Source: Bacteroidota bacterium (lineage in GTDB: Bacteria > Bacteroidota > Bacteroidia > UBA7662 > JAIXUI01). Taken from it: a stretch of DNA of 63,790 nt. Location: the NCBI GenBank assembly GCA_027484125.1, contig JAIXUI010000074.1, forward strand, positions 1-63,790. Reading direction: 5' to 3'. The notes under the pieces are model-generated. The model had not been told where the DNA came from and did not search any database. It worked only from the letters and a program-made list of their open reading frames with translations. The position numbers and the translations under genes were made by a program. Shown piece by piece: positions 1-63,790 of this stretch. Within the stretch, counting starts at the first letter, position 1. Each line of letters starts with the position of its first letter.

Positions 1-28
1 CCTGAGCCAGGATCAAACTCTCCATTGT
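1..28 (-). rRNA. rrs: 16S rRNA, 5' end only
   Basis: Read on the minus strand, the left edge gives the universal 16S 5' motif AGAGTTTGATCCTGGCTCAG, the site of the 27F primer. Only the first ~28 bases of the gene are in the window. The rest of the rRNA operon lies beyond the left edge. The exact mature 5' end is not visible and is placed by analogy with other 16S genes. Confidence 0.95.
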
Positions 29-173
29 AGTATTTTATCCTGTTATTTTTTCTTGCTTTCAACTTACCTTCTTCGACAGATATCACTATCCGCCGGTGCT
101 TGCATCATGTCAAGGAACTATAGCTTCTAGTTTTTGGCGCCTTTTGTTGGCGGCCTCATTCCCGAAGCGGCTG

Positions 174-204
174 CAAAGGTAGAAAGACTTTTTTCTGTTC
201 CAAA
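174..204 (-). promoter_or_regulatory. rRNA operon promoter, Bacteroidota type
   Basis: On the minus strand TTTG (204-201) is followed after 19 bases by TACCTTTG (181-174). This matches the primary-sigma consensus of Bacteroidota, TTTG-N19-TAnnTTTG. Transcription should start near position 167, giving a leader of roughly 140 bases before the 16S gene. A/T-rich sequence lies just upstream (209-230), as is common at strong rRNA promoters. A second perfect -7 box, TATGTTTG at 208-201, overlaps the -33 element but has no partner at the right distance. Confidence 0.85.
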
Positions 205-968
205 CATACTTCAAAAATAATTTTTAGCTACTTCCCCATATTTACCTAAACAGCCCTGTTTATCAAAGCTTTACGCATCATATAACTTTCAAATATTTTT
301 TTCTTCGTTGATAAACAGACTGCAAGAGTGATTAAATCTGTTTTGCCAAGTTGAATAAATGAGTTAGACTTTGAGCCTTGATAACCAAAATTCCTCTTCG
401 ATATAAATAACCACTTTAAGGGATGATAAAAAATTCCTAGTCAGAGAAAGACTTGCCTAATGCAAGAGAAAATAAGGGACGACTACCAACACCTTTCGTG
501 AAAAGAAACGGGTATGTATTGTTGATTATGTCAATTGAAAAGTGCTCTACTTACAATAGGTGGAACCTTCACTTGAAACATTAGACAAGCTTTACGAGTC
601 AAACAAATTGTCTTTTACATGTCCGTTAATCATTCTTAATCGAGAATGTAAACTTCAGGCTTGCAAGCCTAATCTTTTTCACAAAAAGAACCTCAAGCTA
701 TCCTATAAGATATTGCTGAAGGTTTTACGTGCTTCTGTGAGGCAGTAATCAGCATAGTTACTTTTCTGACTAACTATAAAGAAGCTGCTCAAAAGAAAAA
801 GGAAGTAGGTCAACACAATGCACAGCCTCAACGAAAAAACGAGCACTTGAAGATTAAAGCTGGATAGAAACAAAAAGTAAATGATGTTCACCTTTTAATA
901 AAACTTGCTAAACAGTAGTGAATAAGAAATACCTCTAAACCAAAGTTCAACGCTTGAAAAATAGCAGC
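205..968. other. Intergenic region without recognised feature
   Basis: About 760 bases lie between the rRNA promoter and the terminator of the OmpA-like gene. The sequence is A/T-rich. The only open frames are about 62 codons, overlap each other on opposite strands and resemble no protein I know. I see no tRNA, repeat or clear promoter pointing into a gene. It may simply be spacer upstream of the rRNA operon. Confidence 0.6.
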
Positions 969-996
969 AAAAAAAAAGGGCAGCTATAAGCTGCCC
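969..996 (-). terminator. Intrinsic terminator of the OmpA-like gene
   Basis: An 8-bp stem (GGGCAGCT/AGCTGCCC, 978-985 with 989-996) with a 3-base loop is followed on the minus strand by nine T (977-969). It lies about 22 bases past the stop codon of the OmpA-like gene. Confidence 0.85.
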
Positions 997-1018
997 TCTA
1001 AACTAATTTGAAATTAAA

Positions 1019-2590
1019 TTATTGAATCTTGAACTCAACACGACGATTAACTGCATTAACCTTTCTCTCAGGATGCTTGTTGTCATAACTCATGATGAGG
1101 TTTTTCTCACCTTCAAACTTGGTAGTAAGACGAGATTTATCAACTCCAAACTTCTCAGTAAGTGCTTTAACAACAGCCTCAGCTCTGTAGCGAGAAATTT
1201 CATTGTTTACATTTTCATTACCAACAGCATCTGCGTAACCAATTACATCAAGTTTAACACTTGGATTGTCTTTTAACAGACGGGCAATTTGATAGAGTTG
1301 TACGTAATTTTCTGTACGAATGAAATCAGAAGCGTTATCAAAAGTGATGTGTGGGAGAATCATGCTAGAAACACGTCCACCATTTCCACCGATTACACGA
1401 CCTCCTTTACCACCAGTACCACCGCCAGTGTTTCCACCAGTTCCACCACCAGTGTCACCGCCTTCATCAGAGCCACCACCAGTGTCATCACCACCGTTAT
1501 TGCTACGGTTAGCCCAAGGCTTCTTAGACTCGGTTGAAACACCTTTAGAATCTACCTTCACACCAGGCTCAGAAAATGGTTCAGCATCTAAATGATCAGC
1601 AATACCATCTTTGTCAGAGTCTAAGGTTTGTCCTTTAGAATTAACTAAAGCACCTGCAGGCGTATTATTTTCTTTATCGAAAGCATCAGCAACACCATCA
1701 CCATCAGAGTCTTTGGTGGCATCGTCAACCTTCTTCGTACTGTTGGCGATCATGTCATAAGTTTTCTCAACTGGGTTTGAATACCAGCGTGGTTTCTCTC
1801 TGTTTTTTCCCAAGAAATAACCTACAGAAACAGTTGTATAACTAATAACATCTCTTACCGAACCAGGAACAAGATAACCATCATAAGAGTCGTCACGTGA
1901 GAAGAGGAAACGTTGATTCAGACCGAGAGAGAAGTTTTTATTGAGCATATAATCAACGCCCATGCCACCTGTAAGATAAACATTGATTACTTCTCTTCCG
2001 CTAGTACCTTCAATGGTTTTCCATGTTTCATTGGTACCGTCCATTTGAGCTTCAAACTGGCTGATTACATCTGATCTGGATTTTTCGGTACCATCTGGGT
2101 TGTAATAGGAGATTTTGCTGTAATCGTATAGATTGCCATTAGCATCTCTTAAGTCAGCACGGTTGTTATATCCATTCAAGGATAGACCAAACTCCGCATA
2201 CACATTCCATCTAGATGCTTTTTTGATGAAGCTAAGATTATTAAGCGAAATAACACCTGTTAAGGTTGCTTCCCATAAACGAAGGTCAAAATTACGAGGA
2301 TTGTACTGACGCATGGGCGTTGTATTCCACCCAGACATTCTTGAGTACCACAATCCACCTCTGACAGACACGACATAACCTAATGACTTACGAACAGATA
2401 GTCCATAGCCAAGGTTGTAGTTCATATCCATCTCTCCTGGGATCAAGGAAGCGTTCCCGATGTGGGCGCTAATTTGCCATTGATCCTTCGACACGGGAGG
2501 CATGCCCCCCGATTGGGCGAAAGTGCTTCCAGCGCCAACAAGCAGCGCGAAGCATCCCATCAACGCTTTTTTGAAAGTAAGATTTTTCAT
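1019..2590 (-). CDS. OmpA-family outer-membrane protein with thrombospondin type 3 repeats
   Basis: A 523-residue exported protein. It begins MKNLTFKKALMGCFALLVGA and has a signal peptide ending near AQ. The first ~270 residues look like an outer-membrane beta-barrel. Next come calcium-type thrombospondin 3 repeats (DSDGDGVADAFD and DSDKDGIADHLD), then a roughly 40-residue linker made almost only of Gly, Asp and Thr. The last ~110 residues are an OmpA peptidoglycan-binding domain (IGYADAVGNENVNNEISRYR). The likely role is to tie the outer membrane to the cell wall. I chose the ATG at 2590; an in-frame GTG two codons upstream is possible but less likely. A -7 box lies 20 bases upstream and a strong terminator follows, so it is probably its own transcription unit. 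Confidence 0.9.
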   Translation of the reverse strand: MKNLTFKKALMGCFALLVGAGSTFAQSGGMPPVSKDQWQISAHIGNASLIPGEMDMNYNLGYGLSVRKSLGYVVSVRGGLWYSRMSGWNTTPMRQYNPRNFDLRLWEATLTGVISLNNLSFIKKASRWNVYAEFGLSLNGYNNRADLRDANGNLYDYSKISYYNPDGTEKSRSDVISQFEAQMDGTNETWKTIEGTSGREVINVYLTGGMGVDYMLNKNFSLGLNQRFLFSRDDSYDGYLVPGSVRDVISYTTVSVGYFLGKNREKPRWYSNPVEKTYDMIANSTKKVDDATKDSDGDGVADAFDKENNTPAGALVNSKGQTLDSDKDGIADHLDAEPFSEPGVKVDSKGVSTESKKPWANRSNNGGDDTGGGSDEGGDTGGGTGGNTGGGTGGKGGRVIGGNGGRVSSMILPHITFDNASDFIRTENYVQLYQIARLLKDNPSVKLDVIGYADAVGNENVNNEISRYRAEAVVKALTEKFGVDKSRLTTKFEGEKNLIMSYDNKHPERKVNAVNRRVEFKIQ

Positions 2591-2609
2591 TTGCACGATT
2601 TCAATTTCA

Positions 2610-2617
2610 CAAATATA
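2610..2617 (-). promoter_or_regulatory. Putative -7 box of the OmpA-like gene
   Basis: TATATTTG matches TAnnTTTG exactly on the minus strand and lies 19 bases upstream of the ATG at 2590. A TTTG further upstream (2637-2634) is spaced by only 16 bases, so the -33 element is uncertain. Confidence 0.5.
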
Positions 2618-2642
2618 GGCGGGTTACACATTACAAAAAAAA

Positions 2643-3530
2643 CTACAGTTTAAATTTCGATGAAACCTCCAACTGCTTACTTCCCGAAATAAGTATATAA
2701 AAGCCCATTCCTGACTTATTTCCAAGCTGCCCTGCTTCTACCATATTGACCAACAAGGGGCAAGGTGCATACTTTGGATTTCCGAATCCATCGTGCAAAA
2801 CTTTCAAGATTGCTAAACAAACGTCCAGTCCTATAAAGTCAGCAAGCTGAAGTGGTCCCATTGGATGAGCCATACCTAGTTTCATTACGGTATCGATTTC
2901 CTCAACTCCTGCAACTCCTTCATAGAGGGTGTAGATGGCTTCGTTAATCATCGGCATCAAAATGCGATTCGCCACAAAACCAGGGTAATCGTTTACTTCA
3001 ACGGGAACTTTACCCAACTGCCTTGATAGAGACATAATAGTTTCTGTCACTTCATCAGAAGTAGAATAACCTCGGATGACTTCAACCAGCTTCATAACAG
3101 GAACTGGATTCATGAAGTGCATTCCGATAACTTGTGTGGGGCGCTTGGTTGCTGCTCCTATTTTCGTAAGAGAAATTGATGAGGTATTAGAGGCCAAAAT
3201 ACAATCAGAGGCACATCTTTCATCAAGTTCTTTGAAGATAGCAAGTTTTAAAGCAACGTTTTCCGTTGCTGCTTCTACAACTAGTTCCCGATCCTCGACC
3301 GCTCCTTGAATCGAAGTTGCTGGTTTAAGTCTTGACAAAGTGGCTTGTTTGTCCTCTTCTGAAACAGCCCCTTTGCTCACCATCCTATCTAAATTCTTGA
3401 CGATGGTTTCTATGCCTTTGTTTAAGGCTTTTTCATTGACATCGATGAGATTGACCTCATGCCCATACATGGCAAAAACATGAGCAATGCCATTGCCCAT
3501 GGTGCCAGATCCAATTACTGCTACTTTCAT
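2643..3530 (-). CDS. 3-hydroxybutyryl-CoA dehydrogenase
   Basis: A 295-residue cytoplasmic enzyme that oxidises or reduces 3-hydroxyacyl-CoA with NAD(P), in butyrate/fatty-acid metabolism. The N-terminus MKVAVIGSGTMGNGIAHVFA is the Rossmann GxGxxG site. The catalytic His lies in GMHFMNPVPVMKLVEVI (~residue 138), and the C-terminal dimerisation domain starts at NDYPGFVANRILMPMINEA. The length is normal for the family (~280-295). The start at 3530 overlaps the stop of the upstream peptidase gene as ATGA. A longer in-frame extension to 3593 would cut into that gene and carries no conserved sequence. It is the last gene of the five-gene coupled run that starts at 9111. Confidence 0.92.
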   Translation of the reverse strand: MKVAVIGSGTMGNGIAHVFAMYGHEVNLIDVNEKALNKGIETIVKNLDRMVSKGAVSEEDKQATLSRLKPATSIQGAVEDRELVVEAATENVALKLAIFKELDERCASDCILASNTSSISLTKIGAATKRPTQVIGMHFMNPVPVMKLVEVIRGYSTSDEVTETIMSLSRQLGKVPVEVNDYPGFVANRILMPMINEAIYTLYEGVAGVEEIDTVMKLGMAHPMGPLQLADFIGLDVCLAILKVLHDGFGNPKYAPCPLLVNMVEAGQLGNKSGMGFYILISGSKQLEVSSKFKL

Positions 3531-5920
3531 GGTATTAAAACTATTTTTCTTTGACTTATTAGCCCATTTTTCCAGCGAAGTACCAAAACACATGCTGTTT
3601 GTCCAGGCTGATTGATGGTGTATTTCTTTCCGTTTTTAGTAAATCTGAGCGTTTGCCCATTTAGAGCAAAAAGCTTTACTTCTACTGGTTCTTCATCCGT
3701 CTCGAGGCTGAATGTGCCGTTGTTGGGATTGGGATAAATGTTAAATAGAGGCTCTATTTCTTGAATTTGTGTGATTGTTGGCGAAGCCATTGCAGGCGCT
3801 AAAAAAAACTCGCCTGCTTGTAAAGGCGTATAAATCCACTGGCCTCTTTTATCAAATCTTCCTCCCATGTTTTTGATTAAAACAGGAGATCCAGCCGGGT
3901 TCAGGCCTGATATTGGACTCCAGAAGGGATTATTTGCCGAGCGAAACAATAAAGTAATAGAGTCTTCGGATGCTGTAATCAAATCTTGATCTAAGGCTCC
4001 ACCAAGTGCAACTGAACCGTCATACGACATAAGCAGCCTTATTTTTCCGGCCGCCAATTGCAACCCAGGATCAAGGGCTTGAATTTGCCAATAGCGCTGG
4101 CTTGACATTCTAGCCTGAACCGCAGGCGTTCCAAAAGGCGCCACCCAATGGTGAGTAACTCTCAGCCAAACTGAGTCAGACAATGTTGCCGTTACTTGAA
4201 CACTCAGGTTTGAGCCTGGGAGGGTAAATGTTCCCGGATTTTTGAGCCAAACGGTTGCGGATGAGGTTGCATCGCAATATTCTGTGTTGGCATTGCTTGC
4301 GTAAAATATAGGTTGCCCCCAGTTTGAAGGTGCCGTAACCGTAGTATTAACACTAGTTGAAGCCCCCGCAGCCACTAGCTTAATGGTAAGTGGATTTAGG
4401 TTAGCATCCCAAAAAGTAATGCTTGCAGGCAAACTATCGGAAAGTGCTCCCGGTACACGGTTTTTTTGTTCGAGTGTTCCTGTCAATGTTCTGTTGACCC
4501 CTGATCCACTCAATTGCAAGTCGGGTCTTAGGTGAGGAAAACCAGGGCGAAAAACCCAATCTCTAAAAAAGCGAGTGCCTATTTGTGAGCTGGTCATGCT
4601 ATCAATGAAAGCAGCCATTTGGGTAGAACGAACTCCTTGTTGGGCATAACGCTGCAAAAAAGCTCTGCAAAAAGTAAAAAACAAACTATCTCCCAAGGTT
4701 GAGCGAAGAGTATGAGCAATGCCTGCTCCTTTCTTATAAACATGACTTCCGTAAACTTGAAAATGACCCACTCCGGAAACTGGCAGAAAACTTCCGTCTC
4801 TGATGTGAGCATTAGCAAGTACATCGTGATGTTTTTCTTTCACTTCTGCGAGATAGGCTTGTTCACCATAAACGCCTTCCAAAAAGACTGCTTCTGAAAA
4901 ACTGGCCCAACCTTCGTTAATCCACATATCAGAATCAGTGGCACAGGTAACCCAATTGCCCCACCAATGGTGAGAGAGTTCATGAGCCATCAGAGTTTCT
5001 TCGGAAGTTGTACCATTAATGGCAAAATCCGGATAGGCAATGTTGGCAGCATGTTCCATAGCGCCACCATTGAACGGCACCATATAATAACCTACCCGAT
5101 CGAAGCCATAGGGGCCAAATCGTTGAACGTAGGTTCTCACCGCAGGCTTCAAATTCTGGAAAGAAGCTTGTAAAGCGGCAAAACGGGAAGGTAAAACCGC
5201 TATTTCAATAGGAATTACTCGATTTCCAGATTGAATGGTGTCTTTAAAACTGATATAAGGGCCAATTCCCATACCCACTAAATAAGCAGGTATTGGCTGA
5301 GCGATTTTCCAATTCCAAACTCTGTTTTGGTTTGGAAGCTGAAGGCTGTCGGTCAGAAGACCATTGCAGTAGGCTTTGTGGTTAGGCTGAGTTTCGATGC
5401 TAAAGCTGAAGGTTTGCCTTTCAACAAAATTATCTAGGCATGGAAACCAGTAGCGTCCTAAACTATGAGGGTCTGCACCGAAGCCAACTCCTAGGGTGTA
5501 GGCGATATCGGTAGTAAAATAAAAGCCTCCCCAGCCGGTAGGATCTATGCTAGGTTGGCCTTGATAATAGATTCTAAAAGTAAGGCTGTCGCCTGGTTGA
5601 AGTGGATTGGTTAAGGGTATGCGAAGTAGACTGTCGTTGTAGGAAAACGCAACTTGCTGAGCACCCAATTGTAGCACTGAGTCCACTTGAAGCCGGTACA
5701 AGTCTAACTTGAAGTGATTGAGCCCTGCGACCTTGCTTTTAAACTTTACGTCTGCAAATCCGCCTATTTGCTTATTCTGAAAGTCAGTGACCTTTAAGCG
5801 AATGTGGGTATGAAGAATATCTACTGAGTCAGACCATGAAGCATTGCTGGCAAGTGCGTAATTCTGTGCTTTTGACTCGAACGCGGTTAAAAGCAACAGG
5901 ATACTAATCAGCAACCTCAT
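3527..5920 (-). CDS. Secreted M1-family metallo-aminopeptidase with T9SS C-terminal domain
   Basis: A 797-residue exported zinc peptidase that should remove N-terminal residues from peptides outside the cell. The signal peptide is MRLLISILLLLTAFESKAQ. The substrate-binding loop reads GGAMEHAANIAYPD. The zinc site is HELSHHWWGNW (~residue 315) plus NEGWASF (~335), the HExxH-18-E pattern of M1 enzymes. The last ~75 residues (from IYPNPNNGTFSLE, ending QRKIVLIP) form a type A T9SS sorting domain, so the protein is probably exported by T9SS. The start at 5920 overlaps the upstream ATP-grasp gene by ATGA; the 44 codons upstream in frame lie inside that gene and are rejected. A secreted digestive enzyme inside a run of biosynthetic genes is unexpected. 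Confidence 0.92.
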   Translation of the reverse strand: MRLLISILLLLTAFESKAQNYALASNASWSDSVDILHTHIRLKVTDFQNKQIGGFADVKFKSKVAGLNHFKLDLYRLQVDSVLQLGAQQVAFSYNDSLLRIPLTNPLQPGDSLTFRIYYQGQPSIDPTGWGGFYFTTDIAYTLGVGFGADPHSLGRYWFPCLDNFVERQTFSFSIETQPNHKAYCNGLLTDSLQLPNQNRVWNWKIAQPIPAYLVGMGIGPYISFKDTIQSGNRVIPIEIAVLPSRFAALQASFQNLKPAVRTYVQRFGPYGFDRVGYYMVPFNGGAMEHAANIAYPDFAINGTTSEETLMAHELSHHWWGNWVTCATDSDMWINEGWASFSEAVFLEGVYGEQAYLAEVKEKHHDVLANAHIRDGSFLPVSGVGHFQVYGSHVYKKGAGIAHTLRSTLGDSLFFTFCRAFLQRYAQQGVRSTQMAAFIDSMTSSQIGTRFFRDWVFRPGFPHLRPDLQLSGSGVNRTLTGTLEQKNRVPGALSDSLPASITFWDANLNPLTIKLVAAGASTSVNTTVTAPSNWGQPIFYASNANTEYCDATSSATVWLKNPGTFTLPGSNLSVQVTATLSDSVWLRVTHHWVAPFGTPAVQARMSSQRYWQIQALDPGLQLAAGKIRLLMSYDGSVALGGALDQDLITASEDSITLLFRSANNPFWSPISGLNPAGSPVLIKNMGGRFDKRGQWIYTPLQAGEFFLAPAMASPTITQIQEIEPLFNIYPNPNNGTFSLETDEEPVEVKLFALNGQTLRFTKNGKKYTINQPGQTACVLVLRWKNGLISQRKIVLIP

Positions 5921-7110
5921 TGAGCGGGAAAGAAGGCGATATTTCCTCCTACCCAGTCTTGTTCCGCATTGTAGCGAACACCAATCATAACCCCTTTGCT
6001 CATTCGGCCAAGGTTGATGCAGAGTTTTGGTTTTTCCCATTCTGGCTTCCAAAGGTACAGTAAACGAATTTCACATTTTACTAGTCCATTGGGAGCTTGA
6101 ATAACTGGTTCATACTGAACTTTTCTTTGCAAAATCCATCCTTTTCTTTCTGGAAGTGCTTCAATGTCAGCTTTTGTGACATTAAACTTCACTCCCATTC
6201 CGGAAAAAGAGAATAGCGGCTTGAGCACCCAGTTTTCCAAGTCTTCAGGGATTTCAGGAAGTTCTTCAAGAAACCAAGTTTTTGGCACAAACCGATGGTT
6301 CAGGAAAGGCATGGTAAACTTGCTGATTCTGAAGAACCAGTTTGGGTGTGTAACCCATTCTACATCGATTGGCTCTTGCAGAGAAAAAGGCAGTTTGATA
6401 TCCGGATTTGCTTGTAACTCATCGAATATCAGACGGTTGTAAATTCTTTTTATTTCTACTTCTTCCCCATTCAACTGATAGAATAACTTATTGGCTCGCA
6501 AGGTCATTTTAGTTGGACACACTGCCTTTATTCCGAACTGTTTCTCGGTTACAGCAAAGTCAACCCTGGTTTTTTGCTTTTCGGGGTGAAGGTCCATGAG
6601 CACCACCTGCTTAGGATCATGGCCATTGAGCAGACATTCGCCCAATAACTGAAGGTAAGTTTCGGAGGTTAACCCGTTGAAGTAGGGAGTAAAATCGTGA
6701 GGGACAGGAAAATGCTTTTTATACACTTTAGACGTGTAGTCCTGATAAGCCATCAACGAAGGGAAGCCCTGCATTTCTATGAGCTGGGGCTCCAGCATTC
6801 CATTTTCGTCTTTGCAAATGGCAAAGTCTATGGCCAACATACCAGTATGCTCGTCTTCGTTTGGGACTTCCAAACCGGCAGGAATGGCGTTTTTAGATAT
6901 TTCTTTAAAGTCGGGTCTGGTTATTACTTCAATGATAGACTCACCAGCTTCTACGAGACGATCTCTGAGGTAAGCTGGCACAAAAAGTGGGGTTTCAGCA
7001 ACTCTGAACACCCTTTCTTCCCCTAAAACATCGAAAGAGTCCTTTAGTAAAGCTTCATACTTTTCAAGAGTAAAAGCCTTGTTATAAACTTGTTGAATCT
7101 CCGGAATCAT
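5917..7110 (-). CDS. ATP-grasp-type ligase (glutathionylspermidine-synthase-like fold)
   Basis: A 397-residue protein without signal peptide. The pattern of motifs resembles large ATP-grasp carboxylate-amine ligases. These are DFAICKDENGMLEPQLIEMQ followed by GFPSL (~residues 95-120), WVLKPLFSFSGMGVKF (the glycine-rich nucleotide loop, ~295-310) and EIRLLYLW with LGRMSKGVMIGVRYN near the end. The closest recognisable relatives are glutathionylspermidine synthase-type folds, but the substrate cannot be read from sequence. The gene is coupled by ATGA overlaps to the amidotransferase upstream (7107-7110) and to the M1 peptidase downstream (5917-5920). With the GCS2 enzyme at 7978-9111 it forms a likely pathway that joins an amine or amino acid to a carboxylate. 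The family assignment is inference. Confidence 0.7.
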   Translation of the reverse strand: MIPEIQQVYNKAFTLEKYEALLKDSFDVLGEERVFRVAETPLFVPAYLRDRLVEAGESIIEVITRPDFKEISKNAIPAGLEVPNEDEHTGMLAIDFAICKDENGMLEPQLIEMQGFPSLMAYQDYTSKVYKKHFPVPHDFTPYFNGLTSETYLQLLGECLLNGHDPKQVVLMDLHPEKQKTRVDFAVTEKQFGIKAVCPTKMTLRANKLFYQLNGEEVEIKRIYNRLIFDELQANPDIKLPFSLQEPIDVEWVTHPNWFFRISKFTMPFLNHRFVPKTWFLEELPEIPEDLENWVLKPLFSFSGMGVKFNVTKADIEALPERKGWILQRKVQYEPVIQAPNGLVKCEIRLLYLWKPEWEKPKLCINLGRMSKGVMIGVRYNAEQDWVGGNIAFFPAQ

Positions 7111-7931
7111 GACAAAGAGTGTATCAATTGATTTTGGCTTATCGCCCGATGGAGGAATAAAGGGATAATAGTTTGCTGGGTGAGTTGAATCTTATCGGGG
7201 TCGTTTAAGTGAAACAACATATCGTTGTACTTGGCTTCGCCGTGTTCTTCAACTACCGCTTTTCGTTTTTCTTCCTGCTGGAAATAGACCATCATACCCT
7301 GAGGGTCAGCTTCTGGATGGAATTGAGTCATAAAAATTTCATCGGTGAGTCGAATGGCCATCATGGCTCTTTCAAGCGGGATATGAGGTCTATTTTTCTC
7401 GATAGCGAGTAGCCTTGCTCCTATTTGGTTGAACGCTTGTTCATTAGGCTCGATGACTTGCCAGGAGCGAGAATCTACGATATAGAAAATCTCTTCTAGG
7501 CCAGAAAAGAACGGTTCATCAACGCCTAACTCCGTTTTATGAGTGGGTAAAACGCCGAAGGAGGCGCTTTTTCTCATACAAACTTTGCCCAAATTGAAAT
7601 GCCTACAAAGCATTTGGAAGGAGTGGCAGATAGCGAACAAGTATTTCTTGTTGGGGGTATTTCCGGCATTGTGGTGGACTATTTTATCAATGAGTTGAAA
7701 ATAGTCCTTCTCCCAGGATTCATCTTGGCCGTCGAAAGGGCTACCGGGGCCGCCCGTGGAGATGTAAATATCGAAGGCGCTGGGATGAGGAAGTTCGCCT
7801 TTCAGCCGAACATCGAAAATGGTGTAGGGCAGATGAAACTGCTCAACCAGTTGACGGATATTTCTCATGCCCTGATTAGGAGCACCTTTGTACATATCCA
7901 AGATTGCGACTGCAGGTTTTCTCGACTCCAT
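7107..7931 (-). CDS. Class I glutamine amidotransferase domain protein (GMP-synthase-like)
   Basis: A 274-residue protein made of a single class I glutaminase domain. The oxyanion strand is ISTGGPGSPFDG (~57-68). The nucleophile lies in AICHSFQML (Cys102), and the catalytic His-Glu pair is in QFHPEAD (~residue 205). Such domains release ammonia from glutamine and pass it to a partner synthetase. No synthetase domain is fused here, but an ATP-grasp ligase overlaps it by ATGA and a GCS2 ligase is 46 bases upstream; either could use the ammonia. The C-terminal ~65 residues after the glutaminase core are extra and of unknown role. The catalytic triad appears complete. The substrate of the system is unknown. 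Confidence 0.85.
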   Translation of the reverse strand: MESRKPAVAILDMYKGAPNQGMRNIRQLVEQFHLPYTIFDVRLKGELPHPSAFDIYISTGGPGSPFDGQDESWEKDYFQLIDKIVHHNAGNTPNKKYLFAICHSFQMLCRHFNLGKVCMRKSASFGVLPTHKTELGVDEPFFSGLEEIFYIVDSRSWQVIEPNEQAFNQIGARLLAIEKNRPHIPLERAMMAIRLTDEIFMTQFHPEADPQGMMVYFQQEEKRKAVVEEHGEAKYNDMLFHLNDPDKIQLTQQTIIPLFLHRAISQNQLIHSLS

Positions 7932-7977
7932 ATTATAAGGGGTGCGAAGTTATTTGATTTGTTTAAAATGGATGGCT

Positions 7978-9111
7978 TTAATCCTGCAAGCCCGTATTGG
8001 TTTCGAGGATAATTTGATCCACAACGGCTTTCAAATCACCGGTTGCTGCAAAGCAAGCCAGCTGCCTGTCTGCTCCTGTTCCATACTTCAGAATGTCAAG
8101 AACTCGGTTTATTTCGTGTCTGGACCCGAGCTCATCGACCACATCATCTACAAAGTCAAGGAGTTCCATAATCAGCATTTTGGTATCAACTTCTTGTTGT
8201 TTACCAAAGTCAATCATCTTACCATCAATGCCATAACGTGCAGCACGCCACTTATTTTCGCTGATGAGCGCCCGGCTGTAAATCCGGAATGTGAGGTTAG
8301 AATTCATCAGCTTGTACAGTTTGGCTACCAAGGCTTGCATTAGAGCAGCAAGCGCAATGGTTTCATCTACTTTACTTGGAATATCGCAGATTCTAAATTC
8401 AATAGTATCAAAGAATGGGTGCAAGCGAATGTCCCACCAGATTTTCTTTCCGTTGTCGATACAGTTAGTTTTAACCAACAAATCGATGTATTCGTCATAC
8501 TCTGCGGCACTACTGAAGTAGTCTGGGATGCCGGTACGAGGAAATTTGTCGAATACTTTAGTTCTAAACGAGCGGAATCCGGTGTTTCTACCTTCCCAAA
8601 AAGGGGAGTTGGCACTTAACGCAAAAATGTGAGGAAGGAAATAACGTACGACGTTCATGATGTGAATTCCTACCTGACGGCTTGGGATTCCTACGTGAAC
8701 GTGAAGTCCGAAAATGAGATTTGAGCGAGCAGTGTCCTGCATTTCGTTGATGATCTCCTCATAACGGGGATGGTCGGTGATGAGTTGGTCTTGCCAACGT
8801 GAGAACGGGTGGGTGCCCGCAGCTGCAATGGTAAGTCCTTCTTTTCCTGCCAAGTCAGAGATCATTCGACGGAGGTATTTCACCTCTCTACGAGCCTCGT
8901 CTATATTCTGGCAGATGTTGGTGCCTACTTCCACCACACTTTGGTGCATTTCGGCTTTTACTTGTTCTCTTAAAATAATTTTTCCCCCTTCCACAATTTG
9001 AGACATGTGGGAGCGCAGTTCGCGGGTTTTGGGGTCGATGATCTGAAATTCTTCCTCTATACCAAGGGTAAAAACGGGAATAGATTGAGCCATACGAAGG
9101 GTGTTTTGCAT
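7978..9111 (-). CDS. GCS2-family carboxylate-amine ligase (YbdK-like)
   Basis: A 377-residue enzyme of the plant-type glutamate-cysteine ligase family. The diagnostic N-terminal motif is FTLGIEEEFQIIDPKTREL. HVHVGIP (~residue 147) and FRICDIPSKVDE supply further active-site positions. Members bind glutamate or a similar acid and form an amide bond using ATP, but many, like E. coli YbdK, have weak or unknown natural activity. The ATG at 9111 gives six extra residues over the ATG at 9093; both are possible. It is the first gene of the coupled run with the amidotransferase and ATP-grasp ligase, separated from them by 46 bases. The product is not glutathione by any evidence here, since no GshB is recognisable. 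Confidence 0.88.
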   Translation of the reverse strand: MQNTLRMAQSIPVFTLGIEEEFQIIDPKTRELRSHMSQIVEGGKIILREQVKAEMHQSVVEVGTNICQNIDEARREVKYLRRMISDLAGKEGLTIAAAGTHPFSRWQDQLITDHPRYEEIINEMQDTARSNLIFGLHVHVGIPSRQVGIHIMNVVRYFLPHIFALSANSPFWEGRNTGFRSFRTKVFDKFPRTGIPDYFSSAAEYDEYIDLLVKTNCIDNGKKIWWDIRLHPFFDTIEFRICDIPSKVDETIALAALMQALVAKLYKLMNSNLTFRIYSRALISENKWRAARYGIDGKMIDFGKQQEVDTKMLIMELLDFVDDVVDELGSRHEINRVLDILKYGTGADRQLACFAATGDLKAVVDQIILETNTGLQD

Positions 9112-9157
9112 AAATATAGGTAGATAGTTAACACCCTTCGCTCGGCGATTTAAGAAA

Positions 9158-9736
9158 TTACAATACTATTCCGTGTTTTTTTACAAGTTTTCTCAGATTG
9201 ATGAGCGCATAACGCATTCTACCCAAAGCAGTATTGATGCTCACATTAGTGAGGTCTGCGATTTCTTTGAAGCTTAAATCTTCATATAAACGCATTACCA
9301 GCACTTCTTTTTGTTCATCAGGAAGTTCAAGAATCAGCTCCTTAAGCCGATTATCAGTTTGTAACTTCATGATACTATCTTCTACATTTCCTTCCTTCAA
9401 ATCCAACACTTGGAAAATGTCGCTACCATCGGGCATTTGCGCTTTTGGCATTTTAGCTTGCTTTCTAAAATGGTCAATGCAAAGGTTTTGTGCTATGCGA
9501 AGTGCCCAGGGAAGAAACTTACCTTCCTCTGTGTATTTTCCAGCCTTAACGGTATCAATGATCTTGATGAAGGTGTCCTGAAAAATATCCAAAGCCAAGT
9601 CTCGGTTTCTAACTACAGCGTAGATATGGGTGTAGATGCGTTTTTTATGCTTATGAATAAGCATCTCGAGTGCGCGTTCGCTGCCTCGTACATAAGCCGA
9701 AACAAGCTCTTTATCGCTAATTCCCTGTGCGTTCAT
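9158..9736 (-). CDS. ECF-type RNA polymerase sigma-70 factor
   Basis: A 192-residue sigma factor with only regions 2 and 4. Region 2 contains DLALDIFQDTFIKIIDTV and WALRIAQNLCIDHFRKQAK. Region 4 contains EDLSFKEIADLTNVSINTAL followed by GRMRYALINLRK, the DNA-binding helix-turn-helix. No anti-sigma gene is adjacent; the next minus-strand gene is the GCS2 ligase. It is divergent from a uvrA paralogue (140 bases between starts), an arrangement I recall from other Bacteroidota but cannot check here. The start is fixed by a perfect Shine-Dalgarno, a rarity in this phylum (see separate entry). A weak promoter match (AAGATTTG at 9820-9813) lies upstream. Confidence 0.92.
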   Translation of the reverse strand: MNAQGISDKELVSAYVRGSERALEMLIHKHKKRIYTHIYAVVRNRDLALDIFQDTFIKIIDTVKAGKYTEEGKFLPWALRIAQNLCIDHFRKQAKMPKAQMPDGSDIFQVLDLKEGNVEDSIMKLQTDNRLKELILELPDEQKEVLVMRLYEDLSFKEIADLTNVSINTALGRMRYALINLRKLVKKHGIVL

Positions 9737-9740
9737 GGTG

Positions 9741-9749
9741 AACCTCCTT
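9741..9749 (-). promoter_or_regulatory. Unusual perfect Shine-Dalgarno of the sigma-factor gene
   Basis: On the minus strand AAGGAGGTT lies 6 bases (counted from GGAGG) before the ATG at 9736. Bacteroidota ribosomes generally hide the anti-Shine-Dalgarno, and no other start in this window that I examined has more than a weak match. The site therefore stands out and decides the start codon. Confidence 0.85.
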
Positions 9750-9876
9750 GTTTTTAAATTGGGTATCAGCGTAGTTTTCGAGCTATAGGCTTCTGTGGTG
9801 GTTTAATTGATTCAAATCTTGCAATAAAATTCCGGCCTGTCAATAGTCAAGGCGATATTTGCGGAAATTTTTTTTG

Positions 9877-12681
9877 ATGTCTCAAGACCTCTCTCCCAAC
9901 GAAGATCCGCGGGAGGCCATCTATATACGTGGTGCCCGCTTACACAACCTTCAAGGCATTGACTTGCGTATCCCACGTCAAACGCTGTGTGTAGTTACCG
10001 GTTTATCAGGTTCGGGAAAGTCGAGCTTAGTTTTCGACACTCTATATGCTGAAGGTCAGCGTCGTTATGTAGAGAGCCTTTCTGCCTACGCCAGGCAGTT
10101 TTTGGGGCGAATGAAGAAGCCCGAAGTGGATGCTATTCTAGGGCTTTCTCCAGCAATGGCCATTGAACAGAAGGTTATTAGTAGAAATCCTCGCTCTACA
10201 GTGGGTACTTCTACAGAAATCTACGATTATTTAAAACTGCTGTTTGCTCGAGTAGGACAAACACATTCTCCTATTAGCGGAGAGCTGGTTCGTAAACACC
10301 AGGTGAGTGATGTGGTGGATGCGGCTATGGAATACTTGAATGAGCGGGTAGAGGTTGCCGCTCCTTTTATTACTCACGGTCGATCATTGAAAGAAGAGCT
10401 TTCGGTGCTGGTACAAAAAGGATACGTCAGATTGAAGCTGCAACAGGAAACTATTAAAATTGAAGACTTACTTGAAAATGAAACGCAATTTGACTCGAAT
10501 GACTGCCTATTGCTGATTGATCGGCTTAAAATAGAAGAGGATGACGATTGCCGCCATCGGCTTTCCGACTCCATTCAAACAGCTTTCAATGAAGGGCATG
10601 GCACCTGTTACTTGTTAGTTGGCGAAGAGAAAAAGGCCTATTCCAACCGGTTTGAAGCTGACGGAATGGCATTTGAGGAACCCCATCCAAACTTCTTCAG
10701 CTTTTCAACCCCTCATGGAGCCTGTCGTACCTGTGAAGGTTTTGGAAGTGTGATTGGCATAGATGAAGAGTTGGTTTTCCCTGAAAAACACCTATCCGTT
10801 TATGAGGGCGCAATAGCGCCATGGCGTGGCGAGAAAATGCAAGAATGGCTGCAAGTACTGCTCAAAAATGGCTATAAATTCGACTTCCCCATTCACCGCT
10901 CATATGGAGAATTAAGTGAAGCAGAAAAATCATTGCTATGGACCGGTAACCAATGGTTTGAAGGGTTAAACACCTTCTTCAAACATCTCGAAGAGCAATC
11001 GTACAAAATCCAATACCGGGTGATGCTTTCGCGCTACCGCGGTCGTACTGTATGTCCGGATTGTAAAGGCACACGATTACGAAAAGACGCTGGATACGTA
11101 AAACTGGTTGATGTAAGCACAGGCGAGAAAATCAGTTTGCAAGAAATAGTCTTGCTTCCGGTTAAAAAGCTTTTACCAAAGCTTACCAACTGGACATTTG
11201 ATGCGATGCGAGAATCAATTGCGGAACGATTGATGGAAGAAATTCTTAGCAGACTGGGATTCCTTCAGGATGTGGGCTTGGGCTATCTCAACTTAAATCG
11301 CTTATCGAATACCTTATCTGGAGGAGAAAGCCAGCGCATTAAACTGGCAACCTCGCTCGGAAGCAACCTGAGCGGGTCGATGTATATCTTGGATGAGCCA
11401 AGCATAGGTTTACATCCCAGAGATAACGATCGCTTGGTTAGCATCCTCAAAAACCTAAGGGACAAAGGCAACACCGTTATAGTAGTTGAGCATGAAGAAG
11501 CCGTTATAAAAGCTGCAGATTACTTGGTTGACATCGGACCGGAAGCTGGTTCCGGTGGCGGAAAACTGGTTTACGCAGGCCAGCTTGAAGGATTGAAAGC
11601 TGACTCAGTAAGTCTTACCGGAGCATATTTATCAGGGCGAATGAGCATTAAAGTCCCTGAAGTAAGACGTAAAGCACAACATTACCTCAGGCTTTCCGGA
11701 GCTAGTGAGCACAACCTGAAAGGCATTTCAGTCAACATTCCACTTCAAATGCTGACTGTGATAACAGGTGTCAGCGGATCTGGAAAAACTACACTTATAA
11801 AGAGAATCCTATATCCGGCGCTCAAAAGAGCGATGTCGGGAACTGCTGATAAAGCTGGAAGCTTTCAAAAACTGGATGGCTGGAAAGGAAGATTGGAAGA
11901 TGTTGAATTGATTGACCAAAATCCTATTGGTAAGTCAAGCAGATCGAATCCGGCTACTTATTCTAAAGCCTACGACCTGATACGTAATTTATTCGCAGAA
12001 GAACCTCGTGCCAAAGCATCTGGTTTGAAAGCTGCAGCCTTTTCCTTTAATGTAGAAGGCGGAAGATGCGAGGTTTGCCAAGGCGAAGGCATTGTGAGGG
12101 TTGAGATGCAGTTTCTGGCAGATGTGGAATTAGAATGTGATGCCTGTAAAGGACAACGCTTTAAAGAAGATGTGCTGGAAGTGCGCTGGAAAGGAAAAAA
12201 CATTACCGAAGTCCTCTATTTAACCATCGAAGATGCGCTTGTTTTCTTCCATGATCAGAAAAACATCCTTGCTCGATTGCAGCCTTTGGCCGATGTTGGA
12301 CTTGGCTACATTCAATTAGGCCAAAGCTCTGCCACCCTTTCAGGAGGTGAAGCCCAGCGCATTAAACTTGCATCCTATCTTACAAAAGGACAATCGCGCC
12401 AGAATATGCTGTTTATCTTTGATGAACCAACTACCGGACTTCATTTTCACGATATTAATAAGTTGATGATTGCGTTCAATGCCCTTATCGACCAAGGCAA
12501 TTCCTTGTTGGTAATTGAGCATAATCACGAAGTAATTCAGTGCGCCGATTGGGTCATTGACCTTGGGCCAGAGGGAGGAGATGAAGGCGGCTATGTGGTA
12601 TTCGAAGGAACTCCCGAAGAATTGATTTCCTGTAAGGAAAGCTATACCGGAAAGTATTTGGCCACTAAAATGACGTCATGA
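9877..12681 (+). CDS. uvrA: UvrA-family excinuclease ATPase, with altered first zinc finger
   Basis: A 934-residue ABC-type ATPase of nucleotide excision repair that finds DNA damage and loads UvrB. Both ATP sites are intact: GLSGSGKSSLVFD (~42) with LSGGESQRIK, and GVSGSGKTTLIKR (~630) with LSGGEAQRIK. The C-terminal zinc module (CEVCQGEG ... CDACKGQRF) is complete. In the insertion domain only the second Cys pair remains (CRTCEGFG, ~283); where the first CxxC should be, the sequence reads NRFEADGMAFEEPHP. I chose ATG 9877; the in-frame TTG at 9859 overlaps a likely -7 box (GATATTTG, 9854-9861). It is divergent from the sigma gene and overlaps the methyltransferase gene by ATGA. Bacteroidota often carry two UvrA paralogues; this one may be the second. 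Confidence 0.93.
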   Translation: MSQDLSPNEDPREAIYIRGARLHNLQGIDLRIPRQTLCVVTGLSGSGKSSLVFDTLYAEGQRRYVESLSAYARQFLGRMKKPEVDAILGLSPAMAIEQKVISRNPRSTVGTSTEIYDYLKLLFARVGQTHSPISGELVRKHQVSDVVDAAMEYLNERVEVAAPFITHGRSLKEELSVLVQKGYVRLKLQQETIKIEDLLENETQFDSNDCLLLIDRLKIEEDDDCRHRLSDSIQTAFNEGHGTCYLLVGEEKKAYSNRFEADGMAFEEPHPNFFSFSTPHGACRTCEGFGSVIGIDEELVFPEKHLSVYEGAIAPWRGEKMQEWLQVLLKNGYKFDFPIHRSYGELSEAEKSLLWTGNQWFEGLNTFFKHLEEQSYKIQYRVMLSRYRGRTVCPDCKGTRLRKDAGYVKLVDVSTGEKISLQEIVLLPVKKLLPKLTNWTFDAMRESIAERLMEEILSRLGFLQDVGLGYLNLNRLSNTLSGGESQRIKLATSLGSNLSGSMYILDEPSIGLHPRDNDRLVSILKNLRDKGNTVIVVEHEEAVIKAADYLVDIGPEAGSGGGKLVYAGQLEGLKADSVSLTGAYLSGRMSIKVPEVRRKAQHYLRLSGASEHNLKGISVNIPLQMLTVITGVSGSGKTTLIKRILYPALKRAMSGTADKAGSFQKLDGWKGRLEDVELIDQNPIGKSSRSNPATYSKAYDLIRNLFAEEPRAKASGLKAAAFSFNVEGGRCEVCQGEGIVRVEMQFLADVELECDACKGQRFKEDVLEVRWKGKNITEVLYLTIEDALVFFHDQKNILARLQPLADVGLGYIQLGQSSATLSGGEAQRIKLASYLTKGQSRQNMLFIFDEPTTGLHFHDINKLMIAFNALIDQGNSLLVIEHNHEVIQCADWVIDLGPEGGDEGGYVVFEGTPEELISCKESYTGKYLATKMTS

Positions 12682-13511
12682 GTTTCCTGAGAAACATCTA
12701 CTATTGGCTAAGTCCAAGTTTACGTTTGCAAGCGAGAAGATGGTATTACTGGCCGGGTGATTTTCTCAAAGGAATTACCGGTAAACGGCCTGCGATGGTT
12801 CCACCAAAAGGTTTAACCTTCACCGGTGCCGGCGATTTCCTAAAAGAAGGTGCCAAATACGGAGACTATTTCAAAAAATACGGGCTGAAACCCCATGATC
12901 AAGTATTGGATGTGGGATGTGGACTGGGAAGGATGGCCGTACCGCTAACGAGTTATTTAACCCAGGAAGGAGGTTATTTGGGATTTGATATTATGCCAGC
13001 AGCAATCAACTGGTGTAATCGAGCAATCTCTTCCAGATTTCCTCCATTTAGGTTTGTGCATTATCAAGGAGGAAATGATCTATATAATACAGAGCGAAGC
13101 ACACTAAAACCCTTTCCTGCAAGAAACTCAACTTATGATTTTGCGATTCTCACCTCTGTATTTTCTCATTTGCAACCTGATGAAACCGCCTTCTTTCTAG
13201 AAGAGTTGAATCGTTGTTTAACGCCAAAAGGAACGGTATTCGCAACATTTTTCATTTATCCAGACGAAGCGCAAGCACCGTTCAATCCGGACTTTGCCTT
13301 TCCATTCGACTATGGCCATTATTGCTTGATGAACAACCAAGTGAAAGGAGCGAATGTGGCATACCGCAGTAGCTGGCTATTAAAGCTAATTGTGGAAAAA
13401 GGTTTTTGCATAAAACATCAACTTCCAGGATTTTGGCTCACAGGAAAAAAAGAGCATGAATTTCAGGATATCCTAATTTTACAAAAAGTAGACAACTCTG
13501 ACAATTCATAG
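12678..13511 (+). CDS. Class I SAM-dependent methyltransferase
   Basis: A 277-residue cytoplasmic protein. The SAM-binding motif I is VLDVGCGLGRMAVPL (~residue 76), followed by GFDIMPAAINWCNRA. The post-core segment YDFAILTSVFSHLQPDE fits a small-molecule methyltransferase. The N-terminal ~50 residues contain many Trp, Tyr and Arg and precede the core. The substrate is unknown. Its ATG overlaps the uvrA stop (12678-12681), so the two are translated from one mRNA; no functional link with repair is evident. Confidence 0.85.
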   Translation: MSFLRNIYYWLSPSLRLQARRWYYWPGDFLKGITGKRPAMVPPKGLTFTGAGDFLKEGAKYGDYFKKYGLKPHDQVLDVGCGLGRMAVPLTSYLTQEGGYLGFDIMPAAINWCNRAISSRFPPFRFVHYQGGNDLYNTERSTLKPFPARNSTYDFAILTSVFSHLQPDETAFFLEELNRCLTPKGTVFATFFIYPDEAQAPFNPDFAFPFDYGHYCLMNNQVKGANVAYRSSWLLKLIVEKGFCIKHQLPGFWLTGKKEHEFQDILILQKVDNSDNS

Positions 13512-13586
13512 ACAAAATCGCAAGAAGGGCTTGTAACATACGTTCAATCAATAATTTGCTGTTTCATTACTTTGTTAAAATACAAC

Positions 13587-14504
13587 ATGAAAGAGCAAAC
13601 TGAGTTGTTCAATTTACTGAGAGAAAAGTCACTTTCAAGTTCCGTTTTGGCCCAGTGGATTTCAGAAACCCTGGGGGTTAGCTTAGCTACAGCTTATAAA
13701 AAAATGAACGGCCATGTAAGGTTAACTTGGGAAGAGTATAAAAAGCTGGAACGTTCTGGCGATGATGTATTTGGCGATTCGTTTGGTAATCAGAGTTTTA
13801 AAGATGCTTTCCATGCCAACTATAGCCCGATGCAAATGGTTGAATTTTGGGCAGACACTATCAGCAACATTCTAAAAGCCGGACAAGAAGTCATCATTAG
13901 CTGCCACGAGCTCCCATTAGTCTATTTGTTTGATGATCCATTAGCGGCAGCCTATTGTTTGTTTCAACAGTACAAACTGGAAGAACCAACGAACCCACAA
14001 TCGTTTCAAAATTTTTACGAGACGCTTCCCGAAAAATTTCGATTTACATCTGCGCAATTGAAGGAAAATTTTCTGAAGATAAAAAGGACTGAAATCATAG
14101 ATCCTTTTGGTTTTCGGACATTTCCAAGAGGGTTAGCACAAATGAAAAATCAACTTTATATCGACCGTTCCATACAAGAAAAGTTGATAAGTACTTTTTC
14201 AGAAAGAGTTCGCAATTGGTGCATGGAAACTGACACCAACCGAAAAATCTGCACTAGAAAACTGTCACCTATACCGCTTTTGTACAACTTCTTGGTAATA
14301 CGTGAAAGTGGTAAAGTAATATGGGAGCCGTTTGGAAAACAAGGCCTCAAAATAAATCCAGGTAATGCCTTAAAGCCTCTTCAATCTGTAATCGAAGAGA
14401 TAGCAGCATCCAGCAGCGAAATAAGAAGTTGCAGCCTCAGCAGAGCGTATGTGGACAAAAAAGGAGAAGAATACCAGAGAATGATGCTAAATGAAGACTA
14501 CTAG
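13587..14504 (+). CDS. Hypothetical protein with N-terminal helix-turn-helix-like segment
   Basis: A 305-residue protein that I do not recognise as a named family. Residues ~5-50 (SVLAQWISETLGVSLATAYK) look like a small DNA-binding helix-turn-helix. The rest (~255 residues) is mixed alpha/beta without a clear motif, so it may be a transcription regulator with a sensing domain. There is no signal peptide or membrane segment. I chose ATG 13587 over the TTG at 13572 because the latter overlaps a near-consensus -7 box (TTACTTTG, 13567-13574). It stands alone between the uvrA-methyltransferase unit and a convergent small gene. Confidence 0.6.
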   Translation: MKEQTELFNLLREKSLSSSVLAQWISETLGVSLATAYKKMNGHVRLTWEEYKKLERSGDDVFGDSFGNQSFKDAFHANYSPMQMVEFWADTISNILKAGQEVIISCHELPLVYLFDDPLAAAYCLFQQYKLEEPTNPQSFQNFYETLPEKFRFTSAQLKENFLKIKRTEIIDPFGFRTFPRGLAQMKNQLYIDRSIQEKLISTFSERVRNWCMETDTNRKICTRKLSPIPLLYNFLVIRESGKVIWEPFGKQGLKINPGNALKPLQSVIEEIAASSSEIRSCSLSRAYVDKKGEEYQRMMLNEDY

Positions 14505-14527
14505 CATCCGCTCATACCACAAGGTTA

Positions 14528-14683
14528 TTAAGCTGCTTGCGATTGTGAAGCCTTAAGTCTTGATTGAAGCAGCTCTGCTGGAATGGAAATTCGGTACTTG
14601 AGTCTTAAATATCGTTGCATAACCGCTACGTTTTTACGACTCTTAACGGCTTTGCGAATGACAGATTCAATCAAACAATTCAT
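14528..14683 (-). CDS. Small basic protein, 51 residues (hypothetical)
   Basis: An open frame of 51 codons with ATG at 14683 and TAA at 14530-14528. It encodes a strongly basic peptide starting MNCLIESVIRKAVKSRKNVA and ending SRLKASQSQAA, with predicted helical character. It has about ten Lys/Arg and only two acidic residues, which would suit a nucleic-acid-binding protein. No Shine-Dalgarno or perfect promoter is seen, which is usual here. It resembles no family I know; it could also be chance. It lies in an otherwise empty 430-base gap, convergent with the helix-turn-helix gene. Confidence 0.4.
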   Translation of the reverse strand: MNCLIESVIRKAVKSRKNVAVMQRYLRLKYRISIPAELLQSRLKASQSQAA

Positions 14684-14887
14684 GGTGTGGTGGGGGTTAC
14701 AGGTTATTCCAAGAAACGATATTTTTTTATGTTAGTTTTAGTTTGATTTTGTTTTAACGATTTGTAACGAAAAGCACAAAATCATTTTACAAATTAAGCT
14801 TCAAATTTCCTCTAACACTTTGGGAGTGAACAGTGTTGGCTCTTTCAAATTAGAGCGTTCTAATTTCACAATAAAAACAAAGTCTAT
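14684..14887. other. A/T-rich spacer, nothing recognised
   Basis: About 200 A/T-rich bases lie upstream of the 51-codon frame and downstream of the YceI terminator. I find no exact TAnnTTTG box on the minus strand and no other feature. Confidence 0.4.
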
Positions 14888-14912
14888 AAAAAAAGGGGAG
14901 CTGTGCTCCCCC
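14888..14912 (-). terminator. Intrinsic terminator of the YceI gene
   Basis: A 7-bp G/C stem (GGGGAGC with GCTCCCC; 14895-14901 and 14905-14911) with a 3-base loop is followed on the minus strand by seven T (14894-14888). It lies about 22 bases past the YceI stop. Confidence 0.88.
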
Positions 14913-14933
14913 ATCATCTATAAAACTATGAAA

Positions 14934-15461
14934 TTAACCCTTCACCAACTGTATTTCAGCTAAAAGTTTAACCTCCTCACTTACTAAAACACCTCCGGTT
15001 TCAAGGGCAGCGTTCCAATTGAGCCCCCAATCCTTGCGATTGAGTTTGCCAGCAATGCTAAATCCTGATTTAATGTTTCCCCAAGGATCCTTTCCTTCAC
15101 CTGAAAACTCGGCATCCAAGGAAACTTCTTTGGTTTCACCATGCATGCTTAAAGATCCATGCAGTTCATATTCGTTACCACCTTTAGCTTTCAGGGTGCC
15201 CTGAAACAACATCTCTGGATAGGTAGATGCATCAAAGAAGTCGGCACTTTTCAAATGCTCGTCTCGCTGATTATTTCCAGTATTGATGCTGGAGATGTCG
15301 GCTTTAAACTGAACTTCTGCTCCATCTAGGCCATGATTACTTTCTTTAAGGCCGCCTTCAAACGTACCAAAAGAACCTGTAACAGTGCTGATCATCATGT
15401 GACGCACTTTAAACTGGATTTCGCTATGCGCGGGGTCAATACCCCATGTAGTATTTGCCAT
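14934..15461 (-). CDS. YceI-family lipid-binding protein
   Basis: A 175-residue protein of the YceI lipocalin-like fold, whose relatives bind polyisoprenoid or similar lipids. The start WGIDPAHSEIQFKVRHMMIS is the family's opening strand. Further marks are FDASTYPEMLFQGT and GELHGSLSMHGETKEV-like segments (here YELHGSLSMHGETKEVSLD). There is no signal peptide, so this is the cytoplasmic version rather than the periplasmic one. It has a perfect -7 box upstream and a strong terminator downstream, so it is monocistronic. Confidence 0.9.
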   Translation of the reverse strand: MANTTWGIDPAHSEIQFKVRHMMISTVTGSFGTFEGGLKESNHGLDGAEVQFKADISSINTGNNQRDEHLKSADFFDASTYPEMLFQGTLKAKGGNEYELHGSLSMHGETKEVSLDAEFSGEGKDPWGNIKSGFSIAGKLNRKDWGLNWNAALETGGVLVSEEVKLLAEIQLVKG

Positions 15462-15478
15462 ATGTTTATTTGTTCAAA

Positions 15479-15486
15479 CAAATGTA
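15479..15486 (-). promoter_or_regulatory. Putative -7 box of the YceI gene
   Basis: TACATTTG on the minus strand matches TAnnTTTG exactly and ends 17 bases before the ATG at 15461. No TTTG lies at the preferred 19-base spacing; the nearest are at 14 and 24 bases. Confidence 0.5.
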
Positions 15487-15551
15487 GAACATCAACTTGG
15501 CAAAATGGTTCAAAGAATTACAAAAAGAATTAAGCAGCTGTTTATATGCCG

Positions 15552-16391
15552 CTATTCGTAGGCTTTTAAACTAAGATCGAAGTTTCTAACTGTGTGGGTA
15601 AGCGCTCCCATAGAAATAAAATTCACACCTGTGAGCGCATACTCTCGCAAATTATTGGCATTGATGCCACCGGAAGCTTCTGTTTCTGTTCTTCCATCGA
15701 TGAAAGCAACTGATTCCTTTAGTTGTTTAGGGGTGAAGTTGTCTAACAGAATTCGTTTCACGTGTGCTGCATAGGGCATAATTTGTTCTACTTCAGCCAA
15801 GTTGCGCGCTTCTACTACAACTTCCAGCTTTTTACCCGAATCTTGCAAGTATTGAATGGTAGCTTCAATGGCAGCAACTATGCTACCTGCATAATCAATG
15901 TGATTATCCTTAAGCATGATGGCATCGTATAATCCGAATCGATGATTGGCACCTCCACCAATGCGAACAGCCTCTTTTTCCAAAGCGCGAAGCAGAGGTG
16001 TTGTTTTTCGAGTGTCTAGCAATTGACAGTTGGTGCCATCCATCAGCTGCTTCATTCTGTGGGTGAAGCTGGCAATTCCGCTCATTCGTTGCATCACATT
16101 AAGCACCAAACGTTCTGTTTTCAGGATGTCGCGGGTATTGCCTTCAATGAGAAAAGCCACATCCCCTACATGAATTTCTGCACCATCTTCAAGAAGTGGG
16201 GTCAGTTTAATCTGAAACTCAGGTCTTGAATAAAGCGCTTTTGCGAATTTCATTCCGGCAAGGATTCCTGTGTCTTTGACTAAGAGTCGTGCCTTTTGGC
16301 TTGCTTGCGCAGGAATGCAAGCTAAACTGCTGTGGTCACCATCGCCGATATCTTCGCGCAGCGACTCAGTGATAAAATCGTCTAATGTCAT
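15552..16391 (-). CDS. nadC: Nicotinate-nucleotide pyrophosphorylase (carboxylating)
   Basis: A 279-residue enzyme that converts quinolinate and PRPP to nicotinate mononucleotide, the step that enters de novo NAD synthesis. Key motifs are ERLVLNVMQRMSGIAS, LLDTRKTTPLLRALEK, RIGGGANHRFGLYDAIMLKD with NH next, and EASGGINANNL near the C-terminus. The length is normal. Its start overlaps the stop of the DUF4783 gene as ATGA (16388-16391), a pairing I recall from other Bacteroidota. No nadA or nadB is in the window. Confidence 0.95.
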   Translation of the reverse strand: MTLDDFITESLREDIGDGDHSSLACIPAQASQKARLLVKDTGILAGMKFAKALYSRPEFQIKLTPLLEDGAEIHVGDVAFLIEGNTRDILKTERLVLNVMQRMSGIASFTHRMKQLMDGTNCQLLDTRKTTPLLRALEKEAVRIGGGANHRFGLYDAIMLKDNHIDYAGSIVAAIEATIQYLQDSGKKLEVVVEARNLAEVEQIMPYAAHVKRILLDNFTPKQLKESVAFIDGRTETEASGGINANNLREYALTGVNFISMGALTHTVRNFDLSLKAYE

Positions 16392-16771
16392 TGAATTTCG
16401 AACTTCAACTGTTGAATGAGCATTTTTCCAGACTTATTCTTCAGGAGCAAATACGTTGCATACTCCTTGTTTTCCTCTGTAACCAAGTGGCCGATGGAAT
16501 AGGTAAGACCGTCTGAAGGCGCACCTTTGTGTACTATTTGAAATGATTTAGGTCGGTTTTTGATGAGGAAGTTTTTCACGATAACCTCAGCTTGCTGCCT
16601 AAGGTACCAGCCTTCACGACCATCAATGATAATTTCTACCGTATTATCGAACTGGCTTGCCAGCTCATTGGTTTTGATTTCCCGAATGTTTCGGGCGATT
16701 TGCTCGTAAGGATCCTGTGCTTCAAAGAAGGTAGGAAAGACAAGTGAAAAGAGGAGAATAAGAATTTTCAT
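16388..16771 (-). CDS. DUF4783-type small exported protein
   Basis: A 127-residue protein with signal peptide MKILILLFSLVFPTFFEAQ. The mature part (DPYEQIARNIREIKTNELAS, then VEIIIDGREGWYLRQQAEVI) resembles DUF4783 proteins, compact NTF2-like periplasmic proteins of unknown function. I chose ATG 16771; the upstream in-frame start at 16792 would add seven residues before the signal peptide. It is co-translated with nadC through an ATGA overlap. A 7-of-8 promoter match (TATGTTTT) lies at 16812-16805. Confidence 0.75.
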   Translation of the reverse strand: MKILILLFSLVFPTFFEAQDPYEQIARNIREIKTNELASQFDNTVEIIIDGREGWYLRQQAEVIVKNFLIKNRPKSFQIVHKGAPSDGLTYSIGHLVTEENKEYATYLLLKNKSGKMLIQQLKFEIQ

Positions 16772-16858
16772 AGGCAGGCGCCATTCCGGCACAGTAAGCG
16801 TGCCAAAACATAAGCGAAAATAAGATAATCATCTTTTCCCTGACGGAAATAGGAAATG

Positions 16859-16866
16859 TAATTTTG
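16859..16866 (+). promoter_or_regulatory. Putative -7 box of gpmI
   Basis: TAATTTTG matches TAnnTTTG exactly and ends only 7 bases before the ATG at 16874. The transcript would have almost no leader. No clear -33 element is present. Confidence 0.5.
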
Positions 16867-16873
16867 CAACATT

Positions 16874-18397
16874 ATGACCTTGACACCTGCACCTGCATTT
16901 TTAATCATCATGGACGGCTGGGGACTTGGCAATGGTACCCATGCTGACGCCATTGCTAATGCCCAAACTCCTTTTTTCAATAAGCTGAAATCCAGTTATC
17001 CCATGTCAAGGCTCATCACATGCGGAGAGGATGTTGGCTTACCGGAGGGGCAAATGGGCAATTCTGAAGTGGGCCATTTGAACATTGGTGCAGGAAGAAT
17101 CGTGTACCAAGAATTAGCAAGAATCAACAAAGCCATCAGAACAGGTGAATTACAAAAGCATCCGGTTTTAGTGAATGCCTTGAAAAATGCCTCTCATTCC
17201 GGACAGACCGTCCACTTTTTGGGATTGGTTTCTGATGGTGGTGTACATGCCCACCTCAATCACCTTAAGGCCTTGGTGGACATTGCAGAATCCTTTGCCC
17301 TCCAATCATGTTTTGTTCACGCTTTTACTGATGGAAGAGATTGCGACCCCAAAAGCGGAAAAGGATTCATTGAGGAATTAGAGCAGCATTTAGTCGGAAA
17401 AAAAACAGTGCTGGCAACTGTTATCGGTCGATACTACGCCATGGACCGCGATAAACGCTGGGAACGGGTAAAACAAGCTTATGATTTACTGGTCCATGGA
17501 CAAGGAGAAACAGTCATTGATTTTCCAAAAGCAGTAGAAGCACAATATCAAGCCGGAATAACTGATGAGTTTCTTCCACCTCTACTAAAATCAGCCATTG
17601 ACGCCAAAATCAAAGAGGGCGACTTAGTCATCTTCTTCAACTTTCGTACGGATAGAGGCCGCGAGCTTACCCAAGCACTCAGCCAAACCGAATTCCCCGA
17701 ATTCAACATGCATCCATTGAAGCTGGATTACATCACCTTGACCCGCTATGACGCGAGTTTCAAAGGGGTAGATGTGGTTTTCGAAAATGAAGATTTGAGC
17801 GAGACACTTGGAGAAATTTTGGAACGTGAGAAGAAAACACAAATTAGAATCGCTGAAACGGAGAAATATCCACACGTAACCTTCTTCTTTTCGGGAGGCA
17901 GAGAAACACCTTTTGAAGGCGAGAAACGCATTCTGGTGCCGTCTCCAAAAGTGGCAACCTATGACCTACAACCTGAGATGAGCGCGCTTCAGCTCACTGA
18001 GCAATTGCTACCTGAAATAGAAGCGAGAAGTGCAGATTTTATCTGTTTGAATTTTGCGAATCCCGACATGGTTGGGCATACTGGCGTGTATGAAGCCATT
18101 GTGAAAGCTGTTGAAACTGTTGACCAATGCGTTCAAACACTATGTGAAGCCGCCCTTCAAGCAGGATACCGAGTGCTAGTAACCGCTGACCATGGCAATG
18201 CAGATTATGCTGAGAATCCTGATGGCACACCAAACACGGCACATTCGTTGAATCCTGTTCCATTCATAGTTTGTGGATTACCGGAAGGTTCTCAACTGAA
18301 AAATGGAAGACTTGCAGATATTGCTCCTACTATTCTTGAGCTTATGGGCATTGAAGCTCCTTCTTCCATGACGGGTCAATCACTTTTGCAAGCGTGA
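16874..18397 (+). CDS. gpmI: 2,3-bisphosphoglycerate-independent phosphoglycerate mutase
   Basis: A 507-residue cytoplasmic enzyme of glycolysis and gluconeogenesis that interconverts 3- and 2-phosphoglycerate using two metal ions. The metal Asp is in LIIMDGWGLG. The phosphorylated Ser is in EGQMGNSEVGHLNIGAGR. Other marks are HAFTDGRDCDPKSG, GRYYAMDRDKRWERV, ANPDMVGHTG and VTADHGNAD. The length is typical (~510). The stop overlaps the GTG start of the next lipoprotein gene (GTGA, 18394-18397). Confidence 0.96.
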   Translation: MTLTPAPAFLIIMDGWGLGNGTHADAIANAQTPFFNKLKSSYPMSRLITCGEDVGLPEGQMGNSEVGHLNIGAGRIVYQELARINKAIRTGELQKHPVLVNALKNASHSGQTVHFLGLVSDGGVHAHLNHLKALVDIAESFALQSCFVHAFTDGRDCDPKSGKGFIEELEQHLVGKKTVLATVIGRYYAMDRDKRWERVKQAYDLLVHGQGETVIDFPKAVEAQYQAGITDEFLPPLLKSAIDAKIKEGDLVIFFNFRTDRGRELTQALSQTEFPEFNMHPLKLDYITLTRYDASFKGVDVVFENEDLSETLGEILEREKKTQIRIAETEKYPHVTFFFSGGRETPFEGEKRILVPSPKVATYDLQPEMSALQLTEQLLPEIEARSADFICLNFANPDMVGHTGVYEAIVKAVETVDQCVQTLCEAALQAGYRVLVTADHGNADYAENPDGTPNTAHSLNPVPFIVCGLPEGSQLKNGRLADIAPTILELMGIEAPSSMTGQSLLQA

Positions 18398-18948
18398 TTG
18401 CGCGTTTGATTTTCATTGGCTCGATAGGATGGCTTTTGAGCTCATGTTCTAATAACAGGGTTGAACCTATCGTTGGTCAAGCACCCTACTTCAAACTCAA
18501 CCAATGGTTGAGTAAAGAATCTGAACAGCTTAAAGCTAATGAACCCACAATACATCGGGTGCTTCAAACTGATCAATCAATTGCTGAAGCTCCTACTGAC
18601 AGCAATAACTGGGAAGATTGGTTTAAACCACTTTCAGAATGTGACTTATCAAAACCGGCTTATCATGGCTTTTATCAAGTTGACACCTTAATCGCAGCCG
18701 ACACTTCACTCATCATATACCAGGCGCTAAAACCGGAAGCGGTTGTGCGATTGCTTCATATAGCCTTGGTTGAAGATCAAGTAGTGATGATTAAAGCCAA
18801 AAAAATTGTTGACAATTTACTGTATAGGTCTGAAGCTAACTTGCTTTATCATACGGACTCACTTTATGAAGTAGATTATGTTCAGGAAACCAAGTTTTTT
18901 GACCAGCACCATTTCAGAGCAACCTACACCCTACTTAAGAAAAAATGA
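18394..18948 (+). CDS. Hypothetical lipoprotein
   Basis: A 184-residue protein with a type II signal peptide, MIARLIFIGSIGWLLSSC, whose lipobox Cys is residue 18. The mature part is mixed alpha/beta without a motif I recognise. The GTG start overlaps the gpmI stop (GTGA) and its own stop overlaps the aminotransferase start (ATGA), so it is translated as part of a three-gene unit. Function unknown. Confidence 0.75.
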   Translation: MIARLIFIGSIGWLLSSCSNNRVEPIVGQAPYFKLNQWLSKESEQLKANEPTIHRVLQTDQSIAEAPTDSNNWEDWFKPLSECDLSKPAYHGFYQVDTLIAADTSLIIYQALKPEAVVRLLHIALVEDQVVMIKAKKIVDNLLYRSEANLLYHTDSLYEVDYVQETKFFDQHHFRATYTLLKKK

Positions 18949-19814
18949 GTCGATTTTACGACCTTAATGGCTCACTAATAGCAGAAAGTAGCCCTTTTGC
19001 AGGTCCAGAACATCGTGGACTACGCTATGGCGACGGCTTGTTTGAAACCATGCTTTTAATGGATGGTTGCGTCCCTTTGTTTCAACTTCACGAATCAAGA
19101 TTATCGGAAAGTGCACAAATTTTAGGGTATAAACTGGATTCTGACTTTTTCGAACGACTTCCCAAGAGGATACACCAATTGGTAAACGCTCAGCAAAGCA
19201 CGGAATATGGTAGGCTGCGACTGAGTATATTTAGAAAAGGAAGCGGAACCTATTTTCCTGAAGAGCAGGAAGTAGAAAGCCTTATGGAGTTTATTCCAAT
19301 GGCGGCGGGCCAGTTATTACAAATGGCGCCTCACTTGATTATCGATGTATATCCTCATCACCGGAAGCCCATCAACACATTAGGGGGATTAAAAACCTCG
19401 AATGCGCTTTTGTATATCCTTGCAGGCGCTTGGGCGAGGGCACAGCAGTTGTCTGATGCTGTAATTCTGAATGAAAAAGGCAGAATATGTGAAACGGTTA
19501 ATAGCAATTTATTCATCATAAAAAGAGATGAAATATGGACACCGCCTCTAAGCGAAGGCTGTTTAATGGGGGTTATGCGAGCCTATTTGCTGACACTGTT
19601 TCGTAAGCTAAACATCACCATAAAAGAAATCCCTCTCGAAATCCATGCACTCGACGAAGCAGATGAAGTATTTCTTACCAATGGTTTTTGGGGAATACAA
19701 CCCGTGATGGGTTATAAAAAGCTTAGGTATTTTAAGAGAAGCAGCAGTTCTTTAATGGATGCATTAAGGCATCAACTGAAGAATGAGGTAATCAAAGTGA
19801 AAGAAGGCCTTTAG
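18945..19814 (+). CDS. Class IV (fold-type IV) PLP aminotransferase, ADC-lyase-like
   Basis: A 289-residue PLP enzyme of the branched-chain aminotransferase / aminodeoxychorismate lyase fold. Marks are LRYGDGLFETMLLMDG, LHESRLSESA, LRLSIFRKGSG, the probable PLP lysine in GGLKTSNALLYILAG, and ETVNSNLFIIKRDEI. The size and the RYGDGLFET opening fit aminodeoxychorismate lyase (folate pathway), but D-amino-acid or branched-chain aminotransferase cannot be excluded. It is the last gene of the gpmI unit and convergent with pyrE (9-base gap). Confidence 0.82.
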   Translation: MSRFYDLNGSLIAESSPFAGPEHRGLRYGDGLFETMLLMDGCVPLFQLHESRLSESAQILGYKLDSDFFERLPKRIHQLVNAQQSTEYGRLRLSIFRKGSGTYFPEEQEVESLMEFIPMAAGQLLQMAPHLIIDVYPHHRKPINTLGGLKTSNALLYILAGAWARAQQLSDAVILNEKGRICETVNSNLFIIKRDEIWTPPLSEGCLMGVMRAYLLTLFRKLNITIKEIPLEIHALDEADEVFLTNGFWGIQPVMGYKKLRYFKRSSSSLMDALRHQLKNEVIKVKEGL

Positions 19815-19823
19815 ACCGGGCTA

Positions 19824-20465
19824 TTATTGGCCCCAGCTTTCAGGATTCGCTCGCCAAGATTCCAATAAAGGAAGTTCAGAAGCATTGAGATATCCTTCCT
19901 CCACAGCTACTTGGAGTAAAGTGGAGTAATCACAGAGAGAAATAAGCGGCACTTTCACATTAGAGAAGGCGTTATTTGCTTGCTCAAAACCATAAGTAAA
20001 AACACTGGCTACCCCTTTCACCTTAAAGCCTGCGTACTGAAGCGCTTCTACGGCTTTGAGACTGGAACCTCCTGTAGAGATAAGATCTTCTATCACCACC
20101 ACATAAGCATCTGGTCTGATCAGTCCTTCTACTTGGTTCTTCATTCCGTGATCCTTGGCAGAAGTGCGAACATAAACGAAAGGCAGGCCCAATTGCTCAG
20201 CAACTAACACCCCTTGTGGAATGCCGGCCGTAGCAACACCAGCGATAATTTCAGGCTTGCCAAAAGAATCAGAAAGCGCAGCAGCAAGCGATTGCCTGAT
20301 GAATGTTCTGTACTTTGGAAAAGATAACGTTAAACGGTTATCACAATAGATGGGAGACTTCCAGCCACTCGCCCATTCAAAAGGTTGTTGAGGATTTAAC
20401 CTTACTGCTTTTAATTCAAGAAGCAGTTTCGCAACTTGTCCCGCAATCTCACTCGTGTAAAGCAC
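19824..20465 (-). CDS. pyrE: Orotate phosphoribosyltransferase
   Basis: A 213-residue enzyme of pyrimidine synthesis that joins orotate and PRPP to give OMP. Marks are FEWASGWKSPIYCDNR, VATAGIPQGVLVAEQLGLPF and the PRPP loop VVVIEDLISTGGSSL. No ATG is suitably placed; I chose the GTG at 20465, which gives the usual N-terminal length; a TTG two codons upstream (20471) is an alternative. The longer frame to 20516 has no conserved residues and runs into the divergent NUDIX gene. Only six bases separate the two divergent starts, so the promoters lie inside each other's coding region. Confidence 0.93.
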   Translation of the reverse strand: MLYTSEIAGQVAKLLLELKAVRLNPQQPFEWASGWKSPIYCDNRLTLSFPKYRTFIRQSLAAALSDSFGKPEIIAGVATAGIPQGVLVAEQLGLPFVYVRTSAKDHGMKNQVEGLIRPDAYVVVIEDLISTGGSSLKAVEALQYAGFKVKGVASVFTYGFEQANNAFSNVKVPLISLCDYSTLLQVAVEEGYLNASELPLLESWRANPESWGQ

Positions 20466-20468
20466 ACA

Positions 20469-20476
20469 CAAATGTA
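20469..20476 (-). promoter_or_regulatory. Putative -7 box of pyrE, next to the start codon
   Basis: TACATTTG on the minus strand fits TAnnTTTG exactly and ends three bases before the GTG at 20465. The mRNA would be leaderless or nearly so. It overlaps the ATG of the divergent NUDIX gene (20472). No good -33 element. Confidence 0.4.
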
Positions 20477-21062
20477 CCCGATTTTTGTTCAAGACAGCCG
20501 CATCGACTTCCTGCAACAGGAAGATGAATACTCCGATTTAACCCTTAAGCCTGGAGAATGGACTTTCCAAAAAATATGGGAATGCCTGAATAACAATAGA
20601 ATACGGATAGCTATGATCTGTCAGGAACCTGTATCAGAATTTTGGAATTTTGCACAAAATTTCATGCCTATCCAGGCAGCTGGTGGTCTAGTTTATACAG
20701 AAAGTCGACAACTTCTAATGATAAAACGATTGGGATTTTGGGATTTGCCCAAAGGAAAAATAGACCCTATGGAGACGCCGGCCCAAACAGCCATTCGAGA
20801 AATCTCCGAAGAATGCGGGATCCCGGAGTCGGCACTGAAGATTATTCGCTTTTGGGGCAATAGCTTCCATGGTTATCACCTGAAAGGTGTGCCAACCTTG
20901 AAACAAAGTTTCTGGTACCAGGTAACATGTTCCTCTATGCTTCCGCTTTCTCCACAAACAGAGGAGGGCATCACCGAGATAGTTTGGGCCGATGTAGCCC
21001 AACAACACCTGCTCAAACAACAGGCTTGGCCGGCTATCAATTGGTTACTTTCTCAGTCATAA
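20472..21062 (+). CDS. NUDIX hydrolase
   Basis: A 196-residue protein. The NUDIX box is complete: GKIDPMETPAQTAIREISEE followed by CGI, fitting GX5EX7REUXEEXGU. It hydrolyses a nucleoside diphosphate linked to another group; substrate unknown. The N-terminal ~65 residues before the NUDIX fold are extra. I chose ATG 20472 (MYPIFVQDSRIDF); an earlier in-frame start at 20436 lies within the pyrE N-terminus. It is divergent from pyrE with six bases between. Confidence 0.88.
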   Translation: MYPIFVQDSRIDFLQQEDEYSDLTLKPGEWTFQKIWECLNNNRIRIAMICQEPVSEFWNFAQNFMPIQAAGGLVYTESRQLLMIKRLGFWDLPKGKIDPMETPAQTAIREISEECGIPESALKIIRFWGNSFHGYHLKGVPTLKQSFWYQVTCSSMLPLSPQTEEGITEIVWADVAQQHLLKQQAWPAINWLLSQS

Positions 21063-21089
21063 GGATTTCACGAACCATTATCTTTCGTC

Positions 21090-24000
21090 ATGATTAGAGC
21101 TTTAGGAATCACCCTGCTTTTGTGCGGGGTATTTTCAACAAATGCACAAGAAAAGTCAGCAAAAAGCTGGGATGTAAACAATCCTCCTGGTATTTCGCAA
21201 ACTCTTCGTTTCAATACAAAAACAGGCACTTGGATGAACCTGGATGTAAGTCCGGACGGAAAAACCCTTGTTTTTGACTTGCTTGGAGATATTTATAAAC
21301 TGCCTATTGAAGGAGGAAAAGCAGAGCGATTGTTGGGCGGAATGGCTTGGGAATGTCAACCTAGATTTAGCCACGACGGCCAGAAAATCGTTTTCACTTC
21401 AGACCGTGGTGGAGGCGACAACCTTTGGACCATTCAGCTTCCAAATGGCAAACCAACCCAAGTCACTAAAGAAGATTTCAGATTGCTGAATAATGGTGTT
21501 TTTACACCGGATGGCCAGTATCTGATTGCAAGAAAGCACTTCACCAGTACGCGTTCACTTGGAGCTGGAGAACTTTGGATGTATCACCTCAGTGGAGGCT
21601 CCGGCATTCAATTGACCAAGCGCAAAAACGATCAACAAGATTTAAACGAACCCTGTTTAAGCCCTGATGGCGTTTTTGTTTACTATTCAGAAGATGTTTA
21701 TCCTGGGGGCTATTTCCAGTACAACAAAGACCCGAACAGCCAGATTTATGTCATCAAACGCCTCAATCTGAAGACAGGAGAAACTGAAACCGTCACAGGA
21801 GGCCCCGGTGGAGCATGCAGGCCACAAATTTCCCGCGATGGAAAAACTCTGGCCTTTGTTCGCAGAGTACGGGAACAGTCGGTGCTGTATTTACACGACT
21901 TAGAAAGCGGAAAAGAAAGACCCATCTTCAACCAGCTTAGCAAAGATCAGCAGGAAGCTTGGGCCATCTTCGGCACCTATCCCGGTTTCGCTTGGCATCC
22001 TGATGGCATTAGCATCGTCATCTGGGGACAAGGCAAAATCTGGCGAGTTAATACCACCAATGGCCAGCATCAAGAAATTCCATTCGAAGCTGATGTAGAG
22101 CAACGCATACAAGAAGCTGTTCGATTCAAGCAAGAAGTTTCTTCACCCACATTTACCGCCAAGGCTATCCGGATGGCTGTCACCTCGCCCGACGAAAAAT
22201 GGCTGGTTTTTAATGCTGCAGGCCATCTGTATCGCAAAGCTTTGCCTGATGGCAAACCAGAACGTTTGATTAAAGGTACCGCTTTCACTTTTGAACCCTC
22301 CTTTTCTACCGACGGCAAGCAACTTTGCTATGTAAGTTGGGACGACGAATCAAGAGGTGCTATTTGGACCATGCCGTTTCCAAATGGCACACCCAAAAAG
22401 GTAAATCTTCCTCCCGGACATTATCGCACCCCCTCATTCTCACCCGATGGACAATGGCTGGTGTATGAAAAAGAAGGAGGAAACGACCATATGGGCTATG
22501 AGTACAGTAAGGATCCTGGACTTTACCTGGTTGCAGTTTCCAACGGCAAACCAAAAAGAATATCCAAGCAAGGAAGCCAACCGCAGTTTATGGCCCAAGG
22601 AGAGCGAATTTTCTTTCGGGTTGACGGAGCAGATAAGCAATACAAAAGTGTGCGCTTAGATGGAGGGGAAGAGCGGACACACTTCACTTCGAAATATGCG
22701 CCGGAAGTCAAACTAAGCCCTGACAACCGCTGGATTGCATTCAGTGATTTGCACAAGGCGTGGGTTGCTCCTTTCCCAATTCAAGGAAAAACCATTGAAC
22801 TAAGTGCGCAAAGTACCGCCTATCCGGTTTCTCTCCTTGCCAAAGATGCAGGTTATAGCCTTCATTGGTCAGCAGATTCAAAAACCGTTTTCTGGACATT
22901 GGGAAACCAGTATTTCAGAAACCCGATCAACCGCAGGTTTAAATTTTTACCCGGAGCACCAGATAGTATTCCGGCACCTGATTCCATAGGTTTAGCTATT
23001 GGATTATCACTCAACGAGGACTATCCACAAGGCATGCTTGCGCTACAAGGAGCAACCATACTAACTATGGAGGCTGACTCGCTCATCCAAGATGGAACTA
23101 TCCTCATCGAGGATAACCGAATCAAGGCCATTGGACGTACAGGTAGCGTTACACTTCCAGCCGGCACCAAAATCATCGATGTAAAAGGCCAATACATCAT
23201 GCCAGGCTTGGTTGACGTTCATGCACATCTCGGCACCTTCCGCGGTGGATTAAGCCCACAAAAACAATGGAGCTATTTTGCTAACCTAGCCTTTGGGGTT
23301 ACCACCACCCATGACCCTTCTTCCAATTCAGAGATGGTATTTTCTCAGGCAGAAGCCGTGCGGTCGGGACAGATGATTGGACCAAGAATATACTCTACCG
23401 GCACCATCCTTTACGGAGCAGAAGGCGACTTTAAAGCACCAATCAACTCCTTAGAGGATGCTATGTCTGCTTTAAGAAGAACCCAAGCTTGGGGAGCGTT
23501 TTCGGTTAAAAGCTATAACCAGCCACGACGGGAGCAACGCCAACAAGTGATAGAAGCTGCGCGCAGGCTGAAGATGAACGTAGTTCCGGAAGGAGGGTCA
23601 TTCTTCTTTCATAACATGAGCATGATCCTCGATGGACATTCAGGAATCGAACACAACATCCCGGTTACGCCACTCGAAAACGACGTCATAAGGCTTTGGG
23701 CTGCCAGCAAAACCGGCTATACCCCTACCCTAATTGTTTCCTATGGCGCACTCAATGGAGAAAACTACTGGTATCAGAAAACCAATGTATGGGAACATGA
23801 AAGACTCAATAAGTTCACCCCACGAGGACTCCTCGACAGCCGTTCCAGACACCGCAGCATGGCTCCTGACGCCGAATACGAAATCGGATTCAAACAAGTC
23901 TCAAAAGACTGTTCCCGTTTACAAAAAGAAGGCGTGAAAGTGAATTTAGGGGCTCATGGTCAACTTCAAGGTTTAGGGGCACATTGGGAATTATGGATGC

Positions 24001-24344
24001 TGGCAATGGGCGGAATGACTCCTTATGAAGCACTTCGTTCAGCAACCCTTAACGGCGCACATTACATCGGGATGGATCACGAAATTGGCTCGCTAAAAGT
24101 TGGCAAGCTCGCTGACCTTGTAGTTCTTGACAAAAACCCGCTCGACACCATCACAAATTCAGAAAGTATTCGATATACCATGGTTAACGGCAAACTTTAC
24201 GATGCATCAACCCTGAATGAAGTAGGATTGAGAGAGAAAAAACGGACGCCATTTTACTGGGAGCAACCCGGCTATTTACCGGCATTCCCCTGGCATGATG
24301 AAGCACACAGCTTCCACCGCTCCTCATGTTCTTGCAGACATTGA
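21090..24344 (+). CDS. Exported TolB-like propeller / amidohydrolase fusion
   Basis: A 1084-residue protein with signal peptide ending near NAQ (residue ~19). Residues ~40-640 are WD40/PD40 beta-propeller repeats of the TolB type (MNLDVSPDGKTLVFD, PRFSHDGQKIVFTSDRGG, PSFSTDGKQLCYVSWDD). Residues ~650-1060 are an amidohydrolase of the imidazolonepropionase type, with metal site GLVDVHAHLG (~711), GIEHN and NLGAHGQ. The C-terminus ends in a Cys-rich tail (HRSSCSCRH). Such fusions are common in Bacteroidota; the substrate is unknown. It is a single gene, starting 27 bases after the NUDIX stop; a 7-of-8 -7 box (TATCTTTC) is at 21079-21086. Confidence 0.88.
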   Translation: MIRALGITLLLCGVFSTNAQEKSAKSWDVNNPPGISQTLRFNTKTGTWMNLDVSPDGKTLVFDLLGDIYKLPIEGGKAERLLGGMAWECQPRFSHDGQKIVFTSDRGGGDNLWTIQLPNGKPTQVTKEDFRLLNNGVFTPDGQYLIARKHFTSTRSLGAGELWMYHLSGGSGIQLTKRKNDQQDLNEPCLSPDGVFVYYSEDVYPGGYFQYNKDPNSQIYVIKRLNLKTGETETVTGGPGGACRPQISRDGKTLAFVRRVREQSVLYLHDLESGKERPIFNQLSKDQQEAWAIFGTYPGFAWHPDGISIVIWGQGKIWRVNTTNGQHQEIPFEADVEQRIQEAVRFKQEVSSPTFTAKAIRMAVTSPDEKWLVFNAAGHLYRKALPDGKPERLIKGTAFTFEPSFSTDGKQLCYVSWDDESRGAIWTMPFPNGTPKKVNLPPGHYRTPSFSPDGQWLVYEKEGGNDHMGYEYSKDPGLYLVAVSNGKPKRISKQGSQPQFMAQGERIFFRVDGADKQYKSVRLDGGEERTHFTSKYAPEVKLSPDNRWIAFSDLHKAWVAPFPIQGKTIELSAQSTAYPVSLLAKDAGYSLHWSADSKTVFWTLGNQYFRNPINRRFKFLPGAPDSIPAPDSIGLAIGLSLNEDYPQGMLALQGATILTMEADSLIQDGTILIEDNRIKAIGRTGSVTLPAGTKIIDVKGQYIMPGLVDVHAHLGTFRGGLSPQKQWSYFANLAFGVTTTHDPSSNSEMVFSQAEAVRSGQMIGPRIYSTGTILYGAEGDFKAPINSLEDAMSALRRTQAWGAFSVKSYNQPRREQRQQVIEAARRLKMNVVPEGGSFFFHNMSMILDGHSGIEHNIPVTPLENDVIRLWAASKTGYTPTLIVSYGALNGENYWYQKTNVWEHERLNKFTPRGLLDSRSRHRSMAPDAEYEIGFKQVSKDCSRLQKEGVKVNLGAHGQLQGLGAHWELWMLAMGGMTPYEALRSATLNGAHYIGMDHEIGSLKVGKLADLVVLDKNPLDTITNSESIRYTMVNGKLYDASTLNEVGLREKKRTPFYWEQPGYLPAFPWHDEAHSFHRSSCSCRH

Positions 24345-24360
24345 TTTGAATGGCAATTGA

Positions 24361-24426
24361 CAACACCTCAGGCAGTGCCTCCGGATCGAAAAAACAAGCC
24401 AACCGGAGGCACTACCTGAGGCGTTG
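24361..24426. repeat. Long inverted repeat (24-bp arms) between two convergent genes
   Basis: Arms 24361-24384 and 24403-24426 pair over 24 positions around an 18-base loop. Only two pairs are imperfect (24373/24414 and 24365/24422). In minus-strand RNA both become G-U wobbles, so the hairpin is fully paired there; in plus-strand RNA they are C-A mismatches. It covers the last codons and the stop of the unknown minus gene. No T-run follows on either strand, so it is not a classic terminator; it could be an RNA-stability or processing hairpin or a REP-like element. Confidence 0.85.
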
Positions 24427-24979
24427 CCTGTTGGATATCCCAAATGGGATAACTTAATGTTGGAGCAGCCCAACAAAAGCCCATTTCTAAGGCACTAAAT
24501 CTTTCCTCTAACTTATTCTCATAAGTTTTTAAGAAGTGTGCAGCCAAGGCTTGTTGCTCTTCTAGCTCAGCGGGATGAACTCGTTTACGAAACGACTCTG
24601 GAGACTCCGAGCAACGGGAAACCAAATCATCTAAACGACGCATGGCCGCTGAGAACTGTGCGCGCTTTTCACGCTCGGCAGCCTGAAGCGACAAAGTATC
24701 ATCAGGTGTAAGCATCACCATCAAATGAAGACGCAAGGCAATAAATCTAAACTGCATGACCAACAAATCAGGCATCAACGGAAATGGTGTTAGCTTCATC
24801 CATTCTTCTACCAAGCCGCTTCCAACATCTTGCAGTAGTTTAACCCCAGTGGGTGATTCCATAAATCCGGGAGAAGCTGGCGCTTGCAGGTACGTCATAA
24901 TTTTAACTACCGGAAGTGGCATAGCAAAATCATGGTTATCCAGCGAAAGCTGGATCGGGCATAAAGGGTTTGTTTTCAT
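24368..24979 (-). CDS. Hypothetical protein, 203 residues
   Basis: I do not recognise this protein. It begins MKTNPLCPIQLSLDNHDFAM, has no signal peptide, and its middle (~residues 85-160) is charged and helical (AAEREKRAQFSAAMRRLDDL). The C-terminal ~35 residues are rich in Pro, Gln and Val and end FFRSGGTA. The start at 24979 removes 19 weak upstream codons. Its last ~19 codons and stop are encoded in a 24-bp inverted repeat. It is convergent with the amidohydrolase gene. Confidence 0.55.
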   Translation of the reverse strand: MKTNPLCPIQLSLDNHDFAMPLPVVKIMTYLQAPASPGFMESPTGVKLLQDVGSGLVEEWMKLTPFPLMPDLLVMQFRFIALRLHLMVMLTPDDTLSLQAAEREKRAQFSAAMRRLDDLVSRCSESPESFRKRVHPAELEEQQALAAHFLKTYENKLEERFSALEMGFCWAAPTLSYPIWDIQQATPQVVPPVGLFFRSGGTA

Positions 24980-25217
24980 GGTTGAATAGGTTTGTGTATC
25001 GAATTTAGAAGGCGCATTCTTTATTAGAAAAGCCACAAAGAACCTTCAAACACCTTTTTTAAATTGAAAACACCCATTTTCCAAGAGAATCACGCTCTTG
25101 AAAAAAAAGGTTAATTCTCGCCAAGTAGCCCTCAATTAAAAATGAAATGCTTGGCAAAATCTTAAAACATTACTCACCACTTTTACGATATAGGAACACA
25201 ACTTCTTCCAATACCTC
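24980..25217. other. Divergent intergenic region, nothing recognised
   Basis: This 238-base region lies between the unknown minus-strand gene and the alkyltransferase-like gene. No exact TAnnTTTG box is apparent. A small inverted repeat (CAAGAG/CTCTTG, 25082-25100) is followed by A, not T, on the plus strand and does not look like a terminator. Confidence 0.4.
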
Positions 25218-25559
25218 ATGGCTCAAGCAGACTTCTTTGAACAGGTATATGCGGTAGTAAGGCAAATACCGGAAGGCAGAGCGACCTCTTACGGTGCTAT
25301 CGCCAAATTCCTAGGCAGCAGTCAATCTGCCAGGATGGTGGGTTGGGCCATGAACGCCGCCCATCAGGTGCACCCTCCTGTACCGGCACACCGGGTAGTC
25401 AATAGAAATGGAATGCTCAGTGGAAAAATGCACTTTGGCTCGCCAAACGCCATGGAAGATTTGCTTTTGGCCGAAGGCGTTATCGTAAAAGACGACTGCA
25501 TTCAAGACTGGAAAAATATCTTTTGGGACCCTGAAAACCTTATCTTAGAAACATCATGA
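25218..25559 (+). CDS. Alkyltransferase-like protein (MGMT fold without the acceptor cysteine)
   Basis: A 113-residue protein of the O6-alkylguanine-DNA methyltransferase C-terminal domain. The N-terminal helix, the RATSYGAIAKFLGSSQSARM helix-turn-helix and the Asn hinge (AMNAAH) are present. The active-site motif reads PAHRVVNRNG where the enzyme has PCHRV, so the acceptor Cys is replaced by Ala. Family members of this kind (ATL proteins) bind alkylated guanine and hand the lesion to nucleotide excision repair instead of reversing it. The stop overlaps the AlbA-like gene (ATGA). Confidence 0.9.
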   Translation: MAQADFFEQVYAVVRQIPEGRATSYGAIAKFLGSSQSARMVGWAMNAAHQVHPPVPAHRVVNRNGMLSGKMHFGSPNAMEDLLLAEGVIVKDDCIQDWKNIFWDPENLILETS

Positions 25560-26200
25560 CCGGACTTAGCCCCCGCGAACTTCATGCGCTTATCCTTCAG
25601 GGAGAAAGTGAGATACTCGATTTCAAGGAAACCATTTCCTCTTCTATCAAAATTGCGAAGACCATGGTTTCTTTTGCAAACACCAAAGGTGGTTGTTTAC
25701 TTGTTGGCGTTCGAGATAATGGAGCCATCAGAGGAGTCAGCAATCCGGAGGAAGAAATCTACATGCTTCAACTTGCTGCCGAGCATTTCAGCAAACCGGA
25801 AATTCCCATTGAAATTGAACAAGTTGAAACTGCTAATGGCAAACTGGTACTCAAAGTGGAAGTTCCTCAGGGTCATGAAAAGCCCTATTTTGCCAAAGGC
25901 GATGATCAGCAATGGTGGCCCTATATCCGTGTGCGGGACCAAAGTGTACTTGCCAGCAAAACCACCGTTGAGGTACTTAAAAGAGAAGGCAACGACACCC
26001 CCCTCCTGTTGAAGTTTTCATCCAAGGAACAAGCGCTGCTCGACTACCTTCGCCAAAACCCGCGGATTACACTCAAGGAGTTTTGTAAAATGGTGAACAT
26101 CTCCGAGTGGAGAGCCAGGAAAATGCTAGTAAGCTTGGTGCAAAGCGGATTAATCCGAGTACATACTTACGAGAAAACCGAATTCTACACCCGTTCGTAG
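25556..26200 (+). CDS. AlbA_2/Schlafen-type ATP-binding domain protein with C-terminal winged helix
   Basis: A 214-residue cytoplasmic protein. The N-terminal domain (ESEILDFKETISSSIKIAKT, then VSFANTKGGCLLVGVRDNG) is the AlbA_2 (formerly AAA_4) domain found in many putative transcription regulators. Residues ~155-210 form a likely winged helix (ITLKEFCKMVNISEWRARKM). The function is not established; a DNA- or RNA-linked regulator is the reasonable guess. It is co-translated with the alkyltransferase-like protein through ATGA at 25556-25559, which hints at a DNA-damage connection. Confidence 0.8.
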   Translation: MTGLSPRELHALILQGESEILDFKETISSSIKIAKTMVSFANTKGGCLLVGVRDNGAIRGVSNPEEEIYMLQLAAEHFSKPEIPIEIEQVETANGKLVLKVEVPQGHEKPYFAKGDDQQWWPYIRVRDQSVLASKTTVEVLKREGNDTPLLLKFSSKEQALLDYLRQNPRITLKEFCKMVNISEWRARKMLVSLVQSGLIRVHTYEKTEFYTRS

Positions 26201-26318
26201 TTATGGAGCAGATTGTAATCATCCTGTAACTGGCAATTTAACTTTCCTTCTGTACCTGATGACTGCCAAAATGGCAAACGGCAAAACCTTTGCTAAGGCT
26301 TTGTAAAAAATCAGGAAT

Positions 26319-28136
26319 ATGACAGAAACTAAAACCGGCTCGATCTCGGTCAATACCGAGAATATCTTTCCCATAATCAAGCGCTCGTTGTATTCTGACC
26401 ACGACATCTTTCTTCGAGAATTGGTGTCGAATGCGGTAGATGCAACCCAAAAGCTTAAAACTTTAGCCTCTATAGGAGAGTTTAAGGGCGAAACCGGAAC
26501 CCTTCAGGTGAAGGTCAGTTTCGATGAAACGGCTAAAACCATCACCATCTCCGACAATGGTATTGGGATGACAGCCGACGAAATTGAAAAATACATCACC
26601 CAGATTGCCTTTTCCGGTGCGGTGGAGTTCATGGAGAAATACCAGGACAAAACGGCAGAAAATGCCATCATTGGTCAATTTGGTCTCGGGTTCTATTCTG
26701 CCTTCATTGTAGCGAAACAAGTAGAAATTCAAAGCTTAAGCTTCCGCGAAGGTGCGGCTCCTGCTCATTGGTTTTGTGAAGGCAGCACCTCATTTACGCT
26801 GGGCCCCGGAACCCGAACCGAAAGAGGAACTGACATCATCCTTCACCTGAGCGAAGACGAAGAAGATTTCAGCAAACCGGCAAGAATCAAGGAAGTCCTC
26901 AACAAATACTGCAAATTCTTGCCCGTTGAAGTGGTGTTTGAAGAGCAAGTTATCAACGATACCAACCCGCTTTGGACGAAGAAGCCTTCGGAATTGAATG
27001 AAGAAGACTACCTGAAGTTCTACGAAACACTTTATCCATTCTCAGAAAAACCACTTTTCTGGATTCATTTGAATGTAGATTATCCTTTCAACCTTACCGG
27101 AGTTCTTTACTTCCCGAAGATTAAGGAACAATTCGAGATTCAGAAAAACAAGATTCAACTGTACTGCAATCAAGTCTTTATTACCGATAATGTAGGGGAA
27201 ATTGTACCGGATTTCTTACAGCTGTTGCACGGGGTAATTGATTCTCCGGATATTCCACTTAACGTTTCCCGCTCTGCTTTGCAAACTGATGCGAATGTTC
27301 GGAAAATCAATGCGCACATAACTAAAAAAGTCGCCGATAAACTGTCGGAAATCTTCAAAAACGACCGTACCCAATATGAAGAGAAATGGCCAAGCCTAGA
27401 AGTCTTTGTTAAATACGGCATGTTAAGTGATGAGAAGTTTTACGAAAAAGCCAAAGATTTCTGCTTAGTACAAAATACCAAAGGAGAATATCACACGCTC
27501 GACGATTACCAAAACCTCATTGCTCCTATTCAAACTGATAAGAATAATAAGGTTATCGCGCTATATACTGATGATGCACAACGCCAGCATGGTTATGTAA
27601 GTGCAGTTGAAGCAAAAGGCTACGACGTACTGAAACTCGGACACGTCATCGATCCGCACTTCATCAGCCAATTGGAAATGAAGCGAGAAAACTTTCAGTT
27701 GAAGCGTGTTGATTCAGAAGTAACCGACAAACTCATTGAAAAAGAAGAGCACCGCGAATCGTTGCTTACGGAATCTGAAACACAAACCGTAAAAGACAGC
27801 TTCGCTCCAATTACAGAAGGCCAAGCATACGACGTACAAGTGGAAGCACTCAGCCAAGATGACCTTCCGGTAGTCCTCACCCGTTCGGAGTTTATGCGAA
27901 GAATGAAAGAGCAAGCACGTACTGGCGGAGGCATGTTTGGCATGGGCGACTTCCCAGAACGCTTTAACCTGGTAATAAATAGCGGACATCCCTACGTAAA
28001 AACGATGGCAAATGCAGGAGAGGAAGAGCGGCAAAATATGGCTCAGAAGGCGCTGGACCTCGCTTTATTGTCACAGGGACTCCTTCAAGGCGAAGCCCTC
28101 ACCCGATTTATTCGTCAATCTGTGAAAATAAATTGA
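26319..28136 (+). CDS. htpG: Hsp90-family chaperone HtpG
   Basis: A 605-residue ATP-dependent cytoplasmic chaperone. The GHKL ATPase domain shows IFLRELVSNAVDATQKL, ITISDNGIGMTADEIEKYI and GQFGLGFYSAF. The middle domain has GVIDSPDIPLNVSRSALQ. The C-terminal dimerisation domain is present, and the length is close to the E. coli protein (624). The upstream region contains a 7-of-8 -7 box (AACCTTTG, 26285-26292) but no obvious heat-shock element. Confidence 0.96.
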   Translation: MTETKTGSISVNTENIFPIIKRSLYSDHDIFLRELVSNAVDATQKLKTLASIGEFKGETGTLQVKVSFDETAKTITISDNGIGMTADEIEKYITQIAFSGAVEFMEKYQDKTAENAIIGQFGLGFYSAFIVAKQVEIQSLSFREGAAPAHWFCEGSTSFTLGPGTRTERGTDIILHLSEDEEDFSKPARIKEVLNKYCKFLPVEVVFEEQVINDTNPLWTKKPSELNEEDYLKFYETLYPFSEKPLFWIHLNVDYPFNLTGVLYFPKIKEQFEIQKNKIQLYCNQVFITDNVGEIVPDFLQLLHGVIDSPDIPLNVSRSALQTDANVRKINAHITKKVADKLSEIFKNDRTQYEEKWPSLEVFVKYGMLSDEKFYEKAKDFCLVQNTKGEYHTLDDYQNLIAPIQTDKNNKVIALYTDDAQRQHGYVSAVEAKGYDVLKLGHVIDPHFISQLEMKRENFQLKRVDSEVTDKLIEKEEHRESLLTESETQTVKDSFAPITEGQAYDVQVEALSQDDLPVVLTRSEFMRRMKEQARTGGGMFGMGDFPERFNLVINSGHPYVKTMANAGEEERQNMAQKALDLALLSQGLLQGEALTRFIRQSVKIN

Positions 28137-28185
28137 GGTGTACTCGGAATAATGAAGTACCTTGTAGGCTCTAATTCCTAGTAAC

Positions 28186-28473
28186 GTGAACCTTTTTATT
28201 GGCAATCTCGACTATTCAGTCCGGGAAGCCCAGCTCGAAGAGCTGTTCTCAGAATGCGGTGAAGTATCTTCCTGCAAAGTAGTGATCGACAAAATGACTG
28301 ACCGCAGCCGCGGCTTTGCTTTCGTAGAGATGGCAGATGATGACCAAGGCCGCAAAGCCATTGATACCCTCAATGGCCGCATGCTGAAGTCTCGTGCTAT
28401 CAATGTGTCCGAAGCGCGTCCTCGTGAAGAGCGTCCGGCACGCGAAGGCGGCTTCCGCTCTCGCCGCGACTGA
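28186..28473 (+). CDS. Small RNA-binding protein (RRM domain)
   Basis: A 95-residue protein with one RNA recognition motif: RNP2 LFIGNLDYSV at the N-terminus and RNP1 RGFAFVEM (~residue 43). The tail (PREERPAREGGFRSRRD) is rich in Arg and Gly, as in the glycine-rich RRM proteins that many Bacteroidota have; these are thought to act on RNA structure, for example in the cold. The start is GTG at 28186. A strong terminator follows. Confidence 0.92.
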   Translation: MNLFIGNLDYSVREAQLEELFSECGEVSSCKVVIDKMTDRSRGFAFVEMADDDQGRKAIDTLNGRMLKSRAINVSEARPREERPAREGGFRSRRD

Positions 28474-28493
28474 TTTTAAATCACTGACTACCA

Positions 28494-28523
28494 AGCCCCG
28501 TCCAAAAGACGGGGCTTTTTTTT
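28494..28523 (+). terminator. Intrinsic terminator of the RRM gene
   Basis: A 9-bp stem AGCCCCGTC/GACGGGGCT (28494-28502 and 28508-28516) with a 5-base loop is followed by seven more T (28517-28523). It lies about 20 bases past the RRM stop codon. Confidence 0.95.
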
Positions 28524-28636
28524 GGTTCTTGGCTTGCCTGTAGGCTTCAATCTGAATGATGCAGCTAACCGTTCCCGAAGTATTTATTGCCGGTTTGCCG
28601 TTTATCCATCGATGATGCCGCTCACGTTTTTAGTAC

Positions 28637-28667
28637 TATGCAATACACGGTTCCTTTCATACGTTTG
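28637..28667 (+). promoter_or_regulatory. Putative promoter of the padR/pspC operon
   Basis: TACGTTTG (28660-28667) is an exact -7 match. TATG at 28637-28640, one base off TTTG, lies at exactly 19-base spacing. The transcript would start near 28674, 20 bases before the padR ATG. Confidence 0.6.
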
Positions 28668-28693
28668 TACCAGACTAAACCATTTACCTTGCC

Positions 28694-29047
28694 ATGAACA
28701 GTGAAAACACCGCCATACAAATGCGCAAGGGGATACTTGAATATTGCATCCTCTTAATCATTTCTCGGGGAGAGGTATATGCATCTGATTTACTCGACGA
28801 ACTGAAGGCCGCCCGCATGCTAGTGGTAGAAGGCACGTTATATCCGTTGTTAAACAGGCTGCATCGGGCGGGAACACTCAGTTATACCTGGAAAGAATCC
28901 CCTTCCGGCCCACCTCGAAAGTACTACTCTCTCACCCCTCCGGGGCGACATTTCCTCGACGAATTAACCTCCACCTGGAACGATATCGACTCTTCCATTC
29001 GGCTGATTATGGCCCAAAAAACCAAGAACGATGAACAAAACGCATAA
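28694..29047 (+). CDS. PadR-family transcription regulator
   Basis: A 117-residue winged-helix repressor. The typical PadR layout is present: QMRKGILEYCILLIISRGEV, then YASDLLDELKAARMLVVEGT, LYPLLNRLHRAGTL and PRKYYSLTPPGRHFLDEL. It presumably controls its own operon with the PspC protein, whose start overlaps it by 17 bases. No effector is known from the sequence. Confidence 0.93.
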   Translation: MNSENTAIQMRKGILEYCILLIISRGEVYASDLLDELKAARMLVVEGTLYPLLNRLHRAGTLSYTWKESPSGPPRKYYSLTPPGRHFLDELTSTWNDIDSSIRLIMAQKTKNDEQNA

Positions 29048-30869
29048 CATCAATCTAGCTGGCATGGTCTTCACCATCGATGAGCTGGCCTATGCACTAT
29101 TAGCAGAATATCTCGAGTCTGTCAAGCTATACTTTGCGCGATATGAAGATAGCCGGGAAATAGTATCTGACATAGAAAATCGAATTGCAGAAAAACTGCG
29201 TGCACTGCTAGACCGCAACGACCGACAGGTAGTGATGGAGGAAGACATTCAAGCAGTCATTACCGAGATGGGAACAGCCCGCGACTTCGAAGCATTCGAT
29301 GAAGAACCGCCTTCTACCCATGAACCTTTCTTCGAAACTCCACCCAATGCTGCTACGCCAGAGGAAGAATTCAGGCCTCACCTGCGATTAACCCGCCTTC
29401 GCAAAAATCATCTTCTTGGTGGTGTTTCTTCCGGGCTTTCAAGTTACTTAAGCACCGAAGTTTGGATTATTCGCCTCATATTTCTTATCACTGCTTTCCT
29501 TTTTGGCACCGGACTACTCGCCTATCTTGCCCTTTGGATTTCTCTTCCTGACGGAGAAAAAATACCAGAATCTCAACGCATAATTGGAGTGGAAAGAAGT
29601 CAGAAACTCTATAGAAATGCCGACGACATGGTGCTTGGTGGAGTTGCGAGTGGATTGGCCGCTTACTTCTCTATCGATCCGGTGATCATTAGACTGTTGT
29701 TTTTCATCAGTTTACTTAGCGGCGGCATTGGCCTTGTTATTTATGGCTTGCTTTGGCTCAGCCTGCCTAAAGCCAAAACGCTGGTAGAACGGGTTGAAAT
29801 GAAAGGCCAAAAAGCGAATTTGGAAAACATCGAGGCCGAGGTTCGCAGTCAACAAGCAACGCACGAAGACCAGGAACGCCCTATTCTCATCAAAATCATC
29901 ACGTTCCCAATCAACGTGCTTGAAGTGATCTTGCGTTGGATCAGCCAAAACATGGGTGGGTTGTTCAAAGGCGGATTTCAGCTGGTCAAACTGGCATTAG
30001 GATTATTTCTTACTGCTTTTGGAGGAATACTTACATTAGTTTGTATCGTTTGCTTGGGTGCCATTTTTATGTTCACCTCAGGCATTATTAATGGGGGTAA
30101 TTTACCTGAAGATGTGAGAAACTTTTCAGGATCTGGCTCCTATGACGCTTTTATTGCCGTTTGTGCATTTGCGGTTTTTACGATACCCTTTTTACTCATA
30201 GGCGTTACCGGATTTCGCATGATTACGGATAAGAAAATCATTGGAGCAGGCTATGGAAAATGGATGCTATTCAGCTGGGTGATTATGCTGATTCTTACCA
30301 TCTTCAACCTTTTTTACATGGTTAATGCATTTAGCAAAGAAGGACGTGATGTTCGATTGGCCACCTTCACCTATCCCAAAAAAGGAGTATTAAAAATCAA
30401 CCTGCCTGAATATATGGACGGAGGATACCAAGCGTTTAGTTTTAAGGTTAGTCCAATAAACGACACCTCCATTAAAGTAGAACAAACCCGTATATCCCGC
30501 GGAAAAAGTTCCGAACAAGCTGCTCAGTATGCGCGATTTGTAACTCAGAAAATCACTTATCAGGACTCCTTGATGAGTTTTGAACCTTCACTCCGTCAAA
30601 AAGGACTGAACACCTTTCGGGCCGCCGAGATGAAAACAAAAATCATGATTCCTTATGACAAAAAATTCAGCCTAAGTGAGCGAGTTATACAGCATTTAAG
30701 CGGGGAAAACATCATTGACACCTTCTACAACCATGAATTGACAGATAAGGTACTGATTTTCGCTTCTGATGGTGTTAAATGTTTGAATTGCGAACCCTCT
30801 CAATTGCTCAAAGACAGAGCCGAAGAAGAGGCAAGAAGACTGGAAGAAGAAAAAGGCAAAGAGCAATAA
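29031..30869 (+). CDS. PspC-domain membrane protein
   Basis: A 612-residue inner-membrane protein. The N-terminal ~100 residues are soluble and helical (EIVSDIENRIAEKLRALLDR), as in the regions preceding PspC in other Bacteroidota. Two PspC domains follow (LGGVSSGLSSYLSTEVWIIR at ~126 and LGGVASGLAAYFSIDPVIIR at ~203). Each carries a hydrophobic segment. Three or four further membrane segments lie at ~310-440. The C-terminal ~170 residues are probably periplasmic. Phage-shock-type role: reporting or buffering membrane stress together with the PadR regulator. The ATG overlaps the padR stop. Confidence 0.85.
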   Translation: MNKTHNINLAGMVFTIDELAYALLAEYLESVKLYFARYEDSREIVSDIENRIAEKLRALLDRNDRQVVMEEDIQAVITEMGTARDFEAFDEEPPSTHEPFFETPPNAATPEEEFRPHLRLTRLRKNHLLGGVSSGLSSYLSTEVWIIRLIFLITAFLFGTGLLAYLALWISLPDGEKIPESQRIIGVERSQKLYRNADDMVLGGVASGLAAYFSIDPVIIRLLFFISLLSGGIGLVIYGLLWLSLPKAKTLVERVEMKGQKANLENIEAEVRSQQATHEDQERPILIKIITFPINVLEVILRWISQNMGGLFKGGFQLVKLALGLFLTAFGGILTLVCIVCLGAIFMFTSGIINGGNLPEDVRNFSGSGSYDAFIAVCAFAVFTIPFLLIGVTGFRMITDKKIIGAGYGKWMLFSWVIMLILTIFNLFYMVNAFSKEGRDVRLATFTYPKKGVLKINLPEYMDGGYQAFSFKVSPINDTSIKVEQTRISRGKSSEQAAQYARFVTQKITYQDSLMSFEPSLRQKGLNTFRAAEMKTKIMIPYDKKFSLSERVIQHLSGENIIDTFYNHELTDKVLIFASDGVKCLNCEPSQLLKDRAEEEARRLEEEKGKEQ

Positions 30870-30883
30870 GCGACTGAATCCGT

Positions 30884-30891
30884 TAGCTTTG
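30884..30891 (+). promoter_or_regulatory. Putative -7 box of the wzz/wzy-like operon
   Basis: TAGCTTTG fits TAnnTTTG exactly, 17 bases upstream of the ATG at 30909. No -33 match at the proper distance. It lies in the gap after the PspC gene, so some readthrough is also possible. Confidence 0.5.
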
Positions 30892-30908
30892 CGTCTCGCC
30901 AAATTATT

Positions 30909-32036
30909 ATGACGGAAAAGACGCCAATCAGCCAGGATTTTGATTCCCTTTCAGTGTTTGAGTTCCTCTGGAAATGGAAAAGTCAAATTGCCATTGTCTG
31001 TGTGGCAGCCGCTGCGGCGGCTGCACTTTTTTCTTCACCGCTATTCATTAAGCCGAAATATCGGTCTTCTGTTATCTTCTACCCTTCCACCACCAACTCT
31101 ATCTCCAAAGCGCTCCTTAATAATGGAGGCGTTGATCAGGATCCTTTAGCGTTTGGTGCTGAAGAACATGCTGAACAGCTTATTCAAATACTGCAGAGCG
31201 ATGTCATCAGAGAAGAAATTGTTAGGAAGTTCGACTTGATGAAACATTATGACATCGACGAAAATTCTACTTATCGAAATGCACAACTAATACGAGAATA
31301 CGAAAACAACATCATCTTCAAACGAACCGAATACATGTCGGTGGTGATTGAGGTGCTGGATACTGACCCCAAACTTGCAGCTGAAATTGCCAACGAAATT
31401 GGACGTCTGTTGGACTTAACCAAGAATAAAATTCAGAAGGAAAAAGCAGAAAAATCATACGGAATTGTGACTCAGCAATACGTTCAGAAGCAGCGGGAAA
31501 TAGAAAAACTCAACGACTCGCTGAACTTTTTCCGCTCTTTGGGTCTATTTGATTACCAGCTTCAGACTGAGTACATGACCAAAGAGCTTATCCAGGCAAC
31601 TGCGGTAGAAAGCAATGAAACTGCTCGTTTGGAAGTGCTAAGAGGCTCTAACATCGCCGAAACAGACACTGCTATTATTAATTCGCGGGCAAGATTAGCA
31701 GGTGCTCGCCAAACGCTTAAAGCACTTGGCTTCAAACAGGAACAACTTGCCAAATATGGCGGTGCTTTCAATTCTGTGAGAGCCCAGCTAGACGAAGAGT
31801 TGGTTGAGTTGAACCGCTTGCTTAACCTTTACCAAAAAGCAAAAGTAGATGCTACCGAAGTGCTTCCTGTGAAGTTTGTTGTAAACTTCGCTAAACCAGC
31901 TGAGAAAAAAGCTTACCCGATTAGGTGGTTGATTGTTCTGCTTTCAACAATTGGATCATTTCTTCTTAGCATTGTGGTGCTAGTTTCACTAGAAAACTAC
32001 CGTTTTCTTAAGCAAAAGCAGGCTTTAAACGCTTAA
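30909..32036 (+). CDS. Wzz-type polysaccharide chain-length protein
   Basis: A 375-residue inner-membrane protein with the Wzz layout: a membrane segment at ~27-47, a large periplasmic part with coiled coil (~170-290, for example KIQKEKAEKSYGIVTQQYVQ) and a second membrane segment at ~340-362. The C-terminal cytoplasmic end is short and has no tyrosine-kinase domain. It should set the length of a surface polysaccharide, probably together with the polymerase/ligase encoded two bases downstream. This pair is far from the other polysaccharide genes at 56.8-63.8 kb. Confidence 0.8.
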   Translation: MTEKTPISQDFDSLSVFEFLWKWKSQIAIVCVAAAAAAALFSSPLFIKPKYRSSVIFYPSTTNSISKALLNNGGVDQDPLAFGAEEHAEQLIQILQSDVIREEIVRKFDLMKHYDIDENSTYRNAQLIREYENNIIFKRTEYMSVVIEVLDTDPKLAAEIANEIGRLLDLTKNKIQKEKAEKSYGIVTQQYVQKQREIEKLNDSLNFFRSLGLFDYQLQTEYMTKELIQATAVESNETARLEVLRGSNIAETDTAIINSRARLAGARQTLKALGFKQEQLAKYGGAFNSVRAQLDEELVELNRLLNLYQKAKVDATEVLPVKFVVNFAKPAEKKAYPIRWLIVLLSTIGSFLLSIVVLVSLENYRFLKQKQALNA

Positions 32037-32038
32037 CG

Positions 32039-33490
32039 GTGACCGCCGTCAATAAGAAGATTTTCTGGATTACCGGATTGGGCTTTGGATTGCTCAATGG
32101 GTTACTGATTGCCAAGGAATTGTACATCTTTCCCTTAATTTCAGCCGGATTGCTCCTTACCTACTTGGCTTTCTTTAATCTAGAGTTTCTCTTTTTCTTA
32201 ATAACTTTTGTCACTCCTCTCTCTATCTTATTCGATTACAAAGAGTTAGGTGTTTCATTTACTTTACCTACAGAGCCTATCCTTTTTGGACTGATGATTT
32301 TCTACTGGTTGAAGGTCATCATCTCCGGGCATATTGAACGGAAGCTGCTTCTCCATCCACTTACCGTTTTCATCGGCTTGCATTTAGCTTGGATGGGGCT
32401 AACCATCATCAGCAGTAGTGACCCGCTAGTCTCCTTCAAGTTTTTCCTCTCCAATTTCTGGTTCGTCACCGTCTTTTATATGATTGGAGCGGAAGTATTC
32501 AAAAAACGGGATAACATTCAAAAGTTCTTCTGGGTTTACATCACGCCGCTAGCATTCGTTTGTTTATACACTTTGGTTCGTCATGCGAGTTATTTTTTCT
32601 CTCACATGGTATCGAGCGAAGTCATGCAACCCTTCATTGAAAATCACGCCATTTATGGTGCGGTACTCGCAATTATACTTTGTTTTCTAGCCGTTTATCT
32701 TTTTCAGATCAGGCTTTTTAGCCAGAAACCATTATTAATCATCATCGTAGGAATCCTCTTTATTCATTTCGGGATTGCGATGATTTTCTCTTACACAAGA
32801 GCCGCATGGTTAAGTTTAGCCGCAGCAGCAGGATTCTTTGTACTATTAAGGCTGAAGGTCAACTTTTTCAGCTTGATTTTCATGATGACCACATTGCTTT
32901 TAGGATTTATCATTTTTCAGGATAGAATTCTTTTGGAACTGAAGCAAAACGAAACTGATTCATCCACCAAGCTAGATAAACACGTTCAATCAATCTCTAA
33001 CATTAAAACCGACGCATCCAACCTGGAAAGACTTAATCGCTGGGCTTGTGCGTTGCGAATGTTCAAAGAGCGCCCGTTTTTAGGTTGGGGACCAGGCACA
33101 TACCCCAAAAAATATGCGCCATTTCAGAAGCCGCATGAAAAAACCATTATAAGCACCAATGCTGGAGATGTTGGCGGCGTACATAGCGAATACCTTGGTC
33201 CATTAGTGGAAACCGGTGTTCCGGGTTTCCTAATTTTTATTGCCATGGTTCTCACCATTTTAAGAAGAGGGATGAGGCTAATTTTAGAAGGGAAAAATGC
33301 CGGCACTCGCTTTACTGCGTTGTATCTTCTATTAGGGCTTATAACTTATCTCAGCCATGGATTCCTCAACAACTACTTAGATATTGACAAAACCGCCTCG
33401 CTCTTTTGGGCCTCACTTGGCGGCATTGCCGCATTAGACATCTACCACGATAAAGAGGATCAAAAGAATGACGCTAAAGAAATCCGCTAA
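32039..33490 (+). CDS. O-antigen ligase / polymerase (Wzy_C) family membrane protein
   Basis: A 483-residue protein with about 11 hydrophobic membrane segments. The large periplasmic loop has the Wzy_C pattern RPFLGWGPGTYPKKYAPF and GGVHSEYLGPLVETGVPG (~residues 345-395). It either polymerises repeat units or ligates finished glycan. The GTG start lies two bases after the wzz-like stop, so the two are co-translated. Its stop overlaps the convergent phosphatase gene (33487-33490). Confidence 0.82.
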   Translation: MTAVNKKIFWITGLGFGLLNGLLIAKELYIFPLISAGLLLTYLAFFNLEFLFFLITFVTPLSILFDYKELGVSFTLPTEPILFGLMIFYWLKVIISGHIERKLLLHPLTVFIGLHLAWMGLTIISSSDPLVSFKFFLSNFWFVTVFYMIGAEVFKKRDNIQKFFWVYITPLAFVCLYTLVRHASYFFSHMVSSEVMQPFIENHAIYGAVLAIILCFLAVYLFQIRLFSQKPLLIIIVGILFIHFGIAMIFSYTRAAWLSLAAAAGFFVLLRLKVNFFSLIFMMTTLLLGFIIFQDRILLELKQNETDSSTKLDKHVQSISNIKTDASNLERLNRWACALRMFKERPFLGWGPGTYPKKYAPFQKPHEKTIISTNAGDVGGVHSEYLGPLVETGVPGFLIFIAMVLTILRRGMRLILEGKNAGTRFTALYLLLGLITYLSHGFLNNYLDIDKTASLFWASLGGIAALDIYHDKEDQKNDAKEIR

Positions 33491-34635
33491 CTATTCCAAT
33501 GCACAGTAAGAATACTGAGGTCGTCCTCATGTCGGTCCGACAGCGTTAATTTCATCAATTCATCCAACAGCCGATTGTTAAAGACTTCGGCATGGGTGAT
33601 TTCACAGGTAGGATCAAGTAAAGGCAACCAATCCGTAACCTGAACAACTTGGTCTTGAAGGTTTGTAGCTTCTGACAAACCATCTGAATATAGACAGAAA
33701 CGAACGGGGGGCTTAATCAAACGCTCTTGCGGCTGAATGAAAGGCAGCTCTTCAAAACATCCAAGTAAAGTGGTACCACCTGAAAGTTCTTCTACGCCAT
33801 CAGGAGTTTGAAGCATTGGAGGAACTGTTCCGGCATTGATGTATCGCAAACAACCTGTTTTCAGCGATAGTGTGGCGATAAACAGCGTAACAAAACGATC
33901 TCCATTGGTAGCCTTATAAAAACGCGCGTTCAATTCTCTCACCAATTCCTCAAGGTCGTGCGCTACAGGAACTAAGGCGTGAAGATGCGCCTGCAAATTG
34001 GCACGCAACAAGGCGGCGGGCAAACCTTTTCCACTCACATCTCCCAACAGAAACAACCATTCTCCTTCCCGAAGTGGAAGAATATCCGCATAGTCTCCAG
34101 TAAGTATAGACTTGGGTTTCATGTGCAATGCGGCAGAAAATTCCGGCATCTGCGGTAGGCTTGGCGTTACCATAACCTGTTGAATTTGGCTGGCTAACTC
34201 AAGTTCCCGATTTAAAATTCTGCGTTCCTCCTGCTGCTTCAGCATTTCACGGCTGTAAAGGCCTACAACCAGCATATTCGTTATGCCTTGCAAATGAGAA
34301 ACCGAATATTCAGAGGAAGGAATTTGGTAAAGCAACCTGGCTAACATCAAGTTATGATGTTTGATGGTAAGCAAGTGCGTGTAGGGTTCAAGATTAACAG
34401 GCTGAAAGTCTGAAACCGCAGGATGTGCTGATAAATCAGTTTCCGGACAATTACTACCTCTACCGATTTTACACCATTGATGACCATTATGATAACTCAG
34501 GCAGAATACAGAAACCTGAAACAAATCCTCCAATATGTAAGCATAAAGATCCGTAAGAACTTTCTCCGAGAAATTCTGACCCAAGGCTTGTGCTAACTGA
34601 ACAACGCCATCTAACCTCGCTGCATAGTCAGACAT
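33487..34635 (-). CDS. SpoIIE-type PP2C serine/threonine phosphatase
   Basis: A 382-residue protein. The N-terminal ~150 residues look like a GAF-type sensor, followed by a short helical linker (QEERRILNRELELASQIQQV). The PP2C domain keeps its metal aspartates: LTGDYADI, LLGDVSGKGLPAALL, LYSDGLSEATN and DRHEDDLSIL. Such RsbU-like phosphatases switch anti-sigma-factor antagonists or other partners. No STAS or anti-sigma gene is next to it. It overlaps the small helical gene upstream by 8 bases and ends a run of four overlapping minus-strand genes. Confidence 0.9.
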   Translation of the reverse strand: MSDYAARLDGVVQLAQALGQNFSEKVLTDLYAYILEDLFQVSVFCLSYHNGHQWCKIGRGSNCPETDLSAHPAVSDFQPVNLEPYTHLLTIKHHNLMLARLLYQIPSSEYSVSHLQGITNMLVVGLYSREMLKQQEERRILNRELELASQIQQVMVTPSLPQMPEFSAALHMKPKSILTGDYADILPLREGEWLFLLGDVSGKGLPAALLRANLQAHLHALVPVAHDLEELVRELNARFYKATNGDRFVTLFIATLSLKTGCLRYINAGTVPPMLQTPDGVEELSGGTTLLGCFEELPFIQPQERLIKPPVRFCLYSDGLSEATNLQDQVVQVTDWLPLLDPTCEITHAEVFNNRLLDELMKLTLSDRHEDDLSILTVHWNS

Positions 34636-34888
34636 GCAACCAAAGTAACCCTTTGCGGGTGTTTAAGAAGGAGGAAGTTTCAAATTGATTCATATCGAAG
34701 GGAACTACACGTACAAATGAATGATGTTCCTCTTCATACATCAACTGATCTACCAGCTCTTCGTTGATGAGTCCGGCCAAGGCATCCTTCAACTCAAGTT
34801 CAGAAAGGGCGGTTCTTTCTAATAGTTCTGCCCAAGCTGTGAGGAAGTATAACTCATCCATTACCTGAATTTTAAGCTCTTCGGTCAT
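34628..34888 (-). CDS. Small winged-helix-like protein, 86 residues
   Basis: An 86-residue cytoplasmic protein beginning MTEELKIQVMDELYFL, with a pattern of three helices and a beta-hairpin (TALSELELKDALAGLINEEL, then VDQLMYEEEHHSFVRV) that suggests a winged helix. No family is recognised. The ATG at 34888 overlaps the upstream glycosyltransferase stop (ATGA, 34885-34888), and its stop overlaps the phosphatase start. The position right before a signalling phosphatase suggests it works with it. Confidence 0.65.
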   Translation of the reverse strand: MTEELKIQVMDELYFLTAWAELLERTALSELELKDALAGLINEELVDQLMYEEEHHSFVRVVPFDMNQFETSSFLNTRKGLLWLHV

Positions 34889-35994
34889 TGAAGTTTTCTG
34901 CCTTTCCATTGAAACGATATAAAGTTACCTGCTAACCCCGCGATAAGTACGTAAGGAAGATAAAAGAGTTGTACAATTGGCAACCATTTCCAATCCTGAT
35001 TCAACTGATAAAAAGCTGAAGGCGCCCAAAGAAAAACGCTGTCTGCCACCCATTTAATGAACCACATACTAAATGCAAGTTCCCACTTACCTTGAAGCAT
35101 CAGCGCAAATACACCTGCTAAATAAAGCCAAACCATCGCTAAAATCGCAGTGATATCCTTTCGTTTATAGCTTCCGCTTTTACTAATCCATCGTAGGCGC
35201 TGATGCATAAATGCTGAAAAGTTTTTGCAAGCTTCCGTTTCTACAAGCGCCTTACGATTCAAACAAAAAGACAAAGAAAAGCCAGCTTCATTCAATTGGT
35301 GCAAGAGTAAATCATCGTCTCCACTTGCACGATGCTTATGTGCCTCAAATCCTCCTGTTGCTATCCAGCAAGATTTGCGATACATCAGGTTAGCACCATT
35401 AGCGATAACAGGCTGCTTCAAAGCCAGACAAGCGCCACCAATGGCATTTAAACTCATGAATTCTAGCGACTGCAAACGCTGAAACCAATGGCTACCCGTC
35501 AGTTTTACCGGACCTGAAACTAAATCTGACTGATTAAGATATGCTGTCGCAACCATAGTTTGCAACCAATCCGATCCAAAAAGACAATCGGCATCCGTAC
35601 AAGCAATCCATTCATGGCTAGACGAATGAATGCCCAAGGTTAAAGCAGCTTTCTTTCCTGTTGCATCTGAAGAAGTTTGCAGCAGTTTCCAATTAGGATG
35701 TCTGTTAGTTTGCTTTGAAAGCCAAGCATAACCGTCGTCCTCGCTTTGGTCATCAATCCAAAAGACTTCTAGGGTCAAACCTGAAAGGTTGAGTCTTTCT
35801 ATTGCTTCCACTAAACGAGGAAGGTTTTGCCGTTCATTCCTAAATGGAATAACAAGCGAAACTCCAACTGACTTACCCAAATGAGGTGAAGCAAGGGGTT
35901 GATGCTGATGTAACAACTTCCATCCACGCATAAACCAGAAAACCAGCCATGCGTATCCAACAGAAAACGCTAACGTTACGACTTCCAGAACCAT
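34885..35994 (-). CDS. Membrane glycosyltransferase, family 2
   Basis: A 369-residue protein with an N-terminal membrane segment (MVLEVVTLAFSVGYAWLVFW) and three C-terminal ones (~265-365). The GT-A core shows VSLVIPFRNERQNLPRL, the DxD region IACTDADCLFG, and the acceptor motif HQRLRWISKSG (QxxRW type). It is the kind of enzyme that makes or elongates a glycan or glycolipid at the membrane. I chose ATG 35994; the longer frame to 36063 would run further into the upstream gene. The overlap with that gene is then 19 bases. Confidence 0.87.
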   Translation of the reverse strand: MVLEVVTLAFSVGYAWLVFWFMRGWKLLHQHQPLASPHLGKSVGVSLVIPFRNERQNLPRLVEAIERLNLSGLTLEVFWIDDQSEDDGYAWLSKQTNRHPNWKLLQTSSDATGKKAALTLGIHSSSHEWIACTDADCLFGSDWLQTMVATAYLNQSDLVSGPVKLTGSHWFQRLQSLEFMSLNAIGGACLALKQPVIANGANLMYRKSCWIATGGFEAHKHRASGDDDLLLHQLNEAGFSLSFCLNRKALVETEACKNFSAFMHQRLRWISKSGSYKRKDITAILAMVWLYLAGVFALMLQGKWELAFSMWFIKWVADSVFLWAPSAFYQLNQDWKWLPIVQLFYLPYVLIAGLAGNFISFQWKGRKLQ

Positions 35995-36863
35995 AGCCAG
36001 CCAAATATCAATCCAAGAATTGCTGGAATGATAAGATTGAAAAACCAAAGGAGAAATGCCCAAGCAACTAGTTGACTTTCATGATCGAGGAAAGGAGTGA
36101 AAACCCAAATCATCACGGAAGAGCGAAATCCAATTTCCAGCAATGGCAGAACCGGTAAAATAAATTGAAGAGAAAAAGACAATAGAATGAGTGGCAGAAA
36201 CTTAAACAAAGAAAGGTGTAAAAAGGAAGGGGTGAATTGAATAGCCAACCAAAGTACAAATCCATACATAGCATATCGAATAGCAGCCAAATAAAGCAAT
36301 GAAAATCCTCCGGGAGGAAACACAATGTAAGACAACCATTTACTTGAAGCATATCGCTTTGAACCAAGTAAAAAGGACGCCAAAATTAAACTGACAAAGC
36401 CTAGACTAAACCAAAAAATCGGAGATTCTCCCAGAAATATTTGCCTGATTGCATAACAAAAAAGCCCTAAATGCCAGATGGCAGACCACTGCCAAAAAGT
36501 AGCTTGTGATACGAGCTTCCATCGTTCCTCTGATTTACTCTCCGGCAGTTGCAAAACCCTAGAAGCAATAGCACCTGAGCCGCCAGGCAAAAAAACCGAG
36601 ACTGTTAAACCCATACCAACTGCACGAATGGCATGAATTAATCTAAATTGAGGATCAGCAACTTGCTTTTTCCACCGAAATGCTTCCAAGCATAGGCCTA
36701 CAAAACTTCCAAAAAGCATTAATAATAGGGAGACCCATGAAGTCATCTTCAATTGATGGGATACCTCCTTCCAGTTAATTTCCCGGGCTAAATAAATCAG
36801 AAAGGCCAAGGCAATTGCAATCTTTAAACCTATTAATGCCAGTATCTTTAAGCGACCCTTCAT
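35976..36863 (-). CDS. Integral membrane protein, lysylphosphatidylglycerol-synthase-TM (flippase-like) family
   Basis: A 295-residue protein with seven or eight membrane segments. The pattern (LEAFRWKKQVADPQFRL, AIRAVGMGLTVSVFLPGGSG) matches the UPF0104/LPG_synthase_TM family, many of which are thought to move lipid-linked molecules across the membrane. It is encoded directly upstream of the glycosyltransferase (19-base overlap), so the two may handle one lipid-linked sugar. The start at 36863 (MKGRLKIL) lies only 12 bases from the divergent ruvC start. Confidence 0.78.
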   Translation of the reverse strand: MKGRLKILALIGLKIAIALAFLIYLAREINWKEVSHQLKMTSWVSLLLMLFGSFVGLCLEAFRWKKQVADPQFRLIHAIRAVGMGLTVSVFLPGGSGAIASRVLQLPESKSEERWKLVSQATFWQWSAIWHLGLFCYAIRQIFLGESPIFWFSLGFVSLILASFLLGSKRYASSKWLSYIVFPPGGFSLLYLAAIRYAMYGFVLWLAIQFTPSFLHLSLFKFLPLILLSFSLQFILPVLPLLEIGFRSSVMIWVFTPFLDHESQLVAWAFLLWFFNLIIPAILGLIFGWLWFWKS

Positions 36864-36875
36864 TTCGCACGCAAG

Positions 36876-37445
36876 TTGGCACAAATTTCTTCAGAACGCA
36901 TCATTCTTGGCATAGACCCAGGCACAACCCATATGGGGTATGCCTTGATTGAAATTATTGGAAAAAAGTGTAATGTGCTCACTATAGGCACTTTGCATTT
37001 AAACAAGGTAATTGGCCAAGCCAATAAACTGAAACGAATTTTTGAAAAAGTTCTATCACTGATTGAAGAATATCACCCAGATGAATTAGCTATTGAAGCG
37101 CCATTCTTTGGCAAGAATGTTCAATCCATGCTAAAACTTGGCAGAGCTCAAGGTGTAGCTATGGCGGCGGCTTTGTACCGGCAAATTCCCTTAACAGAAT
37201 ATCAACCTACCCAAGTAAAACTAGCCATTACGGGTAATGGACAAGCCTCCAAAGAGCAAGTTGCAGCTATGTTGGTTCATATACTAGGTCAAAAATTTGA
37301 CGAAGAGAAACTAGATGCAACAGATGCACTTGCCGTTGCCATGTGTCACCATCTAAAACAACAACTGCCACTAGGCGCACAAAAAGGCGTTAGTGGCAGT
37401 GGTTGGAGTGCCTTCATAAAAGACAATCCGGATAGGCTAAAATAG
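36876..37445 (+). CDS. ruvC: Holliday junction resolvase RuvC
   Basis: A 189-residue endonuclease that cuts Holliday junctions in recombination. The catalytic acids are in LGIDPGTTHMGYAL, LAIEAPFFGKNVQS and LDATDALAVAMCHH. No ATG is in a suitable place; the start is taken as TTG at 36876, which gives normal spacing to the first catalytic Asp. A 7-of-8 promoter match (TATCTTTA, 36843-36850) lies inside the divergent gene. Convergent with the HIT gene (2-base gap). Confidence 0.94.
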   Translation: MAQISSERIILGIDPGTTHMGYALIEIIGKKCNVLTIGTLHLNKVIGQANKLKRIFEKVLSLIEEYHPDELAIEAPFFGKNVQSMLKLGRAQGVAMAAALYRQIPLTEYQPTQVKLAITGNGQASKEQVAAMLVHILGQKFDEEKLDATDALAVAMCHHLKQQLPLGAQKGVSGSGWSAFIKDNPDRLK

Positions 37446-37447
37446 GC

Positions 37448-37840
37448 CTATAAATTCAAGGCTATAGCCTCGGCAATTTGACTCATTTCCTCTGATGAAA
37501 GTTGGAGTTTAGGACGAGAAAAATCCAAATCAGAAGTAGAATTCATGGGCACCAAGTGTAGATGCGCATGAGGAACTTCAAACCCTAAAACAGCCTGTCC
37601 AACTCTTTTACAGTTGGTAACCTGTTTCATAGAACGTGCAATACGTGCAGCAAAAATCTGAAGTTCTCCTAAACGATGATCGGATAAATCGAAAAAGTAA
37701 TCTACTTCCTCTTTAGGCACCACCAAAGTATGGCCTTTAGCTAAAGGGTTAATATCTAAAAAGGCATAGAAATGCTCAGATTCTGCAACGGTGTAAGAAG
37801 GAATCTCACCAACGATAATCTTAGAGAAGATCGACGCCAT
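37448..37840 (-). CDS. HIT-family nucleotide-binding protein
   Basis: A 130-residue HIT hydrolase of the Hint type. The active-site motif is PHAHLHLVP (~residues 90-98), with FLDINPLAKGHTLVVPK upstream. It hydrolyses purine nucleotide phosphoramidates or similar compounds. Its ATG directly follows the greA stop (TAAATG), so it is translated with greA. Confidence 0.93.
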   Translation of the reverse strand: MASIFSKIIVGEIPSYTVAESEHFYAFLDINPLAKGHTLVVPKEEVDYFFDLSDHRLGELQIFAARIARSMKQVTNCKRVGQAVLGFEVPHAHLHLVPMNSTSDLDFSRPKLQLSSEEMSQIAEAIALNL

Positions 37841-38311
37841 TTATGCAGTGATATCTAAAATTTCAAAGCGCATTTTACCGGAAGGAACAGCAATTTCAGC
37901 GACATCGCCAACTTTGCAACCTAAAAACCCCTTACCAATAGGAGAACCAATAGAAATCTTACCCTTTTTCAAATCAGCTTCCTTCTCAGAAACCAAATGG
38001 TAAATCATTTCGGTACTATTGAGAAGATTTCTGACTTTAACCTTAGTATGAACCGTCACTTTGGAAGTGTCTATTTTAGATTCATCAAGGATACGAGCAT
38101 TGGCAATAAGCGTTTCGAGTTTGGCAATTTCCATCTCAAGCAGACCTTGTGCCTCCTTCGCTGCATCATATTCTGCGTTTTCAGAAAGATCACCCTTTTC
38201 ACGTGCCTCCTGAATTGCTCGAGCCATTTCTGCTCTTCCCTTTGTCTTTTTTTCGGTTAACTCGGCCTTCAATTTATCAAGACCTTCTTTTGTAAAATAC
38301 GATACGCTCAT
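37841..38311 (-). CDS. greA: Transcription elongation factor GreA
   Basis: A 156-residue factor that enters the RNA polymerase channel and restarts backtracked complexes. The N-terminal coiled coil carries the acidic tip EAREKGDLSENAEYDAAK; the C-terminal FKBP-like domain has SIGSPIGKGFLGCKVGD. The length is normal (~158). The ATG at 38311 lies 13 bases after the end of a strong terminator-like hairpin and U-run, so any transcript reaching greA must pass it (see findings). Confidence 0.96.
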   Translation of the reverse strand: MSVSYFTKEGLDKLKAELTEKKTKGRAEMARAIQEAREKGDLSENAEYDAAKEAQGLLEMEIAKLETLIANARILDESKIDTSKVTVHTKVKVRNLLNSTEMIYHLVSEKEADLKKGKISIGSPIGKGFLGCKVGDVAEIAVPSGKMRFEILDITA

Positions 38312-38324
38312 CCTAAACTTGATT

Positions 38325-38359
38325 AAAAAACAAGGAACGCCCTTTTAAGGGGGCGTTCC
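38325..38359 (-). terminator. Strong intrinsic terminator between the PorV-like gene and greA
   Basis: On the minus strand GGAACGCCC pairs with GGGCGTTCC (9 bp, 38359-38351 with 38342-38334) around an 8-base loop, followed by TTGTTTTTT (38333-38325). It ends the three-gene outer-membrane operon, but it also lies 13 bases before the greA ATG, in greA's direction of transcription. Confidence 0.9.
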
Positions 38360-38364
38360 GCGTA

Positions 38365-38372
38365 CAAAGATA
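38365..38372 (-). promoter_or_regulatory. Putative -7 box of greA, upstream of the terminator
   Basis: TATCTTTG on the minus strand fits TAnnTTTG exactly. Transcription would begin around 38361, at the very edge of the hairpin. No room for another promoter exists between the hairpin and greA. No -33 match at the proper distance. Confidence 0.5.
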
Positions 38373-38382
38373 GAGAATTAAA

Positions 38383-39435
38383 TCAGAGGGTAATGCGTGC
38401 TCCGATACCGTAGGTTCCGTTAAATGGATCTGTATGTCTCCAAGAAAAGTCTAACCCAAACTTGCCACCTTTATCGTTGAATGGAATATCAACTGAAAAG
38501 CCAGCAGCATATCCCGTAAAAGCAGTAGCACGTGTTACACGATCATTGATTCCCTTTTCATAGTTGTAACCACCACGAAGAGCGAACCAAGATCCGAAGT
38601 TATATTCCAATCCAATACCAAACTGGTCATTAGTAAAGGAGTTAGAGGTGAAATTACCTGCAACTACTAACTTTTGAAGTTTAGTAAATGGAATGTCATA
38701 CTGAATACCAATATTCATCAGCGAAGGAATTTCAAAACGTTCAGCACGCTGAGACATGGTCAAACTCAAGCTTGAATTCTCAGGAGTAGCACGTCCGGAA
38801 AGACCATCACCAGCGAATCGCATTGGTGTTCCAACGTTGCGAATTGCAATACCAAATTTTAAACGATCGTCTTTACCGGTAACGTATTGGATACCCGCAT
38901 CAAAGGCAACTCCTTCGGAGCTTACCTCTGCAGTTGACTGAGAAATAAGACGAACAGTTACACCACCATAGATACGGTTAGAAAAAGTTCTAGCATAAGA
39001 TAATCCCATGTTAACCAAAGAAGGGGAGTAGAATCCAATTCCACCATCTGGGTTGTTCATATTGGTGATTTCGATATCACCCATATTCATGGACATTAAA
39101 CTAAAACCAATAACACTTGATTCGCCAATTCTTTGAGCGATACCAGCAGCGTTCAAACTTATTCCACTTCCTTCTAACCAGTTCGTACGAACCAATTGAA
39201 TTTCAGTGTTTTTTACGAAAGCAAGTCCAGCTACGTTGAAGCGTTCAGCCTCAATACCGCGGATACCCGCGGTATTGACGCCATACCAGCCAGAACTTCT
39301 GGACCAAGGATTAATGAGGAGTTCCGTTGCTCCGGCCTGACCAACACGGTCAGGGTTTCCGGCAAAGGAAGGAATCACCATCCCAGACAGAACTGCACCG
39401 AAAAGGAGGTGTTTCAGATTTTTGATTGTCATCAT
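38383..39435 (-). CDS. PorV/PorQ-type outer-membrane protein
   Basis: A 350-residue exported protein with signal peptide (MMTIKNLKHLLFGAVLSGMV, cleaved after FAG) and a beta-barrel like the T9SS shuttle and attachment proteins PorV and PorQ. Typical marks are the N-terminal GQAGATELLINPWSRSSGWY and the C-terminal GYNYEKGINDR ... FSVDIPFNDKGGKFGLDFSW. PorV carries T9SS cargo to the cell-surface attachment complex. This copy ends an operon with a TonB receptor and a giant exported protein, so it may be dedicated to that protein. Confidence 0.85.
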   Translation of the reverse strand: MMTIKNLKHLLFGAVLSGMVIPSFAGNPDRVGQAGATELLINPWSRSSGWYGVNTAGIRGIEAERFNVAGLAFVKNTEIQLVRTNWLEGSGISLNAAGIAQRIGESSVIGFSLMSMNMGDIEITNMNNPDGGIGFYSPSLVNMGLSYARTFSNRIYGGVTVRLISQSTAEVSSEGVAFDAGIQYVTGKDDRLKFGIAIRNVGTPMRFAGDGLSGRATPENSSLSLTMSQRAERFEIPSLMNIGIQYDIPFTKLQKLVVAGNFTSNSFTNDQFGIGLEYNFGSWFALRGGYNYEKGINDRVTRATAFTGYAAGFSVDIPFNDKGGKFGLDFSWRHTDPFNGTYGIGARITL

Positions 39436-39456
39436 AGGGCTGTCTGTGAAGGTTGA

Positions 39457-42400
39457 TTAGAAGGTATCAAGGTCAATAGGTCTCACAACACCGAACCATT
39501 TAACGGTTTTCTCACCGATACCTGGAGCATTAATATGGAAGATGTAGGCGCCAGAAGCGATAGGCACTCGCTTAGCGTTCAATAAATCCCAATCGATGCT
39601 TGTGGTTTCATCGTCTTTAGTAAGTACTCGAACTAAAGCACCGGAAGATGTGAAAATAGATACAGTACAACGACGTGGCAGGTTAGTAATTTTCACACGG
39701 TTGTCAATCTGGCTATTTTCATAACCTGATACTGAGTAGAATGGATTAGGAACAACCCTGATGATATCAAGTGCTCGTACTGCTGTAGGACGATCGAAGG
39801 TCTTTGGAGCAAAAGGAGTAGTGTTGATTTCATACAACGGATTGTTGTTATTCAAGGCAGGAGTTTGAGTAGCAAAAGCGGTGTAGCGCTTAGCTACACG
39901 AAGGTTTACTGTCAAGTCTGTAGTCAACAATTGCTGACCGGGAGTTGCAAATGGAACACTAACCCAAGCCACATTATTGTAGAGTTGTTTAACAACTGCA
40001 GAACCTTGCGTACCTGAGAATGGAGCACCTGTACCTGCGCCAGCAAATAAGAATCGCTTCAAGAATGCACCCTCATCGTACCTAGACTTCATTACGTAGA
40101 TGTAATGACGTCCACCAATTGGAAGAGTCCCTGTGCGGTTATCGAAAATGGTTGAAGTTGGATTCCAAAGCATGTCTCTACCACGTTCGCCAGAGAATTC
40201 AGATGCTTCACCAAAACAGATGTTCAAACGTTCACCGGTTTCCATGTTGATGGCATAGCCAGGGAACCACCCTTGGCCGATATCATTAGGATCAGAAAGC
40301 ACAGCACCTTCTTTATCGACTGAGCGACCAAGGCGTACACGACCTTTTGATTGGCCTCCTTCTGAGTTTAGCGGGTCACTTCCCATTTCTAACACCCAGC
40401 CTCTCGTCCAGTTTGCTTTGTTAGGGGTGAACACAATTTTCACCGAAGGAATATCACCCAAAGTCAAATCTGTTTGAGAAAGCGGAGCAGGGAAGCTAGG
40501 AAGTAATGAGCTTAAGGTAGGGTCTTGAGAATTTCTTCTTACAAAACGCATCGCTGACCAAGTACCATTAAGAATACCACTGAAATAGTTCTTGTCGTCA
40601 CCGCTAAGTGCACCTGTACCCGCACCATCTGGACCAGTAAGAATCCAGTCGAAGTTTGGACTATCACCTAGGAATTGAAGCCACTGGTTGGTATTATCAG
40701 CAAAAGCGAAATCAGAGAGCAATACGCCGTTTCTGTTATCATCTGGTGCTAAACCTGGATCAACTGCATTCAATATCGAAACAGAGATTCCGTAGCTCTT
40801 GAAAGTGCTGGTAAGTTCGTACATTCCTACTACCTGCTCAGAATTAGTGGAGATAGTGGTATCACTAAACACCGTGTCTTGGTCAGCAGTACCCGGGTTT
40901 AGAATCAACATCCAACGTGAATTATTGCTGATGGTATCCACTGTTGGGTTGCCAGGATTGTAAAGACGCAGCCAATGTTTACCAGGAATCACCAATTTAG
41001 GATCAACAATCTTCACATTTACAGGACCAAAACCTGGTTTGTAAACTGGGAAGAGGGCACGATTATCTGGGCTTGCAAGAATTTCTGAGATGGTAGAATC
41101 TGATAGGTCAAGAAGTTGATATCCATTACCGGTACCTTCTACACGACGAACGATTGGAGCATCGCCATAAGTAGAGTTAAGAATTAAACCATCTTTTTCA
41201 GGCGTATTGATGTGAGGAACACCAGTGTAAACAGAAATGTTGTTACGACCTGCAAAGAATGGAACAGCCTGTCCTTCCAAAGTAATTGGATTGTACTCTT
41301 TGTAGTTGTTGTATGAATAGGCAACAGCCATGTAGTAGTACTTCTTATGGTTAATCAAGATGTCGTTTCCAGTAGCAAACGCATCACGATTAAGGCGGAA
41401 GGTGGTTTTTACTCCTTGATCAGCACCATCAACTTCGATACGTGGGATAGGTTTATCCAAATCAGGATCGATGTAGTAGTTAATCAAACGATTCACACCG
41501 TCTTTAATATCACACTGGAATACAATTCTTGCACGGCTTGCGTCGCGAAGTTCACCAGTTGAAACATTAGGGCCAGACAATTGATAAACAATGAATCCTT
41601 GGAACTTGTAGCTAGCCGAATCAAGTTGTGCAGGAGTTGGATTAAAACCATAAACTGCTTTGATGATTGGGTCAACTTCTTTGTACTTCAATCCGAAGTT
41701 ATTGGAGGTAGGTTTGTAGGTCAAAGTAAAAATCAACTGACGGTCCATCTCTGTGATATTCATATCAGGAGCATCTGGACCATTAAGTGTTTGGAAACAG
41801 TTATCAAACAGCGCTTGAGCTTTAGAATCTGCACGAAGAAGCTGATTGAAAGAGCCTGTAGCACCGCCTGAAGAGGCACGTGCCCAAACAATACCGATGG
41901 TGATGTAGTTAACAGCACCCGGTTCCAAAGTAAATGGACCACCTGATTGAACAAAACGACGGTCAGCGGGTGCATTAGCAGCAGCTCCAGTACCAGGGAA
42001 AAGTTCTGTCCATGCAAATGGTACAGTACGCGGATTTTGAGCAGTACCACCAATTGACCAACCATACTGGAAGTCAGAGGCACCAGGGAACATCATGTCA
42101 GCCTCAAATACAGTAGAGCCTGTTGAACCTGGATAACCGTTTCCACCATAAACCATGCGGTTTCCATCTTTCCAGAAACCTGTCATGTAGTTATAGGCAT
42201 GAACCGCAGTAGAAGGGTTACCGATAGGTGAAGCGTCATTGTTGAAGTAGAGAAACTTCGTCATGATACAACGCTCTGTTTTCCCGATACCATCACAAAC
42301 AAACGTATCAATTTCATCTACACGACCATCACGGTCATTGTCTAAGCCGTCATTAGAGTCAGAGAAAGGTCCTTCAAAGAAGTCACATCCCACGGAGGGA

Positions 42401-43407
42401 GGATTGTCACCATAACCTTGAATACCTTCGTCACTGTTATCACCGTTGTAACAAATACCTAAACCACGAGGAACGTCACAACCCACAAAATCGTCAGCAG
42501 CATTTCCAAGGTCAGGGTCAACCCATTGGGCCATGAAACATGAATCTAAACGAAGGGTAGAACGGTTAATGATAGTGTGGAAATAAAAGGTCATGTTATT
42601 CAACTCATCGTTAGAAGCATACGCAAACGACTGAGTTTGAATTTCCATACCAATCTGAGAAGCACCAGAGCCAGAAACATTACCACGGTCATTGATTACA
42701 TTCCAGATGGATTGATCACCATTAATTCTTGGATAGTCACCCAAAGCTGGTTCGTAAACGTTAGGGTCACCACCAACATTCACGAATGGAGCAAGTGTTG
42801 GTGCTTGTCCTTGGCTTAAATCGCCATTGGCTGGCCAATCCAAGAAGACTTGAGGAGGAACATAACCAGGAGCTAAACTAGTTTGACCACCAGGAGCAAT
42901 AATGGTATTAGAACGGTGAGTTTCTACCATTGAACGCTCAACTTTCCAGTGCTTATCGAAGGTTAAGCAACTGGATGCATTGGTGGTTGCATTATTCACA
43001 TTCAAAGGGCCAGGCCAGTACCCAATACCAAGCACAGTACTTTGCCGATAAGTTTGGGCGGCAACTCGAAGAGTACCGGAGGTAAATCCTCCAATCCAAA
43101 CGGCACCTGCAAAAAGTGAACTAAGTCGAGGTTGGGTTGGGTCCGTAACTTTTGGAATTTCATAACGGCCAAGACCGGATGAACCCTGATCCCACCAATA
43201 ATCACCACCGCCGAGAATTAATGCCCTAACGTTGTTGACGTCTAGGAAAACTCTAGAGGTAGAAGGAGAACAGTTTGCGGCTCCACGCAATGCAGCTGCG
43301 CCTGGCAGTGTTCGCGCAGAGGCCGATAAATCTTCACGAGCCGAAGCCTGAACGTAAGCCAGGGCTACCAGCGCTAGAGATAAAAGGTATCGCTTCATGT
43401 ATCGCAT
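39457..43407 (-). CDS. Giant exported protein of the TonB/PorV operon
   Basis: A 1316-residue protein with signal peptide (MKRYLLSLALVALAYVQASA). No enzyme domain is recognised. It is rich in Asn, Asp, Gly and Ser, as extracellular proteins are. A stretch DSNDGLDNDRDGRVDEID (~residues 350-370) resembles a calcium-binding loop. The C-terminal ~100 residues (VVPNPFYSVSGYENSQIDNR ... SSGALVRVL ... SGAYIFHINA) look like the FlgD-like/T9SS C-terminal fold, though the terminal signal of a classic type A domain is not seen. It lies 10 bases after the TonB receptor and 21 before the PorV-like gene, so export by T9SS with that PorV is plausible. Two in-frame ATGs (43407, 43398) are possible starts. 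Confidence 0.75.
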   Translation of the reverse strand: MRYMKRYLLSLALVALAYVQASAREDLSASARTLPGAAALRGAANCSPSTSRVFLDVNNVRALILGGGDYWWDQGSSGLGRYEIPKVTDPTQPRLSSLFAGAVWIGGFTSGTLRVAAQTYRQSTVLGIGYWPGPLNVNNATTNASSCLTFDKHWKVERSMVETHRSNTIIAPGGQTSLAPGYVPPQVFLDWPANGDLSQGQAPTLAPFVNVGGDPNVYEPALGDYPRINGDQSIWNVINDRGNVSGSGASQIGMEIQTQSFAYASNDELNNMTFYFHTIINRSTLRLDSCFMAQWVDPDLGNAADDFVGCDVPRGLGICYNGDNSDEGIQGYGDNPPSVGCDFFEGPFSDSNDGLDNDRDGRVDEIDTFVCDGIGKTERCIMTKFLYFNNDASPIGNPSTAVHAYNYMTGFWKDGNRMVYGGNGYPGSTGSTVFEADMMFPGASDFQYGWSIGGTAQNPRTVPFAWTELFPGTGAAANAPADRRFVQSGGPFTLEPGAVNYITIGIVWARASSGGATGSFNQLLRADSKAQALFDNCFQTLNGPDAPDMNITEMDRQLIFTLTYKPTSNNFGLKYKEVDPIIKAVYGFNPTPAQLDSASYKFQGFIVYQLSGPNVSTGELRDASRARIVFQCDIKDGVNRLINYYIDPDLDKPIPRIEVDGADQGVKTTFRLNRDAFATGNDILINHKKYYYMAVAYSYNNYKEYNPITLEGQAVPFFAGRNNISVYTGVPHINTPEKDGLILNSTYGDAPIVRRVEGTGNGYQLLDLSDSTISEILASPDNRALFPVYKPGFGPVNVKIVDPKLVIPGKHWLRLYNPGNPTVDTISNNSRWMLILNPGTADQDTVFSDTTISTNSEQVVGMYELTSTFKSYGISVSILNAVDPGLAPDDNRNGVLLSDFAFADNTNQWLQFLGDSPNFDWILTGPDGAGTGALSGDDKNYFSGILNGTWSAMRFVRRNSQDPTLSSLLPSFPAPLSQTDLTLGDIPSVKIVFTPNKANWTRGWVLEMGSDPLNSEGGQSKGRVRLGRSVDKEGAVLSDPNDIGQGWFPGYAINMETGERLNICFGEASEFSGERGRDMLWNPTSTIFDNRTGTLPIGGRHYIYVMKSRYDEGAFLKRFLFAGAGTGAPFSGTQGSAVVKQLYNNVAWVSVPFATPGQQLLTTDLTVNLRVAKRYTAFATQTPALNNNNPLYEINTTPFAPKTFDRPTAVRALDIIRVVPNPFYSVSGYENSQIDNRVKITNLPRRCTVSIFTSSGALVRVLTKDDETTSIDWDLLNAKRVPIASGAYIFHINAPGIGEKTVKWFGVVRPIDLDTF

Positions 43408-43417
43408 GTGTTTTTTA

Positions 43418-46400
43418 TCAGAAGGTGAATCTTACGCCAATACGTGCTCTGCGTGGAAGTGCAAAGTTGTCCGGATTCTGCATTGACACTGTGTATAGGT
43501 CAATGAATGAAGCAGGATCCAACGTTCCGTTAAGCTGTTGAGCTCCAAGGTTAGAAGTAAGGAAGCCATCATCCATTGGATCCCCGGTATAGCGGTAAAC
43601 ACCCAATACGTTGCGGATATCAAACAGGTTAAGCACCTGGAGATAAACGTTAACGGTGGCCATTTTTGGACGATCTCCGGTTCCTTTACCGATTTTGAAA
43701 TCGATGTCTTTGTCAACACGTAGGTTAACACGCAATTGCCATGGAAGACGAGAACCGTTCAAAGTACCTTTCAGGGTTGTACGACCATCGATACCGCCTG
43801 CTACGTCTCCATCAGGAGTAACGAAGGTTTGACGTGAGAATGGAGTTCCAGAAATAGCGTTTGCAACAAAGTTGAAACCTACGTTCTGAAGCACTGGAAT
43901 TCCAAATGGGCGTGGACCATTGTAGTTTTTACCCTTTCCGAAACGGAAGTCGAAGGTTCCTACCAAACGGTGGCGAGCATCGAAGTTTAAAGGAAGTGGT
44001 GTACGTAAGTTGTCGATACCTGCTTGAATAATGTTAGCAGCTTGCTCTGGAGCAGAGCCAGTACCATCAGCAAACTGAAGGGTATAGGAACCGTTGAAAC
44101 GAATGTTTCCTGAACGACGCAAATCGTACGCAATGGTTAATCCTTTTACCGTACCGAAGTCAATGTTACCATAAGTACGGTAGTCAACTGGATAAGCGAA
44201 CGGACGGTTGATAATTTGAATCATATTGCGCAGTTCTCGGTAGAATGCAGAAATAGTTAACGCTGAACGGCTATTCAACTTCTGTTTGAAACCAAGTTCG
44301 TAATCAATAGTTTGCTCTGGGAGCAAAGATGGATTGTTAATAGTTCCACCTACGTTTCTCAGGTAATAGAAATCTGTTGGGTCGAAACGGAGGAAACCGG
44401 AAGGACGCTGGGTCAGTACATCGTAGTGTGCAAAGAAGAGCGCTTCATCAGAAATTGGGAATGAGAACGCCACACGAGGCATAAAGTTAATTTGTGGCTC
44501 GTAAGTGGTAAATGCATTGGCGCCGACATTTTGCTGACGTGGATCTTCTAGGTAGGGAGTAATTCTACCTGCAGCTGAGGCATTAGCTAACGCAGATGGG
44601 TTACGAATTTCTTGTCCATTGGCATTGAACCAAGTTTGGCCGCTGCGATATCCAAGAATGGTAGGAGTAGCTGCATTTACATCGTTCACATAAACAACAT
44701 AATCGTTGCCGATGTTGCCTGGGTGACGACCTCCATTAGCAGTATTTAAAGTACCCGCAACTTGACCGGCTGTTTTCGCAGGGAACAACAGGAACGGGTC
44801 TCTTAATACTGGCTGATTCGCATCAAAACGGTCAACACGTACACCGACACGGAAGACTAAATCATCAAAGTCAAATTTGTCCTCGATGAATCCTGCCATG
44901 TAAATAGGCGAGAATGGAGCGATGTTACGATTGGTAGTATCGGTAAAGAAGTCTAACTGACCAGGGCGACTAGTTAAGCGATCCCCTTTGTAGTCATAAC
45001 CAAAATAAGAAACAAAGCTTTGTCCTTCATTCAACAACTCATTAGGATTGAAGAAACTTACTTTAAGTTGTTCAGGATTTAATTTATCAATCTGTACAAT
45101 GTCAAGCCCCTGAACATTCATGCCCAAAGAGCTACGAAGGTTTCTATCAAAGGTTGATTGATTTGCTCCTACATATAGGCGATTGAAATAGATGGTGTCA
45201 TTGTACAGTCCGAATTCATCACGTGCATAAATAGGATTAGATAAATCCAATTCATTCAAGTGACGGTTCATCAAACCGCGTGCATGACCCCAAAGACCAA
45301 TACCTGAAGCGAATGGGTTCAAGCTATACCCACGATCGATGCGCTGGTCATACTCGAAACCGAACTTAATTGCATGTGACTTGATGTCAGCAGAAGCAAC
45401 ACCACTCACACGGAACATATCGTTATTGGAGTAAGAGTATCCGCCTGTCTGACGTCCACTGTTCCACCAAATACCATAAACAGAGCTAAGGCGAAGACCA
45501 TTGATGGTACCACCCAATTGCTGAATGTCGTTGAAGTTGGTTAGACGCTGATCTCCAAGTAAACTAAAGAACTGGCGATTGTAAGCAGTAAGAAGTGGGT
45601 CAAGATCCACTGGCTTGTAAGTAACCAAAGTATCACGGAAGCCAGACATAATGTTAGTCTGATTTTGGAAGATACCATCAACAGTAGCAGAATCTTGGCG
45701 GAAAGTTCTTTCTTGAAGCACATCAAATTCACCTAAATAACCATAACCAAAAGCATTGCGACCAAGATTTGCATCTTCTGTTCTGCTAGTAGTGTTGGTG
45801 TAGTCAAATTGAAGGGTATAGAAAGCATTCTTGATAATGGAGCTTGCGCTAGCGCCGTCGCCAGAGGTATTGGCATTGAAGCTTTGCTTAATACGGCCAT
45901 AAACCCGGAACGTTTGGTTCTCAAAATAGGGGTTGTTGGCAGAGTTAAACAAGCTGTAAGCACGAACGTAGCTGCGACCCCAAGTTCTGTCATAGTTACC
46001 GCCAAGTGTAAAAGTGAAGTTATCTGTGGGCTGGAAGTCGATTTTTCCTGCGAACGACATCCTATTGGTAGCAGCATTTGGACGAATGTTATCAAGGAAG
46101 AGGTCATTCTTACGCAAGAATTGCGCATTTTGAACAAATCCAGTTCCAAGAGGGGAACGACGAAGCGGATTGGCTTGTAAATCTGCTAATCTTCCAGGAT
46201 TTACTTGCCAAACACCGATTGCGGAAGGATCTCCATCCTGCTGAGTTTCCCACTCACCAGAAAGGAAGTAACCTAACACTGCTCTTTCGTTATCCTTTCC
46301 TTTGTTTTTAACCCAGAGGGGGCCTGTGATGTTAAGTGCTCCCAAATGATAACCATAAGGCTCAAGGAAAGCAGAACTCAACACTTCTGCACCACCGCTG

Positions 46401-47098
46401 AAGTTACGCGAAGGACCACGAGTAGTTACGTTGATTACCCCACCGGTAACGTCACCGTATTGAGCAGGTACACCACCGGTAATCACAGTAGTTTGCTCAA
46501 TGGCTGAGTTAGGGAGGTTGGTTGAACCGCGTACACGAATACCGTCAACGAAATACTCGGTAGCATCAGAACGTCCACCACGCATGTTAATAGCTCCACC
46601 TTCATCCGCTTGGAATACACCAGCAGACACGGCAGCAATTGAGTTAACATCGCGGGTAGCCATTTGAGCAATCTCTTCACGTGTTACCGTTTGACCTGTT
46701 GAAGTTTCGTCCTTCTGAATCAGAGGAACTTTGTAAGCTTCAACCGTCATCTCCTTGATAGCTACAGCACTGGAGGCTAGTTTGATATCCACAAAGACAC
46801 TCTTATCAGCGTAAACAACTACGCCTTTAATAGTCTTTGGAGAAAATCCAATGAATTTGACCTTCAGATCATACGTTCCCGGAGGAAGAGAACTGAATTT
46901 ATAGCGTCCATCAGCATCGGTGGTTGCCCCACCTTTAATGGCGCCTTCGCGCTCCAAAATCACATTTGCAAATGCGATGCCCTCTTTTTTGGCTTCATCG
47001 AGTACCTTTCCTTGAAGGACGCCGGTACCCGATTGCGCCCAAGCGCCCATCAGGGTGAAGAGGAACAGGAGCACACTCAGGTAGAGTTTTTTCAACAT
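43418..47098 (-). CDS. Large TonB-dependent outer-membrane receptor
   Basis: A 1226-residue receptor with signal peptide MLKKLYLSVLLFLFTLMGAW. Residues ~25-115 form a carboxypeptidase-regulatory-like beta-sandwich (GVLQGKVLDEAKKEGIAFAN ... LPPGTYDLKVKFIGFSPKTI). The plug domain follows (~residues 130-240: INMRGGRSDATEYFVDGIRV; VPAQYGDVTGGVINVTTRG), and the rest is a 22-strand-type barrel. It imports or exports a large or scarce substrate using TonB energy; no SusD partner is next to it, so it is not a standard polysaccharide-utilisation pair. Instead it is followed by a giant exported protein and a PorV-like protein. The only sizeable spacer is upstream (47099-47338). Confidence 0.93.
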   Translation of the reverse strand: MLKKLYLSVLLFLFTLMGAWAQSGTGVLQGKVLDEAKKEGIAFANVILEREGAIKGGATTDADGRYKFSSLPPGTYDLKVKFIGFSPKTIKGVVVYADKSVFVDIKLASSAVAIKEMTVEAYKVPLIQKDETSTGQTVTREEIAQMATRDVNSIAAVSAGVFQADEGGAINMRGGRSDATEYFVDGIRVRGSTNLPNSAIEQTTVITGGVPAQYGDVTGGVINVTTRGPSRNFSGGAEVLSSAFLEPYGYHLGALNITGPLWVKNKGKDNERAVLGYFLSGEWETQQDGDPSAIGVWQVNPGRLADLQANPLRRSPLGTGFVQNAQFLRKNDLFLDNIRPNAATNRMSFAGKIDFQPTDNFTFTLGGNYDRTWGRSYVRAYSLFNSANNPYFENQTFRVYGRIKQSFNANTSGDGASASSIIKNAFYTLQFDYTNTTSRTEDANLGRNAFGYGYLGEFDVLQERTFRQDSATVDGIFQNQTNIMSGFRDTLVTYKPVDLDPLLTAYNRQFFSLLGDQRLTNFNDIQQLGGTINGLRLSSVYGIWWNSGRQTGGYSYSNNDMFRVSGVASADIKSHAIKFGFEYDQRIDRGYSLNPFASGIGLWGHARGLMNRHLNELDLSNPIYARDEFGLYNDTIYFNRLYVGANQSTFDRNLRSSLGMNVQGLDIVQIDKLNPEQLKVSFFNPNELLNEGQSFVSYFGYDYKGDRLTSRPGQLDFFTDTTNRNIAPFSPIYMAGFIEDKFDFDDLVFRVGVRVDRFDANQPVLRDPFLLFPAKTAGQVAGTLNTANGGRHPGNIGNDYVVYVNDVNAATPTILGYRSGQTWFNANGQEIRNPSALANASAAGRITPYLEDPRQQNVGANAFTTYEPQINFMPRVAFSFPISDEALFFAHYDVLTQRPSGFLRFDPTDFYYLRNVGGTINNPSLLPEQTIDYELGFKQKLNSRSALTISAFYRELRNMIQIINRPFAYPVDYRTYGNIDFGTVKGLTIAYDLRRSGNIRFNGSYTLQFADGTGSAPEQAANIIQAGIDNLRTPLPLNFDARHRLVGTFDFRFGKGKNYNGPRPFGIPVLQNVGFNFVANAISGTPFSRQTFVTPDGDVAGGIDGRTTLKGTLNGSRLPWQLRVNLRVDKDIDFKIGKGTGDRPKMATVNVYLQVLNLFDIRNVLGVYRYTGDPMDDGFLTSNLGAQQLNGTLDPASFIDLYTVSMQNPDNFALPRRARIGVRFTF

Positions 47099-47338
47099 AG
47101 GCAGTAGTGTGTTACAGTGTTCTTATGGTCTTAAAAAATGGTCTTTTTGCCTTATACAGCTAAAGAATGTGCAACATACCACCAAACAACTGAAGAAACA
47201 AGAGAGGCTTAACGGCTTATTAACACTTCTTAAGTAATAAATCGTAACAGGGGCACCAAAAAGGGGCTTTTATAAGGTGTATGGGCATTTTTCCTGACAA
47301 AAAACTGACCTAAACACCTTAAATTTTATCAATTCAAG
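47099..47338. other. Intergenic region upstream of the TonB receptor
   Basis: A 240-base gap between the dehydrogenase-like gene's stop and the receptor's start, both on the minus strand. It should hold the operon promoter, but I find no exact TAnnTTTG box and no clear terminator. The sequence near 47242-47270 is G/C-rich in an otherwise A/T-rich region. Confidence 0.4.
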
Positions 47339-48139
47339 CTACTGAACCGGAAAATCCAGAGGTGAATCATACTTAAACGTGAACGATGCGAAAAGGTCGA
47401 ATCTGGAGCTTATGATACGTCTTTCCTCCTGTTCTGAATCAATAAAAACAGGCATCTCGAAGCCATATTGTTGCGCATTCAAGGTATATAGTGCGGTTCG
47501 AGTGACGGCTTTAGGACAAGTAAGGTTTACAATTCCTAGTGCGTTGTCAAAAGCAGCAAACTGCATGATAAATGACACGATGTCATCTCGATGAATCAGG
47601 TTCACTAACTTATTGCCTTCCACCGGCTTGCCCGCAAAATAACGCCCTGGCACTCTCCCATATCCGGCTAATCCTGACAATCGAATGATCCAGTGCTTAG
47701 TCCAACTACTTCTCAAGGCATATTCAGCAGCCTGGACCACCTCGCTGCCCGTTCCTTGTACCACTCCTCCTTCATCATACAAACCAGGGGCCTCGGGATA
47801 AACTGAAGTGGAAGAAGTAAATATGAACTTAGCCTCGGGAGAAGCAATCAACAATTGGCTTACTACCCCCATAACAACAGCAGCATATTGGGCTGAATCT
47901 CTTCCCGAAGGAGGAATAGCTAAGACCAAATGGGTGACGCCTGGTGGAATATGTGGAGCCGACTCAGTAACCGAATTCCAAAGCGTCACTTCCAACGATG
48001 GCATATCCGCTTGCAAAGCCATAGCTTTTTCCTTGGACCTGCAAGTTCCGGACACTCTCATTTTTCTTACAAAAAGCTCCTTGGCGATTGCAGAACCAAG
48101 CCAGCCCAAGCCCACTATGTGCCAATGTTGCTCCATCAT
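47339..48139 (-). CDS. NAD(P)-binding epimerase/dehydrogenase-like protein
   Basis: A 266-residue Rossmann-fold protein. The nucleotide loop is HIVGLGWLGSAIAKEL (GxGxxG). FIFTSSTSVYPEAPGLYDEG resembles the S/T-containing active-site strand of extended SDR enzymes, and LVNLIHRDDIVSFIM their sugar-binding region. The catalytic Tyr is not clearly followed by the usual Lys, so activity is uncertain. Its ATG overlaps the patatin stop (TAATG); two ATGs (48139, 48136) are possible. Confidence 0.78.
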   Translation of the reverse strand: MMEQHWHIVGLGWLGSAIAKELFVRKMRVSGTCRSKEKAMALQADMPSLEVTLWNSVTESAPHIPPGVTHLVLAIPPSGRDSAQYAAVVMGVVSQLLIASPEAKFIFTSSTSVYPEAPGLYDEGGVVQGTGSEVVQAAEYALRSSWTKHWIIRLSGLAGYGRVPGRYFAGKPVEGNKLVNLIHRDDIVSFIMQFAAFDNALGIVNLTCPKAVTRTALYTLNAQQYGFEMPVFIDSEQEERRIISSRFDLFASFTFKYDSPLDFPVQ

Positions 48140-48891
48140 TAGCTCTTTATCTCAGCTTTAATCAATGTTTCTGTGTATTGGTAGCCTAAATCATACATTT
48201 CCCGGCCTTTGGATAATTCAAACATGGAAAAATGAGACATGCCTTGCGGCTCTATCAGCCAATCGATGTTTTTCATTTCTTGATGAATATTGGCATGAAC
48301 GCTTAACTGCAACGTTCTAAACATAATTTCAAACAATCCAGATGGAGCGGTAACCGGACCTATGGGATTGATATTGATGGCAGTTAAATGCTCACATTCC
48401 TTACGAATGATATGAGCAGGAAGGTTCGATAAAATACCTCCGTCGATGTAATGCTGATCCCCGATTTGAACAGCATGAAAAAGTAGAGGTATTGCCGAGG
48501 AGGCCATGATAGGCTCCAGCAAAGGGCCCGAATCAAAGACCTTTAATTGACCTGTGTTGTAATTGGTCGCGGTTATTTTAAGCGGAGTTTGAAGCTCTTC
48601 GAAAGTAGTGGCTCTCAAGTGTTTTTGGAGGAGCATTCTGAGCCCATCGGAGCGAAACAATCCTGCGGAGCTGAGTTTGATTTTCAAAAAACGAGAAAGC
48701 GGCTCATCTCTAAAGATCTCGAAAATCTCTAAGGCGGAATAGCCATCAGCATACAAGGCGCCTACCACAGCACCGATGCTTACACCAGCGATGCAATCAA
48801 ACTGATAACCATGCTCCTCTAAAGCATGAAGGACGCCGGCATGGGCAAAACCACGTCCGGCGCCCCCAGAAAGGACCAGCCCTCGCCTCAT
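48139..48891 (-). CDS. Patatin-like phospholipase
   Basis: A 250-residue protein of the RssA/YchK-type patatin family. The oxyanion loop is LSGGAGRGFAHAGVLHAL. The nucleophile Ser is in IAGVSIGAVVGAL (GxSxG), and the catalytic Asp in HYIDGGILSNLPAHII. It has no signal peptide, so it acts inside the cell, hydrolysing lipids. It starts 7 bases after the recA stop and is probably co-transcribed with recA. Confidence 0.93.
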   Translation of the reverse strand: MRRGLVLSGGAGRGFAHAGVLHALEEHGYQFDCIAGVSIGAVVGALYADGYSALEIFEIFRDEPLSRFLKIKLSSAGLFRSDGLRMLLQKHLRATTFEELQTPLKITATNYNTGQLKVFDSGPLLEPIMASSAIPLLFHAVQIGDQHYIDGGILSNLPAHIIRKECEHLTAININPIGPVTAPSGLFEIMFRTLQLSVHANIHQEMKNIDWLIEPQGMSHFSMFELSKGREMYDLGYQYTETLIKAEIKS

Positions 48892-48898
48892 TGAATCA

Positions 48899-49930
48899 TT
48901 AAGCCGGATCGGTTGCTACAGCAGCTGCGGCCCCGGTAGGCGTTTTGAGAATTTCTTTAATTTTCATTTCCAGCTCTTGAGCAAGCTCTGGATTGTCTAT
49001 CAGCAATTGCTTCACAGAGTCGCGGCCTTGGCCTAATCGCGTATCTCCGTAGCTGTACCAGCTTCCGCTCTTCTTCACAACACCTAACTCAGTTCCGATG
49101 TCCACAATTTCACCCTCTTTTGAGATTCCTTCTCCATAAAGAATGTCGAATTCTGTCATTTTGAAAGGAGGGGCAACTTTGTTTTTCACCACTTTAACCT
49201 TGGTGCGGTTACCCATGATATCCACACCGTCTTTGAGCTGATTGCTTCTTCGAATATCGAGGCGAATAGAGGAGTAAAACTTCAACGCATTACCACCGGT
49301 AGTTGTCTCGGGATTGCCGAACATCACGCCGATTTTCTCTCTCAACTGGTTGATGAATATACAAACACAGCCAGTTTTTGAGATGGTTCCAGTAAGCTTT
49401 CGTAGCGCCTGTGACATCAAGCGCGCTTGCAATCCCATCACAGAATCGCCCATCTCGCCTTCGATTTCGCTCTTTGGAACCAAGGCTGCTACTGAGTCAA
49501 CAACAAGAATGTCAATTGCTCCAGAGCGAATCAGGTTATCTGCAATTTCGAGGGCTTGTTCGCCATTATCCGGTTGAGAAATCAGGAGATTCTCGGTGTC
49601 TATGCCTAGTTTTTCAGCATAAGATTTATCGAAGGCATGTTCGGCATCGATAAAGGCGGCGATTCCACCTTTTTTCTGCGCTTCTGCAATGGCATGAAGT
49701 GCAATGGTGGTTTTTCCGGACGATTCCGGCCCAAAAATTTCAATGACACGCCCACGGGGGAATCCGCCAACTCCCAAGGCAACATCCAGCCCAAGTGAGC
49801 CGGTTGGTATCACATCCAGATCCATCAACTTGGCATCACCAAGTTTCATGATGACTCCTTTGCCATACGCTTTCTCAAGTTTGTCGAGCGTAAGCTGAAG
49901 AGCTTTTAGTTTTTCGTTATTGGTATTCAT
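48899..49930 (-). CDS. recA: Recombinase RecA
   Basis: A 343-residue DNA strand-exchange protein. Walker A is [14 protein letters not shown], the Walker B strand [20 protein letters not shown], and the ssDNA-binding loops include [18 protein letters not shown] and [19 protein letters not shown]. The length is close to other RecA proteins (~350). The 190-base gap upstream holds only a 7-of-8 -7 box (TAAACTTG, 49959-49952); I see no LexA-type box. Co-transcription with patatin and the SDR-like gene is likely. Confidence 0.97.
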
Positions 49931-50121
49931 GGGAATTGCGTTCTATGGGTACAAGTTTAAACCATCAGATTGTAATCTTATGACAATCTTTTTCACATCC
50001 TTTTTCATGGTCAGATGAATCAGGCATAATTCAAAGTATTGGGGTGTTAAGGTAATTTTCGGATAGTTTGAAAAGGTTCTCAAACCAAGTCCAAATTGGC
50101 AGCAATTTGATTTTCAACCAT

Positions 50122-50739
50122 TTATTTTCCAAGCAATGCTCTAAATTCCGACAGGATAATGGCAGTAGCACCCCAGCAAACGTGCCCACCTGTAAGAAAA
50201 CTTGGCACTTGAACTTGGCTTCCACGTACATTCACCCAACGATTTTCCGGCGATTGATGCAGGAACTCGGCCAAAGGCAAGGAGATAACCTCCGTAGCTT
50301 CTCTTTCCTGTATGGTGAACTTAGGTTCATAATCTAGCATACCTATGTAAGGTTGGACAGCAAAATGGCTTGGTGGAATATAAATTCGGCTCAACTCTCC
50401 AATTAACTGAATATGAGAAGCGGGGATGCCAACTTCTTCCTCAGTCTCTCTAAGTGCAGTTGCGGCGAGTGTTTCATCGGTTGGCTCCACTTTACCACCT
50501 GGAAAGCTAACTTGGTCGCTATGCACGCCTTGATAACTGGCCCTCTTGGTAAGACATAAATGGGTTTTACCATGCTCAGGAAACAAAAGTAGCATTACGG
50601 CTGACCAGCGGGGATTAGAGGCGAGAATCTCATCCCAGTTGGGAAAGGGCCTGAAATCGGGCGCCAAAAGGCGGTGCGCTTTTTCGCCTGGCAAAGGAGC
50701 GCTTAGTTTAAGCTCCAGCTCGTCAGCCGTTAGGAACAT
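50122..50739 (-). CDS. CoA pyrophosphatase, NUDIX family (UPF0035 type)
   Basis: A 205-residue hydrolase that probably splits coenzyme A into 3',5'-ADP and 4'-phosphopantetheine. The CoA-specific motif LTKRASYQGVHSDQVSFPGG is directly followed by the NUDIX box (KVEPTDETLAATALRETEEE, then VGI) with the one-residue-longer spacing usual for this subfamily. Its ATG overlaps the peroxiredoxin stop (TAATG). Confidence 0.9.
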   Translation of the reverse strand: MFLTADELELKLSAPLPGEKAHRLLAPDFRPFPNWDEILASNPRWSAVMLLLFPEHGKTHLCLTKRASYQGVHSDQVSFPGGKVEPTDETLAATALRETEEEVGIPASHIQLIGELSRIYIPPSHFAVQPYIGMLDYEPKFTIQEREATEVISLPLAEFLHQSPENRWVNVRGSQVQVPSFLTGGHVCWGATAIILSEFRALLGK

Positions 50740-51203
50740 TACCAGCCTGCTACTTTAAGCACTTGCTCTGCATGCGCTTTGGTATCGACTTTCTCAATTA
50801 CATGCTGAACAACCCCCTGCTCATCGATAAGGAAGGTAACCCGGTTGGTCCCCATGTATTTGCGGCCATACATCGATTTTTCAATCCAAACACCATAATT
50901 GTTGACAATGGTTTGGTCTTCATCAGCGATTAGGTCGAAAGGCAGATTGAATTTGTTTACGAATTTGTCGTGACTTTTAACACTATCCGTGCTAATTCCA
51001 ACCACTTTCAAGCCTTTAGACAGAAAAACATCGTGATTGTCTCTTAAGCTACAAGCTTCAGCTGTGCAGCCTGGGGTATCGTCTTTCGGGTAGAAGTAGA
51101 GGACAAGCTTGTGTCCGGCAAAGTCTTTAAGGCTTACTTTTTCACCTTTTTGATTGAATCCTTCAAAGTGAGGGGCTGGTTGCCCGGCTTGTGGTTGGCT
51201 CAT
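50739..51203 (-). CDS. bcp: Thioredoxin-dependent peroxiredoxin (BCP type)
   Basis: A 154-residue atypical 2-Cys peroxiredoxin that reduces hydroperoxides. The active site is YFYPKDDTPGCTAEACSLRD, with the peroxidatic Cys (~46) and resolving Cys (~51) five residues apart, as in BCP. No signal peptide. It overlaps the M23 peptidase gene upstream (ATGA) and the NUDIX gene downstream. Confidence 0.95.
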   Translation of the reverse strand: MSQPQAGQPAPHFEGFNQKGEKVSLKDFAGHKLVLYFYPKDDTPGCTAEACSLRDNHDVFLSKGLKVVGISTDSVKSHDKFVNKFNLPFDLIADEDQTIVNNYGVWIEKSMYGRKYMGTNRVTFLIDEQGVVQHVIEKVDTKAHAEQVLKVAGW

Positions 51204-52912
51204 GGTATTTTGAATGTTAGTTGGGAGGTTTTGGTGTTTTTTACCAAATCCTCTATGATTAACAACAACCGGTGGGTGCCGGTTTTAAGGGAGTCAGGCA
51301 TTTCGATAACGACCTTTCCGGTTTTTGCATCATACGCAGCAGGAACCCACTGTTCATTAATTTGTGCTTCAATTTTTCCAATTCCGGAATCTTGGTCTTG
51401 AATAAGAAAAAAGAATTGCTCGCCTTTTTGAAAGGTCTTTCCATCGGAGACGTTGAGCGGTAAAATAGCTGGTGGTGTTGGGTCTTCCTCGAGGTATAAA
51501 GTTCCGAACGCTTTGGTTCTAAATACAAACCAGTCACCATACCACTGACCCTTTATCCACTTTTTCCCTGACGGGCTTTCCTGAATCACCGCAGCTTTCT
51601 CTCTAACCACTTTACTTAACCCGGGCGCGAGAAGCGCACATTCAATGGTGGCATGCAAAGGTTCTTCAGCTGAATGAAAGTAGTGGATATCGGACAAATG
51701 CCTGCGAGAGCTTGACTGTTTATATTGCAAGCAAATGGTATCGTAAACGGCTCCATCAGGGAAGTCTGCGGTAAACTTTTGCTTCTCAAACTTAACAGCC
51801 TTGAATGGCGTTAAGGGGAAATCACATGAAGAAGTTACTACCTGATTGACAGAAGAGGATGCGGATTCCACCAAAAAATCAAGACGACTGGTATTGCCGG
51901 CGAAGTCTTGCGCGATGATTTCACATGCCAACAACGCCTGTGAATGAGGAGAAACAAGGCCTTGGCGGTGCACTTTTTTCAGCCAAGGAAACAAATTACC
52001 CGGCAAGCGAAAGCACCTGAAGTAGCCTCTTCCGCTTTTCATCCACTCTTGATAGTCAATAAAAGCATTGGCGAAGCGGGTTTCTTTAAATTGAAAATAG
52101 TCAGCCTGGAAATGAAACAAGGTGTCACCGGCAGCCTTCAGAACTAAGCTATAGATACCGTTTTTTCCGGGGCTTAAATCCTGTTGATCCCACAACTCTA
52201 GTGCAAATCCGGCAGCTCCAGTTATTTTAATTGGTCTTTCACCCAAAGAATAGCGACCATTCTCTCCTCTCAGACGATAAAAGTATGGTTTACTATGGCC
52301 GTTTACGCGGGAATGGGAGCGCCAAGGAGTCACTTTCAAACTTCTAAAAACAGGGAATTTGCTATCCGGCACTTTCAACCCCCAAGCCAACGGGTTGAGC
52401 ACCGTCTCCGTCTTCTCATCCCTTATTTCAAAATGAAGATGAGGCCCGGCTGAGCCTCCGGTGTTGCCTGACTTGGCGATTATATCGCCTTTAGATACCG
52501 GAAGTTCTGTTGGTAGAAGACTAAAATCAACTTCCCAGCTTTTTTCTTTGTACTGCTGCTTGAGAACGCGCTTTCGTATGGCCTCACTGAACGCTTCTAA
52601 ATGGCCATATTGGGTTACGAATCCACCAGGATGGCTGAGGTATAGGGCAAGTCCGTAGCCTTCAGCGCTCACCTTAATTCGGCTTACATAGCCCGAAGCT
52701 GCCGCATAAACCGGATGGCCAATGCCATTGGTTTTAATATCGAGTCCGGAATGAAAGTGAGCCGGCCTTAATTCGCCAAAAGTGCCAGATAAGGCACGTA
52801 CATCATCGAGAGGCAAAAAAAGAGGCGTCTTTTGTGGTTGAGCAAATGCGCTTATTCCACAAAAGACGCCTAAGAGTAGGTAGCAGAACTTAGAAGTTCG
52901 GCGAGAGCACAT
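51200..52912 (-). CDS. Exported M23-family (LytM-type) metallopeptidase
   Basis: A 570-residue exported protein. The signal peptide ends at AFAQ. The LytM fold lies at ~35-190: zinc ligands in FHSGLDIKTNGIGHPVYAA and AGPHLHFEIRDEKT (HxH), so it is likely an active peptidoglycan endopeptidase. The C-terminal ~370 residues are beta-rich, with no recognised motif, and are probably extracellular or periplasmic binding modules. The start overlaps the end of the LOG gene by 23 bases. It belongs to the unit LOG, M23, bcp, NUDIX. Confidence 0.9.
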   Translation of the reverse strand: MCSRRTSKFCYLLLGVFCGISAFAQPQKTPLFLPLDDVRALSGTFGELRPAHFHSGLDIKTNGIGHPVYAAASGYVSRIKVSAEGYGLALYLSHPGGFVTQYGHLEAFSEAIRKRVLKQQYKEKSWEVDFSLLPTELPVSKGDIIAKSGNTGGSAGPHLHFEIRDEKTETVLNPLAWGLKVPDSKFPVFRSLKVTPWRSHSRVNGHSKPYFYRLRGENGRYSLGERPIKITGAAGFALELWDQQDLSPGKNGIYSLVLKAAGDTLFHFQADYFQFKETRFANAFIDYQEWMKSGRGYFRCFRLPGNLFPWLKKVHRQGLVSPHSQALLACEIIAQDFAGNTSRLDFLVESASSSVNQVVTSSCDFPLTPFKAVKFEKQKFTADFPDGAVYDTICLQYKQSSSRRHLSDIHYFHSAEEPLHATIECALLAPGLSKVVREKAAVIQESPSGKKWIKGQWYGDWFVFRTKAFGTLYLEEDPTPPAILPLNVSDGKTFQKGEQFFFLIQDQDSGIGKIEAQINEQWVPAAYDAKTGKVVIEMPDSLKTGTHRLLLIIEDLVKNTKTSQLTFKIP

Positions 52913-53594
52913 ATTTAGAGTAGAAGTCCTCGATTACTTGAACTGCATCATCAGCAGTATCAACAATCTGCATAAGGTCAAGGTCCTCCTTATGAATGTT
53001 ATGTTCTACCTCGCACATGGTATCTTTCAACCAGTCAATGAGACCATTCCAGTAGCTACTTCCAACTAAAACAATGGGAAAGCTGCCAATTTTCTTGGTT
53101 TGAATTAAGGTCAACGCTTCGAAAAGCTCATCCATGGTGCCGAAACCTCCGGGAAGTACCACAAAACCTTGTGCATACTTCATGAACATGACTTTTCGAA
53201 CAAAGAAGTAATCGAAATTGATAAGCTTATCGCTATCAATATATGGATTGTGGAACTGCTCGAATGGCAGGTCAATATTCAAACCAACCGACTTTCCTCC
53301 TTCTTTATGAGCACCTTTATTGCCAGCCTCCATGATACCGGGGCCACCGCCAGTGATTACCCCATAACCACGTTTAACTAAGAGTTCGGCAATTTCTTCT
53401 GCCAACTTGTAGTACTTATTGTCCGGTTTAGTTCTTGCCGAGCCAAAGATGGAAACACATGGGCCGATTTTGGAGAGTTTTTCGAAGCCCTCTACAAACT
53501 CAGAGATAATTTTAAAAATCTGCCAGGAAGAAGAGGCTTTAATTTCAGTCCAGCTCTTCTCTTCAAACGCTTTCAGCACTTTTTCGTCTTGCAT
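52890..53594 (-). CDS. LOG-family protein (TIGR00730, Rossmann fold)
   Basis: A 234-residue protein of the lysine-decarboxylase-like LOG family, whose active members release cytokinin-type bases from nucleotides. The signature motifs GGGPGIMEAGNKGA and LPGGFGTMDELFEALTLI are intact. No signal peptide. The bacterial role is often unknown. It is the first gene of a four-gene overlapping unit. A 7-of-8 -7 box (TACATTTA) lies at 53677-53670. Confidence 0.92.
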   Translation of the reverse strand: MQDEKVLKAFEEKSWTEIKASSSWQIFKIISEFVEGFEKLSKIGPCVSIFGSARTKPDNKYYKLAEEIAELLVKRGYGVITGGGPGIMEAGNKGAHKEGGKSVGLNIDLPFEQFHNPYIDSDKLINFDYFFVRKVMFMKYAQGFVVLPGGFGTMDELFEALTLIQTKKIGSFPIVLVGSSYWNGLIDWLKDTMCEVEHNIHKEDLDLMQIVDTADDAVQVIEDFYSKYVLSPNF

Positions 53595-53720
53595 GTAAAT
53601 GATATTTGAGCCCTGAGGGAGTAACCATGTGTAATTGACACAAGCTGGTTGTTTCCGCCAAAGGGGGAATAAATGTAAGGTTAAATCTTGCTAGTAAAAA
53701 ACACAGCCTAAAAATTTGAA

Positions 53721-54437
53721 TTAAAGCTTTCGCTGCATTTTAAGGTTCAAAAACTCGACCGTTAGTGAGAAGCCCATGGCCACATAAGCATACGCTTTCG
53801 ACACTTCAACGTGAATAGACTCTAAGACCAACATAGTTCCAATAAGAACCAAAAATGCCAATGCAAGCATCTTGATGGTTGGTCGTTCGTTAATGAATGC
53901 GCTTACTTTTCCGGAAGCAATCATCATGATAATCATTGAAATAACGACTGCACCCACCATAATAGGAAATTGGTTAGAGAGCCCAACGGCGGTTAAAATT
54001 GAGTCGAAAGAGAAGACGATGTCAATCAAAATAATTTGAACGATGATACCGCTAAAAGTAACTGCACGTCCATTGTTTTTGGGCCCTTCTTCTCCTTGAT
54101 CGTGATGTCTGAGCTTCTCCGCAATTTCCTTAATGGTTTTAAACAAAAGAAACACCCCGCCTACAAATAATATCAAATCACGGCCGGAAGGATGAAGCGC
54201 ACCAAGCGTAAAAAGTGGCTGGGTAAGACTCGCTAACCATGAAATAGTGAAAAGCAACAGCACCCTAACCCCCAATGCGAGCGCCAATCCAATAGTTCTG
54301 CCGCGTGCTTGTTGATGGCGCGGAAGCTTATCGGTAAGAATTGAGATGAAAATAATATTGTCGATACCCAATACAATTTCAAGAATTGTGAGGGTAAAGA
54401 GGCTTAGGAGCGCCTCACTCGTGAATAAATCAGCCAT
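53721..54437 (-). CDS. TerC-family integral membrane protein
   Basis: A 238-residue protein with about seven membrane segments. The family signatures EIVLGIDNIIFISILTDKLP and DIVFSFDSILTAVGLSN carry the conserved acidic residues in the membrane. Relatives export metals such as manganese or help metal loading of exported enzymes. The gap to the upstream NHL lipoprotein gene is 28 bases, so the two may be co-transcribed. Confidence 0.92.
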   Translation of the reverse strand: MADLFTSEALLSLFTLTILEIVLGIDNIIFISILTDKLPRHQQARGRTIGLALALGVRVLLLFTISWLASLTQPLFTLGALHPSGRDLILFVGGVFLLFKTIKEIAEKLRHHDQGEEGPKNNGRAVTFSGIIVQIILIDIVFSFDSILTAVGLSNQFPIMVGAVVISMIIMMIASGKVSAFINERPTIKMLALAFLVLIGTMLVLESIHVEVSKAYAYVAMGFSLTVEFLNLKMQRKL

Positions 54438-54465
54438 GAAGGAATTTGAGTCGAAGAAATCGTGG

Positions 54466-55692
54466 TTAACGTTCCAAATCGGTATTAAGGCGATATCGAA
54501 TTACGCGATTATTGCCTTTATCTGCTATGTAGAGCATTCTCCTGAAATAGGCCACTCCAGAAGGTTGTTTGAACTGAAAAGGACCTGAACCTGTCCCACC
54601 GAAAGAAGTTCTGATGAGTTTAGTTAAGCCGGAAGCAGCAGGAGGGATTACCCCTTCGAACCCGGCAGGACTAAACTGATATACAGAATCTTTTTGACTG
54701 TCAACCACGAAGATGTTTCTGGTCTCATCAGGCGCCACACAAACATCGGCAGGCATGCCAAAACGGAAAGGTGCGTAAAGAAAACCGTCGGCCTTGCTAG
54801 TGTCGAAATTCAACAATGCCGGATTACCCGTGTATTCAGGACCAGTTTCAGGATTAAAGCTTTGCTTGATCCAAAGCACTTTATATTCGGCTTGCGGACT
54901 TCCTTGTAAAAGCAAAAAATCGGCGGTGGTATTCATTCCGAAAGCCAATTGAGGAGGGCCAATAAAGGTGCCGATTCCGGAAGGCTGAACGGCGCTCTTA
55001 ATGCTGGAACTTAAAGGATTTAATCCGATGGCATAGCCAAGATTAGCGCCATTAGGGTCGTAAATCAGCACTGCATTGTCGTTGGCTGAAATACTAAAAG
55101 CGGAATTGGTTGGCCCTTTTCGACTTACGTAAAGGGTATTATCGGAGATGCAGGAAACACCTGTAAACTCAACAGCCGCATCGGCAGTTCCTCGAAAGTT
55201 GGTATTGAAACGGGAATTATCGTTGAAATAATGAAGAATGGTATCTACGAAGATGGGCCCATTCTCTTGGCTAGCGTTACGTAAATGATAGATGGCAGCG
55301 ATGTTATAAGTTTCGCCATTTAAGACTGTGTCATAGCGACCTACCACATAAGTATGAATTCTACGGTCTTGGGTTACTTTGGTTGCCCCTGGAATAGGAA
55401 TTAAGCGGTGGAAAGTTCCCTTCAGGTCGAGGATATTGAGCCCTCTTTTATCCACCACATAAACCATCTCATCGTAGCCAACGAACACATCGGTTGGCTC
55501 TTGAAAATTGCTCCAAATAGGCAGAATAGGGACATAACCTACAGTATTAGGAACAAGATTCGGGTCAATAGCACCTTGTTTAAGGACATCATCAACTTGG
55601 TCATCTTGTTTGGAGCCAAAAAGGAAGTTGCAGCTGCTTAAGCCAGAGGCCAGGAACAGTGCCGGGAACAAAAGTTGAAGGAGTCTTTTCAT
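54466..55692 (-). CDS. NHL-repeat-like surface lipoprotein
   Basis: A 408-residue lipoprotein: signal peptide MKRLLQLLFPALFLASGLSS with the lipobox Cys at 21. The rest resembles an NHL-type beta-propeller (FQEPTDVFVGYDEMVYVVDK; QFKQPSGVAYFRRMLYIADK, then GNNRVIRY). It has no enzyme motif and probably binds a partner on the outer membrane. It lies 6 bases downstream of a PorV/PorQ-like gene, so the two are one operon and may act together. Confidence 0.8.
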   Translation of the reverse strand: MKRLLQLLFPALFLASGLSSCNFLFGSKQDDQVDDVLKQGAIDPNLVPNTVGYVPILPIWSNFQEPTDVFVGYDEMVYVVDKRGLNILDLKGTFHRLIPIPGATKVTQDRRIHTYVVGRYDTVLNGETYNIAAIYHLRNASQENGPIFVDTILHYFNDNSRFNTNFRGTADAAVEFTGVSCISDNTLYVSRKGPTNSAFSISANDNAVLIYDPNGANLGYAIGLNPLSSSIKSAVQPSGIGTFIGPPQLAFGMNTTADFLLLQGSPQAEYKVLWIKQSFNPETGPEYTGNPALLNFDTSKADGFLYAPFRFGMPADVCVAPDETRNIFVVDSQKDSVYQFSPAGFEGVIPPAASGLTKLIRTSFGGTGSGPFQFKQPSGVAYFRRMLYIADKGNNRVIRYRLNTDLER

Positions 55693-55698
55693 GGGCGC

Positions 55699-56691
55699 TT
55701 AGAAAATACTTGCACTAACAGTCAGGCGGTGAATCATCCCCAATCTGTCGCGGTTATTGAATCCGTAATCAAAACGGAGGCGACCAAAACGGCGTTTGGT
55801 TTGAAGACCGATTCCTGCAGCGGGAATAGATTGTTCCTGAACTCCAAACTCATAGCCACTGCGTAGAAAAAGGATGTCTCTCCAGCTATATTCTGCGCCT
55901 ATACCGAATGTTTCACTGTTATCGGTTGGGTGGTTGAGCTGGAGGATTCCGGTGAGCTTATGGTCTTCTTTCTTGATAACATCATAAGCGTATCCAATGC
56001 GGAAAATCGCCGGAACTGCCATATCCTCGAAGGAGGATGCTTGGGTTTCACCATTCAATCGCAACCACTTGAATTCTCCTTCAGGGCTCACATTAAACCC
56101 GAAGTTGGTAATGGTTACAGCGAAACGCATGCGTTTTTCAGGGATGTTATAGGTTAAACCTAAGTCGAAGAGTCCATTTTGTGCGGCAGCAGAAGCGATG
56201 GCTTCTCTGGCATATTTACCAGTAATCCCAAAGCTAAAATTTTCGGTGAGCTGCCTGGCGTAGGTTAGTCCTAACAGAAGGCTATTAGCGGTAAACGTTC
56301 TTCCCGTTCCAAAAGGCTGAAACTCTGTGGTTTCTTTCATCTCACCTGAGCTTAAGCTAATGATTTGAACCCCCCAAAGGCTTTGACCGGAACGAATAAC
56401 CAGACCCCCATATTGCAGGCCTATTCCGGCAAAATAGCGGGTATAGCCCAGTTGAAAGTGCACTTTTTGGGTATCTAAGCCAGTGATTCCGGCGGGATTC
56501 CAGTAGAGCGAGGCCACATCATTAGCTTGGGCAATGTAATTACCGGCTAAGGAAGCGGCTCGTGCATCGGGCCCGATTTTCAGAAATTGCATTCCGGTTG
56601 TTGCCACACGCGAACTGCCATAATCTGGCAGTAGCTGTGCGGAAACCGTCCCGGCAGTTAAGAAGAGCAGAAGTACAATCAGGCTACGCAT
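55699..56691 (-). CDS. Second PorV/PorQ-type outer-membrane protein
   Basis: A 330-residue exported beta-barrel. The start at 56691 (MRSLIVLLLFLTAGTVSAQ) is a clear signal peptide; a much longer in-frame extension to 56892 would overlap the glycosyltransferase gene and is rejected. GMQFLKIGPDARAASLAGNY (~residue 35) is the family's characteristic N-terminal segment, as is ANDVASLYWNPAGI. It is followed by an NHL lipoprotein and, further on, TerC. Confidence 0.88.
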   Translation of the reverse strand: MRSLIVLLLFLTAGTVSAQLLPDYGSSRVATTGMQFLKIGPDARAASLAGNYIAQANDVASLYWNPAGITGLDTQKVHFQLGYTRYFAGIGLQYGGLVIRSGQSLWGVQIISLSSGEMKETTEFQPFGTGRTFTANSLLLGLTYARQLTENFSFGITGKYAREAIASAAAQNGLFDLGLTYNIPEKRMRFAVTITNFGFNVSPEGEFKWLRLNGETQASSFEDMAVPAIFRIGYAYDVIKKEDHKLTGILQLNHPTDNSETFGIGAEYSWRDILFLRSGYEFGVQEQSIPAAGIGLQTKRRFGRLRFDYGFNNRDRLGMIHRLTVSASIF

Positions 56692-56780
56692 GCGTAAAAA
56701 GCGGTGCAAATTACGGACAATCCTTCGAACGCGCGGCCTTTCTGCCGGATATTCACAGTAATACAAAATAGAATTAGCGG

Positions 56781-57626
56781 TTAGACCTTTAAAAAAACAT
56801 AATGGCGAAGGAAATACCAGAGGAAAACAGGGTGGGTATGCCGGAGCGATAGTTTCGCTCCTTGCATGAATACAGACCAAGCCAATGGCCAAAAGTTACG
56901 GGCTTCTACCGCAAGAAACCTTCCTCCTCTGCACAAATAGCGGTACCTGATGAGGCTGCTCTTTCTCGTTTTCTTTTCTAGAACCGACCAACCTTGCCGC
57001 ATCACCAAGGGTAGGATATGGATTTGAAGTCCCAATTTGCCCAGCTTATGACAAAAAGAAATGTCTGACCAATCCAACTCAATGCGCTCTGTGTAGCCAC
57101 CTGCACGTTCGAATGCTGAAAGGCTTACCATCAAACCTGAGTTAATGACACTTACTTCGTGAAGTGGATAACATTCGGCTTGTAAGGTGATGTCAGGGTA
57201 GTGACGGGTTGAACTTCCTTCTTTAAACAAACAAGGGGAGAAAAAAGCGTAACCACCTAGCACATATAAGGCAACTGCATCAACATTCGGCTGTGCCTGA
57301 AGTTTATCGGCATAATATTGGCCGGCCTCCGGTGGAAAGTTGGAATCCTGATCGAGTAACAGCAAGTGGGAATAACCCTTTTTTTTTGCTTCTGAAGCGG
57401 CAAAATTGTAGGCTACCGATAGCCCGGGATTGTGTTGAAAATGAAAATAATGAAGGCGTTTCCCAGCCAATTGATTAGGAATAGCTTGTGATTGAGGACT
57501 ATTATCAATGACCAACACTTCCTCCAATTCATTCCAAGACTCAATCAAGGTTTGCCAGGTTCTGGAGGCTTCCAGCTTGGTTTGATAGAGCACCAGAACA
57601 GGTAGCGGAAGAGTGATTTTGCTCAT
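56781..57626 (-). CDS. Family 2 glycosyltransferase (rhamnosyltransferase-like)
   Basis: A 281-residue cytoplasmic protein with GT-A core. EVLVIDNSPQSQAIPNQL, FQHNPGLSVAYNFAA and LLLLDQDSNFPPEAG contain the nucleotide-sugar site. GLMVSLSAFERAGGYTERIE matches bacterial rhamnosyltransferase-type enzymes. It adds a sugar to a surface glycan; the sugar is not known. The start overlaps the methyltransferase stop (ATGA, 57623-57626). Confidence 0.85.
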   Translation of the reverse strand: MSKITLPLPVLVLYQTKLEASRTWQTLIESWNELEEVLVIDNSPQSQAIPNQLAGKRLHYFHFQHNPGLSVAYNFAASEAKKKGYSHLLLLDQDSNFPPEAGQYYADKLQAQPNVDAVALYVLGGYAFFSPCLFKEGSSTRHYPDITLQAECYPLHEVSVINSGLMVSLSAFERAGGYTERIELDWSDISFCHKLGKLGLQIHILPLVMRQGWSVLEKKTRKSSLIRYRYLCRGGRFLAVEARNFWPLAWSVFMQGAKLSLRHTHPVFLWYFLRHYVFLKV

Positions 57627-58261
57627 AGCTGGGGTGTAGCCAATACTGCGAATTGCAATGGAAGGCTATCGCTCATCCAAGTAGGAAAAACCAGCCGGAG
57701 TAACTTCGTTTTCTTGGTAAGAAACAAATTGATGCCTTCTATATGGGTTACTTGATAACCGGTTTCTTCAAACATCCTGATGGTGCTGATGCGGGTAAAA
57801 AAACGAAGGTGGGTCCGATCCAAAATACCTTCTTCCCGATATTTCCAATCGCGAGTGGTAAGCACTTCCTTTAAATTACCCAAGTTGAGCACATTGGGAA
57901 CAGAAGCTAAAATATGCGCTCCTGGTTTCAACAATGGCTTACAAGATTCAAGAACGGACCATGGATCAACCAAATGTTCGAGCACATCATTGAAGCAAAT
58001 GAGATCAAAGTGCTGCTTAGGGAGCTGATGAACAGCTTCTTCAACAACCAATTCATGCACGTGGTCAAGCACTTTTCGAGCAGCTTCGGCAGCGGCAGGA
58101 AATGGCTCTACGCCGGTAACCTTGCAGCCGCGTTCATTCTTAAGCATATGACCAAATTTCCCGCTACCACAGCCCACATCTAACACCTCTACAACCCCTT
58201 TTGGGACAAAAGGCAACATCTCGGTACGGTCATAGAATTGATAGTTCAGCTTGTTATCCAT
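57623..58261 (-). CDS. Class I SAM-dependent methyltransferase, glycan-locus
   Basis: A 212-residue enzyme. Motif I is EVLDVGCGSGKFGHMLKN, and DLICFNDVLEHLVDPWSVLE is the methyltransferase_23-type core. It is coupled to the glycosyltransferase gene by ATGA and so may methylate a sugar or its precursor. It is divergent from the flippase gene; 77 bases separate the starts. Confidence 0.85.
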   Translation of the reverse strand: MDNKLNYQFYDRTEMLPFVPKGVVEVLDVGCGSGKFGHMLKNERGCKVTGVEPFPAAAEAARKVLDHVHELVVEEAVHQLPKQHFDLICFNDVLEHLVDPWSVLESCKPLLKPGAHILASVPNVLNLGNLKEVLTTRDWKYREEGILDRTHLRFFTRISTIRMFEETGYQVTHIEGINLFLTKKTKLLRLVFPTWMSDSLPLQFAVLATPQL

Positions 58262-58326
58262 TTTCCCTGGGCGGTATTAAGTGGCACGAAGATACACAAT
58301 TGTAAACCAGACATCCTTTCCCCCTT

Positions 58327-58334
58327 TACCTTTG
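58327..58334 (+). promoter_or_regulatory. Putative -7 box next to the flippase start
   Basis: TACCTTTG is an exact match and ends four bases before the ATG at 58339. Either the mRNA is leaderless, or translation begins at the in-frame ATG at 58381. Confidence 0.5.
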
Positions 58335-58338
58335 GGCC

Positions 58339-59619
58339 ATGAACCGCCTGAAGCGCTTATTTCCCGGCACTTCCCAACTGATGCACAATTTCTTATCGCT
58401 CTCTGCGATACAGGCATTCAACTACCTTGTCCCAATTCTCACCTTTCCTTACATGCTGAGGGTGATTGGGCTGGAGCGCTTCGGAGCTTATCAATATGCG
58501 ATGGTCATTATTGGCTACTTAGGAATCATCATCGATTACGGGTACAACATGAGCGCAACACCACTTGCCGCTCAAAATCGACATGAGCCAGAGGCGTTAC
58601 AGCGGTTATTCAATGAAGTATTTTCAGGCAGGTTGCTACTGATGGGAGCCACTGCTATTCTCCTTCCCCTTACCTATTTTTTCTGGCAACCAATTGATGG
58701 ATTTGCGGAAGTACTTCTAGTACTTTTTCCTGGGTTGGTTGCTTCCATCTTTATTCCAACTTGGCTTTATCAAGGTGTAGAAAAAATGGGCTATGCCGTA
58801 ACACTTCATTTTTCGTCTAGGTTGATACAAATTCTAGGGTTGGTACTGGCTGTGCGAAAACCTGAAGATTGGGTAACGATGGCTTGGCTGAATACAGGCG
58901 GACAATTGGCCGCATCCGGTATCAGCTTGTACATTTTAAAACGAAATTTTGGTTTAATGCCGCACTGGGCAGGCTGGAATGCTAGTTTTAAGAGTCTGAA
59001 GAGTGGTGCGGCTTTATTCTTCTCCCAATTTGCCATCAGCTGTTACCTCATGGGAGGGCTATTTTTGGTTGGGTTTACCCGTACAACCCGTGAAAACGGT
59101 ATTTACGCACTTGCTGATAAAGTACTTCAGCTCATTCGTCAACTGCTCATATTATTCTTTCAAACCGTTTTCCCTCGTGCTTCCCTGCTTATTGCTGAGC
59201 AGCCACAAGCAGCAGGTGCCTTCTTCAGGAAGTTCCTGCTGATCCTTTTCCTTGTTTTCGGAACCGGAGGCGTTTTATTGTTTTTACAAGCCGATTGGAT
59301 AGTTCAGATATTGGCGGGGAAGCCCATTCCAGAAGTATTGCCTTTGTTGCGCATCATGGCTTTTATACCTTTAGTAGTAGCCATCAACATTCCGGCATTT
59401 CAAGCATTATTGATTCTGGGAGAAAAGAGAGCTTATGCTACTGTTTTGATTAGTGGTGCCATGCTCAACCTTGTACTCACCATTCTTGCATTGCGCTTTT
59501 CCGGGTTGGAAGCCGTAGCATGGGCCTTATTGATAACAGAAATTTGGATTACAACCGGACTTCATGGCGCACTTTGGAAAAAAGCCCCGTCGTTTTCAGT
59601 CTGGAAAGGGCTATTTTAG
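58339..59619 (+). CDS. Wzx-type polysaccharide flippase
   Basis: A 426-residue inner-membrane protein with about 12-13 membrane segments, of the MATE/polysaccharide-biosynthesis transporter type (LSLSAIQAFNYLVPILTFPY; RVIGLERFGAYQYAMVIIGY). It should carry lipid-linked repeat units across the membrane. In the family the protein normally starts just before the first helix, which fits the second ATG (58381) better than the first (58339) and agrees with the -7 box at 58327-58334. The stop overlaps the convergent Wzi-like gene (59616-59619). Confidence 0.9.
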   Translation: MNRLKRLFPGTSQLMHNFLSLSAIQAFNYLVPILTFPYMLRVIGLERFGAYQYAMVIIGYLGIIIDYGYNMSATPLAAQNRHEPEALQRLFNEVFSGRLLLMGATAILLPLTYFFWQPIDGFAEVLLVLFPGLVASIFIPTWLYQGVEKMGYAVTLHFSSRLIQILGLVLAVRKPEDWVTMAWLNTGGQLAASGISLYILKRNFGLMPHWAGWNASFKSLKSGAALFFSQFAISCYLMGGLFLVGFTRTTRENGIYALADKVLQLIRQLLILFFQTVFPRASLLIAEQPQAAGAFFRKFLLILFLVFGTGGVLLFLQADWIVQILAGKPIPEVLPLLRIMAFIPLVVAINIPAFQALLILGEKRAYATVLISGAMLNLVLTILALRFSGLEAVAWALLITEIWITTGLHGALWKKAPSFSVWKGLF

Positions 59620-61214
59620 AACTCTTGATACAGGTTTTCAAGTCGTGTAGCAAAGGTTAACATCATCCATGTTTCTCCTCGCTGGCTAGGCCTGTTGGTC
59701 ATGCCACGGTGTGTAAGGCTCAGTTCAATCCTCATATTGGTAGAAGGATTAAGAAGATAGGCAGCACGAAGCTCAGCAAAATACCAATCGTGACGCAATC
59801 CTTGACCTATCACATTATCGTAAGTATTGACATAGAGATCATGATTTTTATCTGGCTCATTGCCATAGTTTCGGCCTGCAGTATCAGAGCCGGTAATAGC
59901 ATAATGCAACTGGGCATTAATCAACCAACGGTTACTTTTATAGCGCCATTGTGTAAGGATTTCCGCGAAATTACTTCCTAAAGGATGTGCCAAGGGCAAG
60001 TTATTGTGTACATAACTTTGCTCAGGCCCCCAGTGAGAATAGGTATATGGACGAACCAAGTTGCCTTCAAGCCTTGCAAACAAACCATCTACTCCGGCAA
60101 ATTTGTACGATTTATAACCCACTTGAACACTGTACTTATTGGCCCACCACCCTCGTTGTTTAAAAAACTCGGAAAACTTAAGTTCATCGAGGAGAAACTG
60201 CCCGTAAAGTTGATCAGTAGAGCTCAATTTGAACTTTAAAGAAGTCCCTAATAAAGTATTATCAGGAGAGCCCAAAGAAAACTCAACAGGAGTGAGAAAT
60301 ATGATAGGGTTAAGGTATTGAAGGTCAAAGCCGCGATAATTTCCTGAGGTATCTCGGGCAGCTGTTACCACAGATTGAAAAAAACCTGCTTGCAAACGTT
60401 TACTTAGCCGAACATCCAAATGATGCATAACAACATATTTAGCCGGCTTACCCAGCATTCTTGACACCCTAGGAGAGCGATTGTCAATCATTTGAGTATA
60501 GAGATTGGTATATCGAATAGGCCCGGCTTCCGTTGTTAACTTGAAATAGGCAAAAGGAGGCGCATAATCAGAAAGCAAGATGGAGCGATAACCTTCTCCA
60601 ATGAATTGGCGATCGTTTCCTACTTGTAAATTAAAATTGCGGGAGGGAGAGTAGCTGAGGTAACCCGTTACATAAGCAAACTGATACAGGCTTCCGGTAT
60701 TTCCGAAAACAAATCTTCCCGGAAGCACGCGTGAAGCTCTTCCTAAAGAATCCATGTACTCCGGAACCCTATCCTCAGAAAGGTAAAGGCTTGTTTGATA
60801 GGCTACTTTCTCCCCGATGAGGCCCATGAGCCGGATACCTCTTGTATTAGCGTATAAGTTTCGACCGTTAGCATTTTGGCCTATGCTAAAGTTAAAAAGG
60901 GGATCAACTAAAAAAGAATAGCCATTACCCTTAAAGCTAAATAGCGACTCAGTAAGGAACTTGCGCTTAAGCCAGTTTTTCGAGGTGTCATTAGAAATAG
61001 TAAAAGAATGGGGGCTATAATGCCTAAATGGCCTGAAGGCTGTTAAGTTGGTATCGGTTAATGATGCCATTCTCGCCTCCGCGTCTAAAACCATGTCGAA
61101 ATGCAGCGGCAGGTTATGAGGAGATTGGGCGAAAACCTGTAGGTGACTCAGCGCAAACATAAAAGCCACCCAAAGGCGGCTTTTGTATATAAATTTCATC
61201 CAGCGGCTTTTCAT
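59616..61214 (-). CDS. Wzi-like capsule-assembly outer-membrane protein (RemB-related)
   Basis: A 532-residue exported beta-barrel. The signal peptide ends near VFAQ. Motifs such as GFFQSVVTAARDTSGNYRGF, IRLMGLIGEKVAYQTSLYLS and FNLQVGNDRQFIGEGYRS fit the Wzi capsule-anchoring family. Proteins annotated as RemB in gliding Bacteroidota are, as I recall, similar. The gene is translationally coupled to the ManC-type gene upstream (ATGA at 61211-61214). Confidence 0.75.
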   Translation of the reverse strand: MKSRWMKFIYKSRLWVAFMFALSHLQVFAQSPHNLPLHFDMVLDAEARMASLTDTNLTAFRPFRHYSPHSFTISNDTSKNWLKRKFLTESLFSFKGNGYSFLVDPLFNFSIGQNANGRNLYANTRGIRLMGLIGEKVAYQTSLYLSEDRVPEYMDSLGRASRVLPGRFVFGNTGSLYQFAYVTGYLSYSPSRNFNLQVGNDRQFIGEGYRSILLSDYAPPFAYFKLTTEAGPIRYTNLYTQMIDNRSPRVSRMLGKPAKYVVMHHLDVRLSKRLQAGFFQSVVTAARDTSGNYRGFDLQYLNPIIFLTPVEFSLGSPDNTLLGTSLKFKLSSTDQLYGQFLLDELKFSEFFKQRGWWANKYSVQVGYKSYKFAGVDGLFARLEGNLVRPYTYSHWGPEQSYVHNNLPLAHPLGSNFAEILTQWRYKSNRWLINAQLHYAITGSDTAGRNYGNEPDKNHDLYVNTYDNVIGQGLRHDWYFAELRAAYLLNPSTNMRIELSLTHRGMTNRPSQRGETWMMLTFATRLENLYQEF

Positions 61215-62512
61215 CGAAACAAGGTTACAACCAGAACAGCATCAACAGCATTGGAGTTGGTGAGTTCAACATCTCGATTATTTACGGTAATTGATTGACC
61301 GGCAGAGTAGGATTGAATTTCATTCTGAAAATGAGCAGTAACTCCACCTTTAACCACATTTAAAACACCATTAAAGTCCTCTATTAAAAATTGACTTTGG
61401 GGACGGAGCGTAATTTCTTTCACCCTGTAATCATGGCCTTCCCATAGATTGAGTTCAGTACCCCAGGAGTAGAATCGTTGTTGCTGTTTTTCAACCAAAT
61501 AAGGCTGAGTAATTTTCAGCTTATCGACCACTTTTTTCACATCTTGAGAATGTCCGCGTTTGCAAATAAGCAGCGCATCATGCGTTTCAACCACGATTAA
61601 ATCTTCAACGCCGATAGTGGCAACGGTTCTACCATTGCTGATAATGCAGTTGTTCTTGCTATTCAAGGCAATGAGTTTCGCGTTGATCGTATTGCCTTGA
61701 TTATCTTTTTCTAGCTCATCATAAAGAGAATCAAAGCTACCTAAATCAGTCCAGCCCATATCCGCAGGCACTACCTTAACCCTTTTGCTATGCTCCATAA
61801 CGGCATAGTCAATGCTTAAATCGGGGATGGCCTGCATATCTTTCAAATCGATATGTGTTGAAACCTTATGCGTAGCATTATTGAATGCAATGCGGGCTTT
61901 CTCATAAATCTCTGGAGCATGTACTTTAAGTTCTTCGAGGTAAACTCCGGCTTTGAAGCAGAACATACCGCTGTTCCAATAGTAATTTCCAGCTTGAAGA
62001 AAGACTTCAGCAGTTTCCAGGTTGGGTTTCTCCTTGAAAGAAACCACGTCATGTCCATCAGCTTCGATGTAACCATAACCGGTTTCTGGATAGTGCGGCT
62101 TAATACCGAAAGTGACCAATTGGTCGGATTCTGCGTATTTGAGCGCAAGTTTAACCGCTTCCTCGTATGCTACCGTATTACGAATAAGGTGATCGGATGG
62201 TGATATCAGCAGTACCTCTTCCGGTTTTAAACCCATACAGGCCAAAGCAATAGCGGGTGCTGTGTTTCGGCCTACCGGTTCCAGGATAACATGGGTGTCA
62301 TATTTAGGAGAAGACTGATTGAGCGCTAGCTCGTATTGGTCTTCGTTTGTAACAATGATAAACCGGTTCTTGGTAAGTCCAGCATTGCGTTGCATGGTTA
62401 ACTGGAAAAGCGAGTCTTCTCCTAGTAAAGGATAGAAATGCTTTGGAAAGAATCGGCGAGATAGTGGCCAAAGTCTAGTGCCACTTCCACCGCAGAGTAT
62501 CAGATTTATCAT
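61211..62512 (-). CDS. GDP-mannose pyrophosphorylase with degenerate cupin (ManC/CpsB type)
   Basis: A 433-residue enzyme that makes GDP-mannose from mannose-1-phosphate and GTP. The nucleotidyltransferase signature is LCGGSGTRLWPLSRRFFPK, with LEPVGRNTAPAIALA and SFKEKPNLETAE. The C-terminal ~90 residues occupy the place of the type II mannose-6-phosphate isomerase cupin (FYSWGTELNLWEGHDYRVKE). Its metal signature, normally Q-x-H-x-H-R-x-E-H-W, is replaced by QFLIEDFNGVLNVVKGG. The isomerase activity is therefore probably lost. It starts 9 bases after the next gene's stop. Confidence 0.9.
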   Translation of the reverse strand: MINLILCGGSGTRLWPLSRRFFPKHFYPLLGEDSLFQLTMQRNAGLTKNRFIIVTNEDQYELALNQSSPKYDTHVILEPVGRNTAPAIALACMGLKPEEVLLISPSDHLIRNTVAYEEAVKLALKYAESDQLVTFGIKPHYPETGYGYIEADGHDVVSFKEKPNLETAEVFLQAGNYYWNSGMFCFKAGVYLEELKVHAPEIYEKARIAFNNATHKVSTHIDLKDMQAIPDLSIDYAVMEHSKRVKVVPADMGWTDLGSFDSLYDELEKDNQGNTINAKLIALNSKNNCIISNGRTVATIGVEDLIVVETHDALLICKRGHSQDVKKVVDKLKITQPYLVEKQQQRFYSWGTELNLWEGHDYRVKEITLRPQSQFLIEDFNGVLNVVKGGVTAHFQNEIQSYSAGQSITVNNRDVELTNSNAVDAVLVVTLFR

Positions 62513-62521
62513 GTAGTCCTT

Positions 62522-63790
62522 TTATTTCGATGTTTGAAACCGTTCCTTATCTAATGGCTCAAACTTGGAATTATTAGAAATAAACTCGGGAACCATTGCT
62601 TTCAAAGCAGCAACCACTTTAAACTCATTCTGAGTAGAAAGTGCGGACTTCAACGCATCAATTTGCTTGTTCACTTCTCTAAAATCAGTTTCCCGAACTT
62701 TGGCAATCATAATTTTAGGGTGGTGTGTCTTCAACGTATTTTCATCGTCGTTGAGTAGCTCTTCTTTGAGTTTTTCCCCTGGTCTTAATCCTGTTATTTT
62801 AATCTGGATGTCTTTCCCGGGAGTTAATCCACTAAGTCGTATCATTTTCATGGCTACGTCATAGATTTTAATGGACTCACCCATATCAAAAATGAAGATT
62901 TCACCTCCATTTCCCATTGCACCGGCTTCTAAAACTAGCTGACATGCCTCTGGGATGGTCATGAAATAGCGGGTAATTTCAGGATGGGTTACAGTAAGCG
63001 GGCCACCAGCTTCAATTTGTTTATGGAATAACGGAATTACAGATCCATTAGAACCAAGCACGTTTCCAAAGCGAGTAGTGATAAAGCGAGTTCCTTCGTA
63101 GGCGAAATTGTAACTCTGGGTGTACATTTCTGCTACTCGTTTTGTGGCCCCCATTACATTAGTAGGGTTTACTGCCTTATCAGTAGAAACCATCACAAAC
63201 TTTTCTGTGCCGTATTCAACACTTAAATCAGCCAAAATTTGAGTTCCGCAAACATTAACATTAACTGCTTCCTCAGAATTCTCTTCCATCATGGGCACGT
63301 GCTTGTAAGCAGCCGCATGATACACAAAGGCGGGGCGAAAGCTTTGAAAAACCTTGCGCATGCGCTTTTCATTGCTCACATCTCCAATAACAAAAAGCAC
63401 ATCGAGCGGAATATCCTTTAAAAGCTTATTAAACTCTAATTGCAAGTCATGCAAACTAGTTTCAGCCTGATCTACTAAAATCAATTTTGCAGGTGCGTAA
63501 TGGGCAAGTTGCCGGGCAATTTCGGAGCCAATAGATCCAGCTGCACCGGTTACCATGACTACTTTACCTGCTACCTGTGCTTTTACAGTTGGATTATCTA
63601 ACACAATAGGGTCACGGTCGAGCAAATCCTCGATTTGTACTTTCTGAATTTGCTTGGTACTTAGCTGACCATTGATCCATTTCGCAACTGGAGGAACTGA
63701 TTTTACACTAATATCATGATTCAAGCACTTATCAATGATTTCGCGCTTCTTGAGTGGAGAAATGTTCTGAATCGAAAGGATGACTTCATC
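62522..63790 (-). CDS. Membrane-type nucleotide-sugar 4,6-dehydratase (CapD/WbpM/PglF type), 5' end outside window
   Basis: The reading frame runs off the right edge: from 63790 it reads DEVILSIQNISPLKKREIID with no stop, joining the linker VKSVPPVAKWINGQLSTKQI that is typical of the long form. So the N-terminal membrane and sensor part lies beyond the window. The dehydratase domain is complete: VTGAAGSIGSEIARQLAH (NAD site), AAAYKHVPMMEENSEEA, and STDKAVNPTNVMGATKR with the catalytic residues. The enzyme converts UDP-GlcNAc or a similar sugar to a 4-keto-6-deoxy intermediate for surface glycans. The internal TTG at 63724 should not be taken as the start. Confidence 0.93.
   Translation of the reverse strand, partial: DEVILSIQNISPLKKREIIDKCLNHDISVKSVPPVAKWINGQLSTKQIQKVQIEDLLDRDPIVLDNPTVKAQVAGKVVMVTGAAGSIGSEIARQLAHYAPAKLILVDQAETSLHDLQLEFNKLLKDIPLDVLFVIGDVSNEKRMRKVFQSFRPAFVYHAAAYKHVPMMEENSEEAVNVNVCGTQILADLSVEYGTEKFVMVSTDKAVNPTNVMGATKRVAEMYTQSYNFAYEGTRFITTRFGNVLGSNGSVIPLFHKQIEAGGPLTVTHPEITRYFMTIPEACQLVLEAGAMGNGGEIFIFDMGESIKIYDVAMKMIRLSGLTPGKDIQIKITGLRPGEKLKEELLNDDENTLKTHHPKIMIAKVRETDFREVNKQIDALKSALSTQNEFKVVAALKAMVPEFISNNSKFEPLDKERFQTSK

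Follow-up and report, generated by a model that had tools for sequence, protein, structure and literature searches.

In the 63,790-nucleotide window, i.e., the whole stretch of Bacteroidota DNA analysed here, we identified a trio of genes encoding a TonB-dependent receptor, a giant exported protein, and a PorV/PorQ-family outer-membrane barrel. On balance, we lean towards a single cell-surface transport complex formed by these products, in which the giant is delivered by the T9SS and held by its own barrel. Within this model, there is good support for T9SS export of the giant and for a partnership of the three genes. Co-variation of the giant's N-region with the receptor, restriction of the giant to T9SS-bearing genomes, and a T9SS-type export domain are the parts backed by data, while retention of the C-terminal domain (CTD) on the trio barrel, physical contact of the partners, and a function in uptake would follow by inference.

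Organization of the Locus

All three genes are located on the minus strand. The receptor gene (43418..47098, 1226 aa), an ORF with Pfam domains CarboxypepD_reg and Plug, is followed after 10 bp by the gene for the giant (39457..43407, 1316 aa), for which no Pfam family was found and which is our proposed T9SS-delivered extracellular partner, and after a further 21 bp by the barrel gene (38383..39435, 350 aa), for whose product we propose a dedicated role in shuttling and anchoring the giant. A hairpin search revealed an intrinsic terminator-like structure closing the trio (38334..38359, minus strand), which reads from 38359 to 38334 with 9 pairs (7 G-C) followed by TTGTTTTTT and lies between the barrel gene and greA. 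Terminator-like sites were overall not enriched (8 vs. 9.9 in shuffles); the hairpin of the trio was the strongest among them and is located at a gene end. Downstream, greA (37841..38311, minus strand), which served as a marker of vertical inheritance, and a HIT-family gene (37448..37840, minus strand) are conserved neighbours in the class, both outside the proposed complex. No SusD was found in the trio, and the sole SusD_RagB match of the genome lies on a different contig. Thus, the gene sizes, both gaps, the terminator after the third gene, and the absence of a SusD-like gene by Pfam were all as given in the original prediction.

Elsewhere in the window, another PorV/PorQ-family protein is encoded at 55699-56892 (minus strand), scoring 198 bits against the family cut-off of 90 and lying below the cut-offs for PorV and PorQ. 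It adjoins a glycosyltransferase gene and a gene for a 408-aa protein without an NCBIfam family.

Receptor and Barrel

The receptor displays a CarboxypepD_reg domain (residues 28-107; 46778..47017, minus strand; E 4.7e-17) and a Plug domain (residues 130-221; 46436..46711, minus strand; E 7.1e-9). Plug and preceding segment are conserved as in importers, and Gln22, after the signal peptide, is invariant in the receptors. The Plug domain together with TonB in the host genome (TonB_C in three genes) identifies a TonB-dependent receptor. No SusC/RagA model was found among the NCBIfam matches of 34 receptors (E 1e-5).

The barrel passes the PorV/PorQ family model NF033709 (136 bits, cut-off 90), and its family profile matches the solved PorV structure 6h3i (E 1.3e-17). 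It remained below the equivalog cut-offs for PorV (68 vs. 250 bits) and PorQ (72 vs. 220 bits), and also failed the PorV2 model. Since the host PorU gene has a PorV-family gene of its own immediately downstream, the trio barrel is extra to the canonical PorV.

The Giant Exported Protein

The giant starts with a Sec-type signal peptide (about residues 1-23; 43339..43407, minus strand), read off the sequence and its homologues and lacking a lipobox. It is followed by a conserved N-region (residues 46-735; 41203..43272, minus strand) and a beta-rich middle region of lower conservation (residues 736-1205; 39793..41202, minus strand). While single-sequence searches against the PDB were uninformative, so that profiles and structure models were required, the predicted structures of both halves were confident (mean pLDDT 87 and 86). 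The N-region showed a weak fold match to GH94/GH116-type proteins (TM 0.17-0.25), which seems limited to beta-sandwich parts and in which no binding site was seen; a glycan may be its ligand. An enzyme role was rejected based on this low likeness and the lack of an enzyme family, and the statement that the giant carries no recognised enzyme domain held in the Pfam search. We also rejected a lipoprotein lid, as the giant has no lipobox and its invariant Cys46 lies about 20 residues past the signal peptide. At residues 350-368 (42304-42360), the giant has an acidic stretch, DSNDGLDNDRDGRVDEID, reminiscent of thrombospondin type 3 calcium-binding loops and partly kept among homologues.

The end of the protein comprises a PorZ/PorU-like T9SS CTD (residues 1213-1304; 39496..39771, minus strand) with an invariant Lys1303 and a conserved C-terminal extension, FGVVRPIDLDTF (residues 1305-1316; 39460..39495, minus strand). 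A T9SS-type domain at the end of the giant, as implied by the idea that the PorV-like protein serves it, was borne out by structure prediction and Foldseek, which ranked the PorZ export domain best (E 6.5e-6), then the RemZ CTD in the T9SS translocon, with weaker matches to PorU and RgpB. Among 39 giant homologues, the CTD matched the PorZ model in 38, the general type A model in 36, and the PorU model in 29. Fold and motifs, including the invariant lysine, match type A domains, but the window giant itself, with its end extended past the domain, stayed below the cut-off of TIGR04183 (17 vs. 23 bits). It is not a PorZ as a whole protein, the CTD alone matching the PorZ model (21-23 bits, cut-off 260). 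Past Lys1303, giants run on to a conserved LDxF end, e.g., RPIDLDSF, and distant giants of the same type terminate in QILDRF.

PorU and PorZ keep their CTD after export, which stays bound to PorV and PorQ, respectively, and it was suggested that cognate PorV-like barrels shield the CTD from cleavage (PMC10202324). By analogy with these closest relatives of its domain, the CTD of the giant would likewise not be removed. Experiments in P. gingivalis indicated that a C-terminal extension of the CTD does not block T9SS export (PMC11285876). Related genomes also encode N-region paralogues that are not part of a trio, and all ten tested possessed canonical type A domains (36-55 bits, cut-off 23) that, unlike in the giant, extend to the protein end. 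No trio-type receptor or barrel genes were found near these stand-alone paralogues in the stretches examined. This comparison thus indicates a general sorting domain where the N-region occurs alone and a special C-terminus where it has its own barrel.

Link to the T9SS

With SprA and PorU, the latter accompanied by a PorV of its own, the host genome encodes a T9SS, and it also has TonB. Among 392 genomes of the phylum, the SprA model matched in 318 and the giant profile in 237 (host excluded), the latter count referring to the profile and not to the intact trio, as many weak matches cover the CTD alone, and ignoring kinship. Occurrence of the trio in T9SS-lacking genomes, which the original prediction had posed against itself, was not observed, as none of the 237 genomes with a giant match was without sprA. 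The giant is no core part of the T9SS, as its profile found nothing in 81 of the genomes with SprA.

Conservation of the Trio

Most related genomes carry a homologue of the giant (51 of 60, or 47 of 53 when those of good quality are counted), and 38 full-length homologues shared 38-54% identity with the window giant. The order receptor, giant, PorV-like protein, greA, and HIT is repeated, with strand conserved, across nearly all of about 40 families of the class. In named genome records, 70 of 80 loci displayed the full receptor-giant-barrel order, likewise with strand conserved, 59 of them with greA and HIT, five with greA only, and six with neither detected. With this order, the greA-linked trio seems to be inherited vertically rather than to result from chance.

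Distant members of the phylum retain the trio without greA. Searching separately for receptor, CTD, and barrel in six whole distant genomes revealed 36 ordered trios, while 0.07 were expected with barrels placed at random. Their central proteins mostly share little beyond the CTD with the giant, and a Pfam family for the body was found in none of the 19 tested. Giant-type trios mostly carry the extended tail, while other trios end like GKFAIIK. Extended-type barrels lie nearer to each other than to the remaining barrels (mean distance 0.55 vs. 0.77). Beyond the original prediction, the trio therefore emerges as a phylum-wide module, often present in multiple copies, with differing central proteins. 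Tentatively, and at slightly less than an even chance, we would regard it as a phylum-wide class of TonB uptake complexes, of which a genome may hold about ten diverged copies at most, each with a T9SS-delivered ligand-binding subunit clamped by its own PorV-family barrel.

Several deviating arrangements were also seen. Some giants are solitary or tandem-amplified with no receptor or barrel adjacent, and part of those genomes also hold a trio. Loci L159, L163, L165, and L205 harbored tandem giants, up to four, near one barrel or none, those of L205 having nearly identical CTDs. Second giant-like genes were located near a complete trio in L091 (15512-19624) and L117 (15363-17542), the product in L091 ending in KWFGSRYQE without an LDxF tail. 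A diverged trio without greA is carried by plasmid pRMAR01 of Rhodothermus marinus DSM 4252 (L036, 8944-16086), with type III-A CRISPR genes on one side and a peptidoglycan-recognition gene on the other. The central protein of this trio also lacks the LDxF tail. In the distant genomes of L202, L215, and L216, we identified a second recurring arrangement, which starts with an exported protein (about 710-920 aa) whose CTD is similar and continues, after one or two other genes, with a TonB receptor and a PorV-family gene.

Co-variation of the Partners

In a Bacteroidia set of 77 trios, for which GreA served as control, the receptor tracked the N-region (0.49, size-matched) more closely than the CTD (0.19) in 100 of 100 resamples, and for the barrel the CTD (0.21) outweighed the N-region (0.08) in 90 of 100; these figures, and those below, show partnership and not contact, GreA being a short control and linked genes sharing their history. 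In five multi-copy genomes with 33 trios, the distances of the parts correlated with r 0.74-0.90, compared to 0.03-0.06 when partners were shuffled within genomes. In 74 of 132 cases, against 1.0 expected under independence, the four parts agreed in their choice of a partner trio from another genome. With the rest controlled for, the link between body and receptor was strongest in these 33 distant trios (0.52), and that between barrel and CTD was near zero (0.04). Because of this low partial correlation, contact between barrel and CTD is drawn more from the PorQ/PorZ analogy than from co-variation, and joint inheritance explains most of the weak barrel-CTD signal. Altogether, co-variation and conserved order support the proposal that giant and PorV-like protein go together, and that receptor, giant, and barrel behave as one unit.

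Proposed Function and Alternative Explanations

In the complex that we propose, the giant would be synthesised with a Sec signal peptide and then be exported across the outer membrane by the T9SS translocon via its CTD. The PorV-family barrel encoded next to it would take it over with the CTD uncleaved and retain it at the surface, as PorQ does with PorZ, so that the N-region could dock on the TonB receptor as a ligand-capturing partner or lid, similar to a SusD or BtuG lipoprotein. The original prediction had placed the function in uptake or assembly "rather than nutrient import". This restriction found no support, as a TonB receptor with a conserved plug and a co-varying surface protein most resembles SusCD and BtuB-BtuG.

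Three other explanations were considered. The receptor might help to export, fold, or mount the giant, with no nutrient import and with a structural or adhesive surface protein as the product. In Myxococcus, the TonB transporter Oar reportedly acts in PopC secretion, and a role of this kind would suit three genes that are seldom apart, a receptor with CarboxypepD_reg and no SusC model among its matches, and those loci in which several giants share one receptor and one barrel. However, export is already covered by the T9SS, the N-region paralogues with type A domains do without an adjoining receptor, and the importer-like conservation of plug and preceding segment also makes this reading unlikely. 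We consider it less likely still that the trio is a machine for surface processing or envelope assembly, in which giant and barrel handle a lipid or glycan like PorZ-PorQ, with sensing or recycling of a component as the task of the receptor. While the nearest relatives of the CTD, PorZ and PorU, are both parts of the T9SS attachment complex, and the mostly single, greA-linked, vertically inherited locus in the class is what a housekeeping part would show, the likeness to PorZ is confined to the CTD with a differing body, and multiple copies with differing bodies per distant genome suit varied ligands better than one task.

Finally, the giant could be ordinary T9SS cargo, released or LPS-attached after cleavage, with a generic PorV paralogue as barrel and genes that are merely co-transcribed. 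The close spacing, the terminator after the third gene, and the T9SS-type CTD would fit. We nevertheless regard this as very improbable, given a gene order held across the phylum in many copies, within-genome co-variation of partners far exceeding shuffles, a CTD unlike that of the ordinary paralogues, and a canonical PorV already present beside PorU.

Comparison with Known Systems

SusCD and BtuB-BtuG combine a TonB transporter with a surface lipoprotein lid (PMC7782687, PMC10404256). As in these systems, the trio receptor is encoded beside a co-varying partner (for which a surface location is proposed) and occurs in many diverged copies in some lineages. In contrast, the partner is T9SS-type cargo and neither a SusD nor a lipoprotein, a PorV-family barrel is included, and the receptor matches include no SusC model. 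With no SusC/RagA-type receptor match and no SusD-family lipoprotein partner, the trio is thus not a member of SusCD. A SusCD-like mode of working, with the partner closing over the receptor and capturing the ligand, may be assumed by analogy, the co-variation of N-region and receptor being the trio's own pointer to it.

Similar to PorZ-PorQ and PorU-PorV (PMC10202324), a large exported protein with a PorZ/PorU-like CTD is paired with a PorV/PorQ-family barrel, but the body is unrelated by model, the CTD has a conserved LDxF tail, the barrel scores too low for PorV or PorQ proper, and the set invariably includes a TonB receptor. The linkage of a T9SS cargo gene to its own PorV-like kind of barrel is shared with type B cargo and its cognate PorP/SprF barrel (PMC12618676, PMC9143113), though the domain of the trio is type-A-like, its barrel is of the PorV family, and a TonB receptor is included. 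With the Bacteroidota BAM and its extracellular canopy (PMC12611786, PMC12578637), the trio would share the character of an outer-membrane machine with large extracellular parts (proposed for the trio) that is spread over a wider group of phyla; unlike BAM, it tracks SprA, and many T9SS-bearing genomes are without it. No BAM chains were found among the PDB matches of the trio's three profiles, and subunits of the Bacteroidota BAM were rejected as candidates, since the described subunits also differ.

A search of the open-access literature revealed no description of the trio. Judging from families with absent or weak matches, it is probably missing from the well-studied genera, and this would account for its having been overlooked. 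The trio offers a direct test of the idea that cognate barrels protect the CTD (PMC10202324). If our model is true, T9SS export and TonB-driven import, which have been studied apart, would be united in one surface complex, and many PorV paralogues without an assigned function, as well as large exported proteins without a Pfam family, would gain a role. The trio would then represent a second, lipoprotein-independent solution to the job of SusCD, with the T9SS standing in for the lipoprotein route.
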